Positions 1-64,000 of a DNA stretch of 64,000 nucleotides are shown piece after piece. Location: assembly GCA_016783965.1 (NCBI GenBank), contig JADHVO010000003.1:248001-312000 (forward strand), in the 5' to 3' direction. The DNA comes from Alphaproteobacteria bacterium (lineage in GTDB: Bacteria > Pseudomonadota > Alphaproteobacteria > Micropepsales > Micropepsaceae). Under the pieces are notes generated by a model, which had not been told where the DNA came from, did no database searches, and was given only the letters and a program-made list of their open reading frames with translations. The translations under genes were made by a program, and so were the position numbers. Each line of letters begins with the position of its first letter. Position 1 is the stretch's first letter.

Positions 1-68
1 TCAGCGAGCTCAAGAGCGAGATCGAGGCCATGCGCAAACAACTGGCGGAATTGAGCCAGCGGAAATAG
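1..68 (+). CDS. C-terminal end of a coiled-coil protein (partial)
   Basis: An open frame runs from base 3 to a TAG stop at 66-68 and continues to the left of the window. The 21 visible residues are rich in Glu, Lys, Leu and Gln with heptad-like spacing (SELKSEIEAMRKQLAEL), as in a short C-terminal coiled coil. Such tails occur in phasins, PhaR-type regulators and many small accessory proteins, so the family cannot be named from this fragment. Confidence 0.6.
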   Translation, partial: SELKSEIEAMRKQLAELSQRK

Positions 69-266
69 CTCCGCTTCGTCGCCCGCTGGTCCGCCCCCGC
101 CTCGTCGCGGCCTCGAGGCGCCGGCGCACTGGATCGCCGTCGAGAGCTTCCTCGCACCGCTGTCGCAAAATAAATGATTTTTCACTATCGAATTTGTGCG
201 GCGGCGCGTCGAAGCCGTTTCAATCACCTGCGCGAGCGTGCGTCGCGGGACATCGAACGCAATAAA

Positions 267-280
267 ATCCGTATACGGAT
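267..280. promoter_or_regulatory. Perfect 14-bp palindrome, operator-like
   Basis: ATCCGTATACGGAT is its own reverse complement and is followed by a further ATCCGT half-site at 284-289. The string AAATCCGTATA (265-275) recurs exactly at 8596-8606, at the start of the LysR-type gene. It looks like a site for a dimeric regulator, but which transcript it controls is unclear. Confidence 0.35.
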
Positions 281-556
281 CATATCCGTGCCCGCCACTT
301 GAAGCGGCATCGGCGCATCGTTACCTCCGGCCTCCAACCTGGAGAAGGGACGATGGAAGACCGAATTTAGCGTGGCGAGTGCTGCATACAGAACCTGTTG
401 CGGGTCACGCGCACCTATGGAGAGGACGATACGCCGCCCAGGCATGGGCGAAACGGCGTCCGGGAGTCCGGCAGGGATCGAGGGGTACAGCGAAGGTGTT
501 TGTTGGCGTGCGGGATGCCGCACGGCCGGAAGTCGCTCACGCACTGTGCCGCGCCG

Positions 557-587
557 AAGCCGTCCGAGTGCACCAAGGACGGCTTTT
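557..587 (+). terminator. Candidate intrinsic terminator
   Basis: AAGCCGTCC (557-565) and GGACGGCTT (577-585) form a perfect 9-bp stem with an 11-nt loop. On the plus strand the stem runs into TTTT and a second T-run follows at 592-595. It lies just beyond the stop of the EAL gene on the other strand, but the U-tract is on the plus-strand side, so it would work better for a rightward transcript. Confidence 0.45.
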
Positions 588-593
588 GCGCTT

Positions 594-2348
594 TTAGCGC
601 TTCATCCACTCCGGCGCGATCTCCGGCTCGCCGAAGAAGAAGCCCTGGAAGTAGTCGACGCCCATCGCTTCGAGGAGCTTGGCGTCCTCCTCTGAGCCGA
701 CCCACTCGGCAACGACCTTCAGGTTGAAGCTCTTGGCAAGACCGACCAGCGTGCGGACGAACACCTGGTTGTCCGGCGATTCCGACAGGCCCTTGATGTA
801 CGCACCGTCGATCTTGACCATGTCGACGTGCAGCATCTGGAGGTTCCGGAACGAGGTGTAGCCCGCGCCGAAATCGTCGATCGCCACGGTGGCCCCGAGC
901 TCGCGCAGCTGAGACACGAACTGCGCGTTCTCCTCGAAGTGGTTGAGGGCCGCGGTCTCCGTGAGTTCGACGTCCAGCCGGTTCGCGATCTGCCCGTTCG
1001 CGCGGACATAGTCGACGAAGCTGTGCAGCCAGGACGGGTTGCTCGCCGCCGTGCCCGACACGTTGACACCGATGCGCGCCTCCGGATTGGACTTGAGCGT
1101 CGCGATCACCATCTCCAGCGCCCGGCGGTCGACCAGGTTGATGATGCCGAGCTGCTCCGCCGCCGGCACGAACTGGCCCGCTGTGGCGATGGTGCCGTCC
1201 AGCCGCTGCATGCGCAGCAGGGCTTCGTACTTGAAGACCTCGCGCGTATGGGCGTCGATGATCGGCTGATAAGCGAGCCGCAGGCGGTCGTCGTTCATAG
1301 CCTGCATCACTTCGTCGGCGATCGCCATCAGGCGCACGCGTGCGCCTTCGCGTAGCGGCGACTTCTCGTAGGCCGCAAAGCCGTCGCGTCCCGTGATGCG
1401 CGCCTTGTCGAGCGCCTCTTCGGCGCGGAGCATCGCTTCCTGGCTGGTCGCAGCGCCGGTCGGAAGCCACACCGCGCCGACGGAGCTGGTCGCAGAGACC
1501 TGCCCGCAGCGCGTGTCGATCACGTTGCTGCGCACCGCTCTGCGCAGCCGTTCCGCCACGACCGCGATCTCGCGCTCGGAGCAGTTCTTTAGGATCACGC
1601 CGAACTTGTTGCCAGCGGTGCGGCCAATGATGTCGGTGGAGCGCAGCGTGCGCGCCAGCCGCTCGCCCGCCGCGACGATCACCTCGTCGCCGGCGTCGAA
1701 GCCATAACCGTCGTTGATCATCGCCAGGCGGTCGATGGATGCGACCAGGAACGCACAGTGGCGGTTCTCCGCCCGAGCCCTGTCGATCGCCTGTGCCAGC
1801 TCGGTCCGCAGCGCGTTGCGGTTCAGGTGCCCGGTGAGCTCGTCGCGAGTCGCGAGATAGGTGAGGCGCTGGATCTCCCGCTGGTGCTCGGTGGTGACAC
1901 GCAGCACGCCGGTCAGGCGCTCGGTCGTGCCCATCAGCGTCGGCATGCGCACGCCGATCATCGTGATCCAGATCGAGCCCATCGCCGAGGACGCTTCCAG
2001 CGCCAGCTCGAAATTGGCTTCCTGGCCGGAACGCGCCTCGATCAGCTGCGTCAGCCGCGCGCGCGATTCCGGGTTCAGCCAGGAATGGAAGGCAGCACCG
2101 CGCGCCAAGCGCTTGCGGTCATGATGATAGGGAAGAATGTCGACGGCGCCGTTCCACTCGATGTGGTCGTCGGAGGTGGTCCAGTCGAAGCTCGCGACAC
2201 CAGACGCCAGCATGGACAGGCGAACACGCTCGGCCTGCTCCGATGCGCTCAACGCATCAAGGCCGTCCGCAGGCTTCCTATGAAGCGGCTGACTCACCGG
2301 ATCACCATTTCCCACCAGCCGATTTTCCGGCCTTGTTGGTGGTGACAA
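594..2348 (-). CDS. EAL-domain c-di-GMP phosphodiesterase with degenerate GGDEF domain
   Basis: This cytoplasmic signalling protein of up to 584 aa has no membrane segment. It has a PAS-like N-terminal region (about residues 45-160), a GGDEF fold (about 165-330) and a C-terminal EAL domain (about 345-580). The GGDEF signature is replaced by TAGNKFG, so cyclase activity should be lost. The EAL domain keeps EALLR, the Asn of GVNVSG, ELTE, DDFG, KIDG and the Gln of YFQG, so it is probably an active phosphodiesterase, perhaps tuned by the PAS or the dead GGDEF domain. The longest frame starts with TTG and has no clear ribosome-binding site; a start inside the first 45 codons is possible. It appears monocistronic. 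Confidence 0.88.
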   Translation of the reverse strand: MSPPTRPENRLVGNGDPVSQPLHRKPADGLDALSASEQAERVRLSMLASGVASFDWTTSDDHIEWNGAVDILPYHHDRKRLARGAAFHSWLNPESRARLTQLIEARSGQEANFELALEASSAMGSIWITMIGVRMPTLMGTTERLTGVLRVTTEHQREIQRLTYLATRDELTGHLNRNALRTELAQAIDRARAENRHCAFLVASIDRLAMINDGYGFDAGDEVIVAAGERLARTLRSTDIIGRTAGNKFGVILKNCSEREIAVVAERLRRAVRSNVIDTRCGQVSATSSVGAVWLPTGAATSQEAMLRAEEALDKARITGRDGFAAYEKSPLREGARVRLMAIADEVMQAMNDDRLRLAYQPIIDAHTREVFKYEALLRMQRLDGTIATAGQFVPAAEQLGIINLVDRRALEMVIATLKSNPEARIGVNVSGTAASNPSWLHSFVDYVRANGQIANRLDVELTETAALNHFEENAQFVSQLRELGATVAIDDFGAGYTSFRNLQMLHVDMVKIDGAYIKGLSESPDNQVFVRTLVGLAKSFNLKVVAEWVGSEEDAKLLEAMGVDYFQGFFFGEPEIAPEWMKR

Positions 2349-2717
2349 TGCGGTAGGGGTATTTAAAAAACAGGAAATTTCCCGGTCTGGGTAGGCGCTG
2401 ACAGGCGCGGCGCGGGGTTTGCCTAAGGACCGGTTATGAGTGTCATGCCGGTCCTCATGCCTCTCCCCAGCGCCAACGCCGTCCGCGCTGTCGAGTCAGT
2501 TCGCGCGGGCGGAAACGCCACGTCCAATGGGACTTTCCATGGTGAATCGGCGGCGGATGGACGCGTCGCACAACGTCGAGTTGCCGATCGCCGGGCGAGC
2601 CCTTTGTCCCGCAATGGCACGTCCGATTTCGCATCAACTTGGCACGGCCCGTTGCTGAAGCCCGCGTTCGTCGCACAAGTCCTGGGACAAGTGCTCATGG
2701 ACCGCCGCTCGCCGGCG
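2349..2717. other. Intergenic region upstream of the EAL gene
   Basis: About 370 bases with no supported gene. The part next to the EAL gene is AT-rich (ATTTAAAAAA at 2361-2370) and contains the perfect 10-bp palindrome GGAAATTTCC at 2373-2382; it probably holds the EAL promoter. The rest is featureless GC-rich sequence beyond the stop of the membrane-protein gene. Confidence 0.4.
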
Positions 2718-3308
2718 TCAGTGTCGGCCTATCGCGGCCCCGCGCAGATCGGCAATGGCCTTCTGCTCAATCACAGGGTCTGAGCGCGACAGCGCAAGCG
2801 TCACCCCGAGCAGTCCGGCAGACAGGAACAGCAGGAACGGCACATCCACGCCTTCGAGCACGAACAGTGACTGCGCGGCGATCAGGCAGAGCGCCGCGAT
2901 CCCACATTGCACTGCGGCGATGCGTGCCTCTTTCGCGCGACGCAAGCTGACAAGAAACAGAACACCGGTGGCAGGCACGGAGGCCGCCAGCGCGAAGAAC
3001 ACAAAGCCAACGGCGCCGGCAATACCGCACAGGCTGGCAAGCGCAAGAACAAGCGACGAGAGTGCGGGCGTCAGCGGATGATCGAAGCCTGTCTGGGCCG
3101 CAACCGCGAGAATTGCGGTGGCGATCGGAATTACCAGGAGCACCACTGCCGGCGCGGCGGCCGGTATGCCGATCGCAGCCGCTCCGCAAGCCACGAAGAG
3201 GACTGCCGCGAAGCGGAGTTGCACGCGCGCCGCTGGCCGCGCCGCCGCGCCGACGAGCCAAGACGCGACGGTCGCTACCAGCAGCAGGAGCGCGGCCGCC
3301 GAAAGCAT
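2718..3308 (-). CDS. Multi-pass membrane protein, unknown function
   Basis: This 196-aa protein is almost entirely hydrophobic, with about six predicted membrane segments rich in Ala, Val and Leu separated by short loops, and a short polar C-terminal tail (about residues 178-196). I recognise no family motif. Its ATG shares one base with the TAA stop of the preceding helix-turn-helix gene, so the two are translationally coupled and probably act together, the soluble partner perhaps regulating or sensing through the membrane protein. That functional link is inference from gene order. Confidence 0.7.
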   Translation of the reverse strand: MLSAAALLLLVATVASWLVGAAARPAARVQLRFAAVLFVACGAAAIGIPAAAPAVVLLVIPIATAILAVAAQTGFDHPLTPALSSLVLALASLCGIAGAVGFVFFALAASVPATGVLFLVSLRRAKEARIAAVQCGIAALCLIAAQSLFVLEGVDVPFLLFLSAGLLGVTLALSRSDPVIEQKAIADLRGAAIGRH

Positions 3309-3643
3309 TATGGCTTCGCCCGAAGATCGAGGATCAGCGCTTTGATCTCGGCTAGCGTGCGCTCGACCTGCATCAGACGTTCGCCTATCTCTGCAAGGTC
3401 CTGCGACGGCGCCGCCTTCGGCACTGGCGTGGACACCCCGGCGTGTGTGGCAATCTCTGCTGGCGAGACCGACAGCAGCATCGAAAGCAAGCGAACATCA
3501 TGGGCGGAAAGTTCGCGCTGGTCCTTCCAGACTTCAGCAATCTGCCCGGCATTCAGTCCAAGCGCGGCGGCAACGGCGCCGCGGTCGAGGCCCACCGCCG
3601 CGAGCCGTGCATCGAACCACTGCGAATCGAAGAACAGCGCCAT
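3308..3643 (-). CDS. Small helix-turn-helix protein with C-terminal coiled coil
   Basis: This 111-aa protein has an N-terminal segment (about residues 8-65) resembling an XRE-type helix-turn-helix: FDARLAAVGLDRGAVAAALG, then GQIAEVWKDQRELSAHD. A Pro/Ala linker follows, then a C-terminal amphipathic helix (about 82-108) likely to dimerise. It is probably a DNA-binding regulator. It is the first gene of a two-gene unit with the membrane protein that begins at its stop codon. Confidence 0.65.
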   Translation of the reverse strand: MALFFDSQWFDARLAAVGLDRGAVAAALGLNAGQIAEVWKDQRELSAHDVRLLSMLLSVSPAEIATHAGVSTPVPKAAPSQDLAEIGERLMQVERTLAEIKALILDLRAKP

Positions 3644-3681
3644 GCTGCGCGGAGTTTACCGGTTATTGAGAACGCGCGCGA

Positions 3682-4647
3682 TCAGCGCGGCGGGTAATAG
3701 GCCGGATGGCTCAGATAGTTTGCGCCGATGACGTGGCCGTAACCGCCCTGCTGCACGACTACGGCGACCCCGTCATGCGGAAGCCCTGCCATCGCCGCGC
3801 GCGGCAGGGTCAGCGTGATGGGCTGGCCCTTGAACACGCCGACCGCGCGCAGATCGCCGACCACGTTGTGATAGGTGACTGTGTGGCCCGCATTCTCGCC
3901 AGCGCCGACGTTCACGGTGACCTGCGAGCGCAGATGGAACATCCACACCGTGGCATTGTGCTGACCCGGAGCGCCGCCGATATCGATCCGCATCTCGCTG
4001 GGGCTTTGAACCACGCTAACCGACACGTTCACGTCCACGGGCATTGCCGGCGCGCCGGGTGTCATCGGCGCGACGGACGTAACCGGTATCGGCGCGGCCG
4101 CAGCCTGCGCGCGCGCAGCTGCCGCCGCTGCTGCAGCTGCGTGAACGCCTGCGGTCCCGGCCGAGGCAACCTCCGAGGCACGCGCGGCGTCCGCTAGCGC
4201 CCGCTGGGTCCGGGCATCGGCGAGGGCAATGGCGGTAGCCTGACCAATGGTGGCCTCGCGTTGCGCAATCGCGAGTTCGACGTTTGTCTGGCGGCTACCG
4301 ATGATGTCCATGACGCCGTCGACAATGATTTGCGGCGTGTAGACGCCGCCATGCCCCATCGCAGCGGCATAGGCTTTCTGTCGGCGAGTATTGGCGTCGG
4401 TCGCCAGCGTGTCTTTCCAGCCCAGCATGTCCCAGTAGGTTATGGGCAGGCTGAGTGCGATGACGTCAGGCCGCTGGGCAAGCTTGCCAAGCAACGCATC
4501 GGCGGGCGGGCAGGTATTGCAGCCCTGGCTGGTGTACAGCTCGACAACCACCGCGCGCTGCGCCGCACCGCCGGCGACAGCGGGCAATGAAAGCAATGCG
4601 AAGGCGCCCGCCAGCCCGAGGGCGAAAACGCGGAACAGTAATTTCAT
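3682..4647 (-). CDS. Secreted DUF1223 (thioredoxin-like) protein
   Basis: The protein has a signal peptide starting MKLLFRVFALGL and then the DUF1223 core, VVVELYTSQGCNTCPPADALL, with a CxxC pair as in thioredoxin-like oxidoreductases, followed by PITYWDMLGWKDT and YTPQIIVDG. Its role is unknown; a periplasmic redox or metal role is plausible. A long Ala-rich linker (about residues 155-205) separates the core from a C-terminal beta-rich part, so it is longer than typical members. I chose the ATG directly before the signal peptide; in-frame ATGs lie a few codons upstream (4653, 4659), and none has a strong ribosome-binding site. It diverges from the ABC exporter genes. Confidence 0.85.
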   Translation of the reverse strand: MKLLFRVFALGLAGAFALLSLPAVAGGAAQRAVVVELYTSQGCNTCPPADALLGKLAQRPDVIALSLPITYWDMLGWKDTLATDANTRRQKAYAAAMGHGGVYTPQIIVDGVMDIIGSRQTNVELAIAQREATIGQATAIALADARTQRALADAARASEVASAGTAGVHAAAAAAAAARAQAAAAPIPVTSVAPMTPGAPAMPVDVNVSVSVVQSPSEMRIDIGGAPGQHNATVWMFHLRSQVTVNVGAGENAGHTVTYHNVVGDLRAVGVFKGQPITLTLPRAAMAGLPHDGVAVVVQQGGYGHVIGANYLSHPAYYPPR

Positions 4648-4958
4648 GGCCATGACCATAAGGTTTCGTCGCAACCGCCTCCAGTCACTTCGACTTGAAA
4701 GCCGGAACAAGGACTTGCGGCGCACGAAAGCGTGAAATTCCGGCGGCTTGAGGCAGAAAATCCGAACAATTCGGGCGCCTGCGGTGACCGAATCCTGTGT
4801 CGCCCAAATGCCTCACTTGCGCGCGATCTGGGCACGAGTTGGCGGCCGCAATTGACCCGGCCGGACCTCACCCATAGCTTCCGCGCCCCAATTTGGTTCG
4901 TGAAAACGGTGGTCGGAAATTCCGTCCGCCGCGTTCGTGCTTTGAACGGAGCGATGCG

Positions 4959-5951
4959 ATGGCGCAAATCACCGTTGAAAATCTTGGCAAAATATATCGC
5001 GTCACGGCGCGAGACCCAGGATTGGCCGGTGCCTTCCGCGGTCTTTTCCAGCGGCGGCACCGCGAGGTCGTGGCACTGAATCAGGTGAGCTTTTCGCTCG
5101 AGAAGGGCGAATTTCTCGGCTTTATCGGCCCGAACGGCGCAGGCAAGTCGACCACGATCAAGATCCTGTCCGGCATCCTGCGCCCCAGTTCGGGCCGCTG
5201 CACCGTGAGCGGCCTGGTGCCGTGGGAACAGCGCATCGCGCATGTTGCGCGCATCGGCGTGGTGTTCGGCCAGCGCACCCAGCTCTGGTGGGATCTCCCG
5301 GTAGTTGAGAGCTTCGAGCTCTTGCGCGACATCTATCGCGTCGATCCGGTGCGCTTTGCCACGACGATGGAGCGGCTGGTCGACATGCTGAAGATCGCGC
5401 CGATCCTGGACACGCCACTGCGCCAACTCTCCCTCGGCCAGCGCATGCGCTGCGAGATCGCTGCAGCGCTACTGCACGAGCCGCGCGTGCTGTTCCTGGA
5501 CGAGCCGACCATCGGGCTCGACGCAATCTCCAAACTGGCGCTGCGCGAATTCGTCAAGGAGTTGAACCGCAACGAAGGCGTGACAGTGCTGCTCACCACG
5601 CACGACATGCATGACATCGAGGCGCTGGCGAGACGGGTGATCATCATCGGACAAGGCAAGGTCCTGCGTGATTCGTCGTTCGAGGCGATGCGCAACGAGG
5701 TGCTGGGGGAACGGCGTCTCATTGTGGATTTCGCGGACGACGTGGGCGAGGTGGCGGTGGAAGGCGCCGAGGTTCGGGCACGCGACGGGCGCACGGTGGA
5801 ACTTACGTTCGATCGAGCCAAGACCGCAGCGCATACGCTGATTGCCCGAGTCGCCGCAGCGCACGAAGTGGTAGACATGCGGGTCGAGGACCCCAAAATC
5901 GAGGAAGTGATCGCACGCTTCTACGCGATGCACGGCGCGGTGGAAGCATGA
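4959..5951 (+). CDS. ABC-2 type exporter, ATP-binding subunit
   Basis: This 330-aa nucleotide-binding subunit shows Walker A GPNGAGKST, signature LSLGQRM, Walker B VLFLDEPT and switch His in TTHD, followed by a roughly 90-aa C-terminal domain. The order and sequence style match the COG4586 family, which pairs with two ABC-2 permeases; members are annotated as exporters of cationic or xenobiotic compounds, but the substrate cannot be read from sequence. GGAG at 4948-4951 lies 7 bases before the chosen ATG. The stop overlaps the next start (ATGA), so this is a three-gene operon. Confidence 0.9.
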   Translation: MAQITVENLGKIYRVTARDPGLAGAFRGLFQRRHREVVALNQVSFSLEKGEFLGFIGPNGAGKSTTIKILSGILRPSSGRCTVSGLVPWEQRIAHVARIGVVFGQRTQLWWDLPVVESFELLRDIYRVDPVRFATTMERLVDMLKIAPILDTPLRQLSLGQRMRCEIAAALLHEPRVLFLDEPTIGLDAISKLALREFVKELNRNEGVTVLLTTHDMHDIEALARRVIIIGQGKVLRDSSFEAMRNEVLGERRLIVDFADDVGEVAVEGAEVRARDGRTVELTFDRAKTAAHTLIARVAAAHEVVDMRVEDPKIEEVIARFYAMHGAVEA

Positions 5952-6769
5952 GCACCCTCGCTCTGCCCTACCTCTCGGTGCTGCGGGTGCGTTTCCAGCT
6001 GATGCTGCAATACCGCACGGCTGCTTGGGCCGGTGTCGCGACACAGTTCTGGTTCGGCGCCATCCGCGTGATGACACTGGTTGCCTTCTATGTCGGCACC
6101 GGCCAGCAGCCGATGAACCTGCCGCAGGTCGTTACTTACATCTGGTTGGGACAGGCATTTCTCGCGATGCTGCCTTGGGCGCCTGACGCCGAGATTGCTG
6201 TCGCCGTCGAGAGCGGCAATGTCGGCTACGAAAGGCTGCGCCCCGTCGACACTTATTTCTTGTGGTATGCGCGGGCGCTGGCATGGCGCGTGGCGAACAC
6301 CGCTCTGCGCGCAGGGCCGGTCTTCATCCTTGCCGCCCTGATCCTGCCGCTGACGGCGATGGCCGACTGGCGCTGGCGGCTGCCGACGGGCGGCGCTGCA
6401 GCGGCACTGTTTGTGGCGTCGATCACGCTGACCGCATTGCTGTCGTCGGCGTTCACTGCGCTGCTCAACATCGTGCTCGTGCACGTGAAAACGCCGCGCG
6501 TTGGCAATTTCGCGATGGGGTTCACGAACTTGTTCTCCGGACTGGTCATTCCACTGGCGCTGTTTCCACACTGGGCACAGCCGTTCCTGTTGTGGCAGCC
6601 CTTTGCCGGATTGGCCGACATCCCCTTCCGCATCTACACGGGCGCACTTGCAGGTGCGACGGCGGCGCAGGGCCTCGCGTCGCAGGTCCTTTGGATCTTG
6701 CTACTGGTGTTGTTGGGGCGCTGGTGGCTGGCGCGTGTCCTTGCACATATCGACATGCAGGGAGGCTGA
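5948..6769 (+). CDS. ABC-2 type exporter, permease subunit 1
   Basis: This 273-aa integral membrane protein has about six hydrophobic segments. It resembles COG4587-type permeases (opening YLSVLRVRFQLMLQYRTAAW, later MGFTNLFSGLVIPLALFP). It should form half of the membrane channel with the next gene product. Its ATG overlaps the stop of the ATPase gene, and GGAGG near its own end serves the following gene. Confidence 0.87.
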   Translation: MSTLALPYLSVLRVRFQLMLQYRTAAWAGVATQFWFGAIRVMTLVAFYVGTGQQPMNLPQVVTYIWLGQAFLAMLPWAPDAEIAVAVESGNVGYERLRPVDTYFLWYARALAWRVANTALRAGPVFILAALILPLTAMADWRWRLPTGGAAAALFVASITLTALLSSAFTALLNIVLVHVKTPRVGNFAMGFTNLFSGLVIPLALFPHWAQPFLLWQPFAGLADIPFRIYTGALAGATAAQGLASQVLWILLLVLLGRWWLARVLAHIDMQGG

Positions 6770-6771
6770 CG

Positions 6772-7569
6772 ATGAACGGTCTCGCTCTCTATTGGCGGTA
6801 CATCGGCATCAGCGTCCGGTCGGAGATGCTGTATCCTGCGTCGTTCCTGCTGCGACTCGGGTCTCAATTCGTTGTGACCATCATCGAATTCGCCGGCGTC
6901 TATGTCCTATTCGAACGCTTCAAGCACGTGCGCGGCTGGGGCTTCGCCGAGGTCGCGCTTTTCTACGCGACCGCGAGCATCGCGTTCGCAATCGCCGACG
7001 GGCTGTCGCGCGGCTTCGACTCGATGGGGCCGATGCTGGTCAAGACCGGCAATTTCGACCGCGTCCTATTGCGCCCGCGCTCCAGCGCCTTGCAGATCAC
7101 GGGCCGGGAGTTCGCGTTGTCGTCCGTGGGACGGCTGGCGCGAGGCGCGGTGGCGCTTATCGTCGCGATCGGTTTGCTAAAGCCCGACTGGAGTGCGGCG
7201 AAGATGCTGTTGCTGAGCTGGTCTGTCGCGGGCGGGGCGAGCCTGTTCTTTTCGCTGAAGATGATGGAGGGCGTGATGTCGTTTTGGACCACCGAGGGAC
7301 TGGAAGTCGCGAACACGCTGACCTACGGCGGCGAGGCGGCGGCGCAATATCCGCTCGACATCTACGCCAAATGGTTCCGAAATTTCCTGCTCTACTTCGT
7401 GCCTATCGGGTGTTCGCTGTATTTGCCGGTGGCGCTGGTACTGGGACACGACACCGGCGCGCCGGCGTGGCTGGCGGTGCTGGCGCCAGCCACGGGCTTC
7501 GCGTTCCTAGGCGTAGCGCTTCTGTTCTGGCGCTTTGGCGTCGGGCACTACACTTCGACCGGCAGCTAG
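6772..7569 (+). CDS. ABC-2 type exporter, permease subunit 2
   Basis: This 265-aa integral membrane protein is of the COG3694 type. It opens MNGLALYWRYIGISVRSEMLYPASF and has about six membrane segments. GGAGG at 6761-6765 lies 6 bases upstream of the ATG, and only two bases separate it from the previous stop. It completes the ATPase-permease-permease cassette. Its last 63 bases overlap the 3' end of the converging SDR gene on the other strand. Confidence 0.87.
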   Translation: MNGLALYWRYIGISVRSEMLYPASFLLRLGSQFVVTIIEFAGVYVLFERFKHVRGWGFAEVALFYATASIAFAIADGLSRGFDSMGPMLVKTGNFDRVLLRPRSSALQITGREFALSSVGRLARGAVALIVAIGLLKPDWSAAKMLLLSWSVAGGASLFFSLKMMEGVMSFWTTEGLEVANTLTYGGEAAAQYPLDIYAKWFRNFLLYFVPIGCSLYLPVALVLGHDTGAPAWLAVLAPATGFAFLGVALLFWRFGVGHYTSTGS

Positions 7570-8514
7570 GCAACTCAGGGCACGCAGCGTAGTTCGCACC
7601 GCCTCGTCGATCGGCGTGTGCGGCTCGGAGCCGATCAAAGCCTGGAGCTTGCTGTTGTCGAGTTGCAGCGGTTGCTGCCAGAGGTAGCGCATCTCGTACA
7701 TCTCGCGAAACAGCGGGACGAAGGGCGACATCGCACCGACCGCAAACCACGGCAACCGCCAGACCGGCACTTCCCTTTCGACGACGCGGCGGATGCTGTG
7801 AACCAGTTCGCCGCCCTGCGTGAACCAGTGGCCGCGCATATGGAAGCGGTCGAACGTCTCAAGGCGGTCGTCAGCCTCGATCACGCGCACCATCGTTTCG
7901 GCCACATCGGGCAGATAGCCCCAGGAATGGCCAATCTTGAGCGAACCGGGATACAGGATGCGCGTGACCGGCTTGCCGGGCGTCACCAGCCCCTGGCTGA
8001 ACCAGTTGTTCGCAGCTCGCGGCCCGAAGAAGTCGCCGATCCGGACGATGACCGAGCGCACGCCATACGTGGTGGCGTCTTCCAGTCTCTTCTCCATCGT
8101 GACACGCAGCTGACCCTTGCGGGTGCGTGGATGCTGCAGCGAGTCCTCGCGCAGGAGCGGGAAGGCATCAGGCCCGTAGTTGTAGACAGTGCCGGGAAAC
8201 AGGATGCGGGCACCGCTCGCGCGCGCAGCGGTGATGGTGGCGTCCAGCATCTGCACCACCGTGCCGGGCCAGTTCTGATAGCCCGGCGGGTTGGCGCCAT
8301 GGAAGATCAGGTCTGTGCTCCGCGCAGCCGCGACGACGTCTGCCGGCCGCATCGCATCACCCGCGACCCATTGATGATGCAGATCGGGCCGCCGCTTCGC
8401 GGCGGCGGTTGGATTGCGGTTCAGCGCCTTCACGCGCCAGCCACGCTTGAGCAGGGCCGCGGCCACTTCGCCGCCGACACCGCCGCTCGCACCGATCACC
8501 AGAGCCGTTTTCAT
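7507..8514 (-). CDS. NAD-dependent epimerase/dehydratase-like (atypical SDR)
   Basis: This 335-aa Rossmann protein opens MKTALVIGASGGVGGEVA, with the glycine-rich nucleotide loop at residues 8-15. Later motifs LIFHGANPPGYQNWPG and GTVYNYGP correspond to the dinucleotide and substrate regions of extended SDRs; the usual YxxxK dyad is not clear. The substrate is unknown. The chosen ATG sits immediately before the Rossmann strand. It is transcribed divergently from the LysR-type gene 91 bases away, a common arrangement for a LysR target. The 3' end overlaps the ABC permease gene by 63 bases. Confidence 0.83.
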   Translation of the reverse strand: MKTALVIGASGGVGGEVAAALLKRGWRVKALNRNPTAAAKRRPDLHHQWVAGDAMRPADVVAAARSTDLIFHGANPPGYQNWPGTVVQMLDATITAARASGARILFPGTVYNYGPDAFPLLREDSLQHPRTRKGQLRVTMEKRLEDATTYGVRSVIVRIGDFFGPRAANNWFSQGLVTPGKPVTRILYPGSLKIGHSWGYLPDVAETMVRVIEADDRLETFDRFHMRGHWFTQGGELVHSIRRVVEREVPVWRLPWFAVGAMSPFVPLFREMYEMRYLWQQPLQLDNSKLQALIGSEPHTPIDEAVRTTLRALSCLAAGRSVVPDAKAPEQKRYA

Positions 8515-8590
8515 CACGTTTCCTCGTGAACCCGCACAGGAGATGCCCCCGGCGAGGCACCATAACAATTGCGCGGAAGCGAACCGATGC

Positions 8591-8606
8591 TATACAAATC
8601 CGTATA
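8591..8606. promoter_or_regulatory. Inverted repeat at the LysR start, probable autoregulatory site
   Basis: TATAC (8591-8595) and GTATA (8602-8606) are perfect inverted arms around a 6-base spacer, in the 91-base divergent region between the SDR and the LysR gene. The spacing resembles LysR-type boxes. The right arm includes the first base of the LysR ATG, so a bound dimer would block its own gene. There is no Shine-Dalgarno before that ATG. Confidence 0.4.
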
Positions 8607-9502
8607 TGCGCCCTGAACCCAAGTGGGAGACCTACCGCTCCTTCCTCGCGGTGATGACGGAAGGAAGTCTGTCAGCCGCGGCGCGCAAGCTCGACCTGAC
8701 GCAGCCGACCCTGGGTCGGCACATTGACGAGCTTGAGGAAACGCTGGGCCAATCGCTGTTCACCCGTTCGCAGGCCGGATTGATCCCGACGCAGGCAGCG
8801 CGCGAGTTGCTGCCGCATGCGCAGGCAATGGCGAGCGCGGCGGACGCTCTTATCCGAACTGCCTCGGGCACCGAGCAGGAGGAACGCGGCACGGTGCGCG
8901 TCACGGCCAGCGTGTTCGTGGGCGGTGAGGTGATGCCCGAGCTGCTGACCCGCTTCCGCGAGATGCATCCAGCGATTGCGGTCGAGCTGATCCTGTCGGA
9001 CGTGTCGCAAGACCTGCTGCGGCGGGAAGCCGACATCGCCGTACGCATGGTGCAGCCCAAGCAGGAGGCGCTGATCGCCAAAAAGATCGGCACCACTTCA
9101 TTGGGACTTTACGGACGTCGCGATTATCTCGAACGCTACGGCACGCCGCAGACACTGGAGGAAGTCGCGGACCACGCCCTGATCGGCTTCGACAAGGAGA
9201 CGGCGTTCGAGCGCGGCCTGAAGGAAAGCGGCCTGCCGTTGACGCGTGAGATGTTCACGCTGCGCGTCGACAACGACCTCGCCCGGATGAATGCTTTGCG
9301 CGCCGGCTATGGCCTGGGGATGTGCCAGATCGGCGTGGCGCGGCGCGATCCTGATCTCGTGCATCTTGTGCCCAAGGAGATCAAAATCGAACTGCCGCTT
9401 TGGCTGGTGATGCACAAGGACCTGAAGGACACACGCCGCGTGCGTCTGCTCTTCGACCATCTGGTCGAAGAGCTGAAAGCGTTTGCAGTAACGTCGCGCT
9501 AA
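8606..9502 (+). CDS. LysR-family transcriptional regulator
   Basis: This 298-aa regulator has an N-terminal winged helix (about residues 5-65; SFLAVMTEGSLSAAARKLDL and TQPTLGRHIDELEETLGQSLF) and a C-terminal periplasmic-binding-protein-like effector domain (about 90-295). The start at MRPEPKWETYR gives the normal LysR length. No Shine-Dalgarno is visible, so translation may be leaderless or nearly so. It probably controls the divergent SDR gene and itself. The effector is unknown. Confidence 0.9.
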   Translation: MRPEPKWETYRSFLAVMTEGSLSAAARKLDLTQPTLGRHIDELEETLGQSLFTRSQAGLIPTQAARELLPHAQAMASAADALIRTASGTEQEERGTVRVTASVFVGGEVMPELLTRFREMHPAIAVELILSDVSQDLLRREADIAVRMVQPKQEALIAKKIGTTSLGLYGRRDYLERYGTPQTLEEVADHALIGFDKETAFERGLKESGLPLTREMFTLRVDNDLARMNALRAGYGLGMCQIGVARRDPDLVHLVPKEIKIELPLWLVMHKDLKDTRRVRLLFDHLVEELKAFAVTSR

Positions 9503-9505
9503 ACG

Positions 9506-12217
9506 TTACGCCGCCACCAGGTTGCGCAGGACATATGGCAGGATGCCGCCGTTCTTGTAGTACGACACCTCGTCGGCGGTCAGGATCATCAGGAAGAGCG
9601 GCATCTGCGCGGTCTTTGCGTCCGGATAATGAACCGTCGCGGTGATCTTCATCTGCGGCTTGATATCGCTGGAGAGGCCCGGGATGTCGATCGCCTCGCG
9701 GCCTGTGAGCGCGTAGTCGCGGCGGGTCTTGCCTTCCGCAAACACCAGCGGCGCCACACCCATGCCGATCAGGTTCGAGCGATGGATGCGCTCGAAGCTC
9801 TCAGTGATCACGGCGCGCACGCCGAGCAGCTTGGGGCCCTTCGCCGCCCAGTCGCGCGATGAACCGGTGCCGTACTCCTTGCCGCCCACGATGACGGTGT
9901 CGATGCCATCTGCTTTGTACTTCGCAGCCGCGTCGAAGATGGACATTTCTGTGCCCGACGGCGAGCCCTCGGAATAATAGATCGTGTTGCCGCCTTCCTT
10001 GCCACCCATCATCTCGTTCTTGATGCGGATGTTGGCGAAGGTGCCACGTTCCATCAGCTCGAAATTGCCGCGTCGGGCGCCGTACGAGTTGAAGTCCTGC
10101 TGGCGAACCTGATGCTCTTGCAAATAGACGCCGGCCGGCGCGGTGGCGCGGATGTTACCGGCGGGCGAGATATGGTCGGTGGTGATGCTGTCGCCGAAGA
10201 GCGCCAGGATGCGCGCGTTCTTCACTTCCTTCACTGGCTTCGGCTCGATCGTCATGCCTTCGAAGAACGGCGGGTTCTTCACATAGGTCGACCCCATCGG
10301 CCAGTTGTAGGTCTGCGTCTTGGGCGCCCTGACTTTGCGCCAGTTGGTGTCACCTAGGAACACGTCGCCGTAGCGCTTCTTGAAGGACGACGTCTTGATG
10401 CCCTTGCGCATCGCAGCGGCAATTTCCTTCGAGCTTGGCCAGATGTCTTTCAAGTAAACCGGCTCCTGATCCCTGTCGTAGCCGACCGGATCGCGCGTCA
10501 GGTTGATGTTGATCGAACCGGCAAGCGCGTAAGCAACCACCAACATCGGCGAGGCCAGATAGTTTGCGCGCACCAGCGGATGCACACGCCCCTCGAAATT
10601 GCGATTGCCCGACAGCACCGCGGCGGTGACAAGATCGTTGTTGGTGATCGCGTCCGACACGTTGTCCGGAAGCGGGCCGGAGTTGCCGATGCAGGTCGTG
10701 CAGCCATAGCCGACAAGCTGGAATCCCAGCTTGTCAAGCGCTTTGTCGAGACCGGCCTTCGCCAGATAGTCGGTCACCACCTGGCTGCCCGGGGCCAACG
10801 AGGTCTTCACCCACGGGCGCACCTTCAAGCCGCGCTTGACGGCTTTCTCCGCCACCAGACCGGCGCCGATCATCACCGAAGGGTTCGACGTGTTGGTGCA
10901 CGAGGTGATCGCGGCGATCACGACGTCACCGTGGCCGATCGAATGCTCGGTGCCTTCGATCTTGCCGCGTTTGTTGGCCTCGGCTTCCTTCTTGTAGGTG
11001 TTGATGAGGGCACTCGCGAACTCATCCGCGGCCTTGTCCAGCGGAACGCGGTCCTGCGGGCGTGCCGGGCCGGCAAGGCTGGGCTCGACCGTCGAGAGAT
11101 CGAGTTCGAGCGTATCGGTGAAGACCGGATCTTCGCTCTTCGTGGTGCGGAACAGGCCCTGCGCCTTTGCATACTTCTCGACCAGCGCGACGCGCGCGGA
11201 CTTGCGGGCGGTCTCTTTCAGATAGCGCAGCGTCTCAGCATCGACCGGAAAGAAGCCGCAGGTCGCGCCATACTCCGGCGCCATATTTGCGATTGTCGCT
11301 CGGTCCTCGAGCGACATATCCTCGAGGCCTGGGCCGTAATATTCCACGAACTTTCCGACCACGCCCTTTTTGCGCAGCATCTGTGTGACAGTGAGCACGA
11401 GGTCGGTGGCGGTCACGCCTTCGCGCAGCTTGCCGGTCATCTTGAAACCGATGACTTCGGGGATGAGCATGGAGATCGGCTGGCCGAGCATCGCAGCCTC
11501 TGCCTCGATGCCGCCGACGCCCCAGCCGAGGACCGACAGACCGTTGACCATGGTCGTGTGGCTGTCGGTGCCCACCAACGTGTCGGGGAACGCGATGTCG
11601 ACGGCCTTACCCTTGGCGTCCTTGTCCTTGCGCGTCCAAACGGTCTGCGCGAGGTATTCCAGGTTCACCTGATGGCAGATGCCGGTGCCCGGCGGCACCA
11701 CGCGGAAGTTCGCGAAAGCCTGCTGGCCCCAGCGCAGGAACTGGTAGCGTTCGGCATTGCGCTCGTACTCGATGACGACGTTCTTCTTGAAGGAATCCCG
11801 GCCGCCAAAATTGTCGACCATCACCGAATGGTCGATGACGAGATCGACTTCAGCGAGCGGGTTGATCTTCTCCGGATCGCCGCCGAGATTCTTCATTGCA
11901 TCGCGCATGGCGGCGAGGTCGACCACGGCCGGCACGCCGGTCAGGTCCTGCATCAGCACGCGCGCGGGGCGGAAGGCGATCTCGCGCTCGGACGATCTCT
12001 TGTCCAGCCAGCCGACAACGGCCTTGATGTCGTCGGCGGTAACGGTCTTGCCGTCTTCGTAGCGCAACAGGTTCTCGAGCAGGACCTTGAGCGAGTAGGG
12101 AAGCTTGGAGGCGCCCTTGAGCCCGTTCTTCTCCGCCGCGGCGAGGCTGAAATAGACATAGGCCTTGCCCCCCACGGTCAGCGTTTTGCGGGCCTTGAAG
12201 CTGTCGAGACTGGTCAC
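9506..12217 (-). CDS. acnA: Aconitate hydratase A
   Basis: This 903-aa TCA-cycle enzyme interconverts citrate and isocitrate using a [4Fe-4S] cluster. The cluster cysteines lie in [10 protein letters not shown] (about residue 440) and [11 protein letters not shown] (about 506-510), and the C-terminal swivel domain carries [14 protein letters not shown]. Length is normal for the AcnA/IRP type. I start at the GTG giving (M)[16 protein letters not shown], which matches the usual family N-terminus and has AAAGGG about 8 bases upstream; a GTG three codons earlier is an alternative. It ends 3 bases past the converging LysR stop. Confidence 0.96.
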
Positions 12218-12353
12218 GGAGAGCACCCTTTGGCGGGATGGTTAGGTGGCGCCGGGTTTAGTCCGACTCCCTCAAAAAACCAAGGTCTTGCAACGTCACG
12301 GTGGCCCGCGCGAGCCGGTCGTGACAAACTTCGGAAAACACTGGGGGAACGGC

Positions 12354-13157
12354 ATGGGTGCCGAGCACGTTCGGGTCGAACGCAAGGGTGGAATCACGAC
12401 CGTCATCCTCGACCGGCCGCATGCGCGCAACGCGGTGGATCGGCCGACGGCGGACGCGCTGGTGCAGGCCTTCCTCGCCTTCGAACACGACAACAACCAG
12501 AAGGTCGCGGTGCTGTGGGGCGCCGGGGGCAACTTCTCGGCCGGCGCCGACCTGAAGGGCATTAGCGAGGGGCGTGGCAACCGCATCATCATGCCGGGGC
12601 AGCACTATGACCCACACGCCGGTGACGCGCCGATGGGGCCGACGCGCATGCGGCTGCTGAAGCCCGTGATCGCGGCGGTGGCGGGGCATGCGGTGGCAGG
12701 CGGGCTGGAGCTGGCGTGCTGGGCGGACCTGCGCGTCGCGGAAGAGGATGCCGTGTTCGGCGTTTATTGCCGCCGCTGGGGCGTGCCGCTGATCGACGGC
12801 GGCACGGTGCGGCTGCCGCGGCTGATCGGGCAGTCGCGGGCGATGGACATGATCCTCACCGGCCGCGGCGTCGGCGCCGAAGAGGCGTATACGTGGGGCC
12901 TTGCGAACCGCGTCGTGCCCAAGGGCGACAGCCGCCGGGTGGCGGAAGACATGGCGCTGGAGATTTCCCGCTTCCCCGAAATCTGCATGAAGGGCGACCG
13001 CCAGTCGGTCCACGAACAGTGGGACATGCCGCACCACAAGGCGATGATCAACGAGTTCAAGATCGGCACCGCGACCCTGCAGACCGGCGAGTCGCGCGCG
13101 GGCGCGTCCCGTTTTGCGAGCGGGCGCGGCCGCGGCGGTCGCTTCGACGATCTCTAG
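12354..13157 (+). CDS. Crotonase/enoyl-CoA hydratase family protein
   Basis: This 267-aa crotonase-fold protein has the oxyanion-hole segments NFSAGADLKGI and AVAGHAVAGGLELA. Of the two catalytic glutamates of classical enoyl-CoA hydratase, the first is kept (GGLE) but the second, normally in a QPE motif, falls at VYC in FGVYCRRWGVPLIDGG, so hydration of ordinary enoyl-CoA is doubtful. The CRRWGVPLIDGGT pattern is shared by a distinct crotonase subgroup of unassigned reaction. GGGGA lies about 6 bases before the chosen ATG. Its stop interlocks with the stop of the converging hydrolase gene (4-base overlap). Confidence 0.88.
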   Translation: MGAEHVRVERKGGITTVILDRPHARNAVDRPTADALVQAFLAFEHDNNQKVAVLWGAGGNFSAGADLKGISEGRGNRIIMPGQHYDPHAGDAPMGPTRMRLLKPVIAAVAGHAVAGGLELACWADLRVAEEDAVFGVYCRRWGVPLIDGGTVRLPRLIGQSRAMDMILTGRGVGAEEAYTWGLANRVVPKGDSRRVAEDMALEISRFPEICMKGDRQSVHEQWDMPHHKAMINEFKIGTATLQTGESRAGASRFASGRGRGGRFDDL

Positions 13158-13936
13158 CCGAGCCGTCCCAGTGCCTGGATCACCTGGTCCGGCTTCTCGA
13201 TGGTCACCATGTGGCCGGCTTCGGGAAGCGACACCAGCTCCGATCCCGCGATGCCCTTCTTGAAGGCGTGTGCGTAGGCGGGCGGGATCAGCTTGTCGCT
13301 GTCGCCCCATACCAGAACCGTCTTCGCCTTGATGCGATAGAGACGCTCTGACAGACCGCGCTCCGGCACCGGGAACAGGATCTTGCCCGCCATGCCCATC
13401 TGCCGCGCATTCGTCACGAGATAGGTCTGGAGAAATTTGGGATCGCTGAGCGTCAAGCCGGCGGTGAGCAGTTTGGTGCCTGCTTCCACGTCGTGGAAAA
13501 GGAGCTTCGGCATCTCGAACGGCATGGTCGCGAACAAGTCGGGGATCGGGTGCGCGTCGAGCCACAGGCCCGCCGGGCAGATCAGGCCCAGCCGCGTCAC
13601 GTCGTGCGGCGCGATCGCCGCCATCTCGGCCGCGATCATGCCGCCCATTGAATGGCCGACCATGATTGGGTTCTTCAGGCCCAGCGCCTCGACCACGTCC
13701 CAGGTGTGGAGCGTGAAGTCGAGCATGTCGCGGATCTCGCCGCACTCCTCGCTGTCGCCATAGCCGGGCAGCAGAGGGGCGTAGACGTGGTACTTCTCCG
13801 CGAGCTTGTTGATGAAAACGTCGGTCGCGAGTGCGCCGCCCGCGCCATGAAGAAAGACGAGCGGCTGGCCCTTGCCGCCTTCGAGGTAGCGGACATTGGC
13901 CTTGTGCGTCTTGACGGTCTTGAGTTCGAGAGCCAT
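13154..13936 (-). CDS. Alpha/beta hydrolase
   Basis: This 260-aa alpha/beta-hydrolase has an oxyanion motif HGAGG (about residue 30), nucleophile elbow GHSMGG, acid in VWGDSDKL and catalytic His in GHMVTIEKPD, so the triad is complete. It is cytoplasmic, with no signal peptide. Its ATG shares a base with the TGA of the upstream flavin monooxygenase gene, giving a coupled two-gene operon in which the hydrolase may cleave an ester or C-C bond made by the monooxygenase. The substrate is unknown. Confidence 0.9.
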   Translation of the reverse strand: MALELKTVKTHKANVRYLEGGKGQPLVFLHGAGGALATDVFINKLAEKYHVYAPLLPGYGDSEECGEIRDMLDFTLHTWDVVEALGLKNPIMVGHSMGGMIAAEMAAIAPHDVTRLGLICPAGLWLDAHPIPDLFATMPFEMPKLLFHDVEAGTKLLTAGLTLSDPKFLQTYLVTNARQMGMAGKILFPVPERGLSERLYRIKAKTVLVWGDSDKLIPPAYAHAFKKGIAGSELVSLPEAGHMVTIEKPDQVIQALGRLG

Positions 13937-15201
13937 CAGCGCGCCGCTCCCACGATTTCCATCGCCTTCGATTCCGTCGGCAGGCTGCCGGCCTTCACCT
14001 GCTTGATCGGGTGGCACCAGAAGCGCTCATCGTTGGCGTATTCGGGGAACACGTTGCGCAGCTTGGGCATCACCTTCTCGGCAAACAGCTTCGTGGAGTA
14101 CATGCACTTCTCCTTGGGCATGTTGCCGACGTGCATGAGGCAGAAGATGTTGCCCACGTTGAGCGACTTGGCGAGTTCTTCCATGCGCTGGCGCACCGTT
14201 TCGGGCGAGCCGGCGATGACGTGGCCCTGCTCCGTCAGGTCCTTCCAGGTCAGCGTGGAATAGCCGCCGACCGGCGGGGCGTACTGGCTGAGCGCGCCGG
14301 TCTGGATGGTCTTGATGGTGCGGTAGCCGGGCGCGTCCGCGAAGCCCGGATAGACATGCAGGCAGCGGTTATAGAAATAGTCGACATGCTCCTTGTAGAG
14401 CTTCTCGGCTTCCGCATCGGTGTCGGCGACGCAGATCGTCTGCGCGAAGCCGGCGCGATAGGGCGAGGTGTCAGGCGTGTTGCGCTCGGCAACGCGCTTC
14501 CAGTAGCCGTCCATCAGCGCCTTGGCACGGATGTAGCCGCTGAACGACAGGTATGAGTACGAATACGTGTTGTCGAGGCAGAAATCGTAGGTCTCGACGC
14601 TGCCGCCGCCCGGGATGTGCACCGGCGGATGCGGCTGCTGGATCGGGCGCGGCCAGATGTTCACATGGCGCAGCTTGGTGTAGCGGCCGTTCCACGCGAA
14701 GGGCTCGCGCGTCGTCCACGCCTTGATGATCAGGTCGTGCGCTTCCTGGTACTTCTCGCGGGTCAGCGCCGGGATCTGGCCGTAACAGAAATTGGTGTCC
14801 ATCGAAGTGCCGACCGGGAAGCCCGCGATCAGGCGGCCGCCAGAGATGCAGTCGAGCATCGCGAACTCTTCCGCGACGCGCACCGGCGGGTTGTAGAGCG
14901 CGATGGAATTGCCGAGCACGACCAAGCCGACATCCTTCGTGCGGCGGGCGAGCGCGGCGGCGATGATGTTCGGGCTCGGCATGATGCCGTAGCCGTTCTG
15001 GTGATGCTCGTTGCAGCCGATGGCGTCGAAGCCGACTTCGGCGGCGTATTCGAGCAGGTCGAGATAGGTGTTGTAGACCTCGTGGCTTTTCACCGGATCG
15101 AACAGCTTCTGGTCGATGTCGACCCAGACCGAGCGGTTCTTCTCCCGGAAATCGTCAGGGAGATAGGGCCACGGCATCAGGTTGAACCAGGTGAATTTCA
15201 T
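13936..15201 (-). CDS. Luciferase-like (LLM class) flavin-dependent monooxygenase
   Basis: This 421-aa class enzyme has a TIM-barrel luciferase-like fold. Family features include GFDAIGCNEHHQNGYGIMPSPN near the N-terminus, LVVLGNSIALYNPPVRVAEE, the LDCISGGRLIAGFPVGT flavin-site motif, and HVIAGSPETVRQRMEEL near the C-terminus. Such enzymes use reduced FMN (or F420 in some lineages) to oxygenate or desulfurise substrates. The chosen ATG (MKFTWFNLMPWPYLPDDF) has GGGAGA about 6 bases upstream. It is first in an operon with the alpha/beta hydrolase; the substrate is unknown. Confidence 0.9.
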   Translation of the reverse strand: MKFTWFNLMPWPYLPDDFREKNRSVWVDIDQKLFDPVKSHEVYNTYLDLLEYAAEVGFDAIGCNEHHQNGYGIMPSPNIIAAALARRTKDVGLVVLGNSIALYNPPVRVAEEFAMLDCISGGRLIAGFPVGTSMDTNFCYGQIPALTREKYQEAHDLIIKAWTTREPFAWNGRYTKLRHVNIWPRPIQQPHPPVHIPGGGSVETYDFCLDNTYSYSYLSFSGYIRAKALMDGYWKRVAERNTPDTSPYRAGFAQTICVADTDAEAEKLYKEHVDYFYNRCLHVYPGFADAPGYRTIKTIQTGALSQYAPPVGGYSTLTWKDLTEQGHVIAGSPETVRQRMEELAKSLNVGNIFCLMHVGNMPKEKCMYSTKLFAEKVMPKLRNVFPEYANDERFWCHPIKQVKAGSLPTESKAMEIVGAAR

Positions 15202-15719
15202 GAGCGTCTCCCGGCTGTTTCGAATATCGTTGGGGTCAATCCTGACCAATTGTCATTCGGTTGGCAATTCGCTCCGAAGCGGCTTACCCGAGGGCAGTTC
15301 GGTGTGGGGCACATGACAGAAGAGGCAGATATCGCGCGATACCTGCCCCTCCCGCCGTGACGCTACAGCAGGCAAGCGGCCAGCGGTTTCACGCGCCCGA
15401 CCGACATTGCACTTTTGCATCCCTCTCCAAGGTGTCCTTTGCGACGCACGGTTCGTCATTCCGTATCCGCATCGCGTGGCACGCGTGACCCGCGCCAAGG
15501 TATCCCGTATGCGCAGGCCCACGTCAGCTACTGACCGTCATCTCTGATCTTCTCCAAACTTCGAGACGCTAAGATGGGGTCGGTTTGGTGCTGTTCGATA
15601 ACTTTATTTGATAAAGTGATCGCCGCGGAGCGAAGCGAGCCAGATCAATGGGCTAGTGGTGCTCTCTCTGTAACAATCGCCGGCATGCGTTCGATAGAGT
15701 TGGACATGGACAGACTTTC
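15202..15719. other. Divergent intergenic region
   Basis: About 520 bases between the monooxygenase gene (leftward) and the oxygenase gene (rightward), with no supported gene. It must carry the promoters of both. The only clear structure is the A/T-rich inverted repeat at 15601-15617. Confidence 0.45.
15601..15617. promoter_or_regulatory. 17-bp inverted repeat, operator-like
   Basis: ACTTTAT and ATAAAGT form perfect 7-bp arms around TTG, standing out as an AT-rich palindrome in GC-rich DNA about 100 bases before the oxygenase gene. It resembles the binding site of a dimeric repressor. No cognate regulator is identifiable in the window. Confidence 0.4.
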
Positions 15720-16676
15720 GTGACGACGGCGGAGGCGATCTTCCGGGCGGCGCAGGCGCATGAGGCGGCCGGCAACATTAATGCCGCGCGGGCGGGCTAT
15801 GCGCAGGCGGCGCAGGCCGGCGACCTGCGCGCGCTGACGGCGCTGGCGAAGAACCTGCTGACGCGCGCGCCGCTCGATATCGGCAACGGCATCGGGATGA
15901 TCCGCACGGCGGCGGACCGCGGCGACCGCGAGGCGTGCGCGCTGTGCGCGGTGCTGGCGGGGCAGGACGACCAGTTGCCGGATCGCTGGCGGATCGCGCG
16001 CGATTACCTGGCACGCTCAGGCGACGCGAAGCTGAGCGCGCTGCTGAGCAGCGTCGATCTGCCGGTGTGGACAATGGCACCAGCGCAGCGGGTGGAGTTC
16101 GAAGGTCCGCGCGTGGTGCGCGTCGATAACTTCGCCTCGCGCGCGATGTGCGACTGGCTGATCGAGCGGGCACGGCCGCGGATGAGCGCGGCGACGGTCT
16201 ACGATCCTGCAACTGGTACCGGCCAGCGGCGCGACGACATCCGCAGCAACAGCGCGGTGGCGTTCGACATCACGCAGCTCGATCTGGCGATGGTGGCGGT
16301 GCGGGCGCGGATCGCGGCGCTGGCTGACGTGAGCAGCGACGCCTTCGAGCCGCCGATGGTGCTGCACTACACGGCAGGCCAGCAGTTTGCACCGCATTTC
16401 GACTACATCGAGCCCGCGACGCCGGGGTTGGCGGCGGATGTCGCGCGCAACGGGCAGCGCGTCGGCACGTTCCTGCTCTATCTCAGCGACGGGTTCGAGG
16501 GCGGCGAGACCGACTTTCCCGAACTCGGCTGGAAATTCAAAGGCGGCAAGGGCGACGCCCTGCTCTTCTGGAGCGCGGATGCGACCGGTGCTCTGGACCG
16601 GCGTACGCTGCACGCGGGTGCGCCGGTGGTGAGCGGCGAGAAATGGGTGCTGTCGCAGTGGATAAGGCGGCGGTAA
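15720..16676 (+). CDS. 2OG-Fe(II) oxygenase, prolyl 4-hydroxylase-like
   Basis: This 318-aa protein has an N-terminal half (about 1-110) of helical Ala-rich repeats resembling Sel1/TPR units and a C-terminal prolyl 4-hydroxylase-type catalytic domain. Visible ligands are HFD in QFAPHFDYIEP and the distal His in RRTLHAGAPV, followed by the 2OG-binding Lys in GEKWVLSQW. It should hydroxylate a peptide or small molecule. The start is a GTG without a strong ribosome-binding site; a 5-codon frame from an ATG at 15706 ends across this start, which could couple translation. Confidence 0.88.
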   Translation: MTTAEAIFRAAQAHEAAGNINAARAGYAQAAQAGDLRALTALAKNLLTRAPLDIGNGIGMIRTAADRGDREACALCAVLAGQDDQLPDRWRIARDYLARSGDAKLSALLSSVDLPVWTMAPAQRVEFEGPRVVRVDNFASRAMCDWLIERARPRMSAATVYDPATGTGQRRDDIRSNSAVAFDITQLDLAMVAVRARIAALADVSSDAFEPPMVLHYTAGQQFAPHFDYIEPATPGLAADVARNGQRVGTFLLYLSDGFEGGETDFPELGWKFKGGKGDALLFWSADATGALDRRTLHAGAPVVSGEKWVLSQWIRRR

Positions 16677-16700
16677 TCCCGCTCTCTAGGTATTGCCGAC

Positions 16701-16781
16701 CGTCATTGCCCGGCTTGTCCGGGCAACCCAATTTCTCGCAATGAACAAAATTGCGTCGCCCGCATAAAGCGGGCGATGACG
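16701..16781. repeat. Dispersed palindromic intergenic repeat (multi-hairpin)
   Basis: This 81-base unit folds three ways. TTGCCCGG/CCGGGCAA (16706-16713 with 16719-16726) and TCGCCCGC/GCGGGCGA (16756-16763 with 16769-16776) are 8-bp hairpins. CAATTT/AAATTG (16729-16734 with 16748-16753) makes a third, and CGTCAT at 16701-16706 complements ATGACG at 16776-16781, closing the whole unit. This layout resembles short palindromic elements scattered between alphaproteobacterial genes. I saw no second copy in the window. It lies between convergent genes and may also act as a terminator. Confidence 0.6.
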
Positions 16782-16799
16782 AAGGTTTAAGAGAACGCT

Positions 16800-18242
16800 C
16801 TAGCGCAGCGCGAAACCGTATGCGGGCGCAGAAGCGAGCGGCGTGTTCAATGTGAGCTTTAACCCGACAGCGACGCGTTCCACGGCGGCTGCTGATCTGT
16901 TGCCCAGCAGCGTTGCGCTCGTCACGTTCGGCAGATTGTCGCCTTCGATCACGATCTCGGTGCCTGTGGGCGTACCGAGCAAGTGGGCATAAAGCGTGCC
17001 GTTCTTCTGCGTGAAGCGGACGGGGGTGCCGTCAGTGGTCTTGCCCTCGAAGCGCTGCCACGGGCGGGTGCCGTAGACGCCTTCGCCATTTGCCTTAAGC
17101 CAGGCGCCGAAGCCCTTGAGGCGCGCGATCTGCTCCGAGGGGATCTGCGCGTCGACGCCGCGCGGGCCGACGTTGAGCAGCAGATTGCCGTTCTTGGACA
17201 CGGCGTCGATGAAGCTGTGCACCAGCGACTCGACGGTCTCGTAATCGGCATCGGTGTCGTTGCGGTTGAAGCCGAAGGAGTGGCTCATGCCGCGGGTGGC
17301 TTCCCACTTCTTTTCCGAAATCCTGTCGAAGGCGGCGTATTCGGGTGTGCGGAAATCGCAGTGCGGCGGAAGCTGCGGAATGATGCCCTTGCTCGGCGCG
17401 CTGGCCATGCGTTCCTTGAGCAAGGCGTCGAGCTTCCTGCGCTGCGCGCGGAAGCGCAGCAGGCGCGAACGGAACGTCATCGGCATCCAGCGGTCGTTCA
17501 CCACGCCCTCTTCGATCGCGTTGTAGTAGTCGGCCATCAGCTCGAGTTCGCGCCCGAGCCCCGTCGGCCAGGAAATGTCGTTCCAAAGAATCGAGGGGCG
17601 ATAACGGTCGATCAACTCGCGCATCTGCCTGTCGGCGTAGGACGGATAGAGGCCGCCGGGCGTCGAGCCCATGAAATCTGCCATGGTGCGCAGCGGCTCG
17701 CGGTTGAAGGTCCAGTCGATGCCGCCGGAGTAATAGAGGCCGAACCTCATGCCGGCGGCGCGCACGGCGCCGGCGAGCTCACCGACGATGTCGCGCGGGC
17801 TGGTCCAGCCTTTCTGGTAGGGGTTCTTCACGCCCGACGGCCAGAGGCAGAAGCCGTCGTGATGCTTGGTGACCAGCACGACATAGCGAGCGCCGGCGTC
17901 GGCGAACGTCTGCGCCCACGCTTCCGGCGACCACTGCTTCAGGCCTTCGAGGAACGGCTCGCGGAAATTTTCATAGGGTGCGTTGTCGTAGGTGGCGGCG
18001 TGGAATTTGGCGGCGTCACTCTCCGGCACCTTGATGGAATTCCAGTACCACTCGCAGTACGGCGTCTGCGCCACCGCGATGTCGTACTGGTTCTTGAACA
18101 CATCCGAGATCGAACCGGACCTGGCGGCGAAGGCGGGGATCGAGAACAACCCCCAGTGGATGAAAATGCCGAACTTGGCGTCCTCATACCATTGCGGCAC
18201 GGAGTGGGTGTTCAGCGAATCCAAAGTTGGCGCATATGTCAT
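16800..18242 (-). CDS. Alpha-L-fucosidase, GH29 family
   Basis: This 480-aa glycoside hydrolase removes alpha-L-fucose. The N-terminal catalytic barrel shows WYEDAKFGIFIHWG, LVTKHHDGFCLWPS and the nucleophile motif ILWNDISWP, where the Asp is catalytic. A C-terminal beta domain (about 390-480) ends the protein. No signal peptide is present, so it is probably cytoplasmic and acts on imported oligosaccharides. The ATG has only a weak ribosome-binding site. No sugar transporter or fucose catabolic gene is adjacent. Confidence 0.92.
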   Translation of the reverse strand: MTYAPTLDSLNTHSVPQWYEDAKFGIFIHWGLFSIPAFAARSGSISDVFKNQYDIAVAQTPYCEWYWNSIKVPESDAAKFHAATYDNAPYENFREPFLEGLKQWSPEAWAQTFADAGARYVVLVTKHHDGFCLWPSGVKNPYQKGWTSPRDIVGELAGAVRAAGMRFGLYYSGGIDWTFNREPLRTMADFMGSTPGGLYPSYADRQMRELIDRYRPSILWNDISWPTGLGRELELMADYYNAIEEGVVNDRWMPMTFRSRLLRFRAQRRKLDALLKERMASAPSKGIIPQLPPHCDFRTPEYAAFDRISEKKWEATRGMSHSFGFNRNDTDADYETVESLVHSFIDAVSKNGNLLLNVGPRGVDAQIPSEQIARLKGFGAWLKANGEGVYGTRPWQRFEGKTTDGTPVRFTQKNGTLYAHLLGTPTGTEIVIEGDNLPNVTSATLLGNRSAAAVERVAVGLKLTLNTPLASAPAYGFALR

Positions 18243-18260
18243 GCACGCACTTTAAGACCA

Positions 18261-18279
18261 CCTCCCCCGTGTGGGGAGG
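18261..18279 (-). terminator. Hairpin after the small membrane protein gene
   Basis: CCTCCCC (18261-18267) and GGGGAGG (18273-18279) form a 7-bp GC stem, 5 bases past the stop of the small gene at 18284. There is no long T-run, so termination would be imperfect, allowing some read-through into the fucosidase gene. Confidence 0.4.
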
Positions 18280-18283
18280 CGAT

Positions 18284-18451
18284 TCAGTGGCCGAAGGCCG
18301 CGACGAACTGGACCAAAATCAGGCCGGTCGCCAGCACCGCCGGAAACACGCCGAAAAACACAATCGTGGTCGCCAGCGCCATGTCGGGGCCAGCGCGATG
18401 TACGGCGGGGCGGCTCGAGCCCTTCCGGGCCAGTCTCTGCGTGCGAAGCAT
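18284..18451 (-). CDS. Small single-pass membrane protein (55 aa)
   Basis: The frame starting MLRTQRLARKGS has a basic N-terminus and one hydrophobic helix (about residues 25-50, MALATTIVFFGVFPAVLATG). GGGAG lies 7 bases before the ATG, which supports a real gene. I recognise no family. It points the same way as the fucosidase gene 40 bases downstream. Confidence 0.5.
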   Translation of the reverse strand: MLRTQRLARKGSSRPAVHRAGPDMALATTIVFFGVFPAVLATGLILVQFVAAFGH

Positions 18452-18845
18452 GGGTAACTCCCTCAAGAACCAATGGGTGAGAGGATGCGCTTCGCTGCTT
18501 CAACCGGCCCTGAAGCCGCCGTTCATCCGGTGTTTATCTGCCTATTTGGCCTCTAGGGCCCGCCGCCGGATTGATAGCGTCCCAGAACTTCCTGGCCCTG
18601 TGACCGTCTTAGCAGGCGCTCGGTAGTCCAGCGTGGGCTTCTGCCGTTGAATGCTTTGCCACCGGCTTCGAAGCCGCGCCTTGGCGTAGGTGGTTTCCGC
18701 GACCGGGAAAGCGGCGCTGGGCGCGGCGACGGCGGCGAGCGCGAAGGCCAAGCGTGCGCGGCGCCACGGGAATAGATGTGCGCGGCAATCGGTACCGCTG
18801 AACGGGATTGCCGGAAATGTCTGCTTCCTTCAAAACGGACCCGGG
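18452..18845. other. Intergenic region before the copper-type operon
   Basis: About 390 bases between divergent units with no supported gene. It should contain the promoters of the small membrane gene (leftward) and the DUF2946-CopCD operon (rightward). I saw no clear copper-regulator palindrome. Confidence 0.35.
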
Positions 18846-19199
18846 ATGAGCCGCGTGACGACCCGTTCGATCGCCCTGAGCCTCGCGCTGTGCGCGATGG
18901 TACTGCGCGCGCTGCTGCCGGACGGCTGGATGCCGGCGGCGAACGCGGCCGGCACGCCGTTCGTCATCTGCTCGGTCGATGGGACGCATCACGGCGGCAA
19001 GGCGCCCGGCGAGCAGCGGACGCATGCGCCCTGTGCGTTTGCAGCGGCCGCACCGCTGTCGCCCCCGTCGACGAGCGCTATTGTCGCGCGGGCGGCTGGT
19101 GACGTCGCCGTTATCGCGCGCATCACGCATATCGCGCCGCGTTTCGGCGCGGCGAACCACCGGCCCAACGCAGCGCGCGCGCCACCCGTTCCTGTCTGA
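18846..19199 (+). CDS. DUF2946 family protein
   Basis: This 117-aa exported protein starts MSRVTTRSIALSLALCAMVL and continues RALLPDGWMPAANA, the typical DUF2946 N-terminus (hydrophobic helix then a GWMP motif). It then shows PFVICSVDGTHHGG with His and Cys residues that could bind metal. DUF2946 genes are frequently found beside copper genes, and this one leads a unit containing copC and copD. The function is unknown; a periplasmic copper role is inferred from context. Confidence 0.75.
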   Translation: MSRVTTRSIALSLALCAMVLRALLPDGWMPAANAAGTPFVICSVDGTHHGGKAPGEQRTHAPCAFAAAAPLSPPSTSAIVARAAGDVAVIARITHIAPRFGAANHRPNAARAPPVPV

Positions 19200-19265
19200 A
19201 GACTGATCAAAGCCGTCTGCGCATCCGCGCGGGCAATGTTCTTCTCTCAGACAGTGAGATTTCCC

Positions 19266-20129
19266 ATGTCTTTTTCCCGATTGCATTTCGGCGCGATGGC
19301 CGTCCTGGCCGCGCTTATCACCTATGACACGGCGCACGCCCATGGCGTGGTCGGCGACCGCTTCTTCCCCGCCACCATCGCCACCGACGATCCCTTTGCC
19401 GCCGACGAACTGGCGCTTCCCACCGTCACTTTCGGCCAGGGCCAGGAGGAGTACGACTTCGAGTGGTCCAAATCGATCGTCAAGGGCTTCTCGATCTCGA
19501 TCAATGGCGGCTATGTCGACGCCCACGGCCCCAGCGGCTGGAACAATTTCGAGGTCACGCCGACCTGGCAGTTCCTGACCGACAATGACAGCGAGTTCTT
19601 GGCATCCGCCGCGATGAGCTTCGAGATCGGCGGCAGCGGATCGCACGCGGTGGCCGACACCTTCACCACCTACAGGCCGAAGATCCTGTTTGGCAAAGGG
19701 TTCGGTCAGTTGCCGGATTCGATGGCGCTGCTGCGGCCACTGGCGGTCACGGGCGTGGTCGGGTACGCGATCCCCGGGTCCTCGACGGCTTCCAAGCGAC
19801 TCGAATGGGGCGGCGCAGTGGAGTATTCCCTGCTCTATCTCCAGACCAATGTGCGCGACCAGGGATTCCCCAACTTCGTCGCACACCTGACACCGGTGGT
19901 GGAGTTCAGCTTTCAGACGCCGACGGACACCGGCGGCGGCGGGACGACCGGCACGATCAATCCGGGCCTGATCTGGAGCGGCCAGTATGCGCAGTTCACC
20001 GCTGAGGCGGTCATTCCCGCGAACAGCGCGTCGGGCAATAATGTCGGCGGCATGGTGCAGCTCCACTTCTACCTGGACGACATCTTCCCGAACTCGCTCG
20101 GCGCGCCGATCTTCGGAGGCAAGCGGTGA
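19266..20129 (+). CDS. Exported beta-rich protein, probable outer-membrane protein
   Basis: This 287-aa protein begins with a signal peptide (MSFSRLHFGAMAVLAALITY, cleavage after THAHA-like DTAHA). The rest alternates aromatic and polar residues in strand-like segments (EYDFEWSKSIVKGFSISING, WNNFEVTPTWQFL, KRLEWGGAVEYSLLYL) as in beta-barrels. No named family is recognised. It sits between DUF2946 and copC, with its stop overlapping the copC start (GTGA), so it probably serves copper passage or resistance at the cell surface. Confidence 0.65.
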   Translation: MSFSRLHFGAMAVLAALITYDTAHAHGVVGDRFFPATIATDDPFAADELALPTVTFGQGQEEYDFEWSKSIVKGFSISINGGYVDAHGPSGWNNFEVTPTWQFLTDNDSEFLASAAMSFEIGGSGSHAVADTFTTYRPKILFGKGFGQLPDSMALLRPLAVTGVVGYAIPGSSTASKRLEWGGAVEYSLLYLQTNVRDQGFPNFVAHLTPVVEFSFQTPTDTGGGGTTGTINPGLIWSGQYAQFTAEAVIPANSASGNNVGGMVQLHFYLDDIFPNSLGAPIFGGKR

Positions 20130-20467
20130 GACGGCTCGGCCTCGCCGCGGTTGTTGCGGGGCTTGCGAGCCCCGCGATGGCGCATGCGTTCCTCGAGAAG
20201 GCGTCGCCGGCGGCCGGCGAGAACCTTCGCGCGCCGGCGCGGGTCGAGCTCCATTTCAGCGAGTTGCTCGAACCGTCGTTCAGCGCGGTCACGGTCGCCG
20301 ACGAGAGCGGCGCGGATGTCGGCGCGGGACCGTCCGTCGCGAGCGGAGACGACATGACGCTGGCGCTGAAGCCGCTGAAGCCGGGGCGCTACCGCGTGAC
20401 GTGGCATGCGGTGTCGGTCGATACGCACCGGACGGAAGGCAAGTACAACTTCCTGGTCGTTCCGTGA
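20126..20467 (+). CDS. copC: CopC-type periplasmic copper-binding protein
   Basis: This 113-aa protein has a signal peptide ending AMA, then mature HAFLEKASPAAGENLRAP, the usual CopC start with an N-terminal copper-binding His. The C-terminal VDTHRTEGKYNFLV strand matches the family's second metal region. It binds copper in the periplasm and hands it to CopD. It uses a GTG start overlapping the previous stop, with GGAGG at 20115-20119. Its own stop overlaps copD (GTGA). Confidence 0.9.
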   Translation: MRRLGLAAVVAGLASPAMAHAFLEKASPAAGENLRAPARVELHFSELLEPSFSAVTVADESGADVGAGPSVASGDDMTLALKPLKPGRYRVTWHAVSVDTHRTEGKYNFLVVP

Positions 20468-21315
20468 CGCTTCTTTATGGCGTCGCCCGCGCGTTGCATT
20501 TCGCTAGCGTGATGGGCGTGTTCGGCGCGACGGCGCTGCTGTTCCAGAGGCCGGAGGACGGCGCCGTATTTCGCAGGCTGCTGGCGTGGGCCGCCTGGAT
20601 CGCGCCGGTGGCGGCCGCGACCTGCCTTTGCTTCGCCGCCGGTGAGATGACGGCCGATCCTTCGTCCGTGGCCGATCCGGCGACGGTCTGGGTGGTGGCG
20701 ACGTCGACAATCTACGGCCATGTGTTTGTCGCGCGGCTGGCGCTGCTGATCGGGCTCGGCCTGCTTTGTTCGCGAGAAGGTTTGTACCTGGCCAAGGCGA
20801 GCGTGTCGGGCGCGGCGCTGGTGCTGGCGAGCCTCACCAGCCATGCCGCGGCGTCCGGCGAGGCGTTCGCCCTGCACGCCGCCGTCGATGCCCTGCACCT
20901 GCTGACCGCCGGGTTCTGGTTCGGCGGACTGCTGGTGCTGGCGCGCGAGACCATTGCCGCGCCGCGCGACCTGCCGAAGCTGATCGGGCTGCTGCGCGCG
21001 TTTTCGCGCTGGGGTGCGCCGTCGGTCGCGGTCCTGCTGGCCGCCGGCACCGCGAACAGCTTCTTCATCCTGGGGCCGCCCGGCATGCAGTGGGCGACGG
21101 GCTATGTCGTCCTGCTGGCCGCCAAGATCGTGCTGGCAGCGATCATGGTTGCGCTGGCGCTGACCAACCGGTTCGGCGTCCTGCCGGGGCTGGAACGGGG
21201 CGACAAGGAAGCCGGCGAGACCATTCCCCTGACCGTCATAGCGGAACTGTCATGTGCCGCGATGATTCTGGCGATCGTCGGGTTCCTGGGTGTCATATCG
21301 CCCATGCAAATGTGA
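20464..21315 (+). CDS. copD: CopD-type copper transport membrane protein
   Basis: This 283-aa integral membrane protein has about eight hydrophobic segments and the CopD pattern of membrane His residues (ALHFASVMGVFGA, SLTSHAAASGEAFALH and ALHLLTAGFWFGGL). CopD imports copper together with CopC. The GTG start overlaps the copC stop. It ends the operon; the homogentisate operator begins 26 bases downstream. Confidence 0.88.
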   Translation: MTLLYGVARALHFASVMGVFGATALLFQRPEDGAVFRRLLAWAAWIAPVAAATCLCFAAGEMTADPSSVADPATVWVVATSTIYGHVFVARLALLIGLGLLCSREGLYLAKASVSGAALVLASLTSHAAASGEAFALHAAVDALHLLTAGFWFGGLLVLARETIAAPRDLPKLIGLLRAFSRWGAPSVAVLLAAGTANSFFILGPPGMQWATGYVVLLAAKIVLAAIMVALALTNRFGVLPGLERGDKEAGETIPLTVIAELSCAAMILAIVGFLGVISPMQM

Positions 21316-21340
21316 AGCCGCGGCGCTTGCGGCTCGCAAT

Positions 21341-21358
21341 TAGTTTCATTTGAAACTA
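21341..21358. promoter_or_regulatory. 18-bp palindromic operator of the homogentisate operon
   Basis: TAGTTTCATTTGAAACTA has perfect 8-bp inverted arms around a TT centre. It lies 33 bases upstream of the hpd ATG and overlaps a TATATT (21357-21362) that could be the -10 element, so binding would repress. The obvious candidate regulator is the MarR-type protein encoded last in this operon. Confidence 0.65.
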
Positions 21359-21391
21359 TATTGGCGCGGCTACCAGACTCGGAGGCCGCGC

Positions 21392-22459
21392 ATGGCCGAT
21401 CTTTGGGACAACCCGATGGGTACCGACGGGTTCGAGTTCGTCGAATACACCGCGCCTGACGTCACCCGGCTCTACGCCCTGTTCGAGAAGATGGGCTTTC
21501 GCGCCGTGGCGCGGCACCGCTCCAAGGACGTGACACTGTTCCGCCAGGGGCAGGTGAACTTCATCGTCAATGCCGAGCCGGACAGCCACGGCTCGCGCTT
21601 TGCCAAGGCGCATGGACCGAGCGCGTGCGCGATGGCGTTCCGCGTGAAGGATGCGCCCAAGGCATACGAGAAGCTGCTCGCGCTGGGCGCCAAGCCGTTC
21701 CACAACCAGGTCGGCCCGATGGAGCTGAACATTCCCGCCATCGAGGGCATCGGCGGAAGCGTGATCTATCTCGTCGACCGCTACGGCGATCGTACGATCT
21801 ATGACGTCGACTTCGTGCCGACCGACAAGGCGCTGGGCTGGGAGCATGTGGGCGCGGGGCTGACCGAGATCGACCACGTCACGCACAACGTTTTCCGCGG
21901 CAACATGGACCAGTGGGCCGGCTTCTACGAGAAGCTCTTCGGCTTCCGCGAGATTCGCTATTTCGACATCGAGGGCAAGCTGACGGGGCTCAAGTCCCGC
22001 GCGATGACCAGCCCCGATGGCACGATCCGCATCCCGATCAATGAGTCGTCCGACGACAAGTCGCAGATCGCCGAATACCTGCACGAGTATCACGGCGAGG
22101 GCATCCAGCACATCGCGCTGGGCACCAGTGACATCTACCGCTCGGTGGAAACGCTGAAGAAGACGCACGTGGCATTCCAGGACACGCCGGAAACCTATTA
22201 CGAGCGGCTGGATAACCGCATCCAGGGCCATGGCGAGGACGTGCCGCGGTTGAAGAAAGACCGCATCCTGATGGACGGCGAGCACGGCAATCTGCTGCTG
22301 CAGATCTTCACGCAGAACGCGATCGGGCCGATCTTCTTCGAGCTGATCCAGCGCAAGGGCAACCAGGGCTTCGGCGAAGGCAACTTCAAGGCGCTGTTCG
22401 AGTCGATCGAGCTCGACCAGATCCGCCGCGGTGTGCTGAAGGACACGAGCGCGGCATGA
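21392..22459 (+). CDS. hpd: 4-hydroxyphenylpyruvate dioxygenase
   Basis: This 355-aa Fe(II) dioxygenase converts 4-hydroxyphenylpyruvate to homogentisate in tyrosine breakdown. It has two vicinal-oxygen-chelate domains; iron ligands are the His of TEIDHVTHNV, the His of GIQHIALGT and the Glu of IFFELIQRKG. GGAGG at 21381-21385 lies 6 bases before the ATG (MADLWDNPMGTDGFEFVEY). First gene of the catabolic operon; its stop overlaps hmgA. Confidence 0.96.
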   Translation: MADLWDNPMGTDGFEFVEYTAPDVTRLYALFEKMGFRAVARHRSKDVTLFRQGQVNFIVNAEPDSHGSRFAKAHGPSACAMAFRVKDAPKAYEKLLALGAKPFHNQVGPMELNIPAIEGIGGSVIYLVDRYGDRTIYDVDFVPTDKALGWEHVGAGLTEIDHVTHNVFRGNMDQWAGFYEKLFGFREIRYFDIEGKLTGLKSRAMTSPDGTIRIPINESSDDKSQIAEYLHEYHGEGIQHIALGTSDIYRSVETLKKTHVAFQDTPETYYERLDNRIQGHGEDVPRLKKDRILMDGEHGNLLLQIFTQNAIGPIFFELIQRKGNQGFGEGNFKALFESIELDQIRRGVLKDTSAA

Positions 22460-23577
22460 GCAAGAACTGGATTGAATTCCCGCGCGTCGAAGGCGAGACC
22501 TCGCGCCAGGCCCATGCCGACCTGCCGGCCGGTACCTATGAGCGCGAGATCGGGCGCGACGGCTTCTTCGGCCCAGCGGCGCACATCTATCACAGGCATC
22601 CGCCGACCGGCTGGAGCGGGTTCGAGGGACCACTCAGGCCGCGCGCGTTCGATGCCGTGGGCGCCCTGGCGGCGGCGAATGATCGCAAGCCCGTGCCGCT
22701 GCTGTCGAACAATGCCTGCAAGATCGCGATCTGGACCTGCGACAGGGCGATGCCCGACTTGCATCGCAATTCGGACGGCGATGAGCTGCTGTTCATCCAC
22801 GCGGGCGCCGGTGCGCTGTTCTGCGACTTCGGCCACCTGCCCTATCGCGATGGCGACTACATCCTGCTGCCGCGCGGGACGATGTGGCGGATCGAGCCGT
22901 CGTCGCCGACCACGGCGCTGCGCATCGAGGCGACCAACGGATCGTACAAGCTGCCGGAGCGCGGCATTCTGGGCCCACATGCTTTCTTCGATCCGGCGGC
23001 GCTGGATACGCCCAAGCTGGATGCAGCGTTCAAGGCGCAGCGCGACGGCGAATGGAAGGTGCGCGTCAAGCATCGCGGCGAGATGTCGACCATCACCTAT
23101 CCGTTCAACCCGCTGGATGCGGTGGGCTGGAAGGGCAATCTGACGGCGCTGAAGCTCAACTGGCGTGATATCCGGCCGGTGATGAGCCACCGCTATCACA
23201 TCCCGCCCAGCGTGCATTCGACGTTCGTGGCCGACCGTTTCATCGTCTGCACCTTCGTGCCGCGGCCGATCGAGAGCGATCCGGGCGCGCTGAAGGTGCC
23301 GTTCTTCCATTCGAACGACGATTTCGACGAGGTGATCTTCTATCACGCCGGCGAGTTCTTCAGCCGCGACAACATCAAGCCTGGCATGGTGACGTTCCAT
23401 CCCAATGGCTTCACGCACGGGCCGCATCCCAAAGCGTTCGCGGCCGGCGCCAAGGCGGCCAAGACGATGACGGACGAGGTTGCGGTGATGATCGACACGC
23501 GCGATCCGCTCGATATGCACGCCGAGGCGGTGCGCACCGAGGTTCCGGACTATGCCGAGAGCTGGATGGTGAGATGA
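22456..23577 (+). CDS. hmgA: Homogentisate 1,2-dioxygenase
   Basis: This 373-aa enzyme opens the homogentisate ring to maleylacetoacetate. Motifs of the iron site include FFHSNDDFDEVIFYHAGEF and GFTHGPHP near the C-terminus. It is shorter than the roughly 430-aa classical enzyme, a form common in alphaproteobacteria. It overlaps hpd upstream and fahA downstream by 4 bases each, so expression is coupled. Confidence 0.94.
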   Translation: MSKNWIEFPRVEGETSRQAHADLPAGTYEREIGRDGFFGPAAHIYHRHPPTGWSGFEGPLRPRAFDAVGALAAANDRKPVPLLSNNACKIAIWTCDRAMPDLHRNSDGDELLFIHAGAGALFCDFGHLPYRDGDYILLPRGTMWRIEPSSPTTALRIEATNGSYKLPERGILGPHAFFDPAALDTPKLDAAFKAQRDGEWKVRVKHRGEMSTITYPFNPLDAVGWKGNLTALKLNWRDIRPVMSHRYHIPPSVHSTFVADRFIVCTFVPRPIESDPGALKVPFFHSNDDFDEVIFYHAGEFFSRDNIKPGMVTFHPNGFTHGPHPKAFAAGAKAAKTMTDEVAVMIDTRDPLDMHAEAVRTEVPDYAESWMVR

Positions 23578-24551
23578 AGCTTGCCTCGCTGCGTCATGGC
23601 CGCGACGGGCGGCTGGTCGTGGTCTCGCGCGACCTGAAGATGTGCGTCGCGGTTCCGGGCATCGCGCCGACGCTCCAAGCCGCGCTGGACGGTTGGGCCG
23701 AGACCGCGCCTCAGCTGAAGCAAGTCTATGACCTGCTGAACAACGGCCGCGCGGACGGGGCGCATCCGTTCGATCCCAAGGACTGCCTGTCGCCCTTGCC
23801 CCGTGCCTACCAATGGGCGGACGGTTCGGCGTACGTCACGCATGTCGAGCTCGTGCGCAAGGCGCGCGGTGCGGAGATGCCGCCATCGTTCTGGACCGAT
23901 CCGCTGATTTACCAGGGCGGCTCCGACAGCTTCATCGGGCCGACCGATCCGATCCTGTGCGCCAACGAGGACTGGGGCATCGACTTCGAGGCCGAGGTCG
24001 CGGTGGTCACGGATGACGTGCCGTACGGCACGACCGGCGCCGATGCCGGCAAGCACATCAAGCTGGTGATGCTGGTGAACGACGTCAGCCTGCGCAATCT
24101 GATCCCGGCAGAGCTGGCGAAGAACTTCGGGTTCTTTCAGTCGAAGCCGGCGAGCGCGTTTTCGCCGGTGGCGGTGACGCCGGACGAGCTGGGCGGGCGA
24201 TGGCGCGACTGCAAGCTGCACCTGCCGCTGCATGTCTGGCTGAACGGCGAGACCTTCGGCGAACCGGATGCCGGTGTCGACATGACGTTCAGCTTCGCCC
24301 AGCTCATCGCCCATGCGGCGAAGACCCGCGCGCTGGCCGCCGGTTCGATCGTCGGTTCGGGGACGGTGTCGAACAAGTCGGGCAATGCCGGTTCCTGCTG
24401 CATCGCGGAGCGGCGGACGCTGGAGACCATCGAACTCGGCAAGCCCACCACGCCGTTCATGACGTTCGGCGACCGGGTGAGGATCGAGATGTTCGATGCG
24501 ATGGGCCATTCCATCTTCGGAGCGATCGACCAGCATGTCGTCAAAGCCTGA
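23574..24551 (+). CDS. fahA: Fumarylacetoacetate hydrolase family protein
   Basis: This 325-aa enzyme of the FAH superfamily should cleave fumarylacetoacetate to fumarate and acetoacetate, the last step of the pathway. The metal-site segments are DWGIDFEAEVAVV and MLVNDVSLRNL, followed by the FQSKPASAFSPVAVTPDEL loop and TIVGSGTVSN-like GSIVGSGTVSNKSG. It overlaps hmgA by 4 bases and maiA by 17 bases. Confidence 0.92.
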   Translation: MKLASLRHGRDGRLVVVSRDLKMCVAVPGIAPTLQAALDGWAETAPQLKQVYDLLNNGRADGAHPFDPKDCLSPLPRAYQWADGSAYVTHVELVRKARGAEMPPSFWTDPLIYQGGSDSFIGPTDPILCANEDWGIDFEAEVAVVTDDVPYGTTGADAGKHIKLVMLVNDVSLRNLIPAELAKNFGFFQSKPASAFSPVAVTPDELGGRWRDCKLHLPLHVWLNGETFGEPDAGVDMTFSFAQLIAHAAKTRALAAGSIVGSGTVSNKSGNAGSCCIAERRTLETIELGKPTTPFMTFGDRVRIEMFDAMGHSIFGAIDQHVVKA

Positions 24552-25197
24552 CTTCGCCCTCTACGGCTATTTCCGCTCGTCCGCCGCGTTCCGCGCGCGC
24601 ATCGCGCTGAACCTGAAAGGCATCAAGCCCGAGCTGCGGTTCATCCATCTGCTGCGAAACGGCGGCGAGCAGCACACGGCGGAGTACAAGGGCCTCAATC
24701 CGCAGGAGCTGATCCCGGCGCTGGCGCACGACGGACACCTGATCACGCAGTCGCTGGCCATCATCGAATACCTGGATGAGATCGTGCCGGAGCCACCCTT
24801 ACTGCCGAACGATGCGCTGGGACGGGCGCGGGTGCGCGAGATCGCCTATGCCATCGCCTGCGACATCCATCCGGTCAACAACCTGCGTGTGAACCAGCAC
24901 CTCATGAAGGTGTTCGGCGCCACGCCGGAGCAGCAGGCGGCCTGGCAGCGGCACTGGATTACGACCGGGTTCACCGCGCTGGAGACGATGCTGTCGCTGT
25001 CGAAGAACACGGGCGCGTTCTGCTACGGCGACACACCCACGCTGGCTGACATCTGCCTGATCCCGCAGTGCGCCAACGCCAAGCGGGTGCGGCTGGACTT
25101 CTCGCCGTTCCCGACCATCGCGCGCATCGAGGCGCATGCGCTGAAGCATCCGGCCTTCGACGCCGCGCTGCCCGCGAACCAGCCCGATGCCGAGTGA
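24535..25197 (+). CDS. maiA: Maleylacetoacetate isomerase (zeta-class GST)
   Basis: This 220-aa glutathione-dependent isomerase converts maleylacetoacetate to fumarylacetoacetate. The zeta-GST N-terminal motif is YFRSSAAFRARIALNLKG with the catalytic Ser pair, followed by LNPQELIPAL and TQSLAIIEYLDE. The gene starts inside fahA (17-base overlap) and its stop overlaps the start of marR. Confidence 0.93.
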   Translation: MSSKPDFALYGYFRSSAAFRARIALNLKGIKPELRFIHLLRNGGEQHTAEYKGLNPQELIPALAHDGHLITQSLAIIEYLDEIVPEPPLLPNDALGRARVREIAYAIACDIHPVNNLRVNQHLMKVFGATPEQQAAWQRHWITTGFTALETMLSLSKNTGAFCYGDTPTLADICLIPQCANAKRVRLDFSPFPTIARIEAHALKHPAFDAALPANQPDAE

Positions 25198-25654
25198 CCC
25201 CGCCCGCAAGGCTCACCGTACGCTCGATCTCGATCACTTCCTGCCCTATCGGCTGTCGGTGCTGTCGAACCGCGTGTCGGACGCCATTGCGCGGGAGTAT
25301 TCTGACCGCTTTGGGCTTTCGATCCCCGAATGGCGGGTGATGGCGGTGCTGGGAGGGGCACCCGGCCTTTCCGCCCGCGACGTGGCCGAGCGCACCGCGA
25401 TGGACAAGGTGCAGGTGAGTCGCGCCGTCGAGAGCCTGGTCCGCGCGCGCCGAGTGGCGCGCACCGAGGATGCCGAGGACGGTCGTATCTCGCGGCTGGC
25501 ACTGACGGCAAAAGGCCGCGCGATCTATGACGAGGTCGTACCGCTGGCGCTGCATCTGGAGGAGACATTCCTCTCGGCACTGAAGCCGGAGGAACGCCGT
25601 CAGCTCGATGCGCTGATGGAAAAACTCGTGCGCCAGTCGCATCTGTTGAGCTGA
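25187..25654 (+). CDS. MarR-family regulator of the homogentisate operon
   Basis: This 155-aa winged-helix regulator has the central DNA-binding region LSARDVAERTAMDKVQVSRAVE followed by the wing EDAEDGRISRLALT. It is the last gene of the hpd-hmgA-fahA-maiA unit and overlaps maiA by 11 bases. It most likely binds the 18-bp palindrome before hpd and is relieved by a pathway intermediate; that pairing is inference from position. Confidence 0.9.
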   Translation: MPSDPARKAHRTLDLDHFLPYRLSVLSNRVSDAIAREYSDRFGLSIPEWRVMAVLGGAPGLSARDVAERTAMDKVQVSRAVESLVRARRVARTEDAEDGRISRLALTAKGRAIYDEVVPLALHLEETFLSALKPEERRQLDALMEKLVRQSHLLS

Positions 25655-25708
25655 CAGCAAATGGGTTTCCGGGCAAATTGGCGACTACCACCCTGATCGG
25701 ATGCATGC

Positions 25709-26158
25709 ATGTCGCTAGAAGTCTACGTCTTCATCAAAGAGGTCAACATTCCCACCGCAGAGTCTTGGCAAGCCAGCATCGATCGCGCCGGCTTTCCAAT
25801 GACGTTCGCGCCGGGGTTCGAGCCGCTGAAGGACAAAGGCTTCGTGCCGTGCACATTCGACGGCGTTGCTGCGGGCTTTGAATATGTGCTTTCAGAAATC
25901 GACGAGGTCGCATCGTCCTATCCGAATTTGCAAGAGAAGGTACGCGGCTACGATTCCGTTGTGACCTTTCGATGGGGCAGCCGTTTGAGGGAATGCGCGG
26001 TGGCGCTTCTCGCCGCGAGTTCTTTGACGGACTCGGTGTCCGGGTTCATGTACGAGCCGCAAGAAGGACTAGAGATCCAAAGTTCACAAGCTCTCGAGTA
26101 CGCGTCCCGAACACTTATGGACCTTCGTGCGATGATGAAAAGATTTCCAAAGCGCTGA
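25709..26158 (+). CDS. Hypothetical protein, 149 aa
   Basis: A soluble acidic protein opening MSLEVYVFIKEVNIPTAESW, with no signal peptide, membrane helix or family motif I can name. Its base composition is visibly more AT-rich than the flanking genes, suggesting transfer. The general look is that of small polymorphic immunity-type proteins, but no toxin gene is adjacent, so this is not a functional call. Confidence 0.6.
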   Translation: MSLEVYVFIKEVNIPTAESWQASIDRAGFPMTFAPGFEPLKDKGFVPCTFDGVAAGFEYVLSEIDEVASSYPNLQEKVRGYDSVVTFRWGSRLRECAVALLAASSLTDSVSGFMYEPQEGLEIQSSQALEYASRTLMDLRAMMKRFPKR

Positions 26159-26197
26159 ATACACACCAGCCAACCGCATTTCAGAGGAGCGAACATT

Positions 26198-27172
26198 ATG
26201 GCCCTTCGTATCGGCATCCTGGGCGCGGCAAAGATCGCGCCCGGCGCGGTCATAAAGCCGACGGCAGACAATCCGGATTTTGTGGTTTCGGCCGTCGGCG
26301 CGCGCGATCCGCAGCGCGCGCAGGCTTATGCCGCCGAGCATGGCATCCCGCACGTCGCAAAGGACTACGGTGCGCTGGTGCGGCACCCCGAGGTCGATGT
26401 CGTCTACAACGCGCTGCCGCCCAGTGGTCACGCGAAGTGGTCGATCGCGGCGCTGGAGGCCGGCAAGCATGTGCTGTGCGAAAAGCCGTTCGCGATGAAC
26501 GCGGCGCAGGTGCGGCCCATGATGGATGCCGCGAGGCGCACCGGCAGGACACTGGTCGAGGCGTTCCACAACCGACACCATGTCGTGATGAAGCGCGCCG
26601 TGCAGATCGTGCGGTCGGGCGAGCTCGGCAGGCTCGTCCGTGCGGAAGCGACGTTCGGCGCGCCGATACCCTACCGCGAAGGCGAGCTGCGCTGGACGCG
26701 CGAACAGGGCGGCGGCGCGCTGATGGACCTGGGGACCTATCCGGTGATGGCGCTTCGCACGGTGCTCGGCGGCGAACCGCGGGTCATGCGCGCCAAGTGC
26801 ACGATGGACCACGGCGTCGACGTTACCACCGTCGCCGATCTGGATTTCGGCGGCGTGCCCGCGGCGCTGAGCACGTCCATGGTGCCGGAGCGGTTCGGCG
26901 CGAACCTCACAGTGGAAGGCGCGAACGGGAAGATGGAGATCATGAACTACCTGGCGCCGCAGATGGGGTGCCGCTTCACGGTCACGATCGGCGGACAGTC
27001 CCGCGATGAGCCCACCCAGGGCGACGCGACCTATGTCGCGCAACTGAAGGAGCTCGGCGACGTCCTGCTGCGCGGCAAGACGCCGCTCGTCACGCTGGAG
27101 GACTCGCTCGGCAACATGACGGCGATCGACGCCATCTATGCCGCGGGCGGCGTGGACCGCCACTTCGCGTGA
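26198..27172 (+). CDS. Gfo/Idh/MocA family NAD(P)-dependent oxidoreductase
   Basis: This 324-aa protein has an N-terminal Rossmann fold (RIGILGAAKIAPGAVIKP) and the family's EKP signature (HVLCEKPFAMN, about residue 95), then a C-terminal beta-sheet substrate domain. These enzymes oxidise or reduce sugars, inositols or trans-dihydrodiols. AGGAG lies about 8 bases before the ATG. The substrate is unknown and there is no adjacent sugar cluster. Confidence 0.9.
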   Translation: MALRIGILGAAKIAPGAVIKPTADNPDFVVSAVGARDPQRAQAYAAEHGIPHVAKDYGALVRHPEVDVVYNALPPSGHAKWSIAALEAGKHVLCEKPFAMNAAQVRPMMDAARRTGRTLVEAFHNRHHVVMKRAVQIVRSGELGRLVRAEATFGAPIPYREGELRWTREQGGGALMDLGTYPVMALRTVLGGEPRVMRAKCTMDHGVDVTTVADLDFGGVPAALSTSMVPERFGANLTVEGANGKMEIMNYLAPQMGCRFTVTIGGQSRDEPTQGDATYVAQLKELGDVLLRGKTPLVTLEDSLGNMTAIDAIYAAGGVDRHFA

Positions 27173-27175
27173 GCG

Positions 27176-27289
27176 TCAGAAGATGAACGCGGTCAGCATG
27201 AGCGCGAGCGTGGTCATTCCGGCATAGCCGCCGATCTCGCTCCACGTCCGCATGGGACGAATGCGATCCTCCCATTGCGCGTTTCTCAT
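27176..27289 (-). CDS. Possible 37-aa small membrane protein
   Basis: A short frame (MRNAQWEDRIRPMRTW, then a hydrophobic C-terminal helix GYAGMTTLALMLTAFIF) ends 3 bases past the converging oxidoreductase stop. The charged head and single tail helix recall tiny cytochrome oxidase subunit IV-type proteins of alphaproteobacteria, but similarity is weak and there is no ribosome-binding site. Low confidence. Confidence 0.3.
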   Translation of the reverse strand: MRNAQWEDRIRPMRTWSEIGGYAGMTTLALMLTAFIF

Positions 27290-27583
27290 TTCGCGCGACT
27301 GGGTGCGGCTAAAGATAAAGTCGGAGCGCCGGTAATCGGCGTGCGACGCGATGATTCGCGGTGCAAAAGCGCGCTGATGCGCCAAGCCTGCTGCGGACAT
27401 GGTTCGGTACTTCCGTCTCTCGAACCCCTTACTGCTGTCGAAAACGCGGAGCACCGAAACGCGGTTCCGGGATGTGTTGCCGTGCGGTCGACCCCTGTCA
27501 CCTTCGGGCCGCAATGCCGCAGGTTTGCCGCAAAGTTTAGCGGGCCGTCTTCCGCCTCTGTGATCCCGGAAACCGGAGGCACC

Positions 27584-27754
27584 TTGCTGCGCACCGTCAC
27601 GCTCTCCGTCAACGGCATGACGCGCACCTGCACGGTGGACGACCGCGCGACGCTGTTCGACGTACTGCGCAATCATCTGTGCCTGACGGGGACGCGCTTC
27701 GGGTGCGGCGCCGAACAGGTGTGGCGGTGCGCCTTTCCGCGAGCGGCTCGCTAA
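27584..27754 (+). pseudogene. Truncated 2Fe-2S subunit of a molybdenum hydroxylase-type dehydrogenase
   Basis: From a TTG with GGAGG four bases upstream, 56 codons read LRTVTLSVNGMTRTCTVDDR and later LFDVLRNHLCLTGTRFGCGAEQ. This is the N-terminal part of the small [2Fe-2S] subunit of xanthine/isoquinoline/aldehyde dehydrogenases, up to the first cluster cysteine. The expected continuation QCGACTV is replaced by VWRCAFPRAAR and a stop; the rest of the roughly 150-aa protein and any large subunit are missing. It is a gene remnant. Confidence 0.7.
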
Positions 27755-27835
27755 CCATCTTTTGTCGGCCTGACGCGTTGGCAGCCCGCGCGCGAGCGCC
27801 TACGCTCGCCTCATCGGATCGCAGAAGGTGAACCC

Positions 27836-28240
27836 ATGCGCAGAATGCGCCTGATCGCAGTTATTGCCGCGTCCGCGGCGCTGTTCGCGGCCCCGGCGCT
27901 CGCGCATGAGGAGGACGGGGACTGCGATTGCCATCACCAACAGCCCGTCGCGCTGAACGGCTATCTCAACACCGGCGATTTCGACGGCGGCGTCGGCTAC
28001 GGCACGGCCGGAGACGGCTATGCCAGCGCCTATTCGTTCAGCTATGGCGGAGCATCGGCGAGCGCGTTCGCGGGCGCCTCAGCGGCGGCCTTCGCACGCG
28101 CGTCGGCATCAGTCAACGTTTCGATCTCCACGCATTTCGGCGGCGGCTTTCATGGCGGCATGGGCGGCCATGGCGGTTACGGTGGCATGCATGGCGGGAT
28201 GGGCAGCATGCACGGCGGCAGCTGGGGCGGCCACCACTAG
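27836..28240 (+). CDS. Exported Gly/His/Ala-rich small protein
   Basis: This 134-aa protein has a signal peptide ending APALA, a mature start HEEDGDCDCHHQQP, a central Ala/Ser/Gly-rich stretch (GASASAFAGASAAAFARASA) and a C-terminal Gly-His-Met tail (HGGMGGHGGYGGMHGG). The His clusters at both ends suggest divalent metal binding. No family is recognised. AAGGTG precedes the ATG. Confidence 0.75.
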   Translation: MRRMRLIAVIAASAALFAAPALAHEEDGDCDCHHQQPVALNGYLNTGDFDGGVGYGTAGDGYASAYSFSYGGASASAFAGASAAAFARASASVNVSISTHFGGGFHGGMGGHGGYGGMHGGMGSMHGGSWGGHH

Positions 28241-28265
28241 CTCTTCAATAGCAAACGCGCGCGCC

Positions 28266-29837
28266 TCAATCGGCGCTTTCGGTGCTTATCCGCACCAGCA
28301 TCTTCTCGCCGGGTTTCAGAGAAAGGTGCCAGATCGCTGCACCACGCTCCTCGGTATGGGGCGCGCTCTCCGACAGAACTTTGAGCTGCCCGTTCTCCAG
28401 CCCTTCCCAGAGCTCGAACGCCACGGTCTCAACACGCGTGTTGCTGATGTCGAAGGCCACCGTCCGGCGGGTGCGCGCGCTTTCACCCTTCCCGGTCGTC
28501 GCTTCATCTACCACCGTGCGCCGCACCAGCACGCTGACTGTGGTGCCAAGCGCGATCTCGACCGGCAACCCGACCGGCGTGTCGCTCACCCCCGCCTGGC
28601 CGACGAAAATCGGCATGCCGTCCGGTCCGTTTTCCGACACCGAGAAATTGCCCGCCGGCATCGGCTTGCCCAGGCCGCCCTCGGCCGTATTGTGAAGGCG
28701 CAGCACGGTGCGCGCCGGCCCGCCGTCTGCGCCACCTTCACCATCCATGTAGGTGTAGACCCGGTCGAACGGCACATGGTGCAGGTCCATGAACTGCACC
28801 TGCTTGGTCTCGTGCGCCGGCATGTCGGTGGGCTCGGGCAGCGCATAGAGCTTGTAGTCACCTAACTGTCGTGGATCGATCCGTGACCCCGTGACGACGA
28901 TAGTTTCGGTTGCGCCGGGCGCTGCCAGCGGCACCGACTGGATGGTTTCGCTGAAGCGACCATTCAATCGCATCCAGAGGCGGTTGTGGGTTGCCCAGTC
29001 GATGTCGGTCGGCCAGCAGCCCAGATCGGCGTGCGTCGCCCAGGGATGGACCGGCGTGTCGCCGCCCGTCGCGTTCAGCCTGCCGGCGACCGTATAGACC
29101 GGGATACGCCCGAAGCCGGTCGAACCGAAATTCGCCAGCGTAAGCCAGCCGCTGAGATCCAGCGCATGGCCGCCGGGCAGGACATGCGCGACATAGTCCG
29201 CAGACCAGCTCAAGCCTGTCGCGATGTAGGAGAGCTTGATCTTGTAGTGCCCCGCCACCGGCGCGTTGGTGCGCACCGAGAGGGTCGGCGTGTCCGTCAA
29301 CCCGTCGGGCGTCTTCTCGAACACCAGCTTCTCCGGCAGGCCGCTGCACCGCAGCGCCTCCAGCTTGCCGTCGATCTCGAGCATCGTGCCGTCGGCACCG
29401 GTACGGATGATCGCCGGGGTCTCGGTGCGCTTGCCGGTCTTCGCGTCGGTGCGGACCAGATGCACGGTCTCGCCGATGGATTTCGCCAGCAGCGATCCAG
29501 GGCTCAGCAGGTCGTAATCGAAATTTCGTTCCAGCACGCCGTTGGGCAGGCCCTCGATGTCGGCGGTCTGCGGCACCATGGTCGACGCCACGCCACGGAA
29601 GCGGATTTCGGCTGGTCCGGCAGGAATATCCACCTCGCGCGTCTCGGTGACGAAGGCCAGGCCCTCGTCCTGGATGCTCGAAGGATTGTCCGGATGAACC
29701 AGATCTGCCGTCGACACGCCATCGATGTGATAGATCGTGACGGTGGTGCTCTCTGGTGCGGGCGAGACTGAGCTCTCTCCCACCGCCGGACCGGAGGAGA
29801 GGAGCAGCACCGCCAGACCGGCGCGCCACCGCAGCAT
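28266..29837 (-). CDS. Exported DUF4139 domain protein, copy 2
   Basis: This 523-aa exported protein starts MLRWRAGLAVLLLSSGPAVG and is built of beta-rich DUF4139 segments: TVTIYHIDGVSTADLVHP, LSYIATGLSWSADYVA and the C-terminal ISNTRVETVAFELWEG. It resembles the upstream paralogue, 3 bases away in the same operon. Function is unknown. Oddly, residues about 316-325 read ETIVVTGSRI, the phrase that marks the start of the mature part of many TonB-dependent receptors. Confidence 0.82.
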   Translation of the reverse strand: MLRWRAGLAVLLLSSGPAVGESSVSPAPESTTVTIYHIDGVSTADLVHPDNPSSIQDEGLAFVTETREVDIPAGPAEIRFRGVASTMVPQTADIEGLPNGVLERNFDYDLLSPGSLLAKSIGETVHLVRTDAKTGKRTETPAIIRTGADGTMLEIDGKLEALRCSGLPEKLVFEKTPDGLTDTPTLSVRTNAPVAGHYKIKLSYIATGLSWSADYVAHVLPGGHALDLSGWLTLANFGSTGFGRIPVYTVAGRLNATGGDTPVHPWATHADLGCWPTDIDWATHNRLWMRLNGRFSETIQSVPLAAPGATETIVVTGSRIDPRQLGDYKLYALPEPTDMPAHETKQVQFMDLHHVPFDRVYTYMDGEGGADGGPARTVLRLHNTAEGGLGKPMPAGNFSVSENGPDGMPIFVGQAGVSDTPVGLPVEIALGTTVSVLVRRTVVDEATTGKGESARTRRTVAFDISNTRVETVAFELWEGLENGQLKVLSESAPHTEERGAAIWHLSLKPGEKMLVRISTESAD

Positions 29838-29840
29838 CGC

Positions 29841-31226
29841 TCAGTATCCCGTGTCGACCGTGAAGGTCAGCACCGTCTCGCCATTGGCCGGCACCGGCAC
29901 GCTCCATGCCAGAGTGTGCGCATCGACACGCTTGCTTGGGATGCTTTCGACTTCGACCTTGCCGTTCCGCCAGATGCCGCCCTGGCGGATGTCCACGGTC
30001 ACCGGATGCGACAAAGCATTGTGCACCCGGTACGCCATCGCGTAGCGCGTCTGCCAGCGGTCGATCCTGTCGTTGGTCACGACGGTCGGCTGCACCGTCA
30101 CGTCGAACGCCTCGCCAATCTTGATGCCCAAATCCGAGCCCGCGGGCGTCTGGTCGATTGCGTCTTCGCCGACAAATTTGGGATCGCCATCGGTGTCACG
30201 CATGTACACGCGCACGATCCCGGTGGGCAGAGGCCGGTTCGTGTTGTTGAATTTGAGCACCACTTCGGCGTGGAGGGGCTGGTCGGAGCTGTCGAACCCC
30301 TGCGCCCGGTACTCGTAGGCCTTGTCCGCCTTAGCGTGCAGGTCGAGAAAGGCCACCTGCTTGGTCTGGTTCTGCGCGATGGTCACGCGCTCGGGTAGTG
30401 TGAAGATGTCGTAGTCCGCGATGGCGGTCTGGCTGGAGGTTCCGGTTCCGCCGCTGCGCACGGCGCTCTGCTGCCGCTGATAGTAGTCGTAACTGCTGTT
30501 CGCGAGGTTGATGTCGCCGGCGATCAGCTGGGTCTTCGCGTCCCTGAAGCTGGTGCCGGAATTGTTGGTCAGCGTGATCCAGCCGTTGACGCCGACAGTC
30601 CCCTGCTTCTCGTCGAACAGCGCGACATAGTCGGCCTTCCAGCCGAGACCGGTCGTCAGATAGCTCAGCGTTACATCGCGTGCGCCGCCGCCGGCCGCGT
30701 CAACCGTCACCGACAATGTCGGCTCGGCGCGAAGGTTCTCCGGAATGCTGGAGAACACGACGCGCGTCGGGATGCCGTCGTCGCGCAGAACCTCGATGCG
30801 ATTGCCGACCTTGAGTACGACGCCGTCGTTGACCGACAGCACGGTTGCCGTCTCGGGCGTCTGTGCGCCGGTGGCCGGGTTGGTCCGGATGATCTGGATT
30901 TGATGGCCGACGGCCTTTTCCATCATCTTGGCGGGCGTCAGCAGGTCGTAGTCGAAGTTCTGCTCGACGACGGTGAGCCCCTTCCCTGACAACGCAACCG
31001 TCTCCGGCCGGATGCTGGCGGAAACGTCCTTGAACTCGAGCCTCGTGCGCCCCGCCGGCACCTCCAGACGCCGCGCGTCCTGCACCAAGGCGAGATTGTT
31101 ATTGTAGACCGTGATGGCGAGCTGCTGGTTCGGCGGTGGCGTCCCGACGACACCGGCCGCGGCGGCGACTACCACGCCCGCCGCAAGAAACCCAACGACG
31201 CAAAACGCCGATCCGCGCATGCGCAT
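29841..31226 (-). CDS. Exported DUF4139 domain protein, copy 1
   Basis: This roughly 461-aa exported protein has a signal peptide (GSAFCVVGFLAAGVVVAAAA) and DUF4139 features: QLAITVYNNNLALVQDARRL, EQNFDYDLLTPAKMMEKAVG, LSYLTTGLGWKADYVALFDE and a C-terminal strand-rich half. It is probably periplasmic or surface-exposed, with no known function. ATGs at 31226 and 31220 compete; a GGGGGG run favours either. It leads an operon with a second, divergent paralogue. Confidence 0.85.
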   Translation of the reverse strand: MRMRGSAFCVVGFLAAGVVVAAAAGVVGTPPPNQQLAITVYNNNLALVQDARRLEVPAGRTRLEFKDVSASIRPETVALSGKGLTVVEQNFDYDLLTPAKMMEKAVGHQIQIIRTNPATGAQTPETATVLSVNDGVVLKVGNRIEVLRDDGIPTRVVFSSIPENLRAEPTLSVTVDAAGGGARDVTLSYLTTGLGWKADYVALFDEKQGTVGVNGWITLTNNSGTSFRDAKTQLIAGDINLANSSYDYYQRQQSAVRSGGTGTSSQTAIADYDIFTLPERVTIAQNQTKQVAFLDLHAKADKAYEYRAQGFDSSDQPLHAEVVLKFNNTNRPLPTGIVRVYMRDTDGDPKFVGEDAIDQTPAGSDLGIKIGEAFDVTVQPTVVTNDRIDRWQTRYAMAYRVHNALSHPVTVDIRQGGIWRNGKVEVESIPSKRVDAHTLAWSVPVPANGETVLTFTVDTGY

Positions 31227-31268
31227 CCCCCCGATTTGTCGGATGCACGATATTCCATCGAGAGAGGA

Positions 31269-31331
31269 TTGGTAGGCCGGGAGGGGGCCGAACCGCACCT
31301 CCGCGCAACTTAACAATTTGAGCTACTTAGA
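31269..31331 (-). pseudogene. Decayed tRNA-Lys copy
   Basis: The 18 bases at 31269-31286 (TTGGTAGGCCGGGAGGGG) match the 3' end of the intact tRNA-Lys at 33858-33875 exactly; after two mismatches CGAACC also matches. Farther on, TGAGCTAC (31319-31326) matches the tRNA D-arm/5' region. The copy is shorter than a tRNA and its 5' acceptor strand no longer pairs with the 3' side, so it cannot be functional. Same orientation as the intact gene. Confidence 0.6.
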
Positions 31332-31450
31332 TCGTCCGTGGGCGTCAAAACCAGCTCCGAAGCTGGTCGCGACAAGTTTTGTCTCTCTTGTGCTTCTCCT
31401 TCGACCGCGTTAGTTCGAGACCGAAGGCGCGGCAAGGCGATGCGACATCC

Positions 31451-31948
31451 GTGACGACACTCGTGATACAGCCGTATCGGCTCGTTGATGCCAGATCGCT
31501 TCGGTACCAGGAGCAAAACTCGCCTCAGACGCTCGCGCAGGGTTTGGCAGAGTACTATCGGGAGAACGACGGCATCGTAACCCGGCCCGAACTACTTCCC
31601 GATCAGAGCGCGTCGCTCTTTTCCAGCCACGACATATGTCATGTGATCTTTGGGCTCGACACGTCCCTAGCGGATGAAATGATCGCAGACATTCGGACTA
31701 CTGCCGCGTGCGCCCTGACTTGGTCGCAGGTGCGCCAACGGTACACCGATCAACAGGCGCTTGCGGTCTTCTCGCAGATGGGTCTCTGGCGCGCAGTCAC
31801 GGTTCCTATTCGGTCCCTGCCGCGAATTGCATCGACACTGGTGCAGTCGTTTCTGATGCCGAAGCGGTGGCCTTGGGTACCTCCGCGCGAATATCTGGAT
31901 CGCTCCTTGGCTGACCTGCGCGCTGAATACCGGATTAGAGTGCTGTAG
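31451..31948 (+). CDS. Coq4-like family protein
   Basis: This 165-aa protein contains SSHDICHVIFGLDTSLADEM, which fits the Coq4 metal motif HDxxH-(11 residues)-E. Coq4 is a zinc/lipid-binding factor of ubiquinone biosynthesis; here no other coq gene is nearby and the protein is shorter than usual. I start at the GTG before TTLVIQPYRLVDARS; a TTG at 31379 is an upstream alternative. Lower GC than the neighbourhood, inside the stretch bounded by the tRNA-Lys repeat. Confidence 0.6.
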   Translation: MTTLVIQPYRLVDARSLRYQEQNSPQTLAQGLAEYYRENDGIVTRPELLPDQSASLFSSHDICHVIFGLDTSLADEMIADIRTTAACALTWSQVRQRYTDQQALAVFSQMGLWRAVTVPIRSLPRIASTLVQSFLMPKRWPWVPPREYLDRSLADLRAEYRIRVL

Positions 31949-32248
31949 CCGCCCGAGAAACGCCCTGTCCTCGTGTCACGGCGACGGTTTATGCGTCGGG
32001 GAGCGCCAAGTAGCGGACCGGGAGGGACTGTGCCTCGCTCAAGTAAAGCGAAGCGCTTTCAGCACCTTATCGGATGCAGGCGAATGCGTTTGTAGCAGAC
32101 CTCGTAGCAGTCGTCTCGATGCGAAACAGCAGCTAACGTTGAGTGAAGCATCGCCGCCGCAATGCGTGCACGGACCCCTGCCCCTCTAGGTTTGCAACCG
32201 GCCCCTAAAGGTTCCAGAATGTTGCCGTGGTCAGCTTGGGGCAGGTTG
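31949..32248. other. Intergenic region, lower GC
   Basis: About 300 bases between two rightward genes with no supported gene and no clear terminator or promoter motif. Confidence 0.35.
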
Positions 32249-33691
32249 ATGCGCACAAATATCTCCTCGGCAGTATTGATCGGTTTAACCGCGGCACTTC
32301 TCGCCACAGCGCCGGTGCCGGCCATGGGGCAGAGCGACAAGCCTGCGTTCACCTCCCCCATCAATGGGGACAAGCTCGGCCCAGGCGAGGAGGCATCGTT
32401 CAACGACCTGGTAGCACTTTATGATAAGAAGATGGCCGCGTTCCATGCTTTGCAGGTCGCTCGAAAATGCGGTTCGAAGGCGGATGAGGAGGCGGCGTAC
32501 AAGAAGTGGGGCGAGGCTTCGGACGCATATGACGCTGCCGAAAACCAATATGTCCATGACTTTAGCAAATATCTCTATCCGCCTGGCCCCATAAGTACCT
32601 GGCCGAGTCAGCAAGTTCACGACGAACTCCACCTCGCCAACCCCAAGGAAACTTATCTCGACGAAATGGCAAAGGTCGATTGGCGAGTGCGCAAGGCCAG
32701 TAAGTACGTCTGGGTCGAAATCACCGACTGCCCGAGAATGCCCTCGGAAACTCCGCCGCCGCCCAAGCCGCATCCCGACGCCCCGAAAGCGGACATCGCT
32801 CCCGAACATTCGATGGCTCCGGGCGCCGGCCAGAACTCCGAGTATGCCATCAAGCCGAATGTCTATTGGGGCGATCAGTTCGGGCTAGTCGCCAGCAAGT
32901 TGAGCATGAACTTCGATCACTGGAGCCCAAGTTCTGGCGCTACCGGCAACCAGTTCGGCTTCGATGCTGCCGGCCTGTTCAACCTTAAGGGCGACCAGAC
33001 ACAGGCAGGTGCATGGGCGGCGCAGCTCAATCTCAGTTACCACAATGTGTGGGTGGACACGCCAGGCATTCCGAGTCTCAACAACGTGACGGTCGGCAGC
33101 TCGCTGATCTACAAACCCAGCATCGATCTGCGCGTCGGCGGCACCTTCGGGTACAACTCTTACTCGCAAGGCAATTTCAACGCCCATACCTACAATTATG
33201 GCGGTCTGATCCAATGGTGGCCGAGCGACCGGGTGGCGATTGACGGCCATGTCGGTGGCTTCAACACCAATTTCGACAATGGCGTCTTCACCGGCAGCAA
33301 TGACGGATATTATCTGGGAGGCTCGGGCACCTGGTATCCGCTGCACCGCCTCGCCGTCACGGGCGGCATCGACTATTACCACTGGGGCCAGGGCGGCGGG
33401 TCCTCCGAGACCCAGTACAGCATCATGCTGGAGAAATTGTTCTGGTACGGAGACGATGACGATTGCTGGCCGCCGCCAACGTCTGCCTACATCAAATACA
33501 CCTACTACGACTTCGCTCCGGGCAATTTCCACGTTAACGGCATCAGCTTCGGCCTGAACATCTATACCGACCAGATCTTCCCCGGCACAGCTGACGATGA
33601 GCACAAGCATGGCACTCTCAATCTCAACGAGCAGAAGCGCTTCGGTGTGATCGACGGCTTCAACTACGTCTCGCTGCAATCGCGGTTCTAA
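32249..33691 (+). CDS. Exported beta-barrel-type protein, about 480 aa
   Basis: The protein has a signal peptide (MRTNISSAVLIGLTAALLAT, cleaved near AMG), an N-terminal helical region (about 40-150), a Pro-rich linker (SETPPPPKPHPDAPK) and a C-terminal half of alternating aromatic strands (GTFGYNSYSQGNFNAHTYNY, GYYLGGSGTWYPL) ending in LQSRF. The terminal Phe is the usual outer-membrane barrel signal. No family is recognised. GC content is visibly lower than in the flanking core genes, and the gene lies next to tRNA-Lys. Confidence 0.75.
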   Translation: MRTNISSAVLIGLTAALLATAPVPAMGQSDKPAFTSPINGDKLGPGEEASFNDLVALYDKKMAAFHALQVARKCGSKADEEAAYKKWGEASDAYDAAENQYVHDFSKYLYPPGPISTWPSQQVHDELHLANPKETYLDEMAKVDWRVRKASKYVWVEITDCPRMPSETPPPPKPHPDAPKADIAPEHSMAPGAGQNSEYAIKPNVYWGDQFGLVASKLSMNFDHWSPSSGATGNQFGFDAAGLFNLKGDQTQAGAWAAQLNLSYHNVWVDTPGIPSLNNVTVGSSLIYKPSIDLRVGGTFGYNSYSQGNFNAHTYNYGGLIQWWPSDRVAIDGHVGGFNTNFDNGVFTGSNDGYYLGGSGTWYPLHRLAVTGGIDYYHWGQGGGSSETQYSIMLEKLFWYGDDDDCWPPPTSAYIKYTYYDFAPGNFHVNGISFGLNIYTDQIFPGTADDEHKHGTLNLNEQKRFGVIDGFNYVSLQSRF

Positions 33692-33858
33692 GCGCGCCAG
33701 TTTCCGGAGCGCTCGGGTTGCGGCTTCGGCTTGTCAGGCGGCGGGGGACAACCTGGTCGGTCTGACAAGAAGCCTTGGGAGGCGGGACCTTTGCCAACTT
33801 CTCCAAGGCATTAAGTACCTTGTCGCGATCGGGAGCTTCCAACGCCTTGGAGAGGAGT

Positions 33859-33934
33859 TGGTAGGCCGGGAGGGGATCGAACCCACGACACTTCGATTAA
33901 GAGTCGAATGCTCTACCAACTGAGCTACCGGCCC
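33859..33934 (-). tRNA. tRNA-Lys (anticodon CTT)
   Basis: The 76-base minus-strand sequence folds as a cloverleaf: acceptor GGGCCGG paired with CCGGCCT (last pair G-U), D-arm AGCTCAGTTGGTAGAGC, anticodon stem TTCGA/TCGAA around loop CTCTTAA with anticodon CTT, T-loop TTCGATC, discriminator A and an encoded CCA. One T-stem pair appears mismatched. Its 3' end is duplicated at 31269-31286. Confidence 0.95.
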
Positions 33935-34073
33935 ATCCGATGCGCGACCTCGTTTTCACGAGGGGCGCCGGACAAGAGGCGCGGCGTATAGCAGAGCGGT
34001 TTTGGGCTGTCTACTGATCATGCAAAATCGCCCACGCCTTTGAAAATGCGGGGCGATTTCGCGGTTTCAGTGC

Positions 34074-34370
34074 TTACCAGCGGGCGTAGCGCCGCCCGTG
34101 CCTGTAGTAGTACCTGCTGTGGTAGCGGTGGCGGCAATCGATGTCGCGCGAGATCGCATTGCCGGCGAGACCGCCCAAGACCGCGCCGCCGAGCACACCG
34201 CCGATATTGCCGTGGCTGACGGCACTGCCGATCGCGCCGCCGCCGACGGCGCCAAGCGCGGTACCCGCCAAATGATTGTGGCCGCTGCACGCATCCGCAG
34301 AAGCCGCCGTCGTGCCGGCGCCGAGCGCGATGACCGCGGCCGCCAGAAACTTGGTCGTACGATTCAACAT
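34074..34370 (-). CDS. Glycine-zipper exported protein
   Basis: This 98-aa protein has a signal peptide (MLNRTTKFLAAAVIALGAG, cleaved at ASA), then a glycine-zipper membrane-interacting region (GTALGAVGGGAIGSAVSHGN, continuing GGVLGGAVLGGLAGNA) and a basic Tyr/Arg/His tail. It resembles the 17-kDa/YMGG-type glycine-zipper proteins of the envelope. GGGAGAG precedes the ATG. Confidence 0.8.
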   Translation of the reverse strand: MLNRTTKFLAAAVIALGAGTTAASADACSGHNHLAGTALGAVGGGAIGSAVSHGNIGGVLGGAVLGGLAGNAISRDIDCRHRYHSRYYYRHGRRYARW

Positions 34371-34473
34371 CTCAACTCTCCCGCAGGAACTCGCCTCTCC
34401 CGCCGCGCGTTCATCGCGGCCTGCACTTACAAACGATGCGGGCGGGTTTCGGTTCCGGAGGGTTGCGGTCGCG

Positions 34474-35628
34474 TCAGATAATTCCGCCGGAAAGCCGCGG
34501 GATCTCGACCTGGCGGTGCACATGCACGCTCATCAGGAGGCCGAAACCGAACATCACCGACAGCATCGCGGAACCGCCATAGGAAATGAGCGGCATCGGA
34601 ATGCCGACCACGGGAATCAATCCCATCACCATCGACGCGTTGATGAGGATGTAGAAGAAGAAGTTGAGCGTGACGCCCATCGCGAGGAGACGCGCGAACT
34701 GGCTGCGCGCCGCCATGGCGATGGTGACGCCGTAGTAGATCACCACGGCCATCAGGATCAGCAGCGCCACGGCGCCGACGAAGCCGAACTCCTCGCACAG
34801 GCTGGTCCAGATGAAGTCGGTCTGCTTCTCGGGCAGGAAGTTGAGGCGGCTTTGCGTGCCTTGCAGGAAGCCCTTGCCGGTCATGCCACCCGAGCCGATG
34901 GCGATCTTGGCCTGGGTGATGTTCCAGCCGGCGCCCAGTGCATCGGATTCCGGATCGAGAAACGTCATGACGCGCCGCTTCTGGTAGTCGTGGAGCACGA
35001 ACTGCCAGGCCGTAGGCACGGCAATGACCACAGCACCCACGGCCGGTCCGATCCACCACCACGACAGGCCCGCGAGGAACAGCAACGAGGCACCGTCCGC
35101 GAGGATGATCAGCGTGGTGCCGAGGTTGGGCTGCAGGACGACGAACACCGCCGGAATGCCGATGATCGCCAGCGCCAAGCCAAGATTCAGCGGCTTGGAC
35201 ACCTCCTCAACGCTCTTGCCGTGCAGGAAGCGGGAAAGCGCCAGGATCAGCGCGACCTTCATCAGTTCCGAAGGTTGCAGTCCGAGCGGGCCCAGCGTGA
35301 CCCATCGTTCGGCGCCCTTGCCGACATGGCCTGCAATCACCACCACGATCAGCAACAGGAGAGAGACCGCATAGGCGGGATAGGCGAGGCTCATCCACAC
35401 CCGGATGTCGATGCAGGCGACGACCAGCAGCACGACGAAGCCGATCATGAAGCGGAGAATCTGCGGCCCTGCCCATGGCCACAGATGGGCGCCAGCGACC
35501 GAATAGAGCATCGCGAAACCGGCCGACGCGATGATGGTGATCAGGAGCACCAGGCCCCAGTTCACCTCGAACAGCTTGTCGGTGATGGACAGCGTGCGGC
35601 GGGCCGCGGCGTAGGGGCGCGTCGTCAT
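34474..35628 (-). CDS. rodA: Rod-shape SEDS peptidoglycan polymerase RodA
   Basis: This 384-aa polytopic SEDS protein polymerises lipid II during cell elongation together with PBP2. SEDS motifs seen are GAERWVTLGPLGLQPSELMK, VVLQPNLGTTLI, KTDFIWTS-type KQTDFIWTSLCEEFGF and the C-terminal GLIPVVGIPMPLISYGGSA. About ten membrane segments are present. GGAGG lies 7 bases before the ATG, which overlaps the mrdA stop (ATGA). Last gene of the mre/mrd cluster. Confidence 0.95.
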   Translation of the reverse strand: MTTRPYAAARRTLSITDKLFEVNWGLVLLITIIASAGFAMLYSVAGAHLWPWAGPQILRFMIGFVVLLVVACIDIRVWMSLAYPAYAVSLLLLIVVVIAGHVGKGAERWVTLGPLGLQPSELMKVALILALSRFLHGKSVEEVSKPLNLGLALAIIGIPAVFVVLQPNLGTTLIILADGASLLFLAGLSWWWIGPAVGAVVIAVPTAWQFVLHDYQKRRVMTFLDPESDALGAGWNITQAKIAIGSGGMTGKGFLQGTQSRLNFLPEKQTDFIWTSLCEEFGFVGAVALLILMAVVIYYGVTIAMAARSQFARLLAMGVTLNFFFYILINASMVMGLIPVVGIPMPLISYGGSAMLSVMFGFGLLMSVHVHRQVEIPRLSGGII

Positions 35629-37520
35629 CCGTGACCTCCCATCAGGGCGGGCAGCGCGTTCATGGCGGCATTGGTCGGGTAGGCGGCGCGCATGCGCAGA
35701 GGATCGCGCGTCTGCGCAAACAGCAGCACGTCGCGGGCGATTTCGACCTGGGGATGTCCTTCGGCCGAACCGTGTTCCACGATGCAGGCCAGCGCATAGC
35801 GCGGCTGGTCGACCGGGGCGTAGGCGACGAACAGCACGTGATCGCGCAGCTTCCAGTCCAGCGAGCCGTTGGAGCGCACGCCGCTGGCGCGCTCGGCCTT
35901 GGTGATCACGCGGACCTGCGCCGTGCCGGTCTTGCCCGCCATCTCCATCCCCGGCTTCGCGATGCGCCAGCGGCTCGCGGTGCCGCCGCCGTTCACCACC
36001 GCGTTCATGCCGGCGCGCACGGCGGCAAAGGCCTCGTCCGAGAACGGCAGCGGATCGGGCAGCGGCCGCGGCTGCGCGACGCCGCCGACCATGTGGACCA
36101 AGCGCGGGCTGACGGCGCGGCCCGACGCGATGCGCGCGGCCATCGTGGCGAGCTGGAGCGGCGTGGCCAGCACATAGCCCTGCCCGATGCCGGCGACGAG
36201 CGTCTCGCCCAACTGCCACGGAATACCGAAGCGCTGGAGCTTCCACTCCGCCGTCGGGATGAAGCCCGCGTTCTCACCTGGTATCTCGATGCCCGTCTCC
36301 TGGCCAAGACCGAGCGCCCTTGCCGCGGCCGCCATGGTGTCGATGCCCAGCCGGCGCGCCACCTCGTAGAAGAACACGTCGCAGGACTGCGCAATGCCGC
36401 GCTGGAGATCGACGCCGCCATGGCCGCCGCGCCGCCAGCAGTGGAACTGGTGGTTGCCGATCGTCACCGCGCCCGTGCATACGACGTGGAGGTCTTTCAG
36501 GCCGTTCTGCATCGCGGCCATAGCCATTGCCGGCTTGAAGGTCGAGCCCGGCGGATAGGCGCCGGCGAGAGACTTGTTCATCAGCGGCTTGTGGTCGTCG
36601 TGCAGCAGCCCGTCCCACTGCGCCTGCGTGATGCCGACGTTGAAGAGGTTCGGGTCGTAGCCCGGCGTGGACGACAGCGCCAGCACGTCGCCCGTCTGTG
36701 CATCCAGCACCACGCACGCGGCGCTCTCACCTGCCATGCGCTCGTCGGTGTAGCGCTGCAGATCGCCGTCGAGGGTGAGCCAGACATCCTTGCCGGGAAC
36801 GCCCGCTTCGTGCCCCAGCTCGCGGATCACGCGGCCATAGGCGTTGACTTCGACGCGGCTGATACCGGCCTTGCCGCGCACCTCCTCATCGAAGGCGCGC
36901 TCGATGCCGCGCTTGCCGATGCGGAATCCCGGCAGGGCGAGCAGCGGGTCGTCGCTGTTGCTCTTGTCCTCGGGGCTGACCGCGGCGACATAGCCGATGA
37001 CATGGGCCAGCTCCGGTCCGAACGGGTAGTCACGGGTCTCGCCCACATCGGGCTGCACGCCGGACAGATATGGCAGGTGCATGTTGATGCGCGCGAATTC
37101 CTCCCAGGAGAGGTTCTCCGCCACGGGCACCGGCACGAACTTCTTGTTGGCCGCGATGTCGCGCATCACGCGCTTCTTCTGCGCATCGGTGAGCTGGATC
37201 AGCTTGCCGATCGCATCCAGCGCCGCCTCGACGCCCTCCGTCGCCTGCTCCGATACCAGCAGCACGCGATAGTTGCGGCGGTTGTTGGCGAGCTCGGTGC
37301 CGAACCGGTCCAGGATGCGGCCGCGCGGCGGCGAGATCAGCCGCGTGTTGACGCGGTTGTCCTCGGCCTGGGTCTTGTATTGGTCGCCATTCCTGATCTG
37401 GAGCTGGTAGAGCCGACCCGACAGGATGCCGAACACAGCGACCATGCCCCCGGTGATGCCCAGCGAGCGGCGGGTGAAGGTCGCGTAGCGGCTCTTGTCC
37501 TTGCGGTCGAACAGCGGCAT
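35625..37520 (-). CDS. mrdA: Penicillin-binding protein 2 (elongasome transpeptidase)
   Basis: This 631-aa class B PBP is anchored by an N-terminal helix (about 20-42) and crosslinks peptidoglycan for rod growth. The dimerisation region shows PPRGRILDRFGTELANN; the transpeptidase motifs are STFK in YPPGSTFKPAM (Ser near residue 325), SCD in IAQSCDVFFYEV and KTGT in MAGKTGTAQV (about 530). The ATG shares a base with the mreD stop and the stop overlaps rodA. Confidence 0.95.
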   Translation of the reverse strand: MPLFDRKDKSRYATFTRRSLGITGGMVAVFGILSGRLYQLQIRNGDQYKTQAEDNRVNTRLISPPRGRILDRFGTELANNRRNYRVLLVSEQATEGVEAALDAIGKLIQLTDAQKKRVMRDIAANKKFVPVPVAENLSWEEFARINMHLPYLSGVQPDVGETRDYPFGPELAHVIGYVAAVSPEDKSNSDDPLLALPGFRIGKRGIERAFDEEVRGKAGISRVEVNAYGRVIRELGHEAGVPGKDVWLTLDGDLQRYTDERMAGESAACVVLDAQTGDVLALSSTPGYDPNLFNVGITQAQWDGLLHDDHKPLMNKSLAGAYPPGSTFKPAMAMAAMQNGLKDLHVVCTGAVTIGNHQFHCWRRGGHGGVDLQRGIAQSCDVFFYEVARRLGIDTMAAAARALGLGQETGIEIPGENAGFIPTAEWKLQRFGIPWQLGETLVAGIGQGYVLATPLQLATMAARIASGRAVSPRLVHMVGGVAQPRPLPDPLPFSDEAFAAVRAGMNAVVNGGGTASRWRIAKPGMEMAGKTGTAQVRVITKAERASGVRSNGSLDWKLRDHVLFVAYAPVDQPRYALACIVEHGSAEGHPQVEIARDVLLFAQTRDPLRMRAAYPTNAAMNALPALMGGHG

Positions 37521-38047
37521 CAGAAGTCGCTCCGCAAGGGGCCGACGAAGCGGTGATGAATGCCGCCGAGGACAAACACGCCGAAGACGTATACGAACAC
37601 CGTCATCGCCAGCTCGGCCGTGACCGGCGCGAGCGGCGGAAAGTGCCAGTAATAGACCGTGACGATGAAATAAGCCGCGCCGCAGGCGACCAGCGCGCAT
37701 ATGGCGAAGCCGATGATGGCGCCGACACCGGAGAGGCCGGCGAGCATGTCGCGCTGGTTGTCTATCAGGGAGTAGGTGACAAGGAACGACGCTGCCCACA
37801 CGCCCGGAGGACCGCCGGAAAACAGGTCCTGGAGCACGCCGAGCACGAAGATCCAGAACGGTGACATCAGGTCGGGACGCACGATCGCCCAGTAATAGAT
37901 CGGCATCAGCACGAGCAGCGGCGGCGGCACCAGGCCGCCCAGGAACGATATCGGGAAATTGCCGAGTATCACCGCGATCAGGCCGAGGCCGACCGGAATG
38001 ATTGCCGAGAGAATCCGTCCGCCCATGATGCTACCGGTCCGCTCCAT
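37520..38047 (-). CDS. mreD: Rod-shape-determining protein MreD
   Basis: This roughly 175-aa membrane protein has five to six hydrophobic helices, with typical MreD features PPPLLVLMPIYYWAIVRPDL and FVLGVLQDLFSGGPPGVWA. It works with MreC and RodA/PBP2 in the elongasome. The ATG at 38047 has GAGG about 6 bases upstream; a GTG at 38059 overlapping the mreC stop would add four residues. Confidence 0.9.
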   Translation of the reverse strand: MERTGSIMGGRILSAIIPVGLGLIAVILGNFPISFLGGLVPPPLLVLMPIYYWAIVRPDLMSPFWIFVLGVLQDLFSGGPPGVWAASFLVTYSLIDNQRDMLAGLSGVGAIIGFAICALVACGAAYFIVTVYYWHFPPLAPVTAELAMTVFVYVFGVFVLGGIHHRFVGPLRSDF

Positions 38048-38055
38048 GACGGACC

Positions 38056-39132
38056 TCACTCATTGGTGCCGGCGTTGGCTGCGTCATCCGAGGTCGGGCT
38101 CTGCGCCGGGTTGTGTGGGATGACTGGAGCGGTGGCTGTCGGCACCGCGGTGCCGGGCTTGCCGTCGACCTTGGGCGGCGGCAGCGGCGCGGCTCCGGGC
38201 GGGATCGCGACCGGCGCCGGCGCGCGCTCCGTCATCGGCGGCGGCGGTGCCGCGGGCGGCAGACCGGCGGCAACCGCGGGCAGGTCCGTCTGCGACAAGC
38301 CTGGCGGCGCCTCGGCCTTCTTGCCGAAATCGACGACGCGGACGTCTTCGCTGGAGCTCGAATCGGCGAGCAGCGCAACGCGGAAGACGCCGTTGTCGTC
38401 CACCACTGTGCCGATCGCGAGGCCAGGCGGCAGCAGGCCGCCGTCGCCGGAACTCACGACCTGCATCCCGGCCCGAAGTGGCCGGTCGGCCTGGGACACC
38501 ATGTCGAGCGCCGGCGCACCACTGTTGTCGCCAGCCATGATCACCTGGACGTTGCCGGGCTCCAGCGTCACCGGAATGCGGCTATTCAGGTCGGTCAGCA
38601 GGATCACCCACGAGGTCTGGTGCCCTGCAAGGTAGATGCGGCCAATCATGCCGCGGGCATCGATCACCGCCTGCCCGGGCTTCACCCCCTGATCGGTGCC
38701 CGCGTTGAGCACCATGGTTTGCAGGAACGGGTGGTTGGAGCGGCCGATCACCCGCGCCATCACCGACGACAGTGCTGGATCGGGTACCGCATGCAGCAGC
38801 ATCTGGTAGCGCTTGACGCGGTCGTCGAGAACGATGGCGGTGTTCTGCCATTGGCGCAAACGGGCCACTTCCTCGCGCAGGCGGATGTTCTCGTCATAGA
38901 CCGCGAAGACGTGGCCGATGTTACCGATCCACTGGTTGACGCCCGAAAGCGGCGCGCGCATCGCGTTCAGGACCGGCGACGCGAAGTCCGTCATGTCGGC
39001 CCGGGCCTGATCGAACAGGTTCGACTGCGCCTTGCCGATCAGGATCAGGGCGATGGCAAAGGCAAGAAGGAGCGCGAGCGGAAGCTGGGCTCCGCCCCGG
39101 TTCCGCGCGATCCTCCAGCCACCGTTCGCCAT
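38056..39132 (-). CDS. mreC: Rod-shape-determining protein MreC
   Basis: This 358-aa protein has one N-terminal membrane helix (about 17-34), a coiled-coil (ENIRLREEVARLRQWQN), the beta-barrel core (MVLNAGTDQGVKPGQAVID, GMIGRIYLAG, SGDGGLLPPGLAIG) and an unusually long Pro/Ala-rich C-terminal tail (about 285-358). It scaffolds PBP2 activation in the periplasm. A 6-bp hairpin (39139-39144 with 39152-39157) lies between mreB and this gene and holds part of its ribosome-binding region in the loop. Confidence 0.93.
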   Translation of the reverse strand: MANGGWRIARNRGGAQLPLALLLAFAIALILIGKAQSNLFDQARADMTDFASPVLNAMRAPLSGVNQWIGNIGHVFAVYDENIRLREEVARLRQWQNTAIVLDDRVKRYQMLLHAVPDPALSSVMARVIGRSNHPFLQTMVLNAGTDQGVKPGQAVIDARGMIGRIYLAGHQTSWVILLTDLNSRIPVTLEPGNVQVIMAGDNSGAPALDMVSQADRPLRAGMQVVSSGDGGLLPPGLAIGTVVDDNGVFRVALLADSSSSEDVRVVDFGKKAEAPPGLSQTDLPAVAAGLPPAAPPPPMTERAPAPVAIPPGAAPLPPPKVDGKPGTAVPTATAPVIPHNPAQSPTSDDAANAGTNE

Positions 39133-39161
39133 GCTTCAACCCGCCTCCCAAGCGGGTGTTG

Positions 39162-40223
<1,062 letters not shown>

Positions 40224-40264
40224 TTAGGGCAGGCAACCCTTTGCAACCTTTGTTCCCGCGAGGA

Positions 40265-40298
40265 ACGGCCCGGCGCGGATCAATATCCGCCGGGCCGT
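40265..40298 (-). terminator. Strong hairpin between leuA and mreB
   Basis: ACGGCCCGG (40265-40273) pairs with CCGGGCCGT (40290-40298), and inside it CGGAT pairs with ATCCG around a short loop, only 6 bases beyond the leuA stop. There is no long T-run, so termination may be partial or factor-assisted. It separates leuA from the mre cluster. Confidence 0.6.
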
Positions 40299-40303
40299 CC
40301 TGG

Positions 40304-41860
40304 TCATCGCGCGACGGTCAGCGCTTCAGGCGCCTGCTTTTCTCGTTTCACCAATAGCTTGTTGAGCGCATTCACGTAAGCAAAAGCCGCGGCCACCAGC
40401 GTGTCGGTGTCGGAACCCTTGCCGGTGACCGTGCGCCCGTTTTCCTCGAGCCGCACGCTGACGGTCGCCTGCGCATCGGTACCTTCCGTGACCGCATTGA
40501 TCTGGAAGAGCTGAAGCGTCGCCGCGTGGGGGTAGAGTTCGCGAATAGCGTTGAAGATGGCGTCGACCGCGCCGTCGCCGGTGGTCTTCGCGGTCTTGTC
40601 CTCGCCGTTGATCGACAGCGTCATCTGGCAGACGGGCGGGACGCCGATGCCGGACTCGACCCGAAGGTCCCGCACCGAGATGGCGTCGTGGCCGCGCACG
40701 ATCTCGTCGTCGACCAGGGCGACGATGTCCTCGTCGAACACGTGCTTCTTCTTGTCGGCCAGATCCTTGAAGCGCTTGAAGGCGTCGCCGAAGGCTTCGT
40801 CGTCGAGCTGGTAGCCCATCGCTTCCAGCTTGTCGCGGAAGGCATGGCGGCCCGACAGCTTGCCCAGCACCAGCGAGGTCGAATGCACGCCGACATCCTC
40901 GGGGCGCATGATTTCGTAGGTCTCGGCGTGCTTCAGCATTCCATCCTGATGGATACCAGATTCGTGACTGAAGGCATTCTTGCCGACGATCGCCTTGTTG
41001 TACTGCACGGGAAAACCGGTGACGTTCGACACCAGCTTCGAGGCGCGCGAGAGGAGGTTCGTCGCGACCCCGGTCTCGTAAGGCATGATGTCCCGGCGGA
41101 CCTTGAGCGCCATCACGATCTCTTCCAGCGCCGCGTTGCCCGCGCGCTCGCCGATGCCGTTGATGGTGCATTCGACCTGCCGCGCGCCCGCCAGGACACC
41201 AGCCAGGGAGTTGGCGACCGCCAGCCCCAGGTCGTTGTGGCAATGCGTTGAAAACACGACCTTATCGGCGTTCGGCACGCGCTCGCGGAGCATCGTGATG
41301 ATGTCGAAATACTCCTGCGGCGTTGAATAGCCGACGGTGTCCGGCACGTTGATCACGGTGGCGCCGGAGTGGATGGCGACCTCCACCGCGCGGCAGAGGA
41401 AATCCTTCTCCGACCGGGTCGCATCCTCCGCCGACCACTGCACGTCGTCGGTGAAGTTGCGGGCGCGGGTCACCGACGCACCGATTGCCTCGAGCACGGC
41501 GTTCTCGCCCATCTGGAGCTTGTGCTTCATGTGGACGGGGCTGGTCGCAATGAAGGTGTGGATGCGCGGGCGTTTGGCGGGCTTGAGCGCCTCGCCGGCG
41601 GCGTCGATATCCTTGAACCCGGCACGGGAAAGGCCGCACACCGTCGAGCCTTTCACGACCCTGGAGATTTCCTTCACCGCCTCGAAGTCGCCTGCTGACG
41701 AAATCGGGAAGCCGGCTTCGATAATGTCGACGCCCATTTCGTCGAGCAGTTCGGCGATCTGGATTTTTTCTTCGTGCGTCATGGCCGCGCCGGGAGATTG
41801 CTCACCGTCGCGCAGTGTTGTGTCGAAAATTCGAACCTTGGGTGATGGGGTGATAGTCAT
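40304..41860 (-). CDS. leuA: 2-isopropylmalate synthase
   Basis: This 518-aa enzyme condenses acetyl-CoA with 2-oxoisovalerate, the committed step of leucine synthesis. The catalytic TIM barrel shows [44 protein letters not shown] and [19 protein letters not shown]; the C-terminal regulatory (leucine-binding) domain follows (about 390-518). GGAAGGA precedes the ATG. Upstream lie a leucine leader peptide and folded leader RNA, so it is probably controlled by attenuation in addition to feedback inhibition. Confidence 0.97.
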
Positions 41861-41919
41861 GGCAACAAATCCTTCCGTTCGTCGCGTGTGCGACCTCCTG
41901 AACCTCCTTTGCTCGATTT

Positions 41920-41969
41920 CCCCTAAGCGGTGCGCGCGAGACGATCTCGCGCCACTTGGCGCCTAGGGG
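41920..41969 (-). promoter_or_regulatory. leuA leader RNA structure (attenuator region)
   Basis: On the minus-strand transcript CCCCTA (41969-41964) pairs with TAGGGG (41925-41920), enclosing GGCGC/GCGCC-type hairpin A (41958-41962 with 41949-41953) and an 8-bp hairpin B, GCGCGAGA/TCTCGCGC (41945-41952 with 41934-41941). A and B share bases 41949-41952, so they compete. The leader-peptide stop codon lies in the first strand of the outer stem. No clear U-tract terminator follows, so the exact mechanism is unresolved. Confidence 0.6.
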
Positions 41970-42055
41970 CAGCTAAGAAGGAGAAGAAGCGCGTGCGACG
42001 AACCGAGGGAAGGACGGGCGCTGATCCTGGCGCGCGCAAAGACGCCGGCGGTCAT
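41963..42055 (-). CDS. leuL: leuA leader peptide (30 aa, five consecutive Leu codons)
   Basis: An ATG at 42055, preceded by AGGGG 4-5 bases away, opens a 30-codon frame. Codons 23-27 are CTT CTT CTC CTT CTT, five leucines in a row, followed by Ser-Cys-Pro and TAG inside the folded leader. A Leu run just before an attenuator structure is the hallmark of a leucine leader peptide: ribosome stalling when charged tRNA-Leu is scarce would alter leader folding and raise leuA transcription. The peptide itself has no other role. Confidence 0.82.
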   Translation of the reverse strand: MTAGVFARARISARPSLGSSHALLLLLSCP

Positions 42056-42264
42056 ACCGCCCCTAGCGTCGTTCTGCGCCACCGTTGTCATTGCCAATTC
42101 GCCGTTCCGCCCGCCGAATTTACGGTTCGATAACTTTGCCCGGATCGTGGTTAAGCGCTGGTAAAAGCTCTATTTTCCGCTCCGGGCCGGGTGGTTTTAC
42201 GCGGGGCGGCGTTGGCACGCAATAGTTCGGGTATCCGTACAACGCCGGGGCTGGGGATGAACAA

Positions 42265-43035
42265 TTGATAGAATTACAAGGAATTACAAAGGCTTATGGT
42301 GAGCGCGAGGTTCCCGCCGTGCGAGCGGTCGATCTTGCAGTCGCCGATGGTGAGTTCCTGGTGTTGATCGGCGAGTCCGGGTCCGGGAAGACCACCACCC
42401 TCAACATGATCAACCGGCTGATCGAGCCAACGGCGGGGGCGATTCGGGTGGATGGCGAGGACGCGCTGGCCGGCGACCCGGTCGGCCTGCGACGGCGCAT
42501 GGGCTACGTCTTCCAGGGCGCGGGGCTGTTTCCGCACCTGACGGTGGCGGAGAACATCGCCGTCACGCCGAAGCTGCTCAACTGGGGGCGCGAGGAAATC
42601 GCCGCGCGGGTCGACGAGCTGTTGAACCTGGTGCGGCTCGATCCGGCGCAATATCGCCGCCGCTTTCCGCGCGAGCTTTCGGGCGGGCAGCAGCAACGCG
42701 TGGCGCTGGCGCGCGCTCTCGCCGCGAAGCCGAAGATCATGCTGATGGACGAGCCGTTCGGCGCGCTCGACCCGCTGATCCGCGACGATCTCGCGGAGGA
42801 CTATCGACAGATCCACAATTCGCTCGGCCTCACGACCATCTTCGTCACGCACGACATGACGGAGGCGATGCTGCTGGGCGATCGCATCGCGGTGATGAAG
42901 GACGGCGCGCTGGTGCAGGTCAGCACGCCGAACGAACTGCTCTCGCATCCGGTCGACGATTTCGTGAAGGCTTTGGTCGATACGCCGCGAAAGCGCGCGC
43001 GGCGGCTCGCGCAGGTCCTGGCGGACGCATCGTGA
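42265..43035 (+). CDS. ABC importer ATPase, osmoprotectant/quaternary amine type
   Basis: This 256-aa ATPase has Walker A GESGSGKTTT, signature LSGGQQQR, Walker B IMLMDEPFGALDP and switch His VTHDM. GAGLFPHLTVAENIAVTPKLL and the family pattern match OpuCA/OsmV-type subunits for glycine betaine, choline or related compounds. It starts with TTG (IELQGITKAYG follows) with GGGGA about 8 bases upstream. Its stop overlaps the start of the fused permease gene (GTGA). Confidence 0.9.
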   Translation: MIELQGITKAYGEREVPAVRAVDLAVADGEFLVLIGESGSGKTTTLNMINRLIEPTAGAIRVDGEDALAGDPVGLRRRMGYVFQGAGLFPHLTVAENIAVTPKLLNWGREEIAARVDELLNLVRLDPAQYRRRFPRELSGGQQQRVALARALAAKPKIMLMDEPFGALDPLIRDDLAEDYRQIHNSLGLTTIFVTHDMTEAMLLGDRIAVMKDGALVQVSTPNELLSHPVDDFVKALVDTPRKRARRLAQVLADAS

Positions 43036-44582
43036 ATTCGTTCGACGAGGCCTGGGGCAACCTCCCCGATTTCCTGAGCTGGCATGTGCTGCTGAGCGTC
43101 AGCGCGCTGGCACTCGGCCTGCTCATCAGCCTGCCGCTGGCGATCCTGGCGGCGCGGTCGCGCTGGCTGCGCGGAGCGGCGCTGGGGTTTGCGAGCGTGA
43201 TCCAGACGATTCCAAGCCTGGCACTGCTGGCGCTGTTCTATCCGGTCTTGCTGATCATCTCGCGCTTCACGCAGGACGTGTTCGGATTCGGCTTCCGCGC
43301 GCTGGGCTTCCTGCCGGCGCTGGTGGCGCTGACGCTGTATTCGATGCTGCCCGTGCTGCGGAACACGATCACCGCGCTCAACGGCATCGATCCCGCGGTG
43401 AAAATGGCGGCGCGCGGCGTGGGCATGACGCCGCGCCAGTCGCTGTTCCAGGTTGAGCTGCCGCTCGCGGCGCCGGTGATCATGGCCGGCATCCGCACCG
43501 CGGCGGTGTGGGTGATCGGCACGGCGACGCTGGCCACGCCGATCGGGCAGACGAGCCTCGGCAACTACATCTTCACGGGCCTGCAAACCGAGAACTGGGT
43601 GTTCGTGCTGTTCGGCGTGGTCAGCGCGGCGGGGCTGGCGGTGATCATCGACCGGCTGCTGGCGCTGGCCGAGGATGGGCTGGCGTTGCGCTCCGATGCG
43701 CGCATCTTCGCGGCGCTGACCGGTCTGGCGGTCGTGATCGGCGTCAGCCTCTATCCGATGTTCGCCAGCGCGGGCGGCGAGCGCACGGTCACAATCGGCA
43801 CGAAGAGCTTCGATGAGCAATACATCCTGGGCAATGTGATCGCGGACAAGCTGAACGCGGCCGGCATTCCCACCACGCGGCGTGACGGACTGGGCTCGAC
43901 CGTGATCTTCCGCGCGCTCGCGGCCAACGATCTCGACGTCTATATCGACTATTCCGGCACGATCTGGACGACCGAGATGCATCGCAGCGATGCGCCGGGG
44001 CGCACCGCGGTGCTGAAGCAGATCGGCGACTATATGACGAAGAAATACGGCGTGCGCCTGATGGGCGGGCTGGGCTTCGAGAACGCCTACGCGTTTGCGA
44101 TGCGAGCCGACAAGGCGGCGGCATTGCACATCAACTCGCTCTCCGACCTCGCGCTGTATGCACCGCAGCTGAAGATCGGTGGGGACTTCGAGATCTTCTC
44201 GCGCCCGGAATGGCGGGCGGTGGTGCAGGGCTACGGCCTGAAATTCGCGGTTCAGCGGCAGTACCAGGCGAACCTGATGTACAGCGCGCTGATGGCCGGC
44301 GATGTGGACGTGATCAGCGCGTTCTCCTCCGACGGGCGCATCGCGCAATACGGGTTGAAGGTGCTGGCCGATCCGAAAGGCGCGCTGCCGCCTTACGATG
44401 CGATCCTGCTGGTGTCGCCCAGCCACGCCAACGACGACGCGCTGCTCAAGGCGCTTCAGCCGCTGATCGGCGCGATCCGGCTGGATACGATGCAGAAGGC
44501 AAACCTGATGGTGGACCGGCCCGATGACAAGCGATCGCCCGCGCAGGCGGCGCGGTGGCTTGAAAAAGCGATCACCCGATGA
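43032..44582 (+). CDS. Fused ABC permease and substrate-binding protein, OpuC/Osm/EgtU type
   Basis: The first 210 or so residues form a permease with about six helices (IQTIPSLALLALFYPVL, VGMTPRQSLFQVELPLAAPV). After a helix near 240-258 the remaining 260 residues are an OpuAC-type solute-binding domain (TVTIGTKSFDEQYILGNVIA, LDVYIDYSGTIW, VDVISAFSSDGRIAQYGLKV). Such fusions import glycine betaine, choline or, in EgtU-type systems, ergothioneine; the ligand cannot be decided here. It completes a two-gene importer. Confidence 0.9.
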   Translation: MNSFDEAWGNLPDFLSWHVLLSVSALALGLLISLPLAILAARSRWLRGAALGFASVIQTIPSLALLALFYPVLLIISRFTQDVFGFGFRALGFLPALVALTLYSMLPVLRNTITALNGIDPAVKMAARGVGMTPRQSLFQVELPLAAPVIMAGIRTAAVWVIGTATLATPIGQTSLGNYIFTGLQTENWVFVLFGVVSAAGLAVIIDRLLALAEDGLALRSDARIFAALTGLAVVIGVSLYPMFASAGGERTVTIGTKSFDEQYILGNVIADKLNAAGIPTTRRDGLGSTVIFRALAANDLDVYIDYSGTIWTTEMHRSDAPGRTAVLKQIGDYMTKKYGVRLMGGLGFENAYAFAMRADKAAALHINSLSDLALYAPQLKIGGDFEIFSRPEWRAVVQGYGLKFAVQRQYQANLMYSALMAGDVDVISAFSSDGRIAQYGLKVLADPKGALPPYDAILLVSPSHANDDALLKALQPLIGAIRLDTMQKANLMVDRPDDKRSPAQAARWLEKAITR

Positions 44583-44668
44583 CCGGAATCTCCAAAAATC
44601 GAATTCAATTCCGCCGGAAGCTGTTGGAATGCCTGCGCAATAGGCCTTCTTAAGCCGCAAATTCGCCG

Positions 44669-45526
44669 TCAAAATCCGCGTCCATAGGCCCTCAATACCC
44701 GCAGCGCGTCGACCGTGCGGACACCCCGCCATTCGCATTCGATGGCGGGACTGATCGGGTCCCAGGAGATCGGCCAGCCCCCGTCTTCACGCTGCTTTGC
44801 CGCCAGCGCGTCGAGGTGCTTCACGATCACCGCGTCCGAGAACAACTTTCGGCAGGGATGCTGCGGTGTGGGTGCCCACTCCAGCGGCATGTGCACGTAG
44901 CCCACGGCATCGGGATCGAGTTCCACCGCGTCGGGCGCGGCGATCCGATCCAGCACGTCTTTCATTGCCTTGTCCGCGCGTGCGCGGTCCGGCGCGTGAG
45001 ACAGGAATGCAATCACCGGCATCAGCTCGTGGAATTCGGTGCGGTTGATCTTCGGGATGGCGCGCCAGCAGAACGCCTCGGCCTGCACCACCCAGGGATG
45101 CTCGACGCGGTGCTTGCGCAACATGCCCACGATCGCCGCGGTCGGATTGAGATTGGCCTGCGGGTCCTTCTCCGTCTCCCACCACGGCGCGTGCGGATAG
45201 TCGTTCACGCTCGCCATCGCGAAGGGCACGCCGCCCTCTTCCGTCGAGACGCTGGTCAGCCAGGCGCAGGCGCGTTTCGCCATGGCCATGTCGAAATCGC
45301 CAACGGCATCCATGGTCTCGAGCGCGAATTGCACGTCGACCGGCTGGCTGTGCGGATCGCGCTTGTCCGGCTCCAGCGCCAGGCCGAAGCCGCCATCGTC
45401 ATTCTGGTAGGCGGCCAGCGCCCGAAGCCCCGGTGCGGCCGCGGCACCTTCGAAATGCGCCGCGAACGTCGCGCGCTCCAGCAACCGCGCGTTGCGCAGC
45501 ACAAAATCCCGGGCCTTCGCCAACAT
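44669..45526 (-). CDS. Prenyltransferase/squalene-oxidase-fold protein
   Basis: This 285-aa soluble protein has repeats of the alpha/alpha-barrel type found in terpene cyclases and prenyltransferases: LRALAAYQNDDGGFGLALEP near residue 40 and AAKQREDGGWPISWDPI near the C-terminus (QW-like DGGF/DGGW motifs). No DxDD catalytic motif is seen, so it is probably not a classical cyclase. GGAGG lies 7 bases before the chosen ATG. A LexA-like box lies 24 bases upstream. Confidence 0.75.
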   Translation of the reverse strand: MLAKARDFVLRNARLLERATFAAHFEGAAAAPGLRALAAYQNDDGGFGLALEPDKRDPHSQPVDVQFALETMDAVGDFDMAMAKRACAWLTSVSTEEGGVPFAMASVNDYPHAPWWETEKDPQANLNPTAAIVGMLRKHRVEHPWVVQAEAFCWRAIPKINRTEFHELMPVIAFLSHAPDRARADKAMKDVLDRIAAPDAVELDPDAVGYVHMPLEWAPTPQHPCRKLFSDAVIVKHLDALAAKQREDGGWPISWDPISPAIECEWRGVRTVDALRVLRAYGRGF

Positions 45527-45549
45527 GCTGTGGCCTCCATTCAGGATAA

Positions 45550-45564
45550 GAACATATCGTGAAC
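45550..45564 (-). promoter_or_regulatory. LexA-like SOS box (GTTC-N7-GTTC)
   Basis: GAAC (45550-45553), seven bases, GAAC (45561-45564) reads GTTC-N7-GTTC on the minus strand, the alphaproteobacterial LexA consensus. It sits 24 bases before the prenyltransferase-fold gene, where a promoter is expected. This suggests DNA-damage control, by sequence only. Confidence 0.45.
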
Positions 45565-45587
45565 GCAGGTAACAGTCAATCGCCGAA

Positions 45588-46214
45588 TTAGGGCAGGACG
45601 CGACGGCTCGGCCCCAGCGCGTTTTCCTCGCGAACATCGTCGCGCCGCGCCGGGATGACACAAACCACGTCGCCGCCAAAGGCCTCACGCCAGACGAAGC
45701 CGGAGATGCAGGTGTTCGGGCCGGAAGCTCCGCCAGCCGCGCGGCGCGAATCCGCCATGGCGTTCTCCGATGCCGCCATGTCGCGGTGGCTGGGTGGCAC
45801 GCAGACATGGTCGTTCGGCGCGGCGTCGCGCCAGACAAAGCCAGACTTGCAGGTGTCAGGTCCGTAGGCCAGTGCCAAATGGCTGCTGGCGGCCGCGTTC
45901 TGCGCGCTGGCCAATGCCCGCTCCTCCGGCGTCACGCACACAACATCACCCCCAAACGCATCGCGCCAAACGAAGCCGCTTATGCAGGTGTTCGGGCCGA
46001 AGCCGCCACCCGTTGAACTGCGGCGGGATGGACCGGCCGCGTTCTGCGCGGCAGCCTGCGAACGCTCTCCCGGCGTAACGCAGACATGGTCGTTGGGCGC
46101 TGCGTCACGCCACACATAACCGCTGGCGCAGGTATCCGGATCGGCCGCCGCAGGCGACGCAAAGAACAGCAGGGCGCCCGCCATGGCCGACACCGCGACA
46201 AAGTTCGAACTCAT
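45588..46214 (-). CDS. Exported protein with four Cys-containing tandem repeats
   Basis: This 208-aa protein has a signal peptide (MSSNFVAVSAMAGALLFFAS, cleaved at AAA) and then four units of about 45 aa. Each reads NTCxSGFVWRDA, a 4-residue variable piece, then VCVxPxxR and a helical NA-rich spacer. Units 1 and 3 carry APNDH, units 2 and 4 carry FGGDV, so a two-unit block was duplicated. Each unit has two cysteines, probably a disulfide. Function unknown. GGGGGGAG precedes the ATG. Confidence 0.82.
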   Translation of the reverse strand: MSSNFVAVSAMAGALLFFASPAAADPDTCASGYVWRDAAPNDHVCVTPGERSQAAAQNAAGPSRRSSTGGGFGPNTCISGFVWRDAFGGDVVCVTPEERALASAQNAAASSHLALAYGPDTCKSGFVWRDAAPNDHVCVPPSHRDMAASENAMADSRRAAGGASGPNTCISGFVWREAFGGDVVCVIPARRDDVREENALGPSRRVLP

Positions 46215-46285
46215 GAAAAATGCTCCCCCCGAAAAATAAATAAACGTTAACCATAATTGCGGCAGGGGGCAACCGAGGCCCGATG

Positions 46286-47161
46286 TCAGGCGGCCAAGCC
46301 TTCGCGATATGGAGTCATATCCATCTCGGGATACCGCATCTGGACGTCGCGCAGGGTCTGGGCGTTCCAGTAATTGCTGCCGGGCGGCGGGAAGCCGAAC
46401 AGGTCGCGCTGGCGCACAGACATCTTGCTCATCGCCTCGTCCCACACCTTCTTCTCGGCATGATCCGGCCAGGCGAGCTTGCCCTGCCAGCGCCATTGCC
46501 GGGTCTTGAAGTCGGTGAGGATGGCGAAGCGCGCGTGCCCCGGCGCGGTGAAATTCGAGCCGCGGTGGAAGACGTCGGTCTTGTAGACCATGAGGCTGCC
46601 GGCCGGGCCTTCGATCGAGACCTCCTTGTCGAACATGTCGCCGAACTTGGTGCGCGCCTTGCCGATCGGGATGTCGCGCGTGTGCTCGAGCGGCACGACC
46701 TTGGTCGGGCCGTCATGCGGGCCGACATCCGACAGCAGCACGAAGGTCGTCATCTGGGCGTTCAGATTGTCCTCGCGCGGCACGACGATGGTGTGGTTGC
46801 GATAGTCGCGGTGGTGAAACTGGTCGTAGTTGATGGCGCCGGAATACTTGGCCCACAGCTCGGCCTTGTAGAGGTCGATCTCCTTCGTGCCGAGGAATCT
46901 CTCAGCCGCATCGATCAGATCGGGATAGACAGGGATCTGGTTTACGCCCCAGTCCGGGAACGGAAACACGTGGATGCCCGAGAATTGCGACTTGCCGAAT
47001 TGCGGATATTTCTCCGGATCGGCGAAGTAGTCCTCCGGCCTTGGATAGACGCGGAACAGTGCTTCCTGCGCCGATTTCAGCGTGTCCTTGTCGATAAAGC
47101 CGGGAAGCACGGTAAAGCCGCGGTCGAAAATCTCCGCGATGTTCTTGTCGGGTACGCGCAT
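46286..47161 (-). CDS. Phytanoyl-CoA dioxygenase (PhyH) family protein
   Basis: This 291-aa 2OG/Fe(II) dioxygenase opens with DKNIAEIFDRGFTVLPGFID. The iron ligands are HxD in QFHHRDYRNHT and the distal His in TDVFHRGSNF; an Arg in GHARFAI can bind 2OG. Family members hydroxylate lipids, natural products or small metabolites. AAGGA lies close to the ATG. It follows a tyrosine phosphatase and a radical SAM gene on the same strand. Confidence 0.85.
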   Translation of the reverse strand: MRVPDKNIAEIFDRGFTVLPGFIDKDTLKSAQEALFRVYPRPEDYFADPEKYPQFGKSQFSGIHVFPFPDWGVNQIPVYPDLIDAAERFLGTKEIDLYKAELWAKYSGAINYDQFHHRDYRNHTIVVPREDNLNAQMTTFVLLSDVGPHDGPTKVVPLEHTRDIPIGKARTKFGDMFDKEVSIEGPAGSLMVYKTDVFHRGSNFTAPGHARFAILTDFKTRQWRWQGKLAWPDHAEKKVWDEAMSKMSVRQRDLFGFPPPGSNYWNAQTLRDVQMRYPEMDMTPYREGLAA

Positions 47162-47233
47162 GATGTCCTTCGTCAGCCGGAACCGGGGGAACTCTCGCCG
47201 ACCAGGAACGGGCGCGCAATACGCGGCAATCCG

Positions 47234-48016
47234 TCAATGCCGTTCGGTCAGCCGGTCCACGATAGCGGTGCGCTGGGCCGGCGTAACGCCGACGGCGTCG
47301 GACAGGTAGCCGTCGCGCGAGCCGTATTCGGCGTCCATCGTGCCGAAAGCGGCGCGCAGATAGGCTTCCTCCACACCCAGTATGGTGCGGATCGCGTCAT
47401 CGCTGACGGTGCGGCCCTCGCGGGCGAGAAACATACGCATCGGGCCGGTGTCGGCATAGCGCGCCTCGACGCTTTCGTTGGTCGCGAGATAGTTGGCGAG
47501 CATGTCGGCCTCGTCGACACCCAGCATGTGATGCGTCAGCGCCACCGCCACGCCGGTGCGGTCCTTGCCCGCGGCGCAGTGCACCAGCACGGCACCACCG
47601 GACTCGGCGAGCACGGCGAAGTAGTCACGCATCAGCTCGATGAACATGGGATCGAGCGGCATGTCGCGATAGATCTGCGTCATGGCAGAGCGGGCTTCCG
47701 CACCGCTTTCGCCCGCACGCTCGAATGCCGCGAGATGCGGCGGAAGGACCATGTCGTCGCGGCCGGGATGGGTGACCACCCGCGTGTCGAAGTCCTCCCA
47801 GCGCGGGCTCGGGTGCATTTCGCGCTCCTGCGGGCGGCGCAGGTCGACGATCGCGGCGAGGCCCAGGGCACGCATGGTGGCGAGGTCGGAGTCCGTCGCC
47901 TGAGGGTAGTGCGCGGAGCGAAACAGCATGCCGCGCCGCATCTGCCTACCGGCGGCGGCTGCATATCCGCCGCAGTCGCGGAAATTGTGGATCGCCTGAA
48001 ATGTATGGACCGCCAT
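47234..48016 (-). CDS. Tyrosine-protein phosphatase family (Y_phosphatase3)
   Basis: This 260-aa phosphatase begins HTFQAIHNFRDCGGYAAAAG, the usual NFRDxGG start, and has the catalytic P-loop VHCAAGKDRTGVA (about residue 135), with Cys nucleophile and Arg. The GKDRTG form resembles lipid and atypical dual-specificity phosphatases, so the substrate may be a phosphoinositide or phosphoprotein. AAGG precedes the ATG by 8 bases. Same strand as the neighbouring radical SAM and PhyH genes. Confidence 0.9.
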   Translation of the reverse strand: MAVHTFQAIHNFRDCGGYAAAAGRQMRRGMLFRSAHYPQATDSDLATMRALGLAAIVDLRRPQEREMHPSPRWEDFDTRVVTHPGRDDMVLPPHLAAFERAGESGAEARSAMTQIYRDMPLDPMFIELMRDYFAVLAESGGAVLVHCAAGKDRTGVAVALTHHMLGVDEADMLANYLATNESVEARYADTGPMRMFLAREGRTVSDDAIRTILGVEEAYLRAAFGTMDAEYGSRDGYLSDAVGVTPAQRTAIVDRLTERH

Positions 48017-48074
48017 GACTCAACCTTCCGCTTTCAAGGAAGGATCGGCAAGCGATGCGACAGCGCAGTGACGC

Positions 48075-49832
48075 TCAGGCCGCTTCGCCGTGGCGGAGCT
48101 TTTCGAGGCGGTGTTCCTGGTCGAGATAGGCCTGCGCCGCGCCGGTCTGGAACAGTTCGCGCGTCTCCTCGTCCTCCGTCACCGGCGTGATGGCGTGGTC
48201 GATGTAGTTGCGGCGGTCGGGGTTGTGCTTGATCGGCAGATAGCGGCGGCGGATGCGGATGTAGACGGTCGCAAGCTGCACCAGCTTCTTCACCGTCTCG
48301 AACCAGAAGGCCGGGTAGAATTCGAGCATCGAGGCGCGCGGCAGTTCCGGGCGGCGGCCCAGGCGGTACTTGCGGCGGAACACGCCGCTCTCCAGCGGAT
48401 GCACGCCCTCGACCTCCAGGCTCGCGGTGAACCAGGTGCAGAAGAACGCTACAGTGCCGGCGTTGCCGCCGCAGGCCAGCGTGCGCTTCAGCATCGTTTC
48501 GATGTGGTCGAGCGTGTAGTAGCGCTTCCACGCATCGCGATAGGCGCGCGTCCATTCGTCGGCGCTCATCTTCGGGTGCGTGGTGCAGATGTGGTTCAGA
48601 TCGTACTTGTTGAGATCGGGATCGAGCGGCGCGTCCTTGCGGAACAGCTTCTGGTGATCTTCGGAGCCCGGCAGCGGCGTGAGGTAGAAGAACTCCAGGA
48701 TGTCGACCGGCAGCTCGCGCTTGATCAGGTCGATGTCGCGCATGATCGAGTCGTAGGTATCGTTCGGGAAGCCGAGGATGTAGCCGGCATAGGTGGTGGC
48801 GCCGGCGTTTTTCCATGCCAGCAGCATCTTGCGGTATTCGGTGATGCGGTTCTGGCGCTTCTTGGCGCCCATCAGGTTGTCGGGGTTGATGTTCTCCATC
48901 CCGATGAACACGCGCTTGGCGCCGGCACGGGCGCATTTCTCGATAAAGTTCGGGATCTTGTGCGCCAGGGTGTCGACCTGGATCACGAGCGTGATCTTGA
49001 GCTTCTCCACCTCGCGCAGATGGATGATGCGGTCGAGGATCTCCTCCCAGTCCTTGTTGCGGGCGAAATTGTCGTCGGTGATGAAGAAACCGTCGAGGCC
49101 CTGCTTGGCGTTGGCACGGATGATCTCCTCGACGTCGTCTGGCGTGCGGCGGCGCGAGACGCGGCCCTGGACATTGATGATGGTGCAAAACGAGCACTGA
49201 TAGGGGCAGCCGCGGCCGGCATCGAAGCTGGTGAGGCCGCCGACATTGCGTTGCGCGCGCTCGGCCTTGAGGATCGGGATCGGGGCGCCGGCGAGCGACG
49301 GCAGCTCCTCCATGAAATTGTAGAGCGGCTTCAGATCGTTCGCGAAGGCGTCGCGCAGCACAAGTTCGAGCCGGCCCTCGGCCTCGCCGGCGAACAGCGA
49401 GAGACCCATCTGTTTGGCGCGATCGAGATAGGCGTCCTTGCCGTCGAGCATGCTGAGCACGCCGGAGACGTGGAAGCCGCCGACGCCGACCTGGATGCCC
49501 GCCGCCCGCAACGGCCGCGCAATATCGAGGGCGCGGGGGAACTGGTTGGACTGGACGCCGACCAGCATCACCATGCCGGCGTCCGCCTGCTTGATCATGC
49601 GCGCGATCCGGTCGGGATGGACGCGGGTGTTGGTTTCGTCGATGGCGTGGATGTCGATGTCGACGTCGTCGCCCAGCACGCGGCGGGCGGCGCAATCGCG
49701 AGCGAGGCCGTAGAGCGCGGCGAGCGAGTTGGACGGGATGGCGGACAGCGCCCACTGGATGACGTAGCCGTCATCGTCGTAATGCGACGGCTTGACCAGA
49801 ACCAGGCAGAACTTCTTGTGCGCTACGCCCAT
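48075..49832 (-). CDS. B12-binding domain radical SAM protein
   Basis: This 585-aa protein has an N-terminal cobalamin-binding-type Rossmann domain (about 1-160; GMVMLVGVQSNQFPRALDIA, VGVGGFHVSG), the radical SAM barrel with the cluster motif CPYQCSFC (Cys at about 202, 206 and 209), FITDDNFARN and VFIGMENINPDN, and a roughly 150-aa C-terminal extension. Such enzymes do difficult methylations or rearrangements on lipids or natural products. The ATG at 49832 follows a GGGGG run; a GTG at 49862 is an upstream alternative. Confidence 0.88.
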   Translation of the reverse strand: MGVAHKKFCLVLVKPSHYDDDGYVIQWALSAIPSNSLAALYGLARDCAARRVLGDDVDIDIHAIDETNTRVHPDRIARMIKQADAGMVMLVGVQSNQFPRALDIARPLRAAGIQVGVGGFHVSGVLSMLDGKDAYLDRAKQMGLSLFAGEAEGRLELVLRDAFANDLKPLYNFMEELPSLAGAPIPILKAERAQRNVGGLTSFDAGRGCPYQCSFCTIINVQGRVSRRRTPDDVEEIIRANAKQGLDGFFITDDNFARNKDWEEILDRIIHLREVEKLKITLVIQVDTLAHKIPNFIEKCARAGAKRVFIGMENINPDNLMGAKKRQNRITEYRKMLLAWKNAGATTYAGYILGFPNDTYDSIMRDIDLIKRELPVDILEFFYLTPLPGSEDHQKLFRKDAPLDPDLNKYDLNHICTTHPKMSADEWTRAYRDAWKRYYTLDHIETMLKRTLACGGNAGTVAFFCTWFTASLEVEGVHPLESGVFRRKYRLGRRPELPRASMLEFYPAFWFETVKKLVQLATVYIRIRRRYLPIKHNPDRRNYIDHAITPVTEDEETRELFQTGAAQAYLDQEHRLEKLRHGEAA

Positions 49833-49856
49833 GGAACGGCCCCCGTCGGCGATGCT

Positions 49857-49878
49857 GGTCACATGTAAACATGAGACC
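49857..49878. promoter_or_regulatory. Imperfect palindrome upstream of the radical SAM gene
   Basis: GGTC (49857-49860) pairs with GACC (49875-49878) and CATG (49862-49865) with CATG (49870-49873) around TAAA, a two-part inverted repeat in the 70-base gap between ilvC and the radical SAM gene. It could be an operator for the radical SAM gene. No cognate regulator is adjacent. Confidence 0.35.
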
Positions 49879-49931
49879 GAAGCACCGCCAAGACGGCTAC
49901 CTCAGATGGGGTAGGCGCGCTCTAGCGAAAG

Positions 49932-50975
<1,044 letters not shown>

Positions 50976-51290
50976 TTAGTTTTCGTCGCCGACCGAGCCG
51001 AACAGCAGCTCGCAGTCGCGATACCAGGCATAGACCTTCCTGGCGAAGGCGGCGTTGGCGTCGTCCTGGTCGCGGTCGCGCTCCAGTCCGAATTTCTTGT
51101 AGGTGACCCAGTCGACGAAGCCGATGAACTCGTTGATGGACTTCTTGTCCATGCAGAGCTTCAGCCCCTCGTCGACATAGTCGTCATAGGCGTTGTCGGC
51201 CTTCTTGTTCGCCGGGTTGAACGAGATCCACAGCATCCGCATGTGATGCCGCAGCTCTTTCATGTCTTCCCTAGACCACGTGTCGGCCAT
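50976..51290 (-). CDS. Hypothetical 104-aa protein inside the ilv operon
   Basis: A soluble acidic, helix-rich protein: MADTWSREDMKELRHHMRML, then YDDYVDEGLKLCMDKKSINE and a Trp/Tyr-rich C-terminus. No family recognised. It starts 2 bases after the DUF2185 stop and ends 27 bases before ilvC, so it should be cotranscribed with the ilv genes. A partner role with DUF2185 is inferred from position. Confidence 0.7.
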   Translation of the reverse strand: MADTWSREDMKELRHHMRMLWISFNPANKKADNAYDDYVDEGLKLCMDKKSINEFIGFVDWVTYKKFGLERDRDQDDANAAFARKVYAWYRDCELLFGSVGDEN

Positions 51291-51292
51291 CG

Positions 51293-51622
51293 TCACATCT
51301 CCACGGGCGTGAACGTTGCCATATTCGGCACCCGCTCGAATGCGCACGGTGGCGGATGGCCGAGATACGGAATGATGGCCGCATCATAGTTCGCAATGGT
51401 GTTCACGTCATAGAGTTCAAGATTCGTCGGGTCGTTTGCGTAGTCGTCGGTCTCGTCGCCGGCAAAAAAGCGCCAACCGCTGTCTTCTTCGTCGTCAGGC
51501 ATTTCCCGATACATGTAACCCACGCCCTTGCCCTCGACGGTAATGCGGTCGGTGGCAATGCAAGTACCCATGCTTTCAACCATGGGCTTGATGCGGTTCG
51601 CGGGAATAACGAAGACCTTCAC
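51293..51622 (-). CDS. DUF2185 (Imm33-like) protein
   Basis: This 109-aa protein matches DUF2185: ATDRITVEGKGVGYMYREMP, then DEEDSGWRFFAGDETDDYAN and LYDVNTIANYDAAIIPYLGH. DUF2185 proteins are related to polymorphic-toxin immunity proteins but many are solitary with unknown roles. The GTG start overlaps the ilvN stop (GTGA), so it is translated with ilvN. No toxin is nearby. Why it sits between ilvN and ilvC is unknown. Confidence 0.85.
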   Translation of the reverse strand: MKVFVIPANRIKPMVESMGTCIATDRITVEGKGVGYMYREMPDDEEDSGWRFFAGDETDDYANDPTNLELYDVNTIANYDAAIIPYLGHPPPCAFERVPNMATFTPVEM

Positions 51623-52143
51623 ATCGCCTCCGGGCCGCGGGCTATTGCCGCCACGCCGGTGCGGCTGACGTCGACGAGGCCGAGCGGACGCATCAGGTCG
51701 ACGAACTGGTCGATCTTGCTGGGGGCGCCGGTGATCTCGAACACGAAGCTGGTGTGGGTGGTGTCCACGATGTGGCAACGGAAGATCTCGCCCATGCGCA
51801 TCGCCTCGACCCGCTTCTCGCCGGTGCCGGTGACCTTCACCAGCGCCATCTCGCGCTCGATGCCCGGGGCCGAGGTGGTCCAGTTGTGCACGCGGTGCAC
51901 GGCGACCAGCCGGCGGAGCTGCGCCTCGATCTGCTCGATGACGGCCGGCGTGCCGGATGTCACGATGGTGACGCGCGAGGTGCGCGCCACGTGATCGACC
52001 TCGGCCACAGTAAGGGACTCGATATTGTAGCCGCGGCCGGAGAACAGGCCGACGACGCGCGCGAGCACGCCCGCCTCGTTGTCCACGAGCACAGCGATGG
52101 TGTGGCGTTCGATGTTGGGAAGCTTGGTGGCGGCGGAACTCAT
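51619..52143 (-). CDS. ilvN: Acetolactate synthase regulatory (small) subunit
   Basis: This 174-aa protein has an N-terminal ACT domain (HTIAVLVDNEAGVLARVVGL, FSGRGYNIESLTVA) and a second regulatory half (ALVKVTGTGEKRVEAM). It binds valine and makes the IlvB catalytic subunit feedback-sensitive. Its ATG shares a base with the ilvB stop. Confidence 0.96.
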   Translation of the reverse strand: MSSAATKLPNIERHTIAVLVDNEAGVLARVVGLFSGRGYNIESLTVAEVDHVARTSRVTIVTSGTPAVIEQIEAQLRRLVAVHRVHNWTTSAPGIEREMALVKVTGTGEKRVEAMRMGEIFRCHIVDTTHTSFVFEITGAPSKIDQFVDLMRPLGLVDVSRTGVAAIARGPEAM

Positions 52144-53978
52144 CAGACCAGCATCTTCCCTTCGTCGGACACCTTCGTGCCCTCTTCTTCCGCGTCGCAC
52201 AGGATCATCTCGTTGTGCGCGGCGCCCGAGGGGATCATCGGGTAGCAATTCTCCTTCGGGTCGACGCGGCAGTCGAACAGCACCGGCTTCGGCGAGTTGA
52301 TCATCTCCAGGATCATGGCGTCGAGCTCGTTCGGATTGCTGGCGCGCAGGCCGAGGCAGCCATAGGCCTCCGCCAGCTTCACGAAATCAGGCAGCGCTTC
52401 GGAGTATGAGTGCGAGTAGCGGCCGCCGTGCAGCAGCTGCTGCCATTGGCGCACCATGCCCATATATTCGTTGTTCAGGATGAAGATCTTGATCGGCAGG
52501 TCGTACTGCACCGCCGTCGACATTTCCTGCATCGTCATCTGCACGGATGCCTCGCCCGCGATGTCGATGACCAGCGCGCCGGGATGCGCCATCTGCACAC
52601 CGACCGCGGCCGGCAGGCCGTAACCCATGGTGCCCAGCCCACCGCTCGTCATCCAGCGGTTCGGCGCCTCGAACCTGAAGCGCTGCGCCGCCCACATCTG
52701 GTGCTGGCCGACCTCGGTGGTGATGTAGACGTCGTTGCCGCGATGCTTCGTCAGCTCATAGAGGCGGTCGATAGCATATTGCGGCTTGATCAGGCTCTGC
52801 GAGTTTCTGAAGTCCAGCGATTTGCGCTCGCGCCAGTGGTCGATCTGCTTCCACCACTCTTTGAGTGCCGCCGCATCCACCTTGCGCTTCTGGGTCTTCC
52901 AGAAATGCAGCATCTCCTTCAGCGCCTTGGTGGCGTCGGCGACGATCGGCACGTCGACGTGCACGTTCTTGTTGATCTGCGCCGCGTCGATGTCGAGATG
53001 GATCTTCTTCGAGTCCGGCGAGAACTTGGCAATATTGCCCGTGACGCGGTCGTCGAAGCGGCTGCCCAAGGCAATCATCACGTCGCAATCGTGCATCGCG
53101 TGGTTGGACTCGTAGGTGCCGTGCATACCAACGAGACCCAGCCATTGCGGATCGGACGCGGGAAACGCGCCGAGACCCATGAGGGTGGAAGTAATCGGGA
53201 AGCCGGTGACCTTCACCAGCTCGCGCAGCAGCCGCGACGCTTCGGGGCCGGAGTTGATGATACCGCCGCCGGTGTAGAACAGCGGCCGCTTCGCGTTCGC
53301 CATCAGGTCGATGGCCTTCACGATCGTGCCCAGGTCGGGATCGGTCTTCGGCTTGTAGGTGCGATGCCGGATCGCGTCGGGCATCACATAGGGGCCCTTC
53401 TTGAACTGCACGTCCTTGGGGATGTCGACCACAACGGGACCGGGGCGGCCGGTGGTCGCGATCTGGAACGCCTCGTGCAGGGTGCGCGAGAGATCATTCA
53501 CGTCCTTCACCAGCCAGTTGTGCTTGGTGCAGGCGCGGGTGATGCCGACGGTGTCGGCTTCCTGGAACGCGTCGGTGCCGATCAGGTGCGTCGCGACCTG
53601 GCCGGTCAGCACGATCAGCGGGATCGAGTCCATCAGCGCATCGGTCAGCCCGGTCACCGCGTTGGTGGCGCCGGGGCCGGAGGTCACCAGCACCACGCCG
53701 GGCTTGCCGGTGGACCGCGCATAACCTTCTGCCGCGTGCACGGCGCCTTGCTCGTGTCGAACGAGGACATGGGTGATGCCTTCCGCTGCGAACAGTGCGT
53801 CGTAGATCGGAAGCACGGCACCGCCGGGATAACCGAAGATGTGCTTCACACCCTGATCCTTCAGCGCACGGATCACCATCTCGGCGCCCGAAAGCTCGAT
53901 CGCACCATCGCGCGTCGGCAGGCCCGAGTATTTTTCCAGGGCAGCTCCGCTGCCGGGGGCGTTCCCATCCTTGTCCAT
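52143..53978 (-). CDS. ilvB: Acetolactate synthase catalytic (large) subunit
   Basis: This 611-aa ThDP/FAD enzyme makes acetolactate from pyruvate, the first common step to valine and leucine. It has an N-terminal PYR domain (MVIRALKDQGVKHIFGYPGG with the catalytic-Glu segment VLVRHEQGAVHAAEGYAR), a central FAD domain and a C-terminal PP domain. The ThDP/Mg loop reads IDIAGEASVQMTMQEMSTA, with the NN of FILNNEYMGMVRQW; GEA in place of GDG is usual in alphaproteobacteria. The leader upstream carries an attenuator. Confidence 0.97.
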   Translation of the reverse strand: MDKDGNAPGSGAALEKYSGLPTRDGAIELSGAEMVIRALKDQGVKHIFGYPGGAVLPIYDALFAAEGITHVLVRHEQGAVHAAEGYARSTGKPGVVLVTSGPGATNAVTGLTDALMDSIPLIVLTGQVATHLIGTDAFQEADTVGITRACTKHNWLVKDVNDLSRTLHEAFQIATTGRPGPVVVDIPKDVQFKKGPYVMPDAIRHRTYKPKTDPDLGTIVKAIDLMANAKRPLFYTGGGIINSGPEASRLLRELVKVTGFPITSTLMGLGAFPASDPQWLGLVGMHGTYESNHAMHDCDVMIALGSRFDDRVTGNIAKFSPDSKKIHLDIDAAQINKNVHVDVPIVADATKALKEMLHFWKTQKRKVDAAALKEWWKQIDHWRERKSLDFRNSQSLIKPQYAIDRLYELTKHRGNDVYITTEVGQHQMWAAQRFRFEAPNRWMTSGGLGTMGYGLPAAVGVQMAHPGALVIDIAGEASVQMTMQEMSTAVQYDLPIKIFILNNEYMGMVRQWQQLLHGGRYSHSYSEALPDFVKLAEAYGCLGLRASNPNELDAMILEMINSPKPVLFDCRVDPKENCYPMIPSGAAHNEMILCDAEEEGTKVSDEGKMLV

Positions 53979-54018
53979 CGTCGTCGTCCAGAAAGATCGG
54001 TGAGGTGCTGAAATGATT

Positions 54019-54038
54019 AAGGGGCGTTACCGCCCCTT
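54019..54038 (-). terminator. ilv leader attenuator terminator
   Basis: On the minus strand AAGGGGCG, loop GTAA, CGCCCCTT forms a perfect 8-bp stem followed by the T-rich stretch TTAATCATTT. It sits between the ilv leader peptide and ilvB, about 40 bases before the ilvB ATG, which is where an attenuation terminator belongs. Confidence 0.8.
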
Positions 54039-54045
54039 CGATGCA

Positions 54046-54095
54046 CAGCCGCTGCGTCGGAGCCGGGAGTCTTAGTCCCGTCCGCTCAGCGGCTG
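54046..54095 (-). promoter_or_regulatory. ilv leader alternative stem (pause/antiterminator region)
   Basis: CAGCCGCTG (54095-54087 on the minus strand) is perfectly complementary to CAGCGGCTG (54054-54046). Inside, CGGGA and TCCCG (54076-54080 with 54064-54068) form a smaller hairpin whose loop holds the leader-peptide stop codon. A ribosome stalled on the Leu-Val-Leu-Ile codons would keep the left strand from pairing. The exact switch to the terminator is not resolved by eye. Confidence 0.6.
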
Positions 54096-54122
54096 TCGAA
54101 TAAGTACGAGCTGGGTCGTCAT
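54072..54122 (-). CDS. ilvL: ilvBN leader peptide (16 aa)
   Basis: The frame reads MTTQLVLIRQPLSGRD and stops with TAA in the loop of the inner leader hairpin. Codons 5-8 are Leu-Val-Leu-Ile, exactly the end products of the pathway. It starts only about 11 bases after the -10 element, with no Shine-Dalgarno, so it is probably translated leaderless or nearly so, as known for other alphaproteobacterial attenuator peptides. Attenuation of ilvBN has been reported in Caulobacter. Confidence 0.82.
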   Translation of the reverse strand: MTTQLVLIRQPLSGRD

Positions 54123-54132
54123 GGTGCGGCGC

Positions 54133-54161
54133 AAACTAGGGAAACCCCGATTCGGCGTCAA
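54133..54161 (-). promoter_or_regulatory. Probable sigma-70 promoter of the ilv operon
   Basis: On the minus strand TTGACG (54161-54156) and TAGTTT (54138-54133) are separated by 17 bases. The expected transcription start falls at or just before the ilv leader-peptide ATG (54122). The -35 element begins 7 bases after the miaA stop. Confidence 0.65.
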
Positions 54162-54167
54162 GCAATT

Positions 54168-55079
54168 TTATCTAAGGAATTGTCGCATTGCAGAAACAAT
54201 GTTGCTTTGCATGCCATCCATGCGCGGCCAGTCGGAGAGCTGGTTTCGGAACCAGGTGTCCTGGCGCTTGGCGTACTGGCGGGTGGCGATGACGGCCTTT
54301 TCGACCGCCTCGTCCCTCGTCAAGACGCCGTTGTGCCAGTCGAGCAACTCGCGGCGGCCGATGATGCGGGCGGCGGGCAGCGCAGGGTCGAGATCTTCCA
54401 ACGCGAGCGCCTCTTCCATCGCGCCGGCGGCGACCATGGCGCGGAAACGGTCGTCGATGCGCTGCCATAGAACCTCGCGCGGGACGTCGATGACGAAGGC
54501 CGCGAGCCTGAGACCGTCGAGCACCGGCTTGCCCTCGTTCTTCTGCCAGAAGGCGAGGCTCCGGCCGGAGGCTTCGAGCACCTCCCACGCCCGCAGCATG
54601 CGCTGGCTGTCGCCGGGGTTGAGCTGCGCGCCCATCTCGGCATCGCGCGCGGCGAGGCGGGCGTGGAATTCCGCGTTGCCGATCTCGGCGAGAAGGCTGC
54701 GTGTCACCTCGCGCACACCGCTGGGCACTTCGGGAATTTCCGAGAGGCCGTCGGTGAGGGCGCGGAAATAAAGGCCGGTGCCGCCGACGAAGATCGGAAT
54801 GCGGTGTACCGCACGCACCTCGTGCAGCGCATGGCCGGCGTCCTGCTGATACCTACCCGTGGAATAGGGCTCGCGTGCGGGAACATGCCCGTAGAGCAGA
54901 TGCGGGACGCGGGCTGTGTCGACGTCGGACGGACGCGCCGTCAGGATGCGCGGCTCGCGATAGACCTGCATGGAATCCGCGTTGACGATAATGCCGCCGA
55001 CGGCTTCGGCCAGTTCCAGGGCGGCTTGCGACTTGCCGCTGGTGGTGGGGCCTGCGATAAGAATGGCGTCGACGGACAC
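54168..55079 (-). CDS. miaA: tRNA dimethylallyltransferase
   Basis: This roughly 303-aa enzyme adds a dimethylallyl group to A37 of tRNAs reading UNN codons. Motifs: P-loop LIAGPTTSGKSQAAL, NADSMQVYREPRILTARPS, FVGGTGLYFRALTDGLSEIP and the C-terminal ATRQYAKRQDTWFRNQ. I use the GTG at 55079, which gives the usual short N-terminus before the P-loop; a GTG at 55118 would overlap the divergent gene by 25 bases. MiaA loss affects leader-peptide attenuation in enteric bacteria, which makes its position next to the ilv attenuator worth noting. Confidence 0.94.
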   Translation of the reverse strand: MSVDAILIAGPTTSGKSQAALELAEAVGGIIVNADSMQVYREPRILTARPSDVDTARVPHLLYGHVPAREPYSTGRYQQDAGHALHEVRAVHRIPIFVGGTGLYFRALTDGLSEIPEVPSGVREVTRSLLAEIGNAEFHARLAARDAEMGAQLNPGDSQRMLRAWEVLEASGRSLAFWQKNEGKPVLDGLRLAAFVIDVPREVLWQRIDDRFRAMVAAGAMEEALALEDLDPALPAARIIGRRELLDWHNGVLTRDEAVEKAVIATRQYAKRQDTWFRNQLSDWPRMDGMQSNIVSAMRQFLR

Positions 55080-55093
55080 GGGGTGCGGTTTCG

Positions 55094-55342
55094 ATGAGCG
55101 ACCACTCAGAAATGGCACGCTTCGAGGCGCTCGCGGAAGAGGCCATGAGCGCGATTTACGACGCCCGCGGCATCGACATTCGCGCCGCCCACGAGGACGC
55201 GCTTTACAATATCGGCCAGGCGCTGGCGGTCGCCCGCATGCGGGGCTGGACCGAGGACATCGCGCGGCTGGCCCGGCGCGAGGCGCGCATCCAGGCGAGC
55301 TTCGACGCCCGCTTCAAGAAGAAGCGCCCGACCACGCCGTGA
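55094..55342 (+). CDS. Hypothetical 82-aa helical protein
   Basis: A small soluble protein, MSDHSEMARFEALAEEAMSA, with predicted helices and a basic tail (RFKKKRPTTP). No family recognised. Its stop overlaps the serB GTG start (GTGA), so it is cotranslated with serB; it diverges from miaA. Confidence 0.65.
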   Translation: MSDHSEMARFEALAEEAMSAIYDARGIDIRAAHEDALYNIGQALAVARMRGWTEDIARLARREARIQASFDARFKKKRPTTP

Positions 55343-56211
55343 GCGATCTTCCCTACGTCCTGTCGATCATCGGTGCTTCCAGTTATGCGGTGAAGATGCC
55401 GGCCTTCGAGGTCGGCCGCGAGCACTGGCTGTCGCCGGGGCGGGCACTGGACATTCCTTTCAACCACGATCCGGCCCAAGTGCTGGACCGCGCGCGGCGG
55501 CATTTCGCGGGGCAGCCGGTGGACGTGAACGTCGTGAAGACCGCGAACCGGCGCAAGAGACTGCTGATCGCCGACATGGATTCGACCATCATCAATGTCG
55601 AATGCCTGGACGAGCTGGCGGACATGGCGGGGCTGAAGCCCGTCATCGCCGCGATCACCGAGCGGGCGATGCGGGGGGAGATCGCGTTCGAGGACGCGCT
55701 GCGCGAACGCGTTGCGATGCTGAAGGGGCTAGAGCTCGCAGCGCTGGAGAAAGTCTACGAGGAGCGCATCCGGCTCAATCCGGGTGCCAAGACGCTGCTC
55801 GCCACCATGCGCAAGCGCGGCGCCCACACGCTGCTGGTGTCGGGCGGCTTCCGCTATTTCACGGCACGGGTTGCCGAGGCCGCGGGATTTCACGGCGACC
55901 AGGCGAACGAGTTGCTGGATGACGGCGCAATGCTTACCGGCGCGGTCGCCGATCCCATCCTGGGCCGCGAGGCGAAGCTCGCAGCATTGGAGAAGGCCGT
56001 CGTCGATCTCGGCATTGCGGCAGATGACGCGCTGGCGGTGGGCGACGGGGCCAACGATCTGGCGATGCTCCAACACGCGGGATTGGGCGTCGCGTATTAC
56101 GCCAAGCCTCTGGTCGCGGCCGCGGCCGGCGCCAGCATCCAGCATGGCGACCTGAGCGGCCTGCTGTACTTGCAGGGCTATTCGGACAGCGAGATCGTGC
56201 GTCTCGACTAA
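55339..56211 (+). CDS. serB: Phosphoserine phosphatase
   Basis: This 290-aa HAD-family enzyme makes serine from phosphoserine. Motif I is LLIADMDSTIINVECLDELA (DxDST), motif II SGGFRYFT, motif III/IV AVGDGANDLAML; about 75 N-terminal residues form an ACT-like extension. The GTG start overlaps the upstream small gene. The stop interlocks with the converging protease gene (4-base overlap). Confidence 0.95.
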   Translation: MSDLPYVLSIIGASSYAVKMPAFEVGREHWLSPGRALDIPFNHDPAQVLDRARRHFAGQPVDVNVVKTANRRKRLLIADMDSTIINVECLDELADMAGLKPVIAAITERAMRGEIAFEDALRERVAMLKGLELAALEKVYEERIRLNPGAKTLLATMRKRGAHTLLVSGGFRYFTARVAEAAGFHGDQANELLDDGAMLTGAVADPILGREAKLAALEKAVVDLGIAADDALAVGDGANDLAMLQHAGLGVAYYAKPLVAAAAGASIQHGDLSGLLYLQGYSDSEIVRLD

Positions 56212-57701
56212 CTGAGCCTCACCGCGACGTAGGTCGTGTCGCTGCCGCGGCGGATCAGGAGTGCAACGACCTTCTTTCCCACCTTGCGCGCGAAGTCGAG
56301 GTGCCTGGCGACGTCTTCCGGCGTCTTCACGGGGTTGCCCTGGACCGTCACGATCACGTCGCCTGGGTGGATGTTCTTCTCGCCCGCCGGGCTTTCGGCG
56401 ACGACGTCCGTCACCAGAACGCCCTGCACATTGCCGGGAATGTGATACTGGCCGCGCGCATTGGCATCGAGCGCACCAAGCGACAGGCCGAGGGTCGCGA
56501 GCTTCGGCGCCGGCGCGGGCTTTCCGCCCGGGGCCGGCGGTGCGCCCGGCTCGTTGAGGCGCAGCACGGTCAGGTGCACCGTCAGCTTCTTGCCATTGCG
56601 ATAGAGATCGACGGCCACTGTCTTGTTGATCGGCGTATCGGCAACCAGCCGGCTCAGGGCGCGCGAGTCCGGCACCGGCTTGCCGTCGAACGCAACGACG
56701 AAATCGCCGTTCTGCATGCCGCCCTTCGCCGCCGGTCCGTTGGGCGTGACGTCGGCGATCAGCGCGCCGTGCGTGCCGGGCAGGCCGAGGCCCTCGGCAA
56801 TGTCGTCGGTTACCTGCTGGATGCGCACGCCGACCCAGCCACGCCGCGCGCCGCCATACTGGCGAAGCTGCGCCATCACCTCGCGCACGAGGTTCGACGG
56901 GATCGAGAACGCGATGCCGACAGAGCCGCCCGAGGGCGAATAGATTGCCGAGTTCACCCCGACGACGTTGCCGTCCATGTCGAACAGCGGTCCGCCCGAG
57001 TTGCCGCGGTTGATCGGCGCGTCGGTCTGGATGAAGTCGTCATACGGCCCGCTCTCGATGTCGCGGTTGCGCGCCGATACGATGCCGGCGGTCACCGTCG
57101 AGCCGAGGCCGAAAGGGTTGCCGATCGCGATCACCCAGTTGCCGATGCGGGCCGTGTCGCTGTCCGCAAATTTGGCGAACTGCAGCGGCTTGGGCGGGTT
57201 CACTTTCAGGAGCGCGAGATCGGTCTTCTCGTCACGTCCGATCAGCTTGGCGGGCAGCGTGCGGCCATCGTTCAGCGTGACCGAGATCTGGTCGGCCACC
57301 GCGCCGCCTTCGGCCACCACGTGATTGTTGGTCACGATATAACCGGACGGATCGATGATGAAACCCGAGCCCAGCGAGGTGACATGGCGCGGCAGGTTGC
57401 GGCCCTGCCCGAGAAAATCCTTGAACAGGTCGGCGAGCGGCGAACCCGGCGGGATGTTCGGCAGGCCCTGGTTGCCGCCGGCGGGCTTCAGCGTCTGGGT
57501 CGTCGCGATGTTCACCACCGTCGGCAGCAGGCGATCAGCGAGATCGGCGAAGCTCGCGGGCGCGCCATGGACCGGCGTGACTGGCGCGGCGGTCGTGATG
57601 GGTTTCGAGGGCGGTGGAGCTGCCGGCTTGGACGGCGCGGCAAGCGCGGGCGTCAGGAGAAGAAGCGAGAGGCTGGCGGGCAGGAGCCAACGGGCGTGCA
57701 T
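56208..57701 (-). CDS. DegP/HtrA-type periplasmic serine protease
   Basis: This roughly 497-aa protease has a signal peptide (MHARWLLPASLSLLLL), a Pro/Ala-rich spacer, a trypsin-like domain with complete triad (His in VTNNHVVAEG, Asp in KTDLALLKV, Ser in INRGNSGGPLFD) and two PDZ domains (about 270-360 and 400-490). It degrades or refolds damaged envelope proteins. An upstream start at 57770 is less likely because it would bury the signal peptide. It runs 110 bases beyond hflC on the same strand. Confidence 0.94.
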   Translation of the reverse strand: MHARWLLPASLSLLLLTPALAAPSKPAAPPPSKPITTAAPVTPVHGAPASFADLADRLLPTVVNIATTQTLKPAGGNQGLPNIPPGSPLADLFKDFLGQGRNLPRHVTSLGSGFIIDPSGYIVTNNHVVAEGGAVADQISVTLNDGRTLPAKLIGRDEKTDLALLKVNPPKPLQFAKFADSDTARIGNWVIAIGNPFGLGSTVTAGIVSARNRDIESGPYDDFIQTDAPINRGNSGGPLFDMDGNVVGVNSAIYSPSGGSVGIAFSIPSNLVREVMAQLRQYGGARRGWVGVRIQQVTDDIAEGLGLPGTHGALIADVTPNGPAAKGGMQNGDFVVAFDGKPVPDSRALSRLVADTPINKTVAVDLYRNGKKLTVHLTVLRLNEPGAPPAPGGKPAPAPKLATLGLSLGALDANARGQYHIPGNVQGVLVTDVVAESPAGEKNIHPGDVIVTVQGNPVKTPEDVARHLDFARKVGKKVVALLIRRGSDTTYVAVRLS

Positions 57702-57811
57702 GCGGGCAGGAACCTTGAGAGGCGCAGTGGGTTGCTGGGGTAATCCTTTGCGCCCCGAAAGTGAAGCCAATAAGGCGTAATGCGGCTCACGGGACGGTGT
57801 TCCTGCCGCAC

Positions 57812-58684
57812 CTACTTTCCGGCGCCCGGGCCCTTACCGAAGTATTTGAGGAAATCGCTGTCGGGCGACAACACAACCGTCGTGCCGCTGCCGAGCGCGT
57901 CCTGGTAGGCCTGCATCGAGCGGTAGAAGGCGAAGAACTCCGGATCCTGGTTGAACGCCCCGCCCAGGATGCGCGTCTTTTCCGCGTCGCCCTCGCCGCG
58001 CAGGATTTCGGACTCGCGGGTGGCCTCGGCGGTCAGCACGGTCACCTCGCGATCGGCGCGGGCGCGGATGCGCTGGGCCGTCTCGTCGCCCTCGGCACGG
58101 TATTCGGCCGCTTCGCGCTCGCGCTCCTTCTGCATCCGGGCGTAGATCGCGTCGCTGTTCGCCTGCGGCAGGTCGGCGTGGCGGATGCGCACGTCGACGA
58201 TCTTGATCCCGAAGCCCTCGACGTCCTGGTTCATGTCGTCGCGGATGTCGAGCATCAGCTGTGCGCGCTTGGCGGAGAGCACGGCGGCGAAGGTCTGCGC
58301 GCCCAGCACACGGCGCACGCTGGACGACAGGATCGGCGACAGGCGGGTCAGCGCGTTGTCCTTGTCGACAAGCGATTGATAGAAGCGCAGCGGATCGACG
58401 ATGCGCCAGCGCGCGAACGCATCGACGACCATCCGTTTCTTGTCCGACGCGATCACCTCTTCGGGCAGCGCGTCGAGCAGCAGGACGCGCTTGTCGAAGA
58501 ACGTCACGCTCTGCGTCAGCGGAGTCTTGAAGTGGATGCCGGGCTCGGTGATCACGGCCTGAGGCGCGCCGAACTGGAGCACCAGCGCCTCTTCGGTCTG
58601 CTGCACAAAGTAGAAGCTCGACAGCAGCGTGATCAATAACAGGATCGCAAAGAGGCCGGCGACGACGGCGATGGCGCGGCTCAT
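57812..58684 (-). CDS. hflC: HflC, FtsH-protease modulator subunit
   Basis: This 290-aa SPFH-domain protein has one N-terminal membrane helix (about 6-24) and a typical start (YFVQQTEEALVLQFGAPQAV), then long helical segments (MQKEREREAAEYRAEGDETA). With HflK it forms the membrane cage around FtsH. Its ATG overlaps the hflK stop by 4 bases. Confidence 0.95.
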   Translation of the reverse strand: MSRAIAVVAGLFAILLLITLLSSFYFVQQTEEALVLQFGAPQAVITEPGIHFKTPLTQSVTFFDKRVLLLDALPEEVIASDKKRMVVDAFARWRIVDPLRFYQSLVDKDNALTRLSPILSSSVRRVLGAQTFAAVLSAKRAQLMLDIRDDMNQDVEGFGIKIVDVRIRHADLPQANSDAIYARMQKEREREAAEYRAEGDETAQRIRARADREVTVLTAEATRESEILRGEGDAEKTRILGGAFNQDPEFFAFYRSMQAYQDALGSGTTVVLSPDSDFLKYFGKGPGAGK

Positions 58685-59811
58685 TGCTGCGCTCCCGACT
58701 GGCCGTTCTGTTGGCGGCCGCCGGTGCTGCCGTTGAGCATGTTCGGCAGCTGGAAGTACGGCACCACGCCCTTGGCGGAATCGTCCACCACGACCTTGTT
58801 CATGTCCTTGAGGATGCCGGCCATGGTCTCGAGATAGATGCGCCGGCGCGTGACGTCGGGCGCGGCGCGATATTGCGCAAGGATCGAGAGGAAGCGCTTG
58901 GCCTGGCCCGAGGCTTCCGCGATGACCTGCTGGCGATAGGCCTCGGCATCCTGGACGATGCGCGCCGCGCTGCCGCGCGCATTCGGGATCACCTTGTTGG
59001 CGTAGCCCTCGGCCTCGTTGCGCGCCCGCTCCTGGTCGGCGCGCGCCGCCTGCACGTCGCGATAGGCGGCCAGCACGTCGCCCGGCGGATCGGCTTTCTG
59101 CATGATCACATTGGTGACGGTGATGCCCGCGCCGTAATCGTCGAGCGTCTTCTGCATCAGGTCGCGCACCTCCATCTGGATGTGCTCGCGGTCCTGGGTG
59201 AGGATCGCCTCGAACTGGCTGCGGCCGACGACTTCGCGCATCGCGCTTTCAGCCACCGCTTTCACGGTGCCTTCCGGGTCCTCGACATTGAATTGGTAGG
59301 CGCCCGCGTCCTTGACCACCCACTGCACGGTGAAGTTGATGTCGATGATGTTCTCGTCGCCCGTCAGCATGTCTGCTTCGGCCGGGATGTCCTGCCCCGC
59401 CTGGGCGTCGTCGCTGTCGGCGGTGCGATAGCCGATGGTGATCTGGCGCTGGCCGGTGACGTTGATCGTGTATGCGGTCTCGATCGGCCACGGCAGGTGA
59501 TAGTTGAGGCCGGGAGCGGTGCGCTTCATGTAAGCGCCGAAACGCAGCACGATGCCCTGCTCCGATGCGCCGACGAAATAGATGCCGCTGAGCAACCACA
59601 CGCCGACCACGATCAGCAGGATGATGATCAGGCCGGTCGAACCGAGGCCGCGTCCGGGCAGGAAGCCGCGCAGCCGGTCCTGGCTGCGGCGCAGCATCTC
59701 TTCGATATCGGGGGGACGATTGCCGCCGCCGCTGCCGCCCGATCCGGGGCGGTTCCAGGGGCCGCCATTGTTGCCCGAGCCGCTTCCACCTGACGAATTG
59801 GTCCAAGGCAT
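58681..59811 (-). CDS. hflK: HflK, FtsH-protease modulator subunit
   Basis: This roughly 376-aa SPFH protein has a Gly/Pro-rich cytoplasmic start (MPWTNSSGGSGSGNNGGPWN), one membrane helix (about 60-82; IIILLIVVGVWLLSGIYFVG), the SPFH domain (ASEQGIVLRFGAYMKRTAPG) and a helical tail ending in a Gly/Gln-rich stretch. It pairs with HflC to regulate FtsH. It diverges from mrp across a 122-base region. Confidence 0.94.
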   Translation of the reverse strand: MPWTNSSGGSGSGNNGGPWNRPGSGGSGGGNRPPDIEEMLRRSQDRLRGFLPGRGLGSTGLIIILLIVVGVWLLSGIYFVGASEQGIVLRFGAYMKRTAPGLNYHLPWPIETAYTINVTGQRQITIGYRTADSDDAQAGQDIPAEADMLTGDENIIDINFTVQWVVKDAGAYQFNVEDPEGTVKAVAESAMREVVGRSQFEAILTQDREHIQMEVRDLMQKTLDDYGAGITVTNVIMQKADPPGDVLAAYRDVQAARADQERARNEAEGYANKVIPNARGSAARIVQDAEAYRQQVIAEASGQAKRFLSILAQYRAAPDVTRRRIYLETMAGILKDMNKVVVDDSAKGVVPYFQLPNMLNGSTGGRQQNGQSGAQQ

Positions 59812-59933
59812 TTCGACCCGCGCCCTCTCCTTGGTTTCCCAAGGTTCGGCGTTTATATGAGCAACGCCGCCGGGGCGCAAACCTTGCCCCCAAGCCAACA
59901 CATTGGAGCGGCACGACGAAAGTTCAAGGACAT

Positions 59934-61034
59934 ATGGCTCACGCAACACGCGACGAGGTGCTGAGAGCGCTCGATTCGGTCATCGACCCTGTTAGCGGGC
60001 GCAGCATCGTTCAACAGGACATCGTGCAGGGCCTGGTCGTCCGCGATGGCCATATCGGCTTCGCGGTCGAGGTAGAGGCGGCGCGCGGTGCCACTGCCGA
60101 GCCGCTGCGCAAGGCGGCGGAAGATGCGGTCATGAAGCTGCCGGGCGTCCTGTCGGTCACCGCCGTGCTGACCGCGCACCAGACATCAGCGCCGAGGCAG
60201 GCGCGTCCGCATGCCCATCCGCAGCAGCCGCCCGCGCCGCAGGGTATTCCCGGCGTCGGCGCCATCATCGCGGTCGCCAGCGGCAAGGGCGGTGTCGGCA
60301 AGTCGACGGTGGCGGCCAATCTCGCCGTCGCGCTCGGTCAACTTGGACTCAAGGTCGGATTGATGGACGCGGACATCTACGGTCCTTCCGTGCCGCGCCT
60401 GTTCGACATCCGCGAGAAGCCGGCGACGCAGGGCAAGAAGATCGTTCCGATCGAGAAACACGGCATCAAGATCATGTCGCTCGGCTTCCTGCTGCGCGAG
60501 GACGAGGCCGTGGTGTGGCGCGGACCGATGGTGCAGAGCGCGCTCACACAAATGCTGAACGATACGGTGTGGGCACCGCTCGACATCCTGGTGCTCGACA
60601 TGCCGCCGGGCACGGGTGACGCCCAGCTGACGATTTCGCAGCGTGCGCCGTTGCGCGGCGCAGTCATCGTCTCGACGCCGCAGGACATCGCGCTGATCGA
60701 TGCGCGCAAGGGGCTTGCGATGTTCGCGAAGACGCAGGTGCCGGTGCTCGGCATCGTCGAGAACATGTCGACCTTCGTCTGCCCGAACTGCGGCCATGAG
60801 AGCCACATCTTCGGCCATGGAGGCGCGCGCGCGGAGGCGAAGAAGCTGGGCGTGCCGTTCCTGGGTGAAATTCCGCTGGTGCCGATCATCCGCGAGACGT
60901 CCGACGCCGGCACACCCATTGTGGTCAAGGAGCCGCACAGCAAAGAGGCAGAAGCCTTCCGCTCCGTCGCCAAAGAAGTCGCAGCCCGTGTGACCGTCGC
61001 GCCACGCAAAGCTCCGCGAATTGTGCTGGAATAG
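59934..61034 (+). CDS. mrp: Mrp/ApbC-type Fe-S cluster carrier ATPase
   Basis: This 366-aa protein has an N-terminal MIP18-like domain (about 1-85), a His/Pro-rich linker and a ParA/MinD-type P-loop ATPase: deviant Walker A VASGKGGVGKST, DADIYGPSVPRLF, LVLDMPPGTGD. The CPNC motif (FVCPNCG, about residue 285) binds the transferable Fe-S cluster. It helps mature cytosolic Fe-S proteins such as aconitase. The next gene begins 3 bases after its stop. Confidence 0.96.
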   Translation: MAHATRDEVLRALDSVIDPVSGRSIVQQDIVQGLVVRDGHIGFAVEVEAARGATAEPLRKAAEDAVMKLPGVLSVTAVLTAHQTSAPRQARPHAHPQQPPAPQGIPGVGAIIAVASGKGGVGKSTVAANLAVALGQLGLKVGLMDADIYGPSVPRLFDIREKPATQGKKIVPIEKHGIKIMSLGFLLREDEAVVWRGPMVQSALTQMLNDTVWAPLDILVLDMPPGTGDAQLTISQRAPLRGAVIVSTPQDIALIDARKGLAMFAKTQVPVLGIVENMSTFVCPNCGHESHIFGHGGARAEAKKLGVPFLGEIPLVPIIRETSDAGTPIVVKEPHSKEAEAFRSVAKEVAARVTVAPRKAPRIVLE

Positions 61035-61037
61035 GGT

Positions 61038-61655
61038 ATGGCCGCCAGCAAGCCGCAGATTCGCAGTCTCTTCGCCACGCCCGTATCGATTCACTTCCTG
61101 CCCATCGCGCAGGACGCGAACGCGACGCTGCGGCCGCTGATCATGGAGCATGTGGGCAACGGTTCGCACGGCCAGGGCTGGCGCTCCGACAACGACATCG
61201 CGTGGTGCGGCGAGCACTTGCAGACGGTGTTTCGTGTGGCGCGCGACCTGGCCGATGGCGCCACCAGCACGCGGACCGGCGGACGTGTCGCGCTGGACTG
61301 GAAGATCGAGGCCTGCGTCTGCGTGCGGCAGAAGGGCGAATATCGCGAACTCGCGGCGCGGCCGGGGGCGTTCTGGTCGGGCGTGTATTACGTCGACGAC
61401 GGCTATGCGAAATCCGACGATCCGGCGCTGGGCGGCGAGTGCGAGCTGGCCGATCCGCGCGGCGTGCTGCCCGCGATGGTGGCGCCACAATATGCGTTCC
61501 GCATACCCGGCGGACAGTCGGCCGGACAGACGGAAGTCATCAGGCCGCAATCGGGCATGATCGTGCTCTATCCGAGCTGGCTGGTGCGGGGCGAACGCCG
61601 CCATGACGGCGAGCAGGCGCGCGTGACCATCGAATTCGATATGACACCGCCCTGA
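61038..61655 (+). CDS. 2OG-Fe(II) oxygenase-like protein lacking iron ligands
   Basis: This 205-aa protein follows the putative 2OG oxygenase pattern (FATPVSIHFLPI at the start, GAFWSGVYYVDDG in the middle, GMIVLYPSWLVRGERRHDGE and RVTIEFDM at the end). In active members the segment before FWSGVYYV carries an H-x-H(P) pair and the later motif is WLPHG; here these read AARPG and WLVRG, so the iron ligands appear lost. It is probably a pseudoenzyme or a changed activity. It is coupled to mrp (3-base gap). Confidence 0.7.
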   Translation: MAASKPQIRSLFATPVSIHFLPIAQDANATLRPLIMEHVGNGSHGQGWRSDNDIAWCGEHLQTVFRVARDLADGATSTRTGGRVALDWKIEACVCVRQKGEYRELAARPGAFWSGVYYVDDGYAKSDDPALGGECELADPRGVLPAMVAPQYAFRIPGGQSAGQTEVIRPQSGMIVLYPSWLVRGERRHDGEQARVTIEFDMTPP

Positions 61656-61675
61656 GGGCGGTTGAAAGGCTTTCC

Positions 61676-62767
61676 ATGTCCCATGCCAAGCTGTTCGAAC
61701 CGCTGTCGCTTGCGCGCGGGCCTGCGATGAAAAACCGTTTCATGCTGGCGCCGCTGACCAACACGCAGAGCCATGCCGATGGCACGCTGTCCGACCAGGA
61801 ATTCCACTGGCTGACCATGCGCGCCGACGGCGGCTTTGCACTGGTGATGACCTGCGCGGCGCATGTGCAGGCCGTGGGCCAAGGCTTTCCGGGCCAGCTG
61901 GGCGTGTTCGGCGACCAGCATCTTTCCGGCCTGACGCGGCTGGCACACACCATCAAGGCAAAGGGCGCGATCGCGGCGATGCAGCTGCATCACGCGGGCA
62001 ACCGTTCGCCGAAGGATCTGGTGGGGACGCCGGTCTGCCCGTCTGATGACGAGAAGTCGGGTGCGCGGGCGCTGACGCTGAGCGAGGTTGAGCGCCTGCG
62101 GGACGATTTCATCGCCGCCGCGAAGCGCGCGCAGCGCGCCGGTTTCGACGGCGTCGAGATCCACGGCGCCCACGGCTACATCCTGGCCCAGTTCCTGTCG
62201 CCGGAGGTCAATCGGCGCGACGACCGCTACGGCGGCTCGCCCCAGAACCGCGCCCGCGTCGTGCTGGAGATCATCGACGGCGTGCGGGCACAGTGCCGCG
62301 CCGACTTCCAGCTCGGCCTGCGGCTGTCGCCGGAGCGTTTCGGGCTGAAGCTGATGGAGATCCGCGATCTCGCGGCGCGGGTGTTGCGCGAGGGCAAGCT
62401 CGACTATCTCGACATGTCGCTGTGGGACTACGGCAAGGAGCCGGTCGAGGAAGAACATCGCGGCCGCAGCCTGATGAGCTATTTCACAGAACTGCCGCGC
62501 GGCAACACGCGTCTGGGCGCCGCCGGCAAGATCACCAGCGCCAAACAGGCGGCCGAAGTCGTCGACCGCGGTTGCGATTACGTGCTGATCGGCCGCGCAG
62601 CCATCCTGCGCCACGATTTCCCTGACCGCGTGCGGCGCGATCCGCACTCCCAGTCGCCGGCGCTACCGGTTACGCGCAAGCACCTGAGCGATGAAGGCCT
62701 GAGCCCGGCCTTCATCACCTACATGAACAACTGGCCCGGCTTCGTGGCGCAGGAAGAGACGGTCTAA
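61676..62767 (+). CDS. Old Yellow Enzyme family NADH:flavin oxidoreductase
   Basis: This 363-aa FMN-binding TIM barrel reduces activated alkenes or related substrates. It starts KLFEPLSLARGPAMKNRFML and has APLTNTQS, the GFDGVEIHGAHGYILAQFLS active-site helix, SPEVNRRDDRYGGSPQNRAR and the FMN-phosphate segment DYVLIGRAAILRHDFP. AAAGG precedes the ATG. Its stop interlocks with the converging small gene (4-base overlap). Confidence 0.93.
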   Translation: MSHAKLFEPLSLARGPAMKNRFMLAPLTNTQSHADGTLSDQEFHWLTMRADGGFALVMTCAAHVQAVGQGFPGQLGVFGDQHLSGLTRLAHTIKAKGAIAAMQLHHAGNRSPKDLVGTPVCPSDDEKSGARALTLSEVERLRDDFIAAAKRAQRAGFDGVEIHGAHGYILAQFLSPEVNRRDDRYGGSPQNRARVVLEIIDGVRAQCRADFQLGLRLSPERFGLKLMEIRDLAARVLREGKLDYLDMSLWDYGKEPVEEEHRGRSLMSYFTELPRGNTRLGAAGKITSAKQAAEVVDRGCDYVLIGRAAILRHDFPDRVRRDPHSQSPALPVTRKHLSDEGLSPAFITYMNNWPGFVAQEETV

Positions 62768-63135
62768 GACCGACCGGCCGTGATCGCCATGGTCATGGTC
62801 TGGCCGTTCGGCAATTGCTCGGTCCAGGTGTCGCCGACCTTGTGATCACCCTTGATCTCGTTGCAATTCGTGGCCTTCGTTGGATCGGTAGGTGCCGGAT
62901 CGGTGACCGTGAAGCAGACGTGCGAGTCGTCCTTCCACGCATAGGTGCCCTTGATCGTCTGGGTGCCGATATGCTGCTCCCAGCTGTGGTCGGGATTGAC
63001 GAAGATGACGATCTTGGTCCCGTCAGCCATGGTCTGTGTCACGGTATTGCCATAGGCGACGGCGAACAGGTCGGCCGCGCTGGCCGCGGTCGAGACAAAA
63101 CACACGGCAACAGCCGCAAGAAAAATGCGCTTCAT
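62764..63135 (-). CDS. Small secreted protein, tandem family member 1
   Basis: This 123-aa protein has a signal peptide (MKRIFLAAVAVCFVSTAASA) and a beta-rich mature part: VAYGNTVTQTMADGTKIVIF, SWEQHIGTQTIKGTYAWKDD, two Cys (HVCFTV and ATNCNEI) and a final strand. It shares the YGNTV start, the GTxxWK/GTWEIK strand and the Cys spacing with the next two genes. No family recognised. Confidence 0.75.
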   Translation of the reverse strand: MKRIFLAAVAVCFVSTAASAADLFAVAYGNTVTQTMADGTKIVIFVNPDHSWEQHIGTQTIKGTYAWKDDSHVCFTVTDPAPTDPTKATNCNEIKGDHKVGDTWTEQLPNGQTMTMAITAGRS

Positions 63136-63254
63136 GGAAATCCCCTCGAGAAGTCGCCGGGCAAGGCGCCCGGTGAACGCGATATGGGGGTGTGGTTAAG
63201 CGACCGCAAGGCGGCGCACTAGTTTTGTGCGCCGCACCCGCTGCATATCGCGCC

Positions 63255-63635
63255 TTACTGCACGCCGGCTTTCAGCGAAAGCGTGCGGCTCTCGCCCTTC
63301 GGCGTCGTGATATTCCACGTCTCGCCCACCTTGTGCGAGGCGAGCGCCGAGAGCGGCGAGCAGTTCGGATTGGTGATGTTCGGCGGCTGGCTGCCGACGA
63401 AGGTCCGGCAGATCTGATCGCCCTTGATCTCCCAAGTGCCGCCGAACTTGTAGTCCATGCCCATGGCTGACGCCGTGACGTCGAAGGTCTTGTCGCCACG
63501 GTAATGCGTGTGGCTCTCGACCATGCCGCCGCTCACCACGACCGTGTTGCCATAGTAGCCGGCCATCACGTCGTCGGCCAGCGCCGGACTGGCGATGAAG
63601 GCGAGCGCCGACGCGGCGATCAGGACATTACGCAT
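63255..63635 (-). CDS. Small secreted protein, tandem family member 2
   Basis: This 126-aa protein has a signal peptide (MRNVLIAASALAFIASPALA) followed by DDVMAGYYGNTVVVSGGMVE, a GGTWEIKGDQICRTF strand with the first Cys, NPNCSPL with the second, and KVGETWNITTP. It is clearly paralogous to its neighbours. GGAGAGG lies 7 bases before the ATG. Confidence 0.8.
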   Translation of the reverse strand: MRNVLIAASALAFIASPALADDVMAGYYGNTVVVSGGMVESHTHYRGDKTFDVTASAMGMDYKFGGTWEIKGDQICRTFVGSQPPNITNPNCSPLSALASHKVGETWNITTPKGESRTLSLKAGVQ

Positions 63636-63652
63636 TCTGTTTCCTCTCCTGG

Positions 63653-64000
63653 TTATTGGATGCCGGCAACGAGCGAGACCTGTCGCACATCGCCGTTGAC
63701 GGTGACCGTCCACTTGTCGCCGACCTTGTGCTGTTCGGCCGGCACGCAGAGCGGATTGGGGATGTTCGGGAGCGGCGGGTCGTAGGTGCGGCAGAGCTGG
63801 CCATCCCTGATCTCCCACGTGCCCTTGGACGTGAACATGCCGCCGCCGAACACGGCGTCGAAGGTATGATCGGCTTTGAAATGCGTACGGCTCTCCACGG
63901 TACCACCGGTTGAAATGACGGTGTTGCCATAGAAGCCCGTCATCAGGTTGTCGGCTGCGAAGGCCGCGCCACCCGACAGCAGCAATGCGACCGACCCAGC
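63653..64000 (-). CDS. Small secreted protein, tandem family member 3 (5' end outside window)
   Basis: The visible 115 or so codons begin within a signal peptide (LLLSGGAAFA) and continue DNLMTGFYGNTVISTGGTVE, KGTWEIRDGQLCRTYDP, NPLCVPAEQHKVGDKWTV. It is closest to member 2, 17 bases away on the same strand. The start codon lies beyond base 64000. Confidence 0.75.
   Translation of the reverse strand, partial: AGSVALLLSGGAAFAADNLMTGFYGNTVISTGGTVESRTHFKADHTFDAVFGGGMFTSKGTWEIRDGQLCRTYDPPLPNIPNPLCVPAEQHKVGDKWTVTVNGDVRQVSLVAGIQ

What the first reader, a model, noticed from the sequence alone, without database searches (positions are those of the whole stretch)
54019..54161. Complete ilvBN attenuator: promoter, near-leaderless leader peptide, antiterminator-like stem and terminator
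Within 145 bases there is a TTGACG/TAGTTT promoter, a 16-aa peptide with Leu-Val-Leu-Ile, a 9-bp long-range stem and a GC terminator with T-rich tail. The leader ATG sits about 11 bases from the -10, implying leaderless translation. The promoter abuts the 3' end of miaA, whose tRNA modification influences leader-peptide translation in other bacteria.
Basis: partly seen in the sequence, partly recalled or inferred. Interest (0 to 1): 0.6.

Follow-up and report, generated by a model that had tools for sequence, protein, structure and literature searches.

The report
Leader-peptide attenuator before valine-synthesis genes
In front of the valine, leucine and isoleucine synthesis genes of this bacterium lies a short test-peptide gene followed by a stop signal for transcription, a familiar kind of starvation switch; it is real and kept by close relatives, always with the same rare valine codon, but its type was already known.

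Summary
On the minus strand between miaA and ilvB lie a promoter, a 16-aa leader peptide (MTTQLVLIRQPLSGRD), a long hairpin P1 (10-bp outer helix) enclosing the leader's stop codon, and a GC-rich terminator hairpin with a GNRA loop. The combination occurs once in the window and in 0 of 10 shuffled windows, and recurs in 29 of 29 full-length same-genus ilvB loci, the window's included. Leader plus terminator also stands before ilvB in 52 of 80 wider loci. Alphaproteobacterial ilvB leader-peptide attenuation is in print: a new member of a known kind. Added detail: the rare codon GUA is invariant in the 29 leaders (GTA 32 of 43 Val codons there, 6 of 294 in nine window genes); translation start changed between near-leaderless and longer-leadered at least three times. 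The 10-bp stem is not an antiterminator; no dedicated antiterminator was detected. P1 keeps the terminator's 5' arm free, and masking P1's 5' arm removes that protection, though one folding result runs against this.

The parts
54156..54161 (-). -35 element TTGACG
   Evidence: Sequence; TTGACG in 28 of 29 same-genus loci; L015 lacks it.
54133..54138 (-). -10 element TAGTTT after a 17-nt spacer
   Evidence: Sequence; spacer 17 in 27 and 18 in 1 of 28 scored loci, -10 matching TATAAT at 3-4 of 6.
54072..54122 (-). Leader peptide ORF MTTQLVLIRQPLSGRD, stop included
   Evidence: an ORF in the corresponding place, ending before the terminator, in 29 of 29 loci.
54099..54110 (-). Control codons CTC GTA CTT ATT
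   Evidence: GTA in 29 of 29 leaders; codon bias.
54045..54096 (-). P1 hairpin; outer helix 54096-54087 with 54054-54045; stop codon TAA 54074-54072 in the apical loop
   Evidence: alifold pairs with compensatory changes; arm complementarity mean z -3.96, 28 of 29 at p<0.05.
54011..54038 (-). Terminator-like hairpin 54038-54019 with GTAA loop and interrupted T-rich tail to 54011
   Evidence: not called by the strict scan.
52143..53978 (-). ilvB, acetolactate synthase large subunit, the regulated gene; ilvN follows
   Evidence: Pfam TPP enzyme domains; ilvN by ALS_ss_C.
54162..54205 (-). Possible upstream promoter element: GCAACATTGTTTC 54205-54193 inside the end of miaA and ATTGC 54166-54162 abutting the -35
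   Evidence: best match to GCAATATTATTGC (8-13 of 13 letters) starts exactly 44 nt before the -35 in 25 of 29 loci; exceptions L015, L022, L023, L029. Function unknown.

Best explanation
A ribosome-mediated transcription attenuator of the ilvBN operon. Inferred working: transcription starts a few bases before the leader AUG and a ribosome loads on the nearly leaderless RNA. When charged tRNA-Val(UAC), tRNA-Leu(GAG) and tRNA-Ile are plentiful, the ribosome passes CUC-GUA-CUU-AUU, reaches the stop codon and leaves; hairpin P1 around the stop codon closes, the terminator's 5' arm stays free, the terminator forms and transcription ends. When Val (or Leu, Ile) is short, the ribosome stalls on the control codons, covers the 5' arm of P1 and keeps its outer helix open; freed strands can then pair with the terminator's 5' arm as it emerges and polymerase reads on into ilvB. 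Shown here: the parts, their conservation, the rare-codon bias, covariation in P1, and that a closed P1 keeps the terminator arm free in folding. Inferred: transcription start, translation, stalling, termination and its relief.
For: Arrangement in 29 of 29 full-length same-genus loci. GTA 32 of 43 leader Val codons against 6 of 294 in nine window genes; in 52 wider leaders GTA 65 of 90 against 24 of 2,320 in the same ilvB genes. 8 of 16 alifold pairs with two-sided compensatory changes; P1 arms mean z -3.96. Terminator 5' arm paired 0.30 with P1 able to form (shuffles 0.65, 0 of 29 above the shuffle mean), 0.56-0.67 when masked to GTA+15..+27. One site in the window, 0 in 10 shuffled windows. 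Precedent in Caulobacter ilvBN (PMC4117421, passages).
Against: No dedicated antiterminator: post-stop segment and outer 3' arm pair with the terminator's 5' arm no better than shuffles, and masked values are at shuffle level. With the whole leader unmasked the terminator arm is paired 0.62, more than with any masked ribosome position (0.45-0.56), which runs against the simple model. A ribosome at the stop lowers pairing only to 0.50-0.44 (stop+12, +15; it is 0.68 at stop+3), whereas in E. coli controls it falls to 0.00-0.21. Equilibrium terminator probability is 0.97 or more in every state; it also varies little in the E. coli controls (0.57-0.96). Strict scan calls no promoter or terminator. 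No expression data.
Confidence: 0.88

Rival explanations
1. A classical trp-type three-way switch with a distinct 2:3 antiterminator hairpin that differs between species and escaped this analysis.
For: The positive control is only moderately sensitive: thrL and ilvL stand out clearly, trpL, leuL and ivbL weakly. At GTA+27 18 of 29 leaders exceed their shuffle mean, 5 at 0.1 or less. The base composition (C/U-rich post-stop stretch, G-rich terminator arm) allows pairing of mean -8.1 kcal/mol.
Against: No segment beyond P1's own arms is clearly selected to pair with the terminator arm; the inner part of P1 remains foldable with the ribosome on the control codons.
Confidence: 0.35
2. The terminated leader RNA, or its peptide, also acts in trans, as rnTrpL and peTrpL do in Sinorhizobium meliloti.
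For: trpL precedent (PMC7298713, passages); the Rhizobiales ilvB leaders coincide with Rfam Atu_C8, filed as an sRNA.
Against: No target was sought here. Outside control codons, C-terminal residues and P1, the leaders vary.
Confidence: 0.15
3. The main control is by a DNA-binding regulator at the element upstream of the promoter, the leader being secondary.
For: Element at a fixed 44 nt before the -35 in 25 of 29 loci, and AAATTGC next to the -35.
Against: No regulator identified; the element lies within miaA coding sequence; the leader is at least as conserved. In the own genome 25 matches with up to one mismatch against 7 for the reversed pattern, only one exact.
Confidence: 0.1
4. Chance: a short ORF, a hairpin and a weak terminator that are not functional.
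For: Strict consensus scan finds neither promoter nor terminator.
Against: Conservation in 29 of 29 loci, codon bias, compensatory changes, 0 of 10 shuffled windows.
Confidence: 0.02

Closest known systems
Caulobacter crescentus ilvBN attenuator (Tarleton, Malakooti and Ely 1994; paper not held; seen through passages and a reference entry of PMC4117421)
   Same: Same operon type and class; leader with Ile and Val codons and a Rho-independent terminator relieved by ribosome pausing, as that paper describes it.
   Different: Leader and terminator sequences here belong to another genus; nothing has been measured here.
Alphaproteobacterial ilvB leader peptide of Vitreschak et al. 2004 (not opened; named as previously described in PMC1273637, passages)
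   Same: ilvB leader peptide in alphaproteobacteria.
   Different: I could not compare sequences or predicted antiterminators with that paper.
Rfam RF02502 Atu_C8
   Same: In Rhizobiales it lies on the ilvB leader (L098, L087), with leader peptide, long hairpin and terminator.
   Different: The window does not match it; Rfam files it as an sRNA gene.
Sinorhizobium meliloti trpL attenuator, rnTrpL (PMC7298713, passages)
   Same: Attenuator whose RNA starts with, or here probably near, the leader's AUG.
   Different: Trp operon; its RNA and peptide act in trans, untested here.
Corynebacterium glutamicum ilvBNC attenuator (PMC11857589, abstract)
   Same: ilv operon attenuator with terminator, antiterminator and anti-antiterminator hairpins; P1 is comparable to the last in role.
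   Different: Actinobacterium; hairpins tested there by mutation, P1's role only inferred here.

Membership tests
Ribosome-mediated (leader-peptide) transcription attenuator | Short leader ORF with control codons for the amino acids made by the operon | tested here: met
   MTTQLVLIRQPLSGRD before ilvBN; GTA in 29 of 29 leaders; ORF in place in 29 of 29.
Ribosome-mediated (leader-peptide) transcription attenuator | Intrinsic terminator between leader and first gene | tested here: met
   Anatomy only: conserved GC-rich hairpin with T-rich tail in 29 of 29; tail interrupted and not called by the strict scan. Termination not measured.
Ribosome-mediated (leader-peptide) transcription attenuator | Mutually exclusive antiterminator that forms when the ribosome stalls | tested here: inconclusive
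   No dedicated pairing beyond shuffles; P1 closure frees and masking P1 releases pairing of the terminator arm, but the unmasked leader also pairs it, 0.62.
Ribosome-mediated (leader-peptide) transcription attenuator | Read-through rises on starvation and depends on leader translation | not testable with these tools
   Needs experiment.
Rfam RF02502 Atu_C8 | Match to the covariance model | tested here: not met
   No match at gathering score over the window, nor among matches with E up to 10 in 53700-54400.
Leaderless mRNA | Transcript begins at or within a few bases of the start codon | tested here: inconclusive
   Predicted 5' UTR about 3 nt from the -10 position; transcription start not mapped.

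The most novel reading that the evidence does not exclude
Alphaproteobacterial ilvB attenuators share a design not spelled out in the papers seen: the sensor is tuned to particular isoacceptors (GUA read by tRNA-Val(UAC), CUC/CUU rather than CUG for Leu), and the switch is one long hairpin enclosing the leader's stop codon that protects the terminator directly, so that no dedicated antiterminator helix is needed; the way translation starts has been free to change at least three times within one genus.
Probability: 0.35. Interest if true: 0.5.

Novelty: new member of a known kind. Interest (0 to 1): 0.3.

Why it matters
It settles the likely control element of ilvBN in a little-known alphaproteobacterial genus and gives 29 aligned natural variants. 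The invariant GUA and the rarity of CUG among control codons fit the selective-charging theory of control codons (PMC1183508, passages). Natural changes between near-leaderless and longer-leadered leaders would let one test how initiation mode affects attenuation. It also shows that the Rfam 'sRNA' Atu_C8 lies on the ilvB attenuator leader in two Rhizobiales loci.

Tried and rejected
Dedicated antiterminator: post-stop segment, outer 3' arm, P1 5' arm, control codons and leader start were tested against the terminator's 5' arm, and all but the leader start against its 3' arm too, with dinucleotide shuffles. Only P1's own arms stand out; the P1 5' arm against the terminator's 5' arm is slightly stronger than chance (mean z -0.87, z<0 in 22 of 29, p<0.05 in 4 of 29) but would have the wrong logic for a starvation switch. 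An extension of P1 into the terminator arm through the control codons, seen in single folds, was rejected: mean z 0.03, and the wrong sign.

miaA influence on the control codons: rejected. UNN codons are 34 of 435 leader codons after the start in the 29 leaders and none is among the window's four control codons; L019 has TTG before its GTA. That MiaA acts on tRNAs reading UNN codons is general knowledge, not a call.

Other leaders of this sequence type in the same genome: model R1 finds only this site. Rfam: nothing at the site. A regulon for the upstream element was not pursued. Literature: one search lists 2 papers with at least four of five terms, neither with 'GUA codon'; one search lists 7 papers, of which I opened PMC7298713, PMC4117421 and PMC10117765 only. 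So absence from print is claimed only for these searches.

Full report
What is there. On the minus strand the order is miaA (55118-54168), a 189-nt gap, ilvB (53978-52143), ilvN, two small ORFs and ilvC (domains). The gap holds TTGACG-17-TAGTTT, the leader ORF MTTQLVLIRQPLSGRD (54122-54072), a hairpin P1 with a perfect 10-bp outer helix whose apical loop contains the leader's stop codon, and a terminator-like hairpin AAGGGGCG-GUAA-CGCCCCUU followed by AAUCAUUU. The leader region folds at -55.2 kcal/mol, z -3.6. A composite detector gives this one site in the window and none in 10 shuffled windows. The strict consensus scan found no promoter or terminator.

Conservation in the genus. Of 61 genomes searched with IlvB, 37 (own included) are of the same genus; 29 have a full-length close IlvB, one (G010) is split by contig ends, and seven (G002, G003, G011, G013, G019, G023, G032) show only distant matches or none. 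All 29 full-length loci, the window's included, carry leader, P1 and terminator in the same order; only L015 lacks a recognisable -35. G010 carries them too, read by eye. L030, the one locus of another family among the 30 fetched, has no such terminator or leader by the criteria used. A covariance model of the 29 finds one site in the own genome and 8 of 385 genomes sampled across the class at E <= 0.01 with strict filters: own, two others of the genus, and five others with weak scores, of which only G172 was looked at. Of two further relatives in that sample without a match, G273 (same genus) has no close ilvB and G354 (another genus of the family, L130) keeps GTA-CTT-ATT before a differently spelled terminator; L129 (G172, another family) has CTC-GTA-GTG with a third terminator. 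So the architecture is wider than this sequence version.

Wider class. 80 named ilvB loci were fetched by similarity. By their titles they are alphaproteobacterial except L031, titled Mucilaginibacter; L031-L033 resemble the window's genus, and L032's contig has the same length as that of L011. An automatic criterion found leader plus terminator in 52 of 80; the 28 misses are not counted as absences, since L046 and L106 among them show leaders by eye. Rhizobiales loci L098 and L087, two of six loci scanned, coincide with Rfam RF02502 Atu_C8, filed as an sRNA gene.

Control codons. GTA is in 29 of 29 genus leaders. Counting whole leaders: Val GTA 32 of 43 against 6 of 294 in nine window ORFs; Ile ATT 19 of 28 against 16 of 215; Leu CTT 23 of 61 against 23 of 314. 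In the branched-chain run of the 52 wider leaders GTA is 65 of 90 Val codons against 24 of 2,320 in the same ilvB genes; CTG is 0 of 75 Leu codons against 1,357 of 2,278; ATT 40 of 69 against 225 of 2,020; 48 of 52 leaders contain GTA. The CTG avoidance is not absolute: CTG stands next to GTA in L017 and L023, and whole genus leaders hold 17 CTG, largely in the P1 part. Among the 42 tRNA genes found in the own genome there is one tRNA-Val for each of GAC, UAC and CAC and one tRNA-Leu for each of five anticodons, GAG among them; no tRNA-Ile(GAU) was among them. Selective-charging theory offers a reason for such choices (PMC1183508, passages).

Start of translation. The -10-to-start gap is bimodal in 28 loci: 7-12 nt in 16 (strongest anti-SD pairing -3.2 kcal/mol; the window has 10 nt, predicted 5' UTR about 3 nt) and 22-45 nt in 12, 9 of them with anti-SD pairing of -4.5 or stronger. 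On a quick ilvB tree (5 of 27 inner branches open) the fewest changes of state are three; the window and L002/L003 lie among the longer-gap loci, so their near-leaderless start is probably derived. L002/L003 also have an in-frame GTG that could be the start. Leaderless trpL is known from S. meliloti (PMC7298713), and 375 leaderless mRNAs were mapped in Caulobacter (PMC4117421).

How it switches. RNAalifold gives P1 and the terminator; 8 of 16 pairs have two-sided compensatory changes. P1's arms are far more complementary than shuffles (mean z -3.96, 28 of 29 at p<0.05). I then asked how often the terminator's 5' arm is paired before its partner is made. Masked to GTA+8, so that P1 can form, it is paired 0.30 (shuffles 0.65; 0 of 29 above the shuffle mean). 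Masked to GTA+15, +21, +27, as by a ribosome on the control codons, it is 0.56, 0.57, 0.67 (shuffles 0.66, 0.60, 0.62). At stop+3, +12, +15 it is 0.68, 0.50, 0.44. So P1 protects the arm and opening P1 removes the protection, with the right sign for a starvation switch, but at shuffle level, with no dedicated antiterminator. Against this: with no mask at all the arm is paired 0.62, through the leader's 5' part, and in that series the masked values are 0.45-0.56. Equilibrium terminator probability stays at 0.97 or more in all states. In the same test of E. coli leaders, thrL and ilvL show an antiterminator clearly (0.70-0.80 against 0.36-0.44), trpL, leuL and ivbL weakly, and the arm is freed to 0.00-0.21 beyond; so the negative is of moderate weight and the family differs from the controls in the poor release at the stop codon.

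Known or new. Attenuation of Caulobacter ilvBN through a leader with Ile and Val codons is reported (PMC4117421, passages citing Tarleton et al. 1994), and an alphaproteobacterial ilvB leader peptide was called previously described in 2005 (PMC1273637, passages). The finding is a new member of that kind. What I did not find in the listings and passages seen is the GUA/CUY preference across the class and the repeated change of initiation mode.

The miaA point. The promoter abuts miaA, and in 32 of the 80 wider loci a miaA match ends within 450 nt of ilvB, but the control codons are not of the UNN type read by MiaA-modified tRNAs (general knowledge). A different feature there is notable: a GCAATATTATTGC-like element starting exactly 44 nt before the -35 in 25 of 29 loci, inside the end of miaA, and AAATTGC abutting the -35. 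It may be a regulator or UP-type site, or partly reflect the MiaA tail; it was not resolved.

Noticed in passing
54205-54193 and 54166-54162 (minus strand), and the same place in L002-L029: GCAATATTATTGC-like element at a fixed 44 nt before the -35 in 25 of 29 loci, inside the 3' end of miaA, plus ATTGC abutting the -35. One exact site in the genome.
   Followed up: partly
L098 2817-2937; L087 2801-2919: Rfam family RF02502 Atu_C8, filed as a Rhizobiales sRNA gene, lies on the ilvB leader with its peptide and terminator: it looks like the attenuator leader.
   Followed up: partly
G002, G013, G023, G273 (same-genus genomes, 95-100% complete): No IlvB match at E <= 1e-100: possible loss of branched-chain amino acid synthesis in part of the genus; other genes not checked.
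   Followed up: no
51778-50976, minus strand: Two small ORFs between ilvN and ilvC; the second (51290-50979 tested) has no Pfam family, the first was not searched.
   Followed up: no
L031 (JAUCSE010000134.1): A contig titled Mucilaginibacter sp. carries an ilvB and leader like those of this alphaproteobacterial genus; probably a mislabelled or mixed bin.
   Followed up: no
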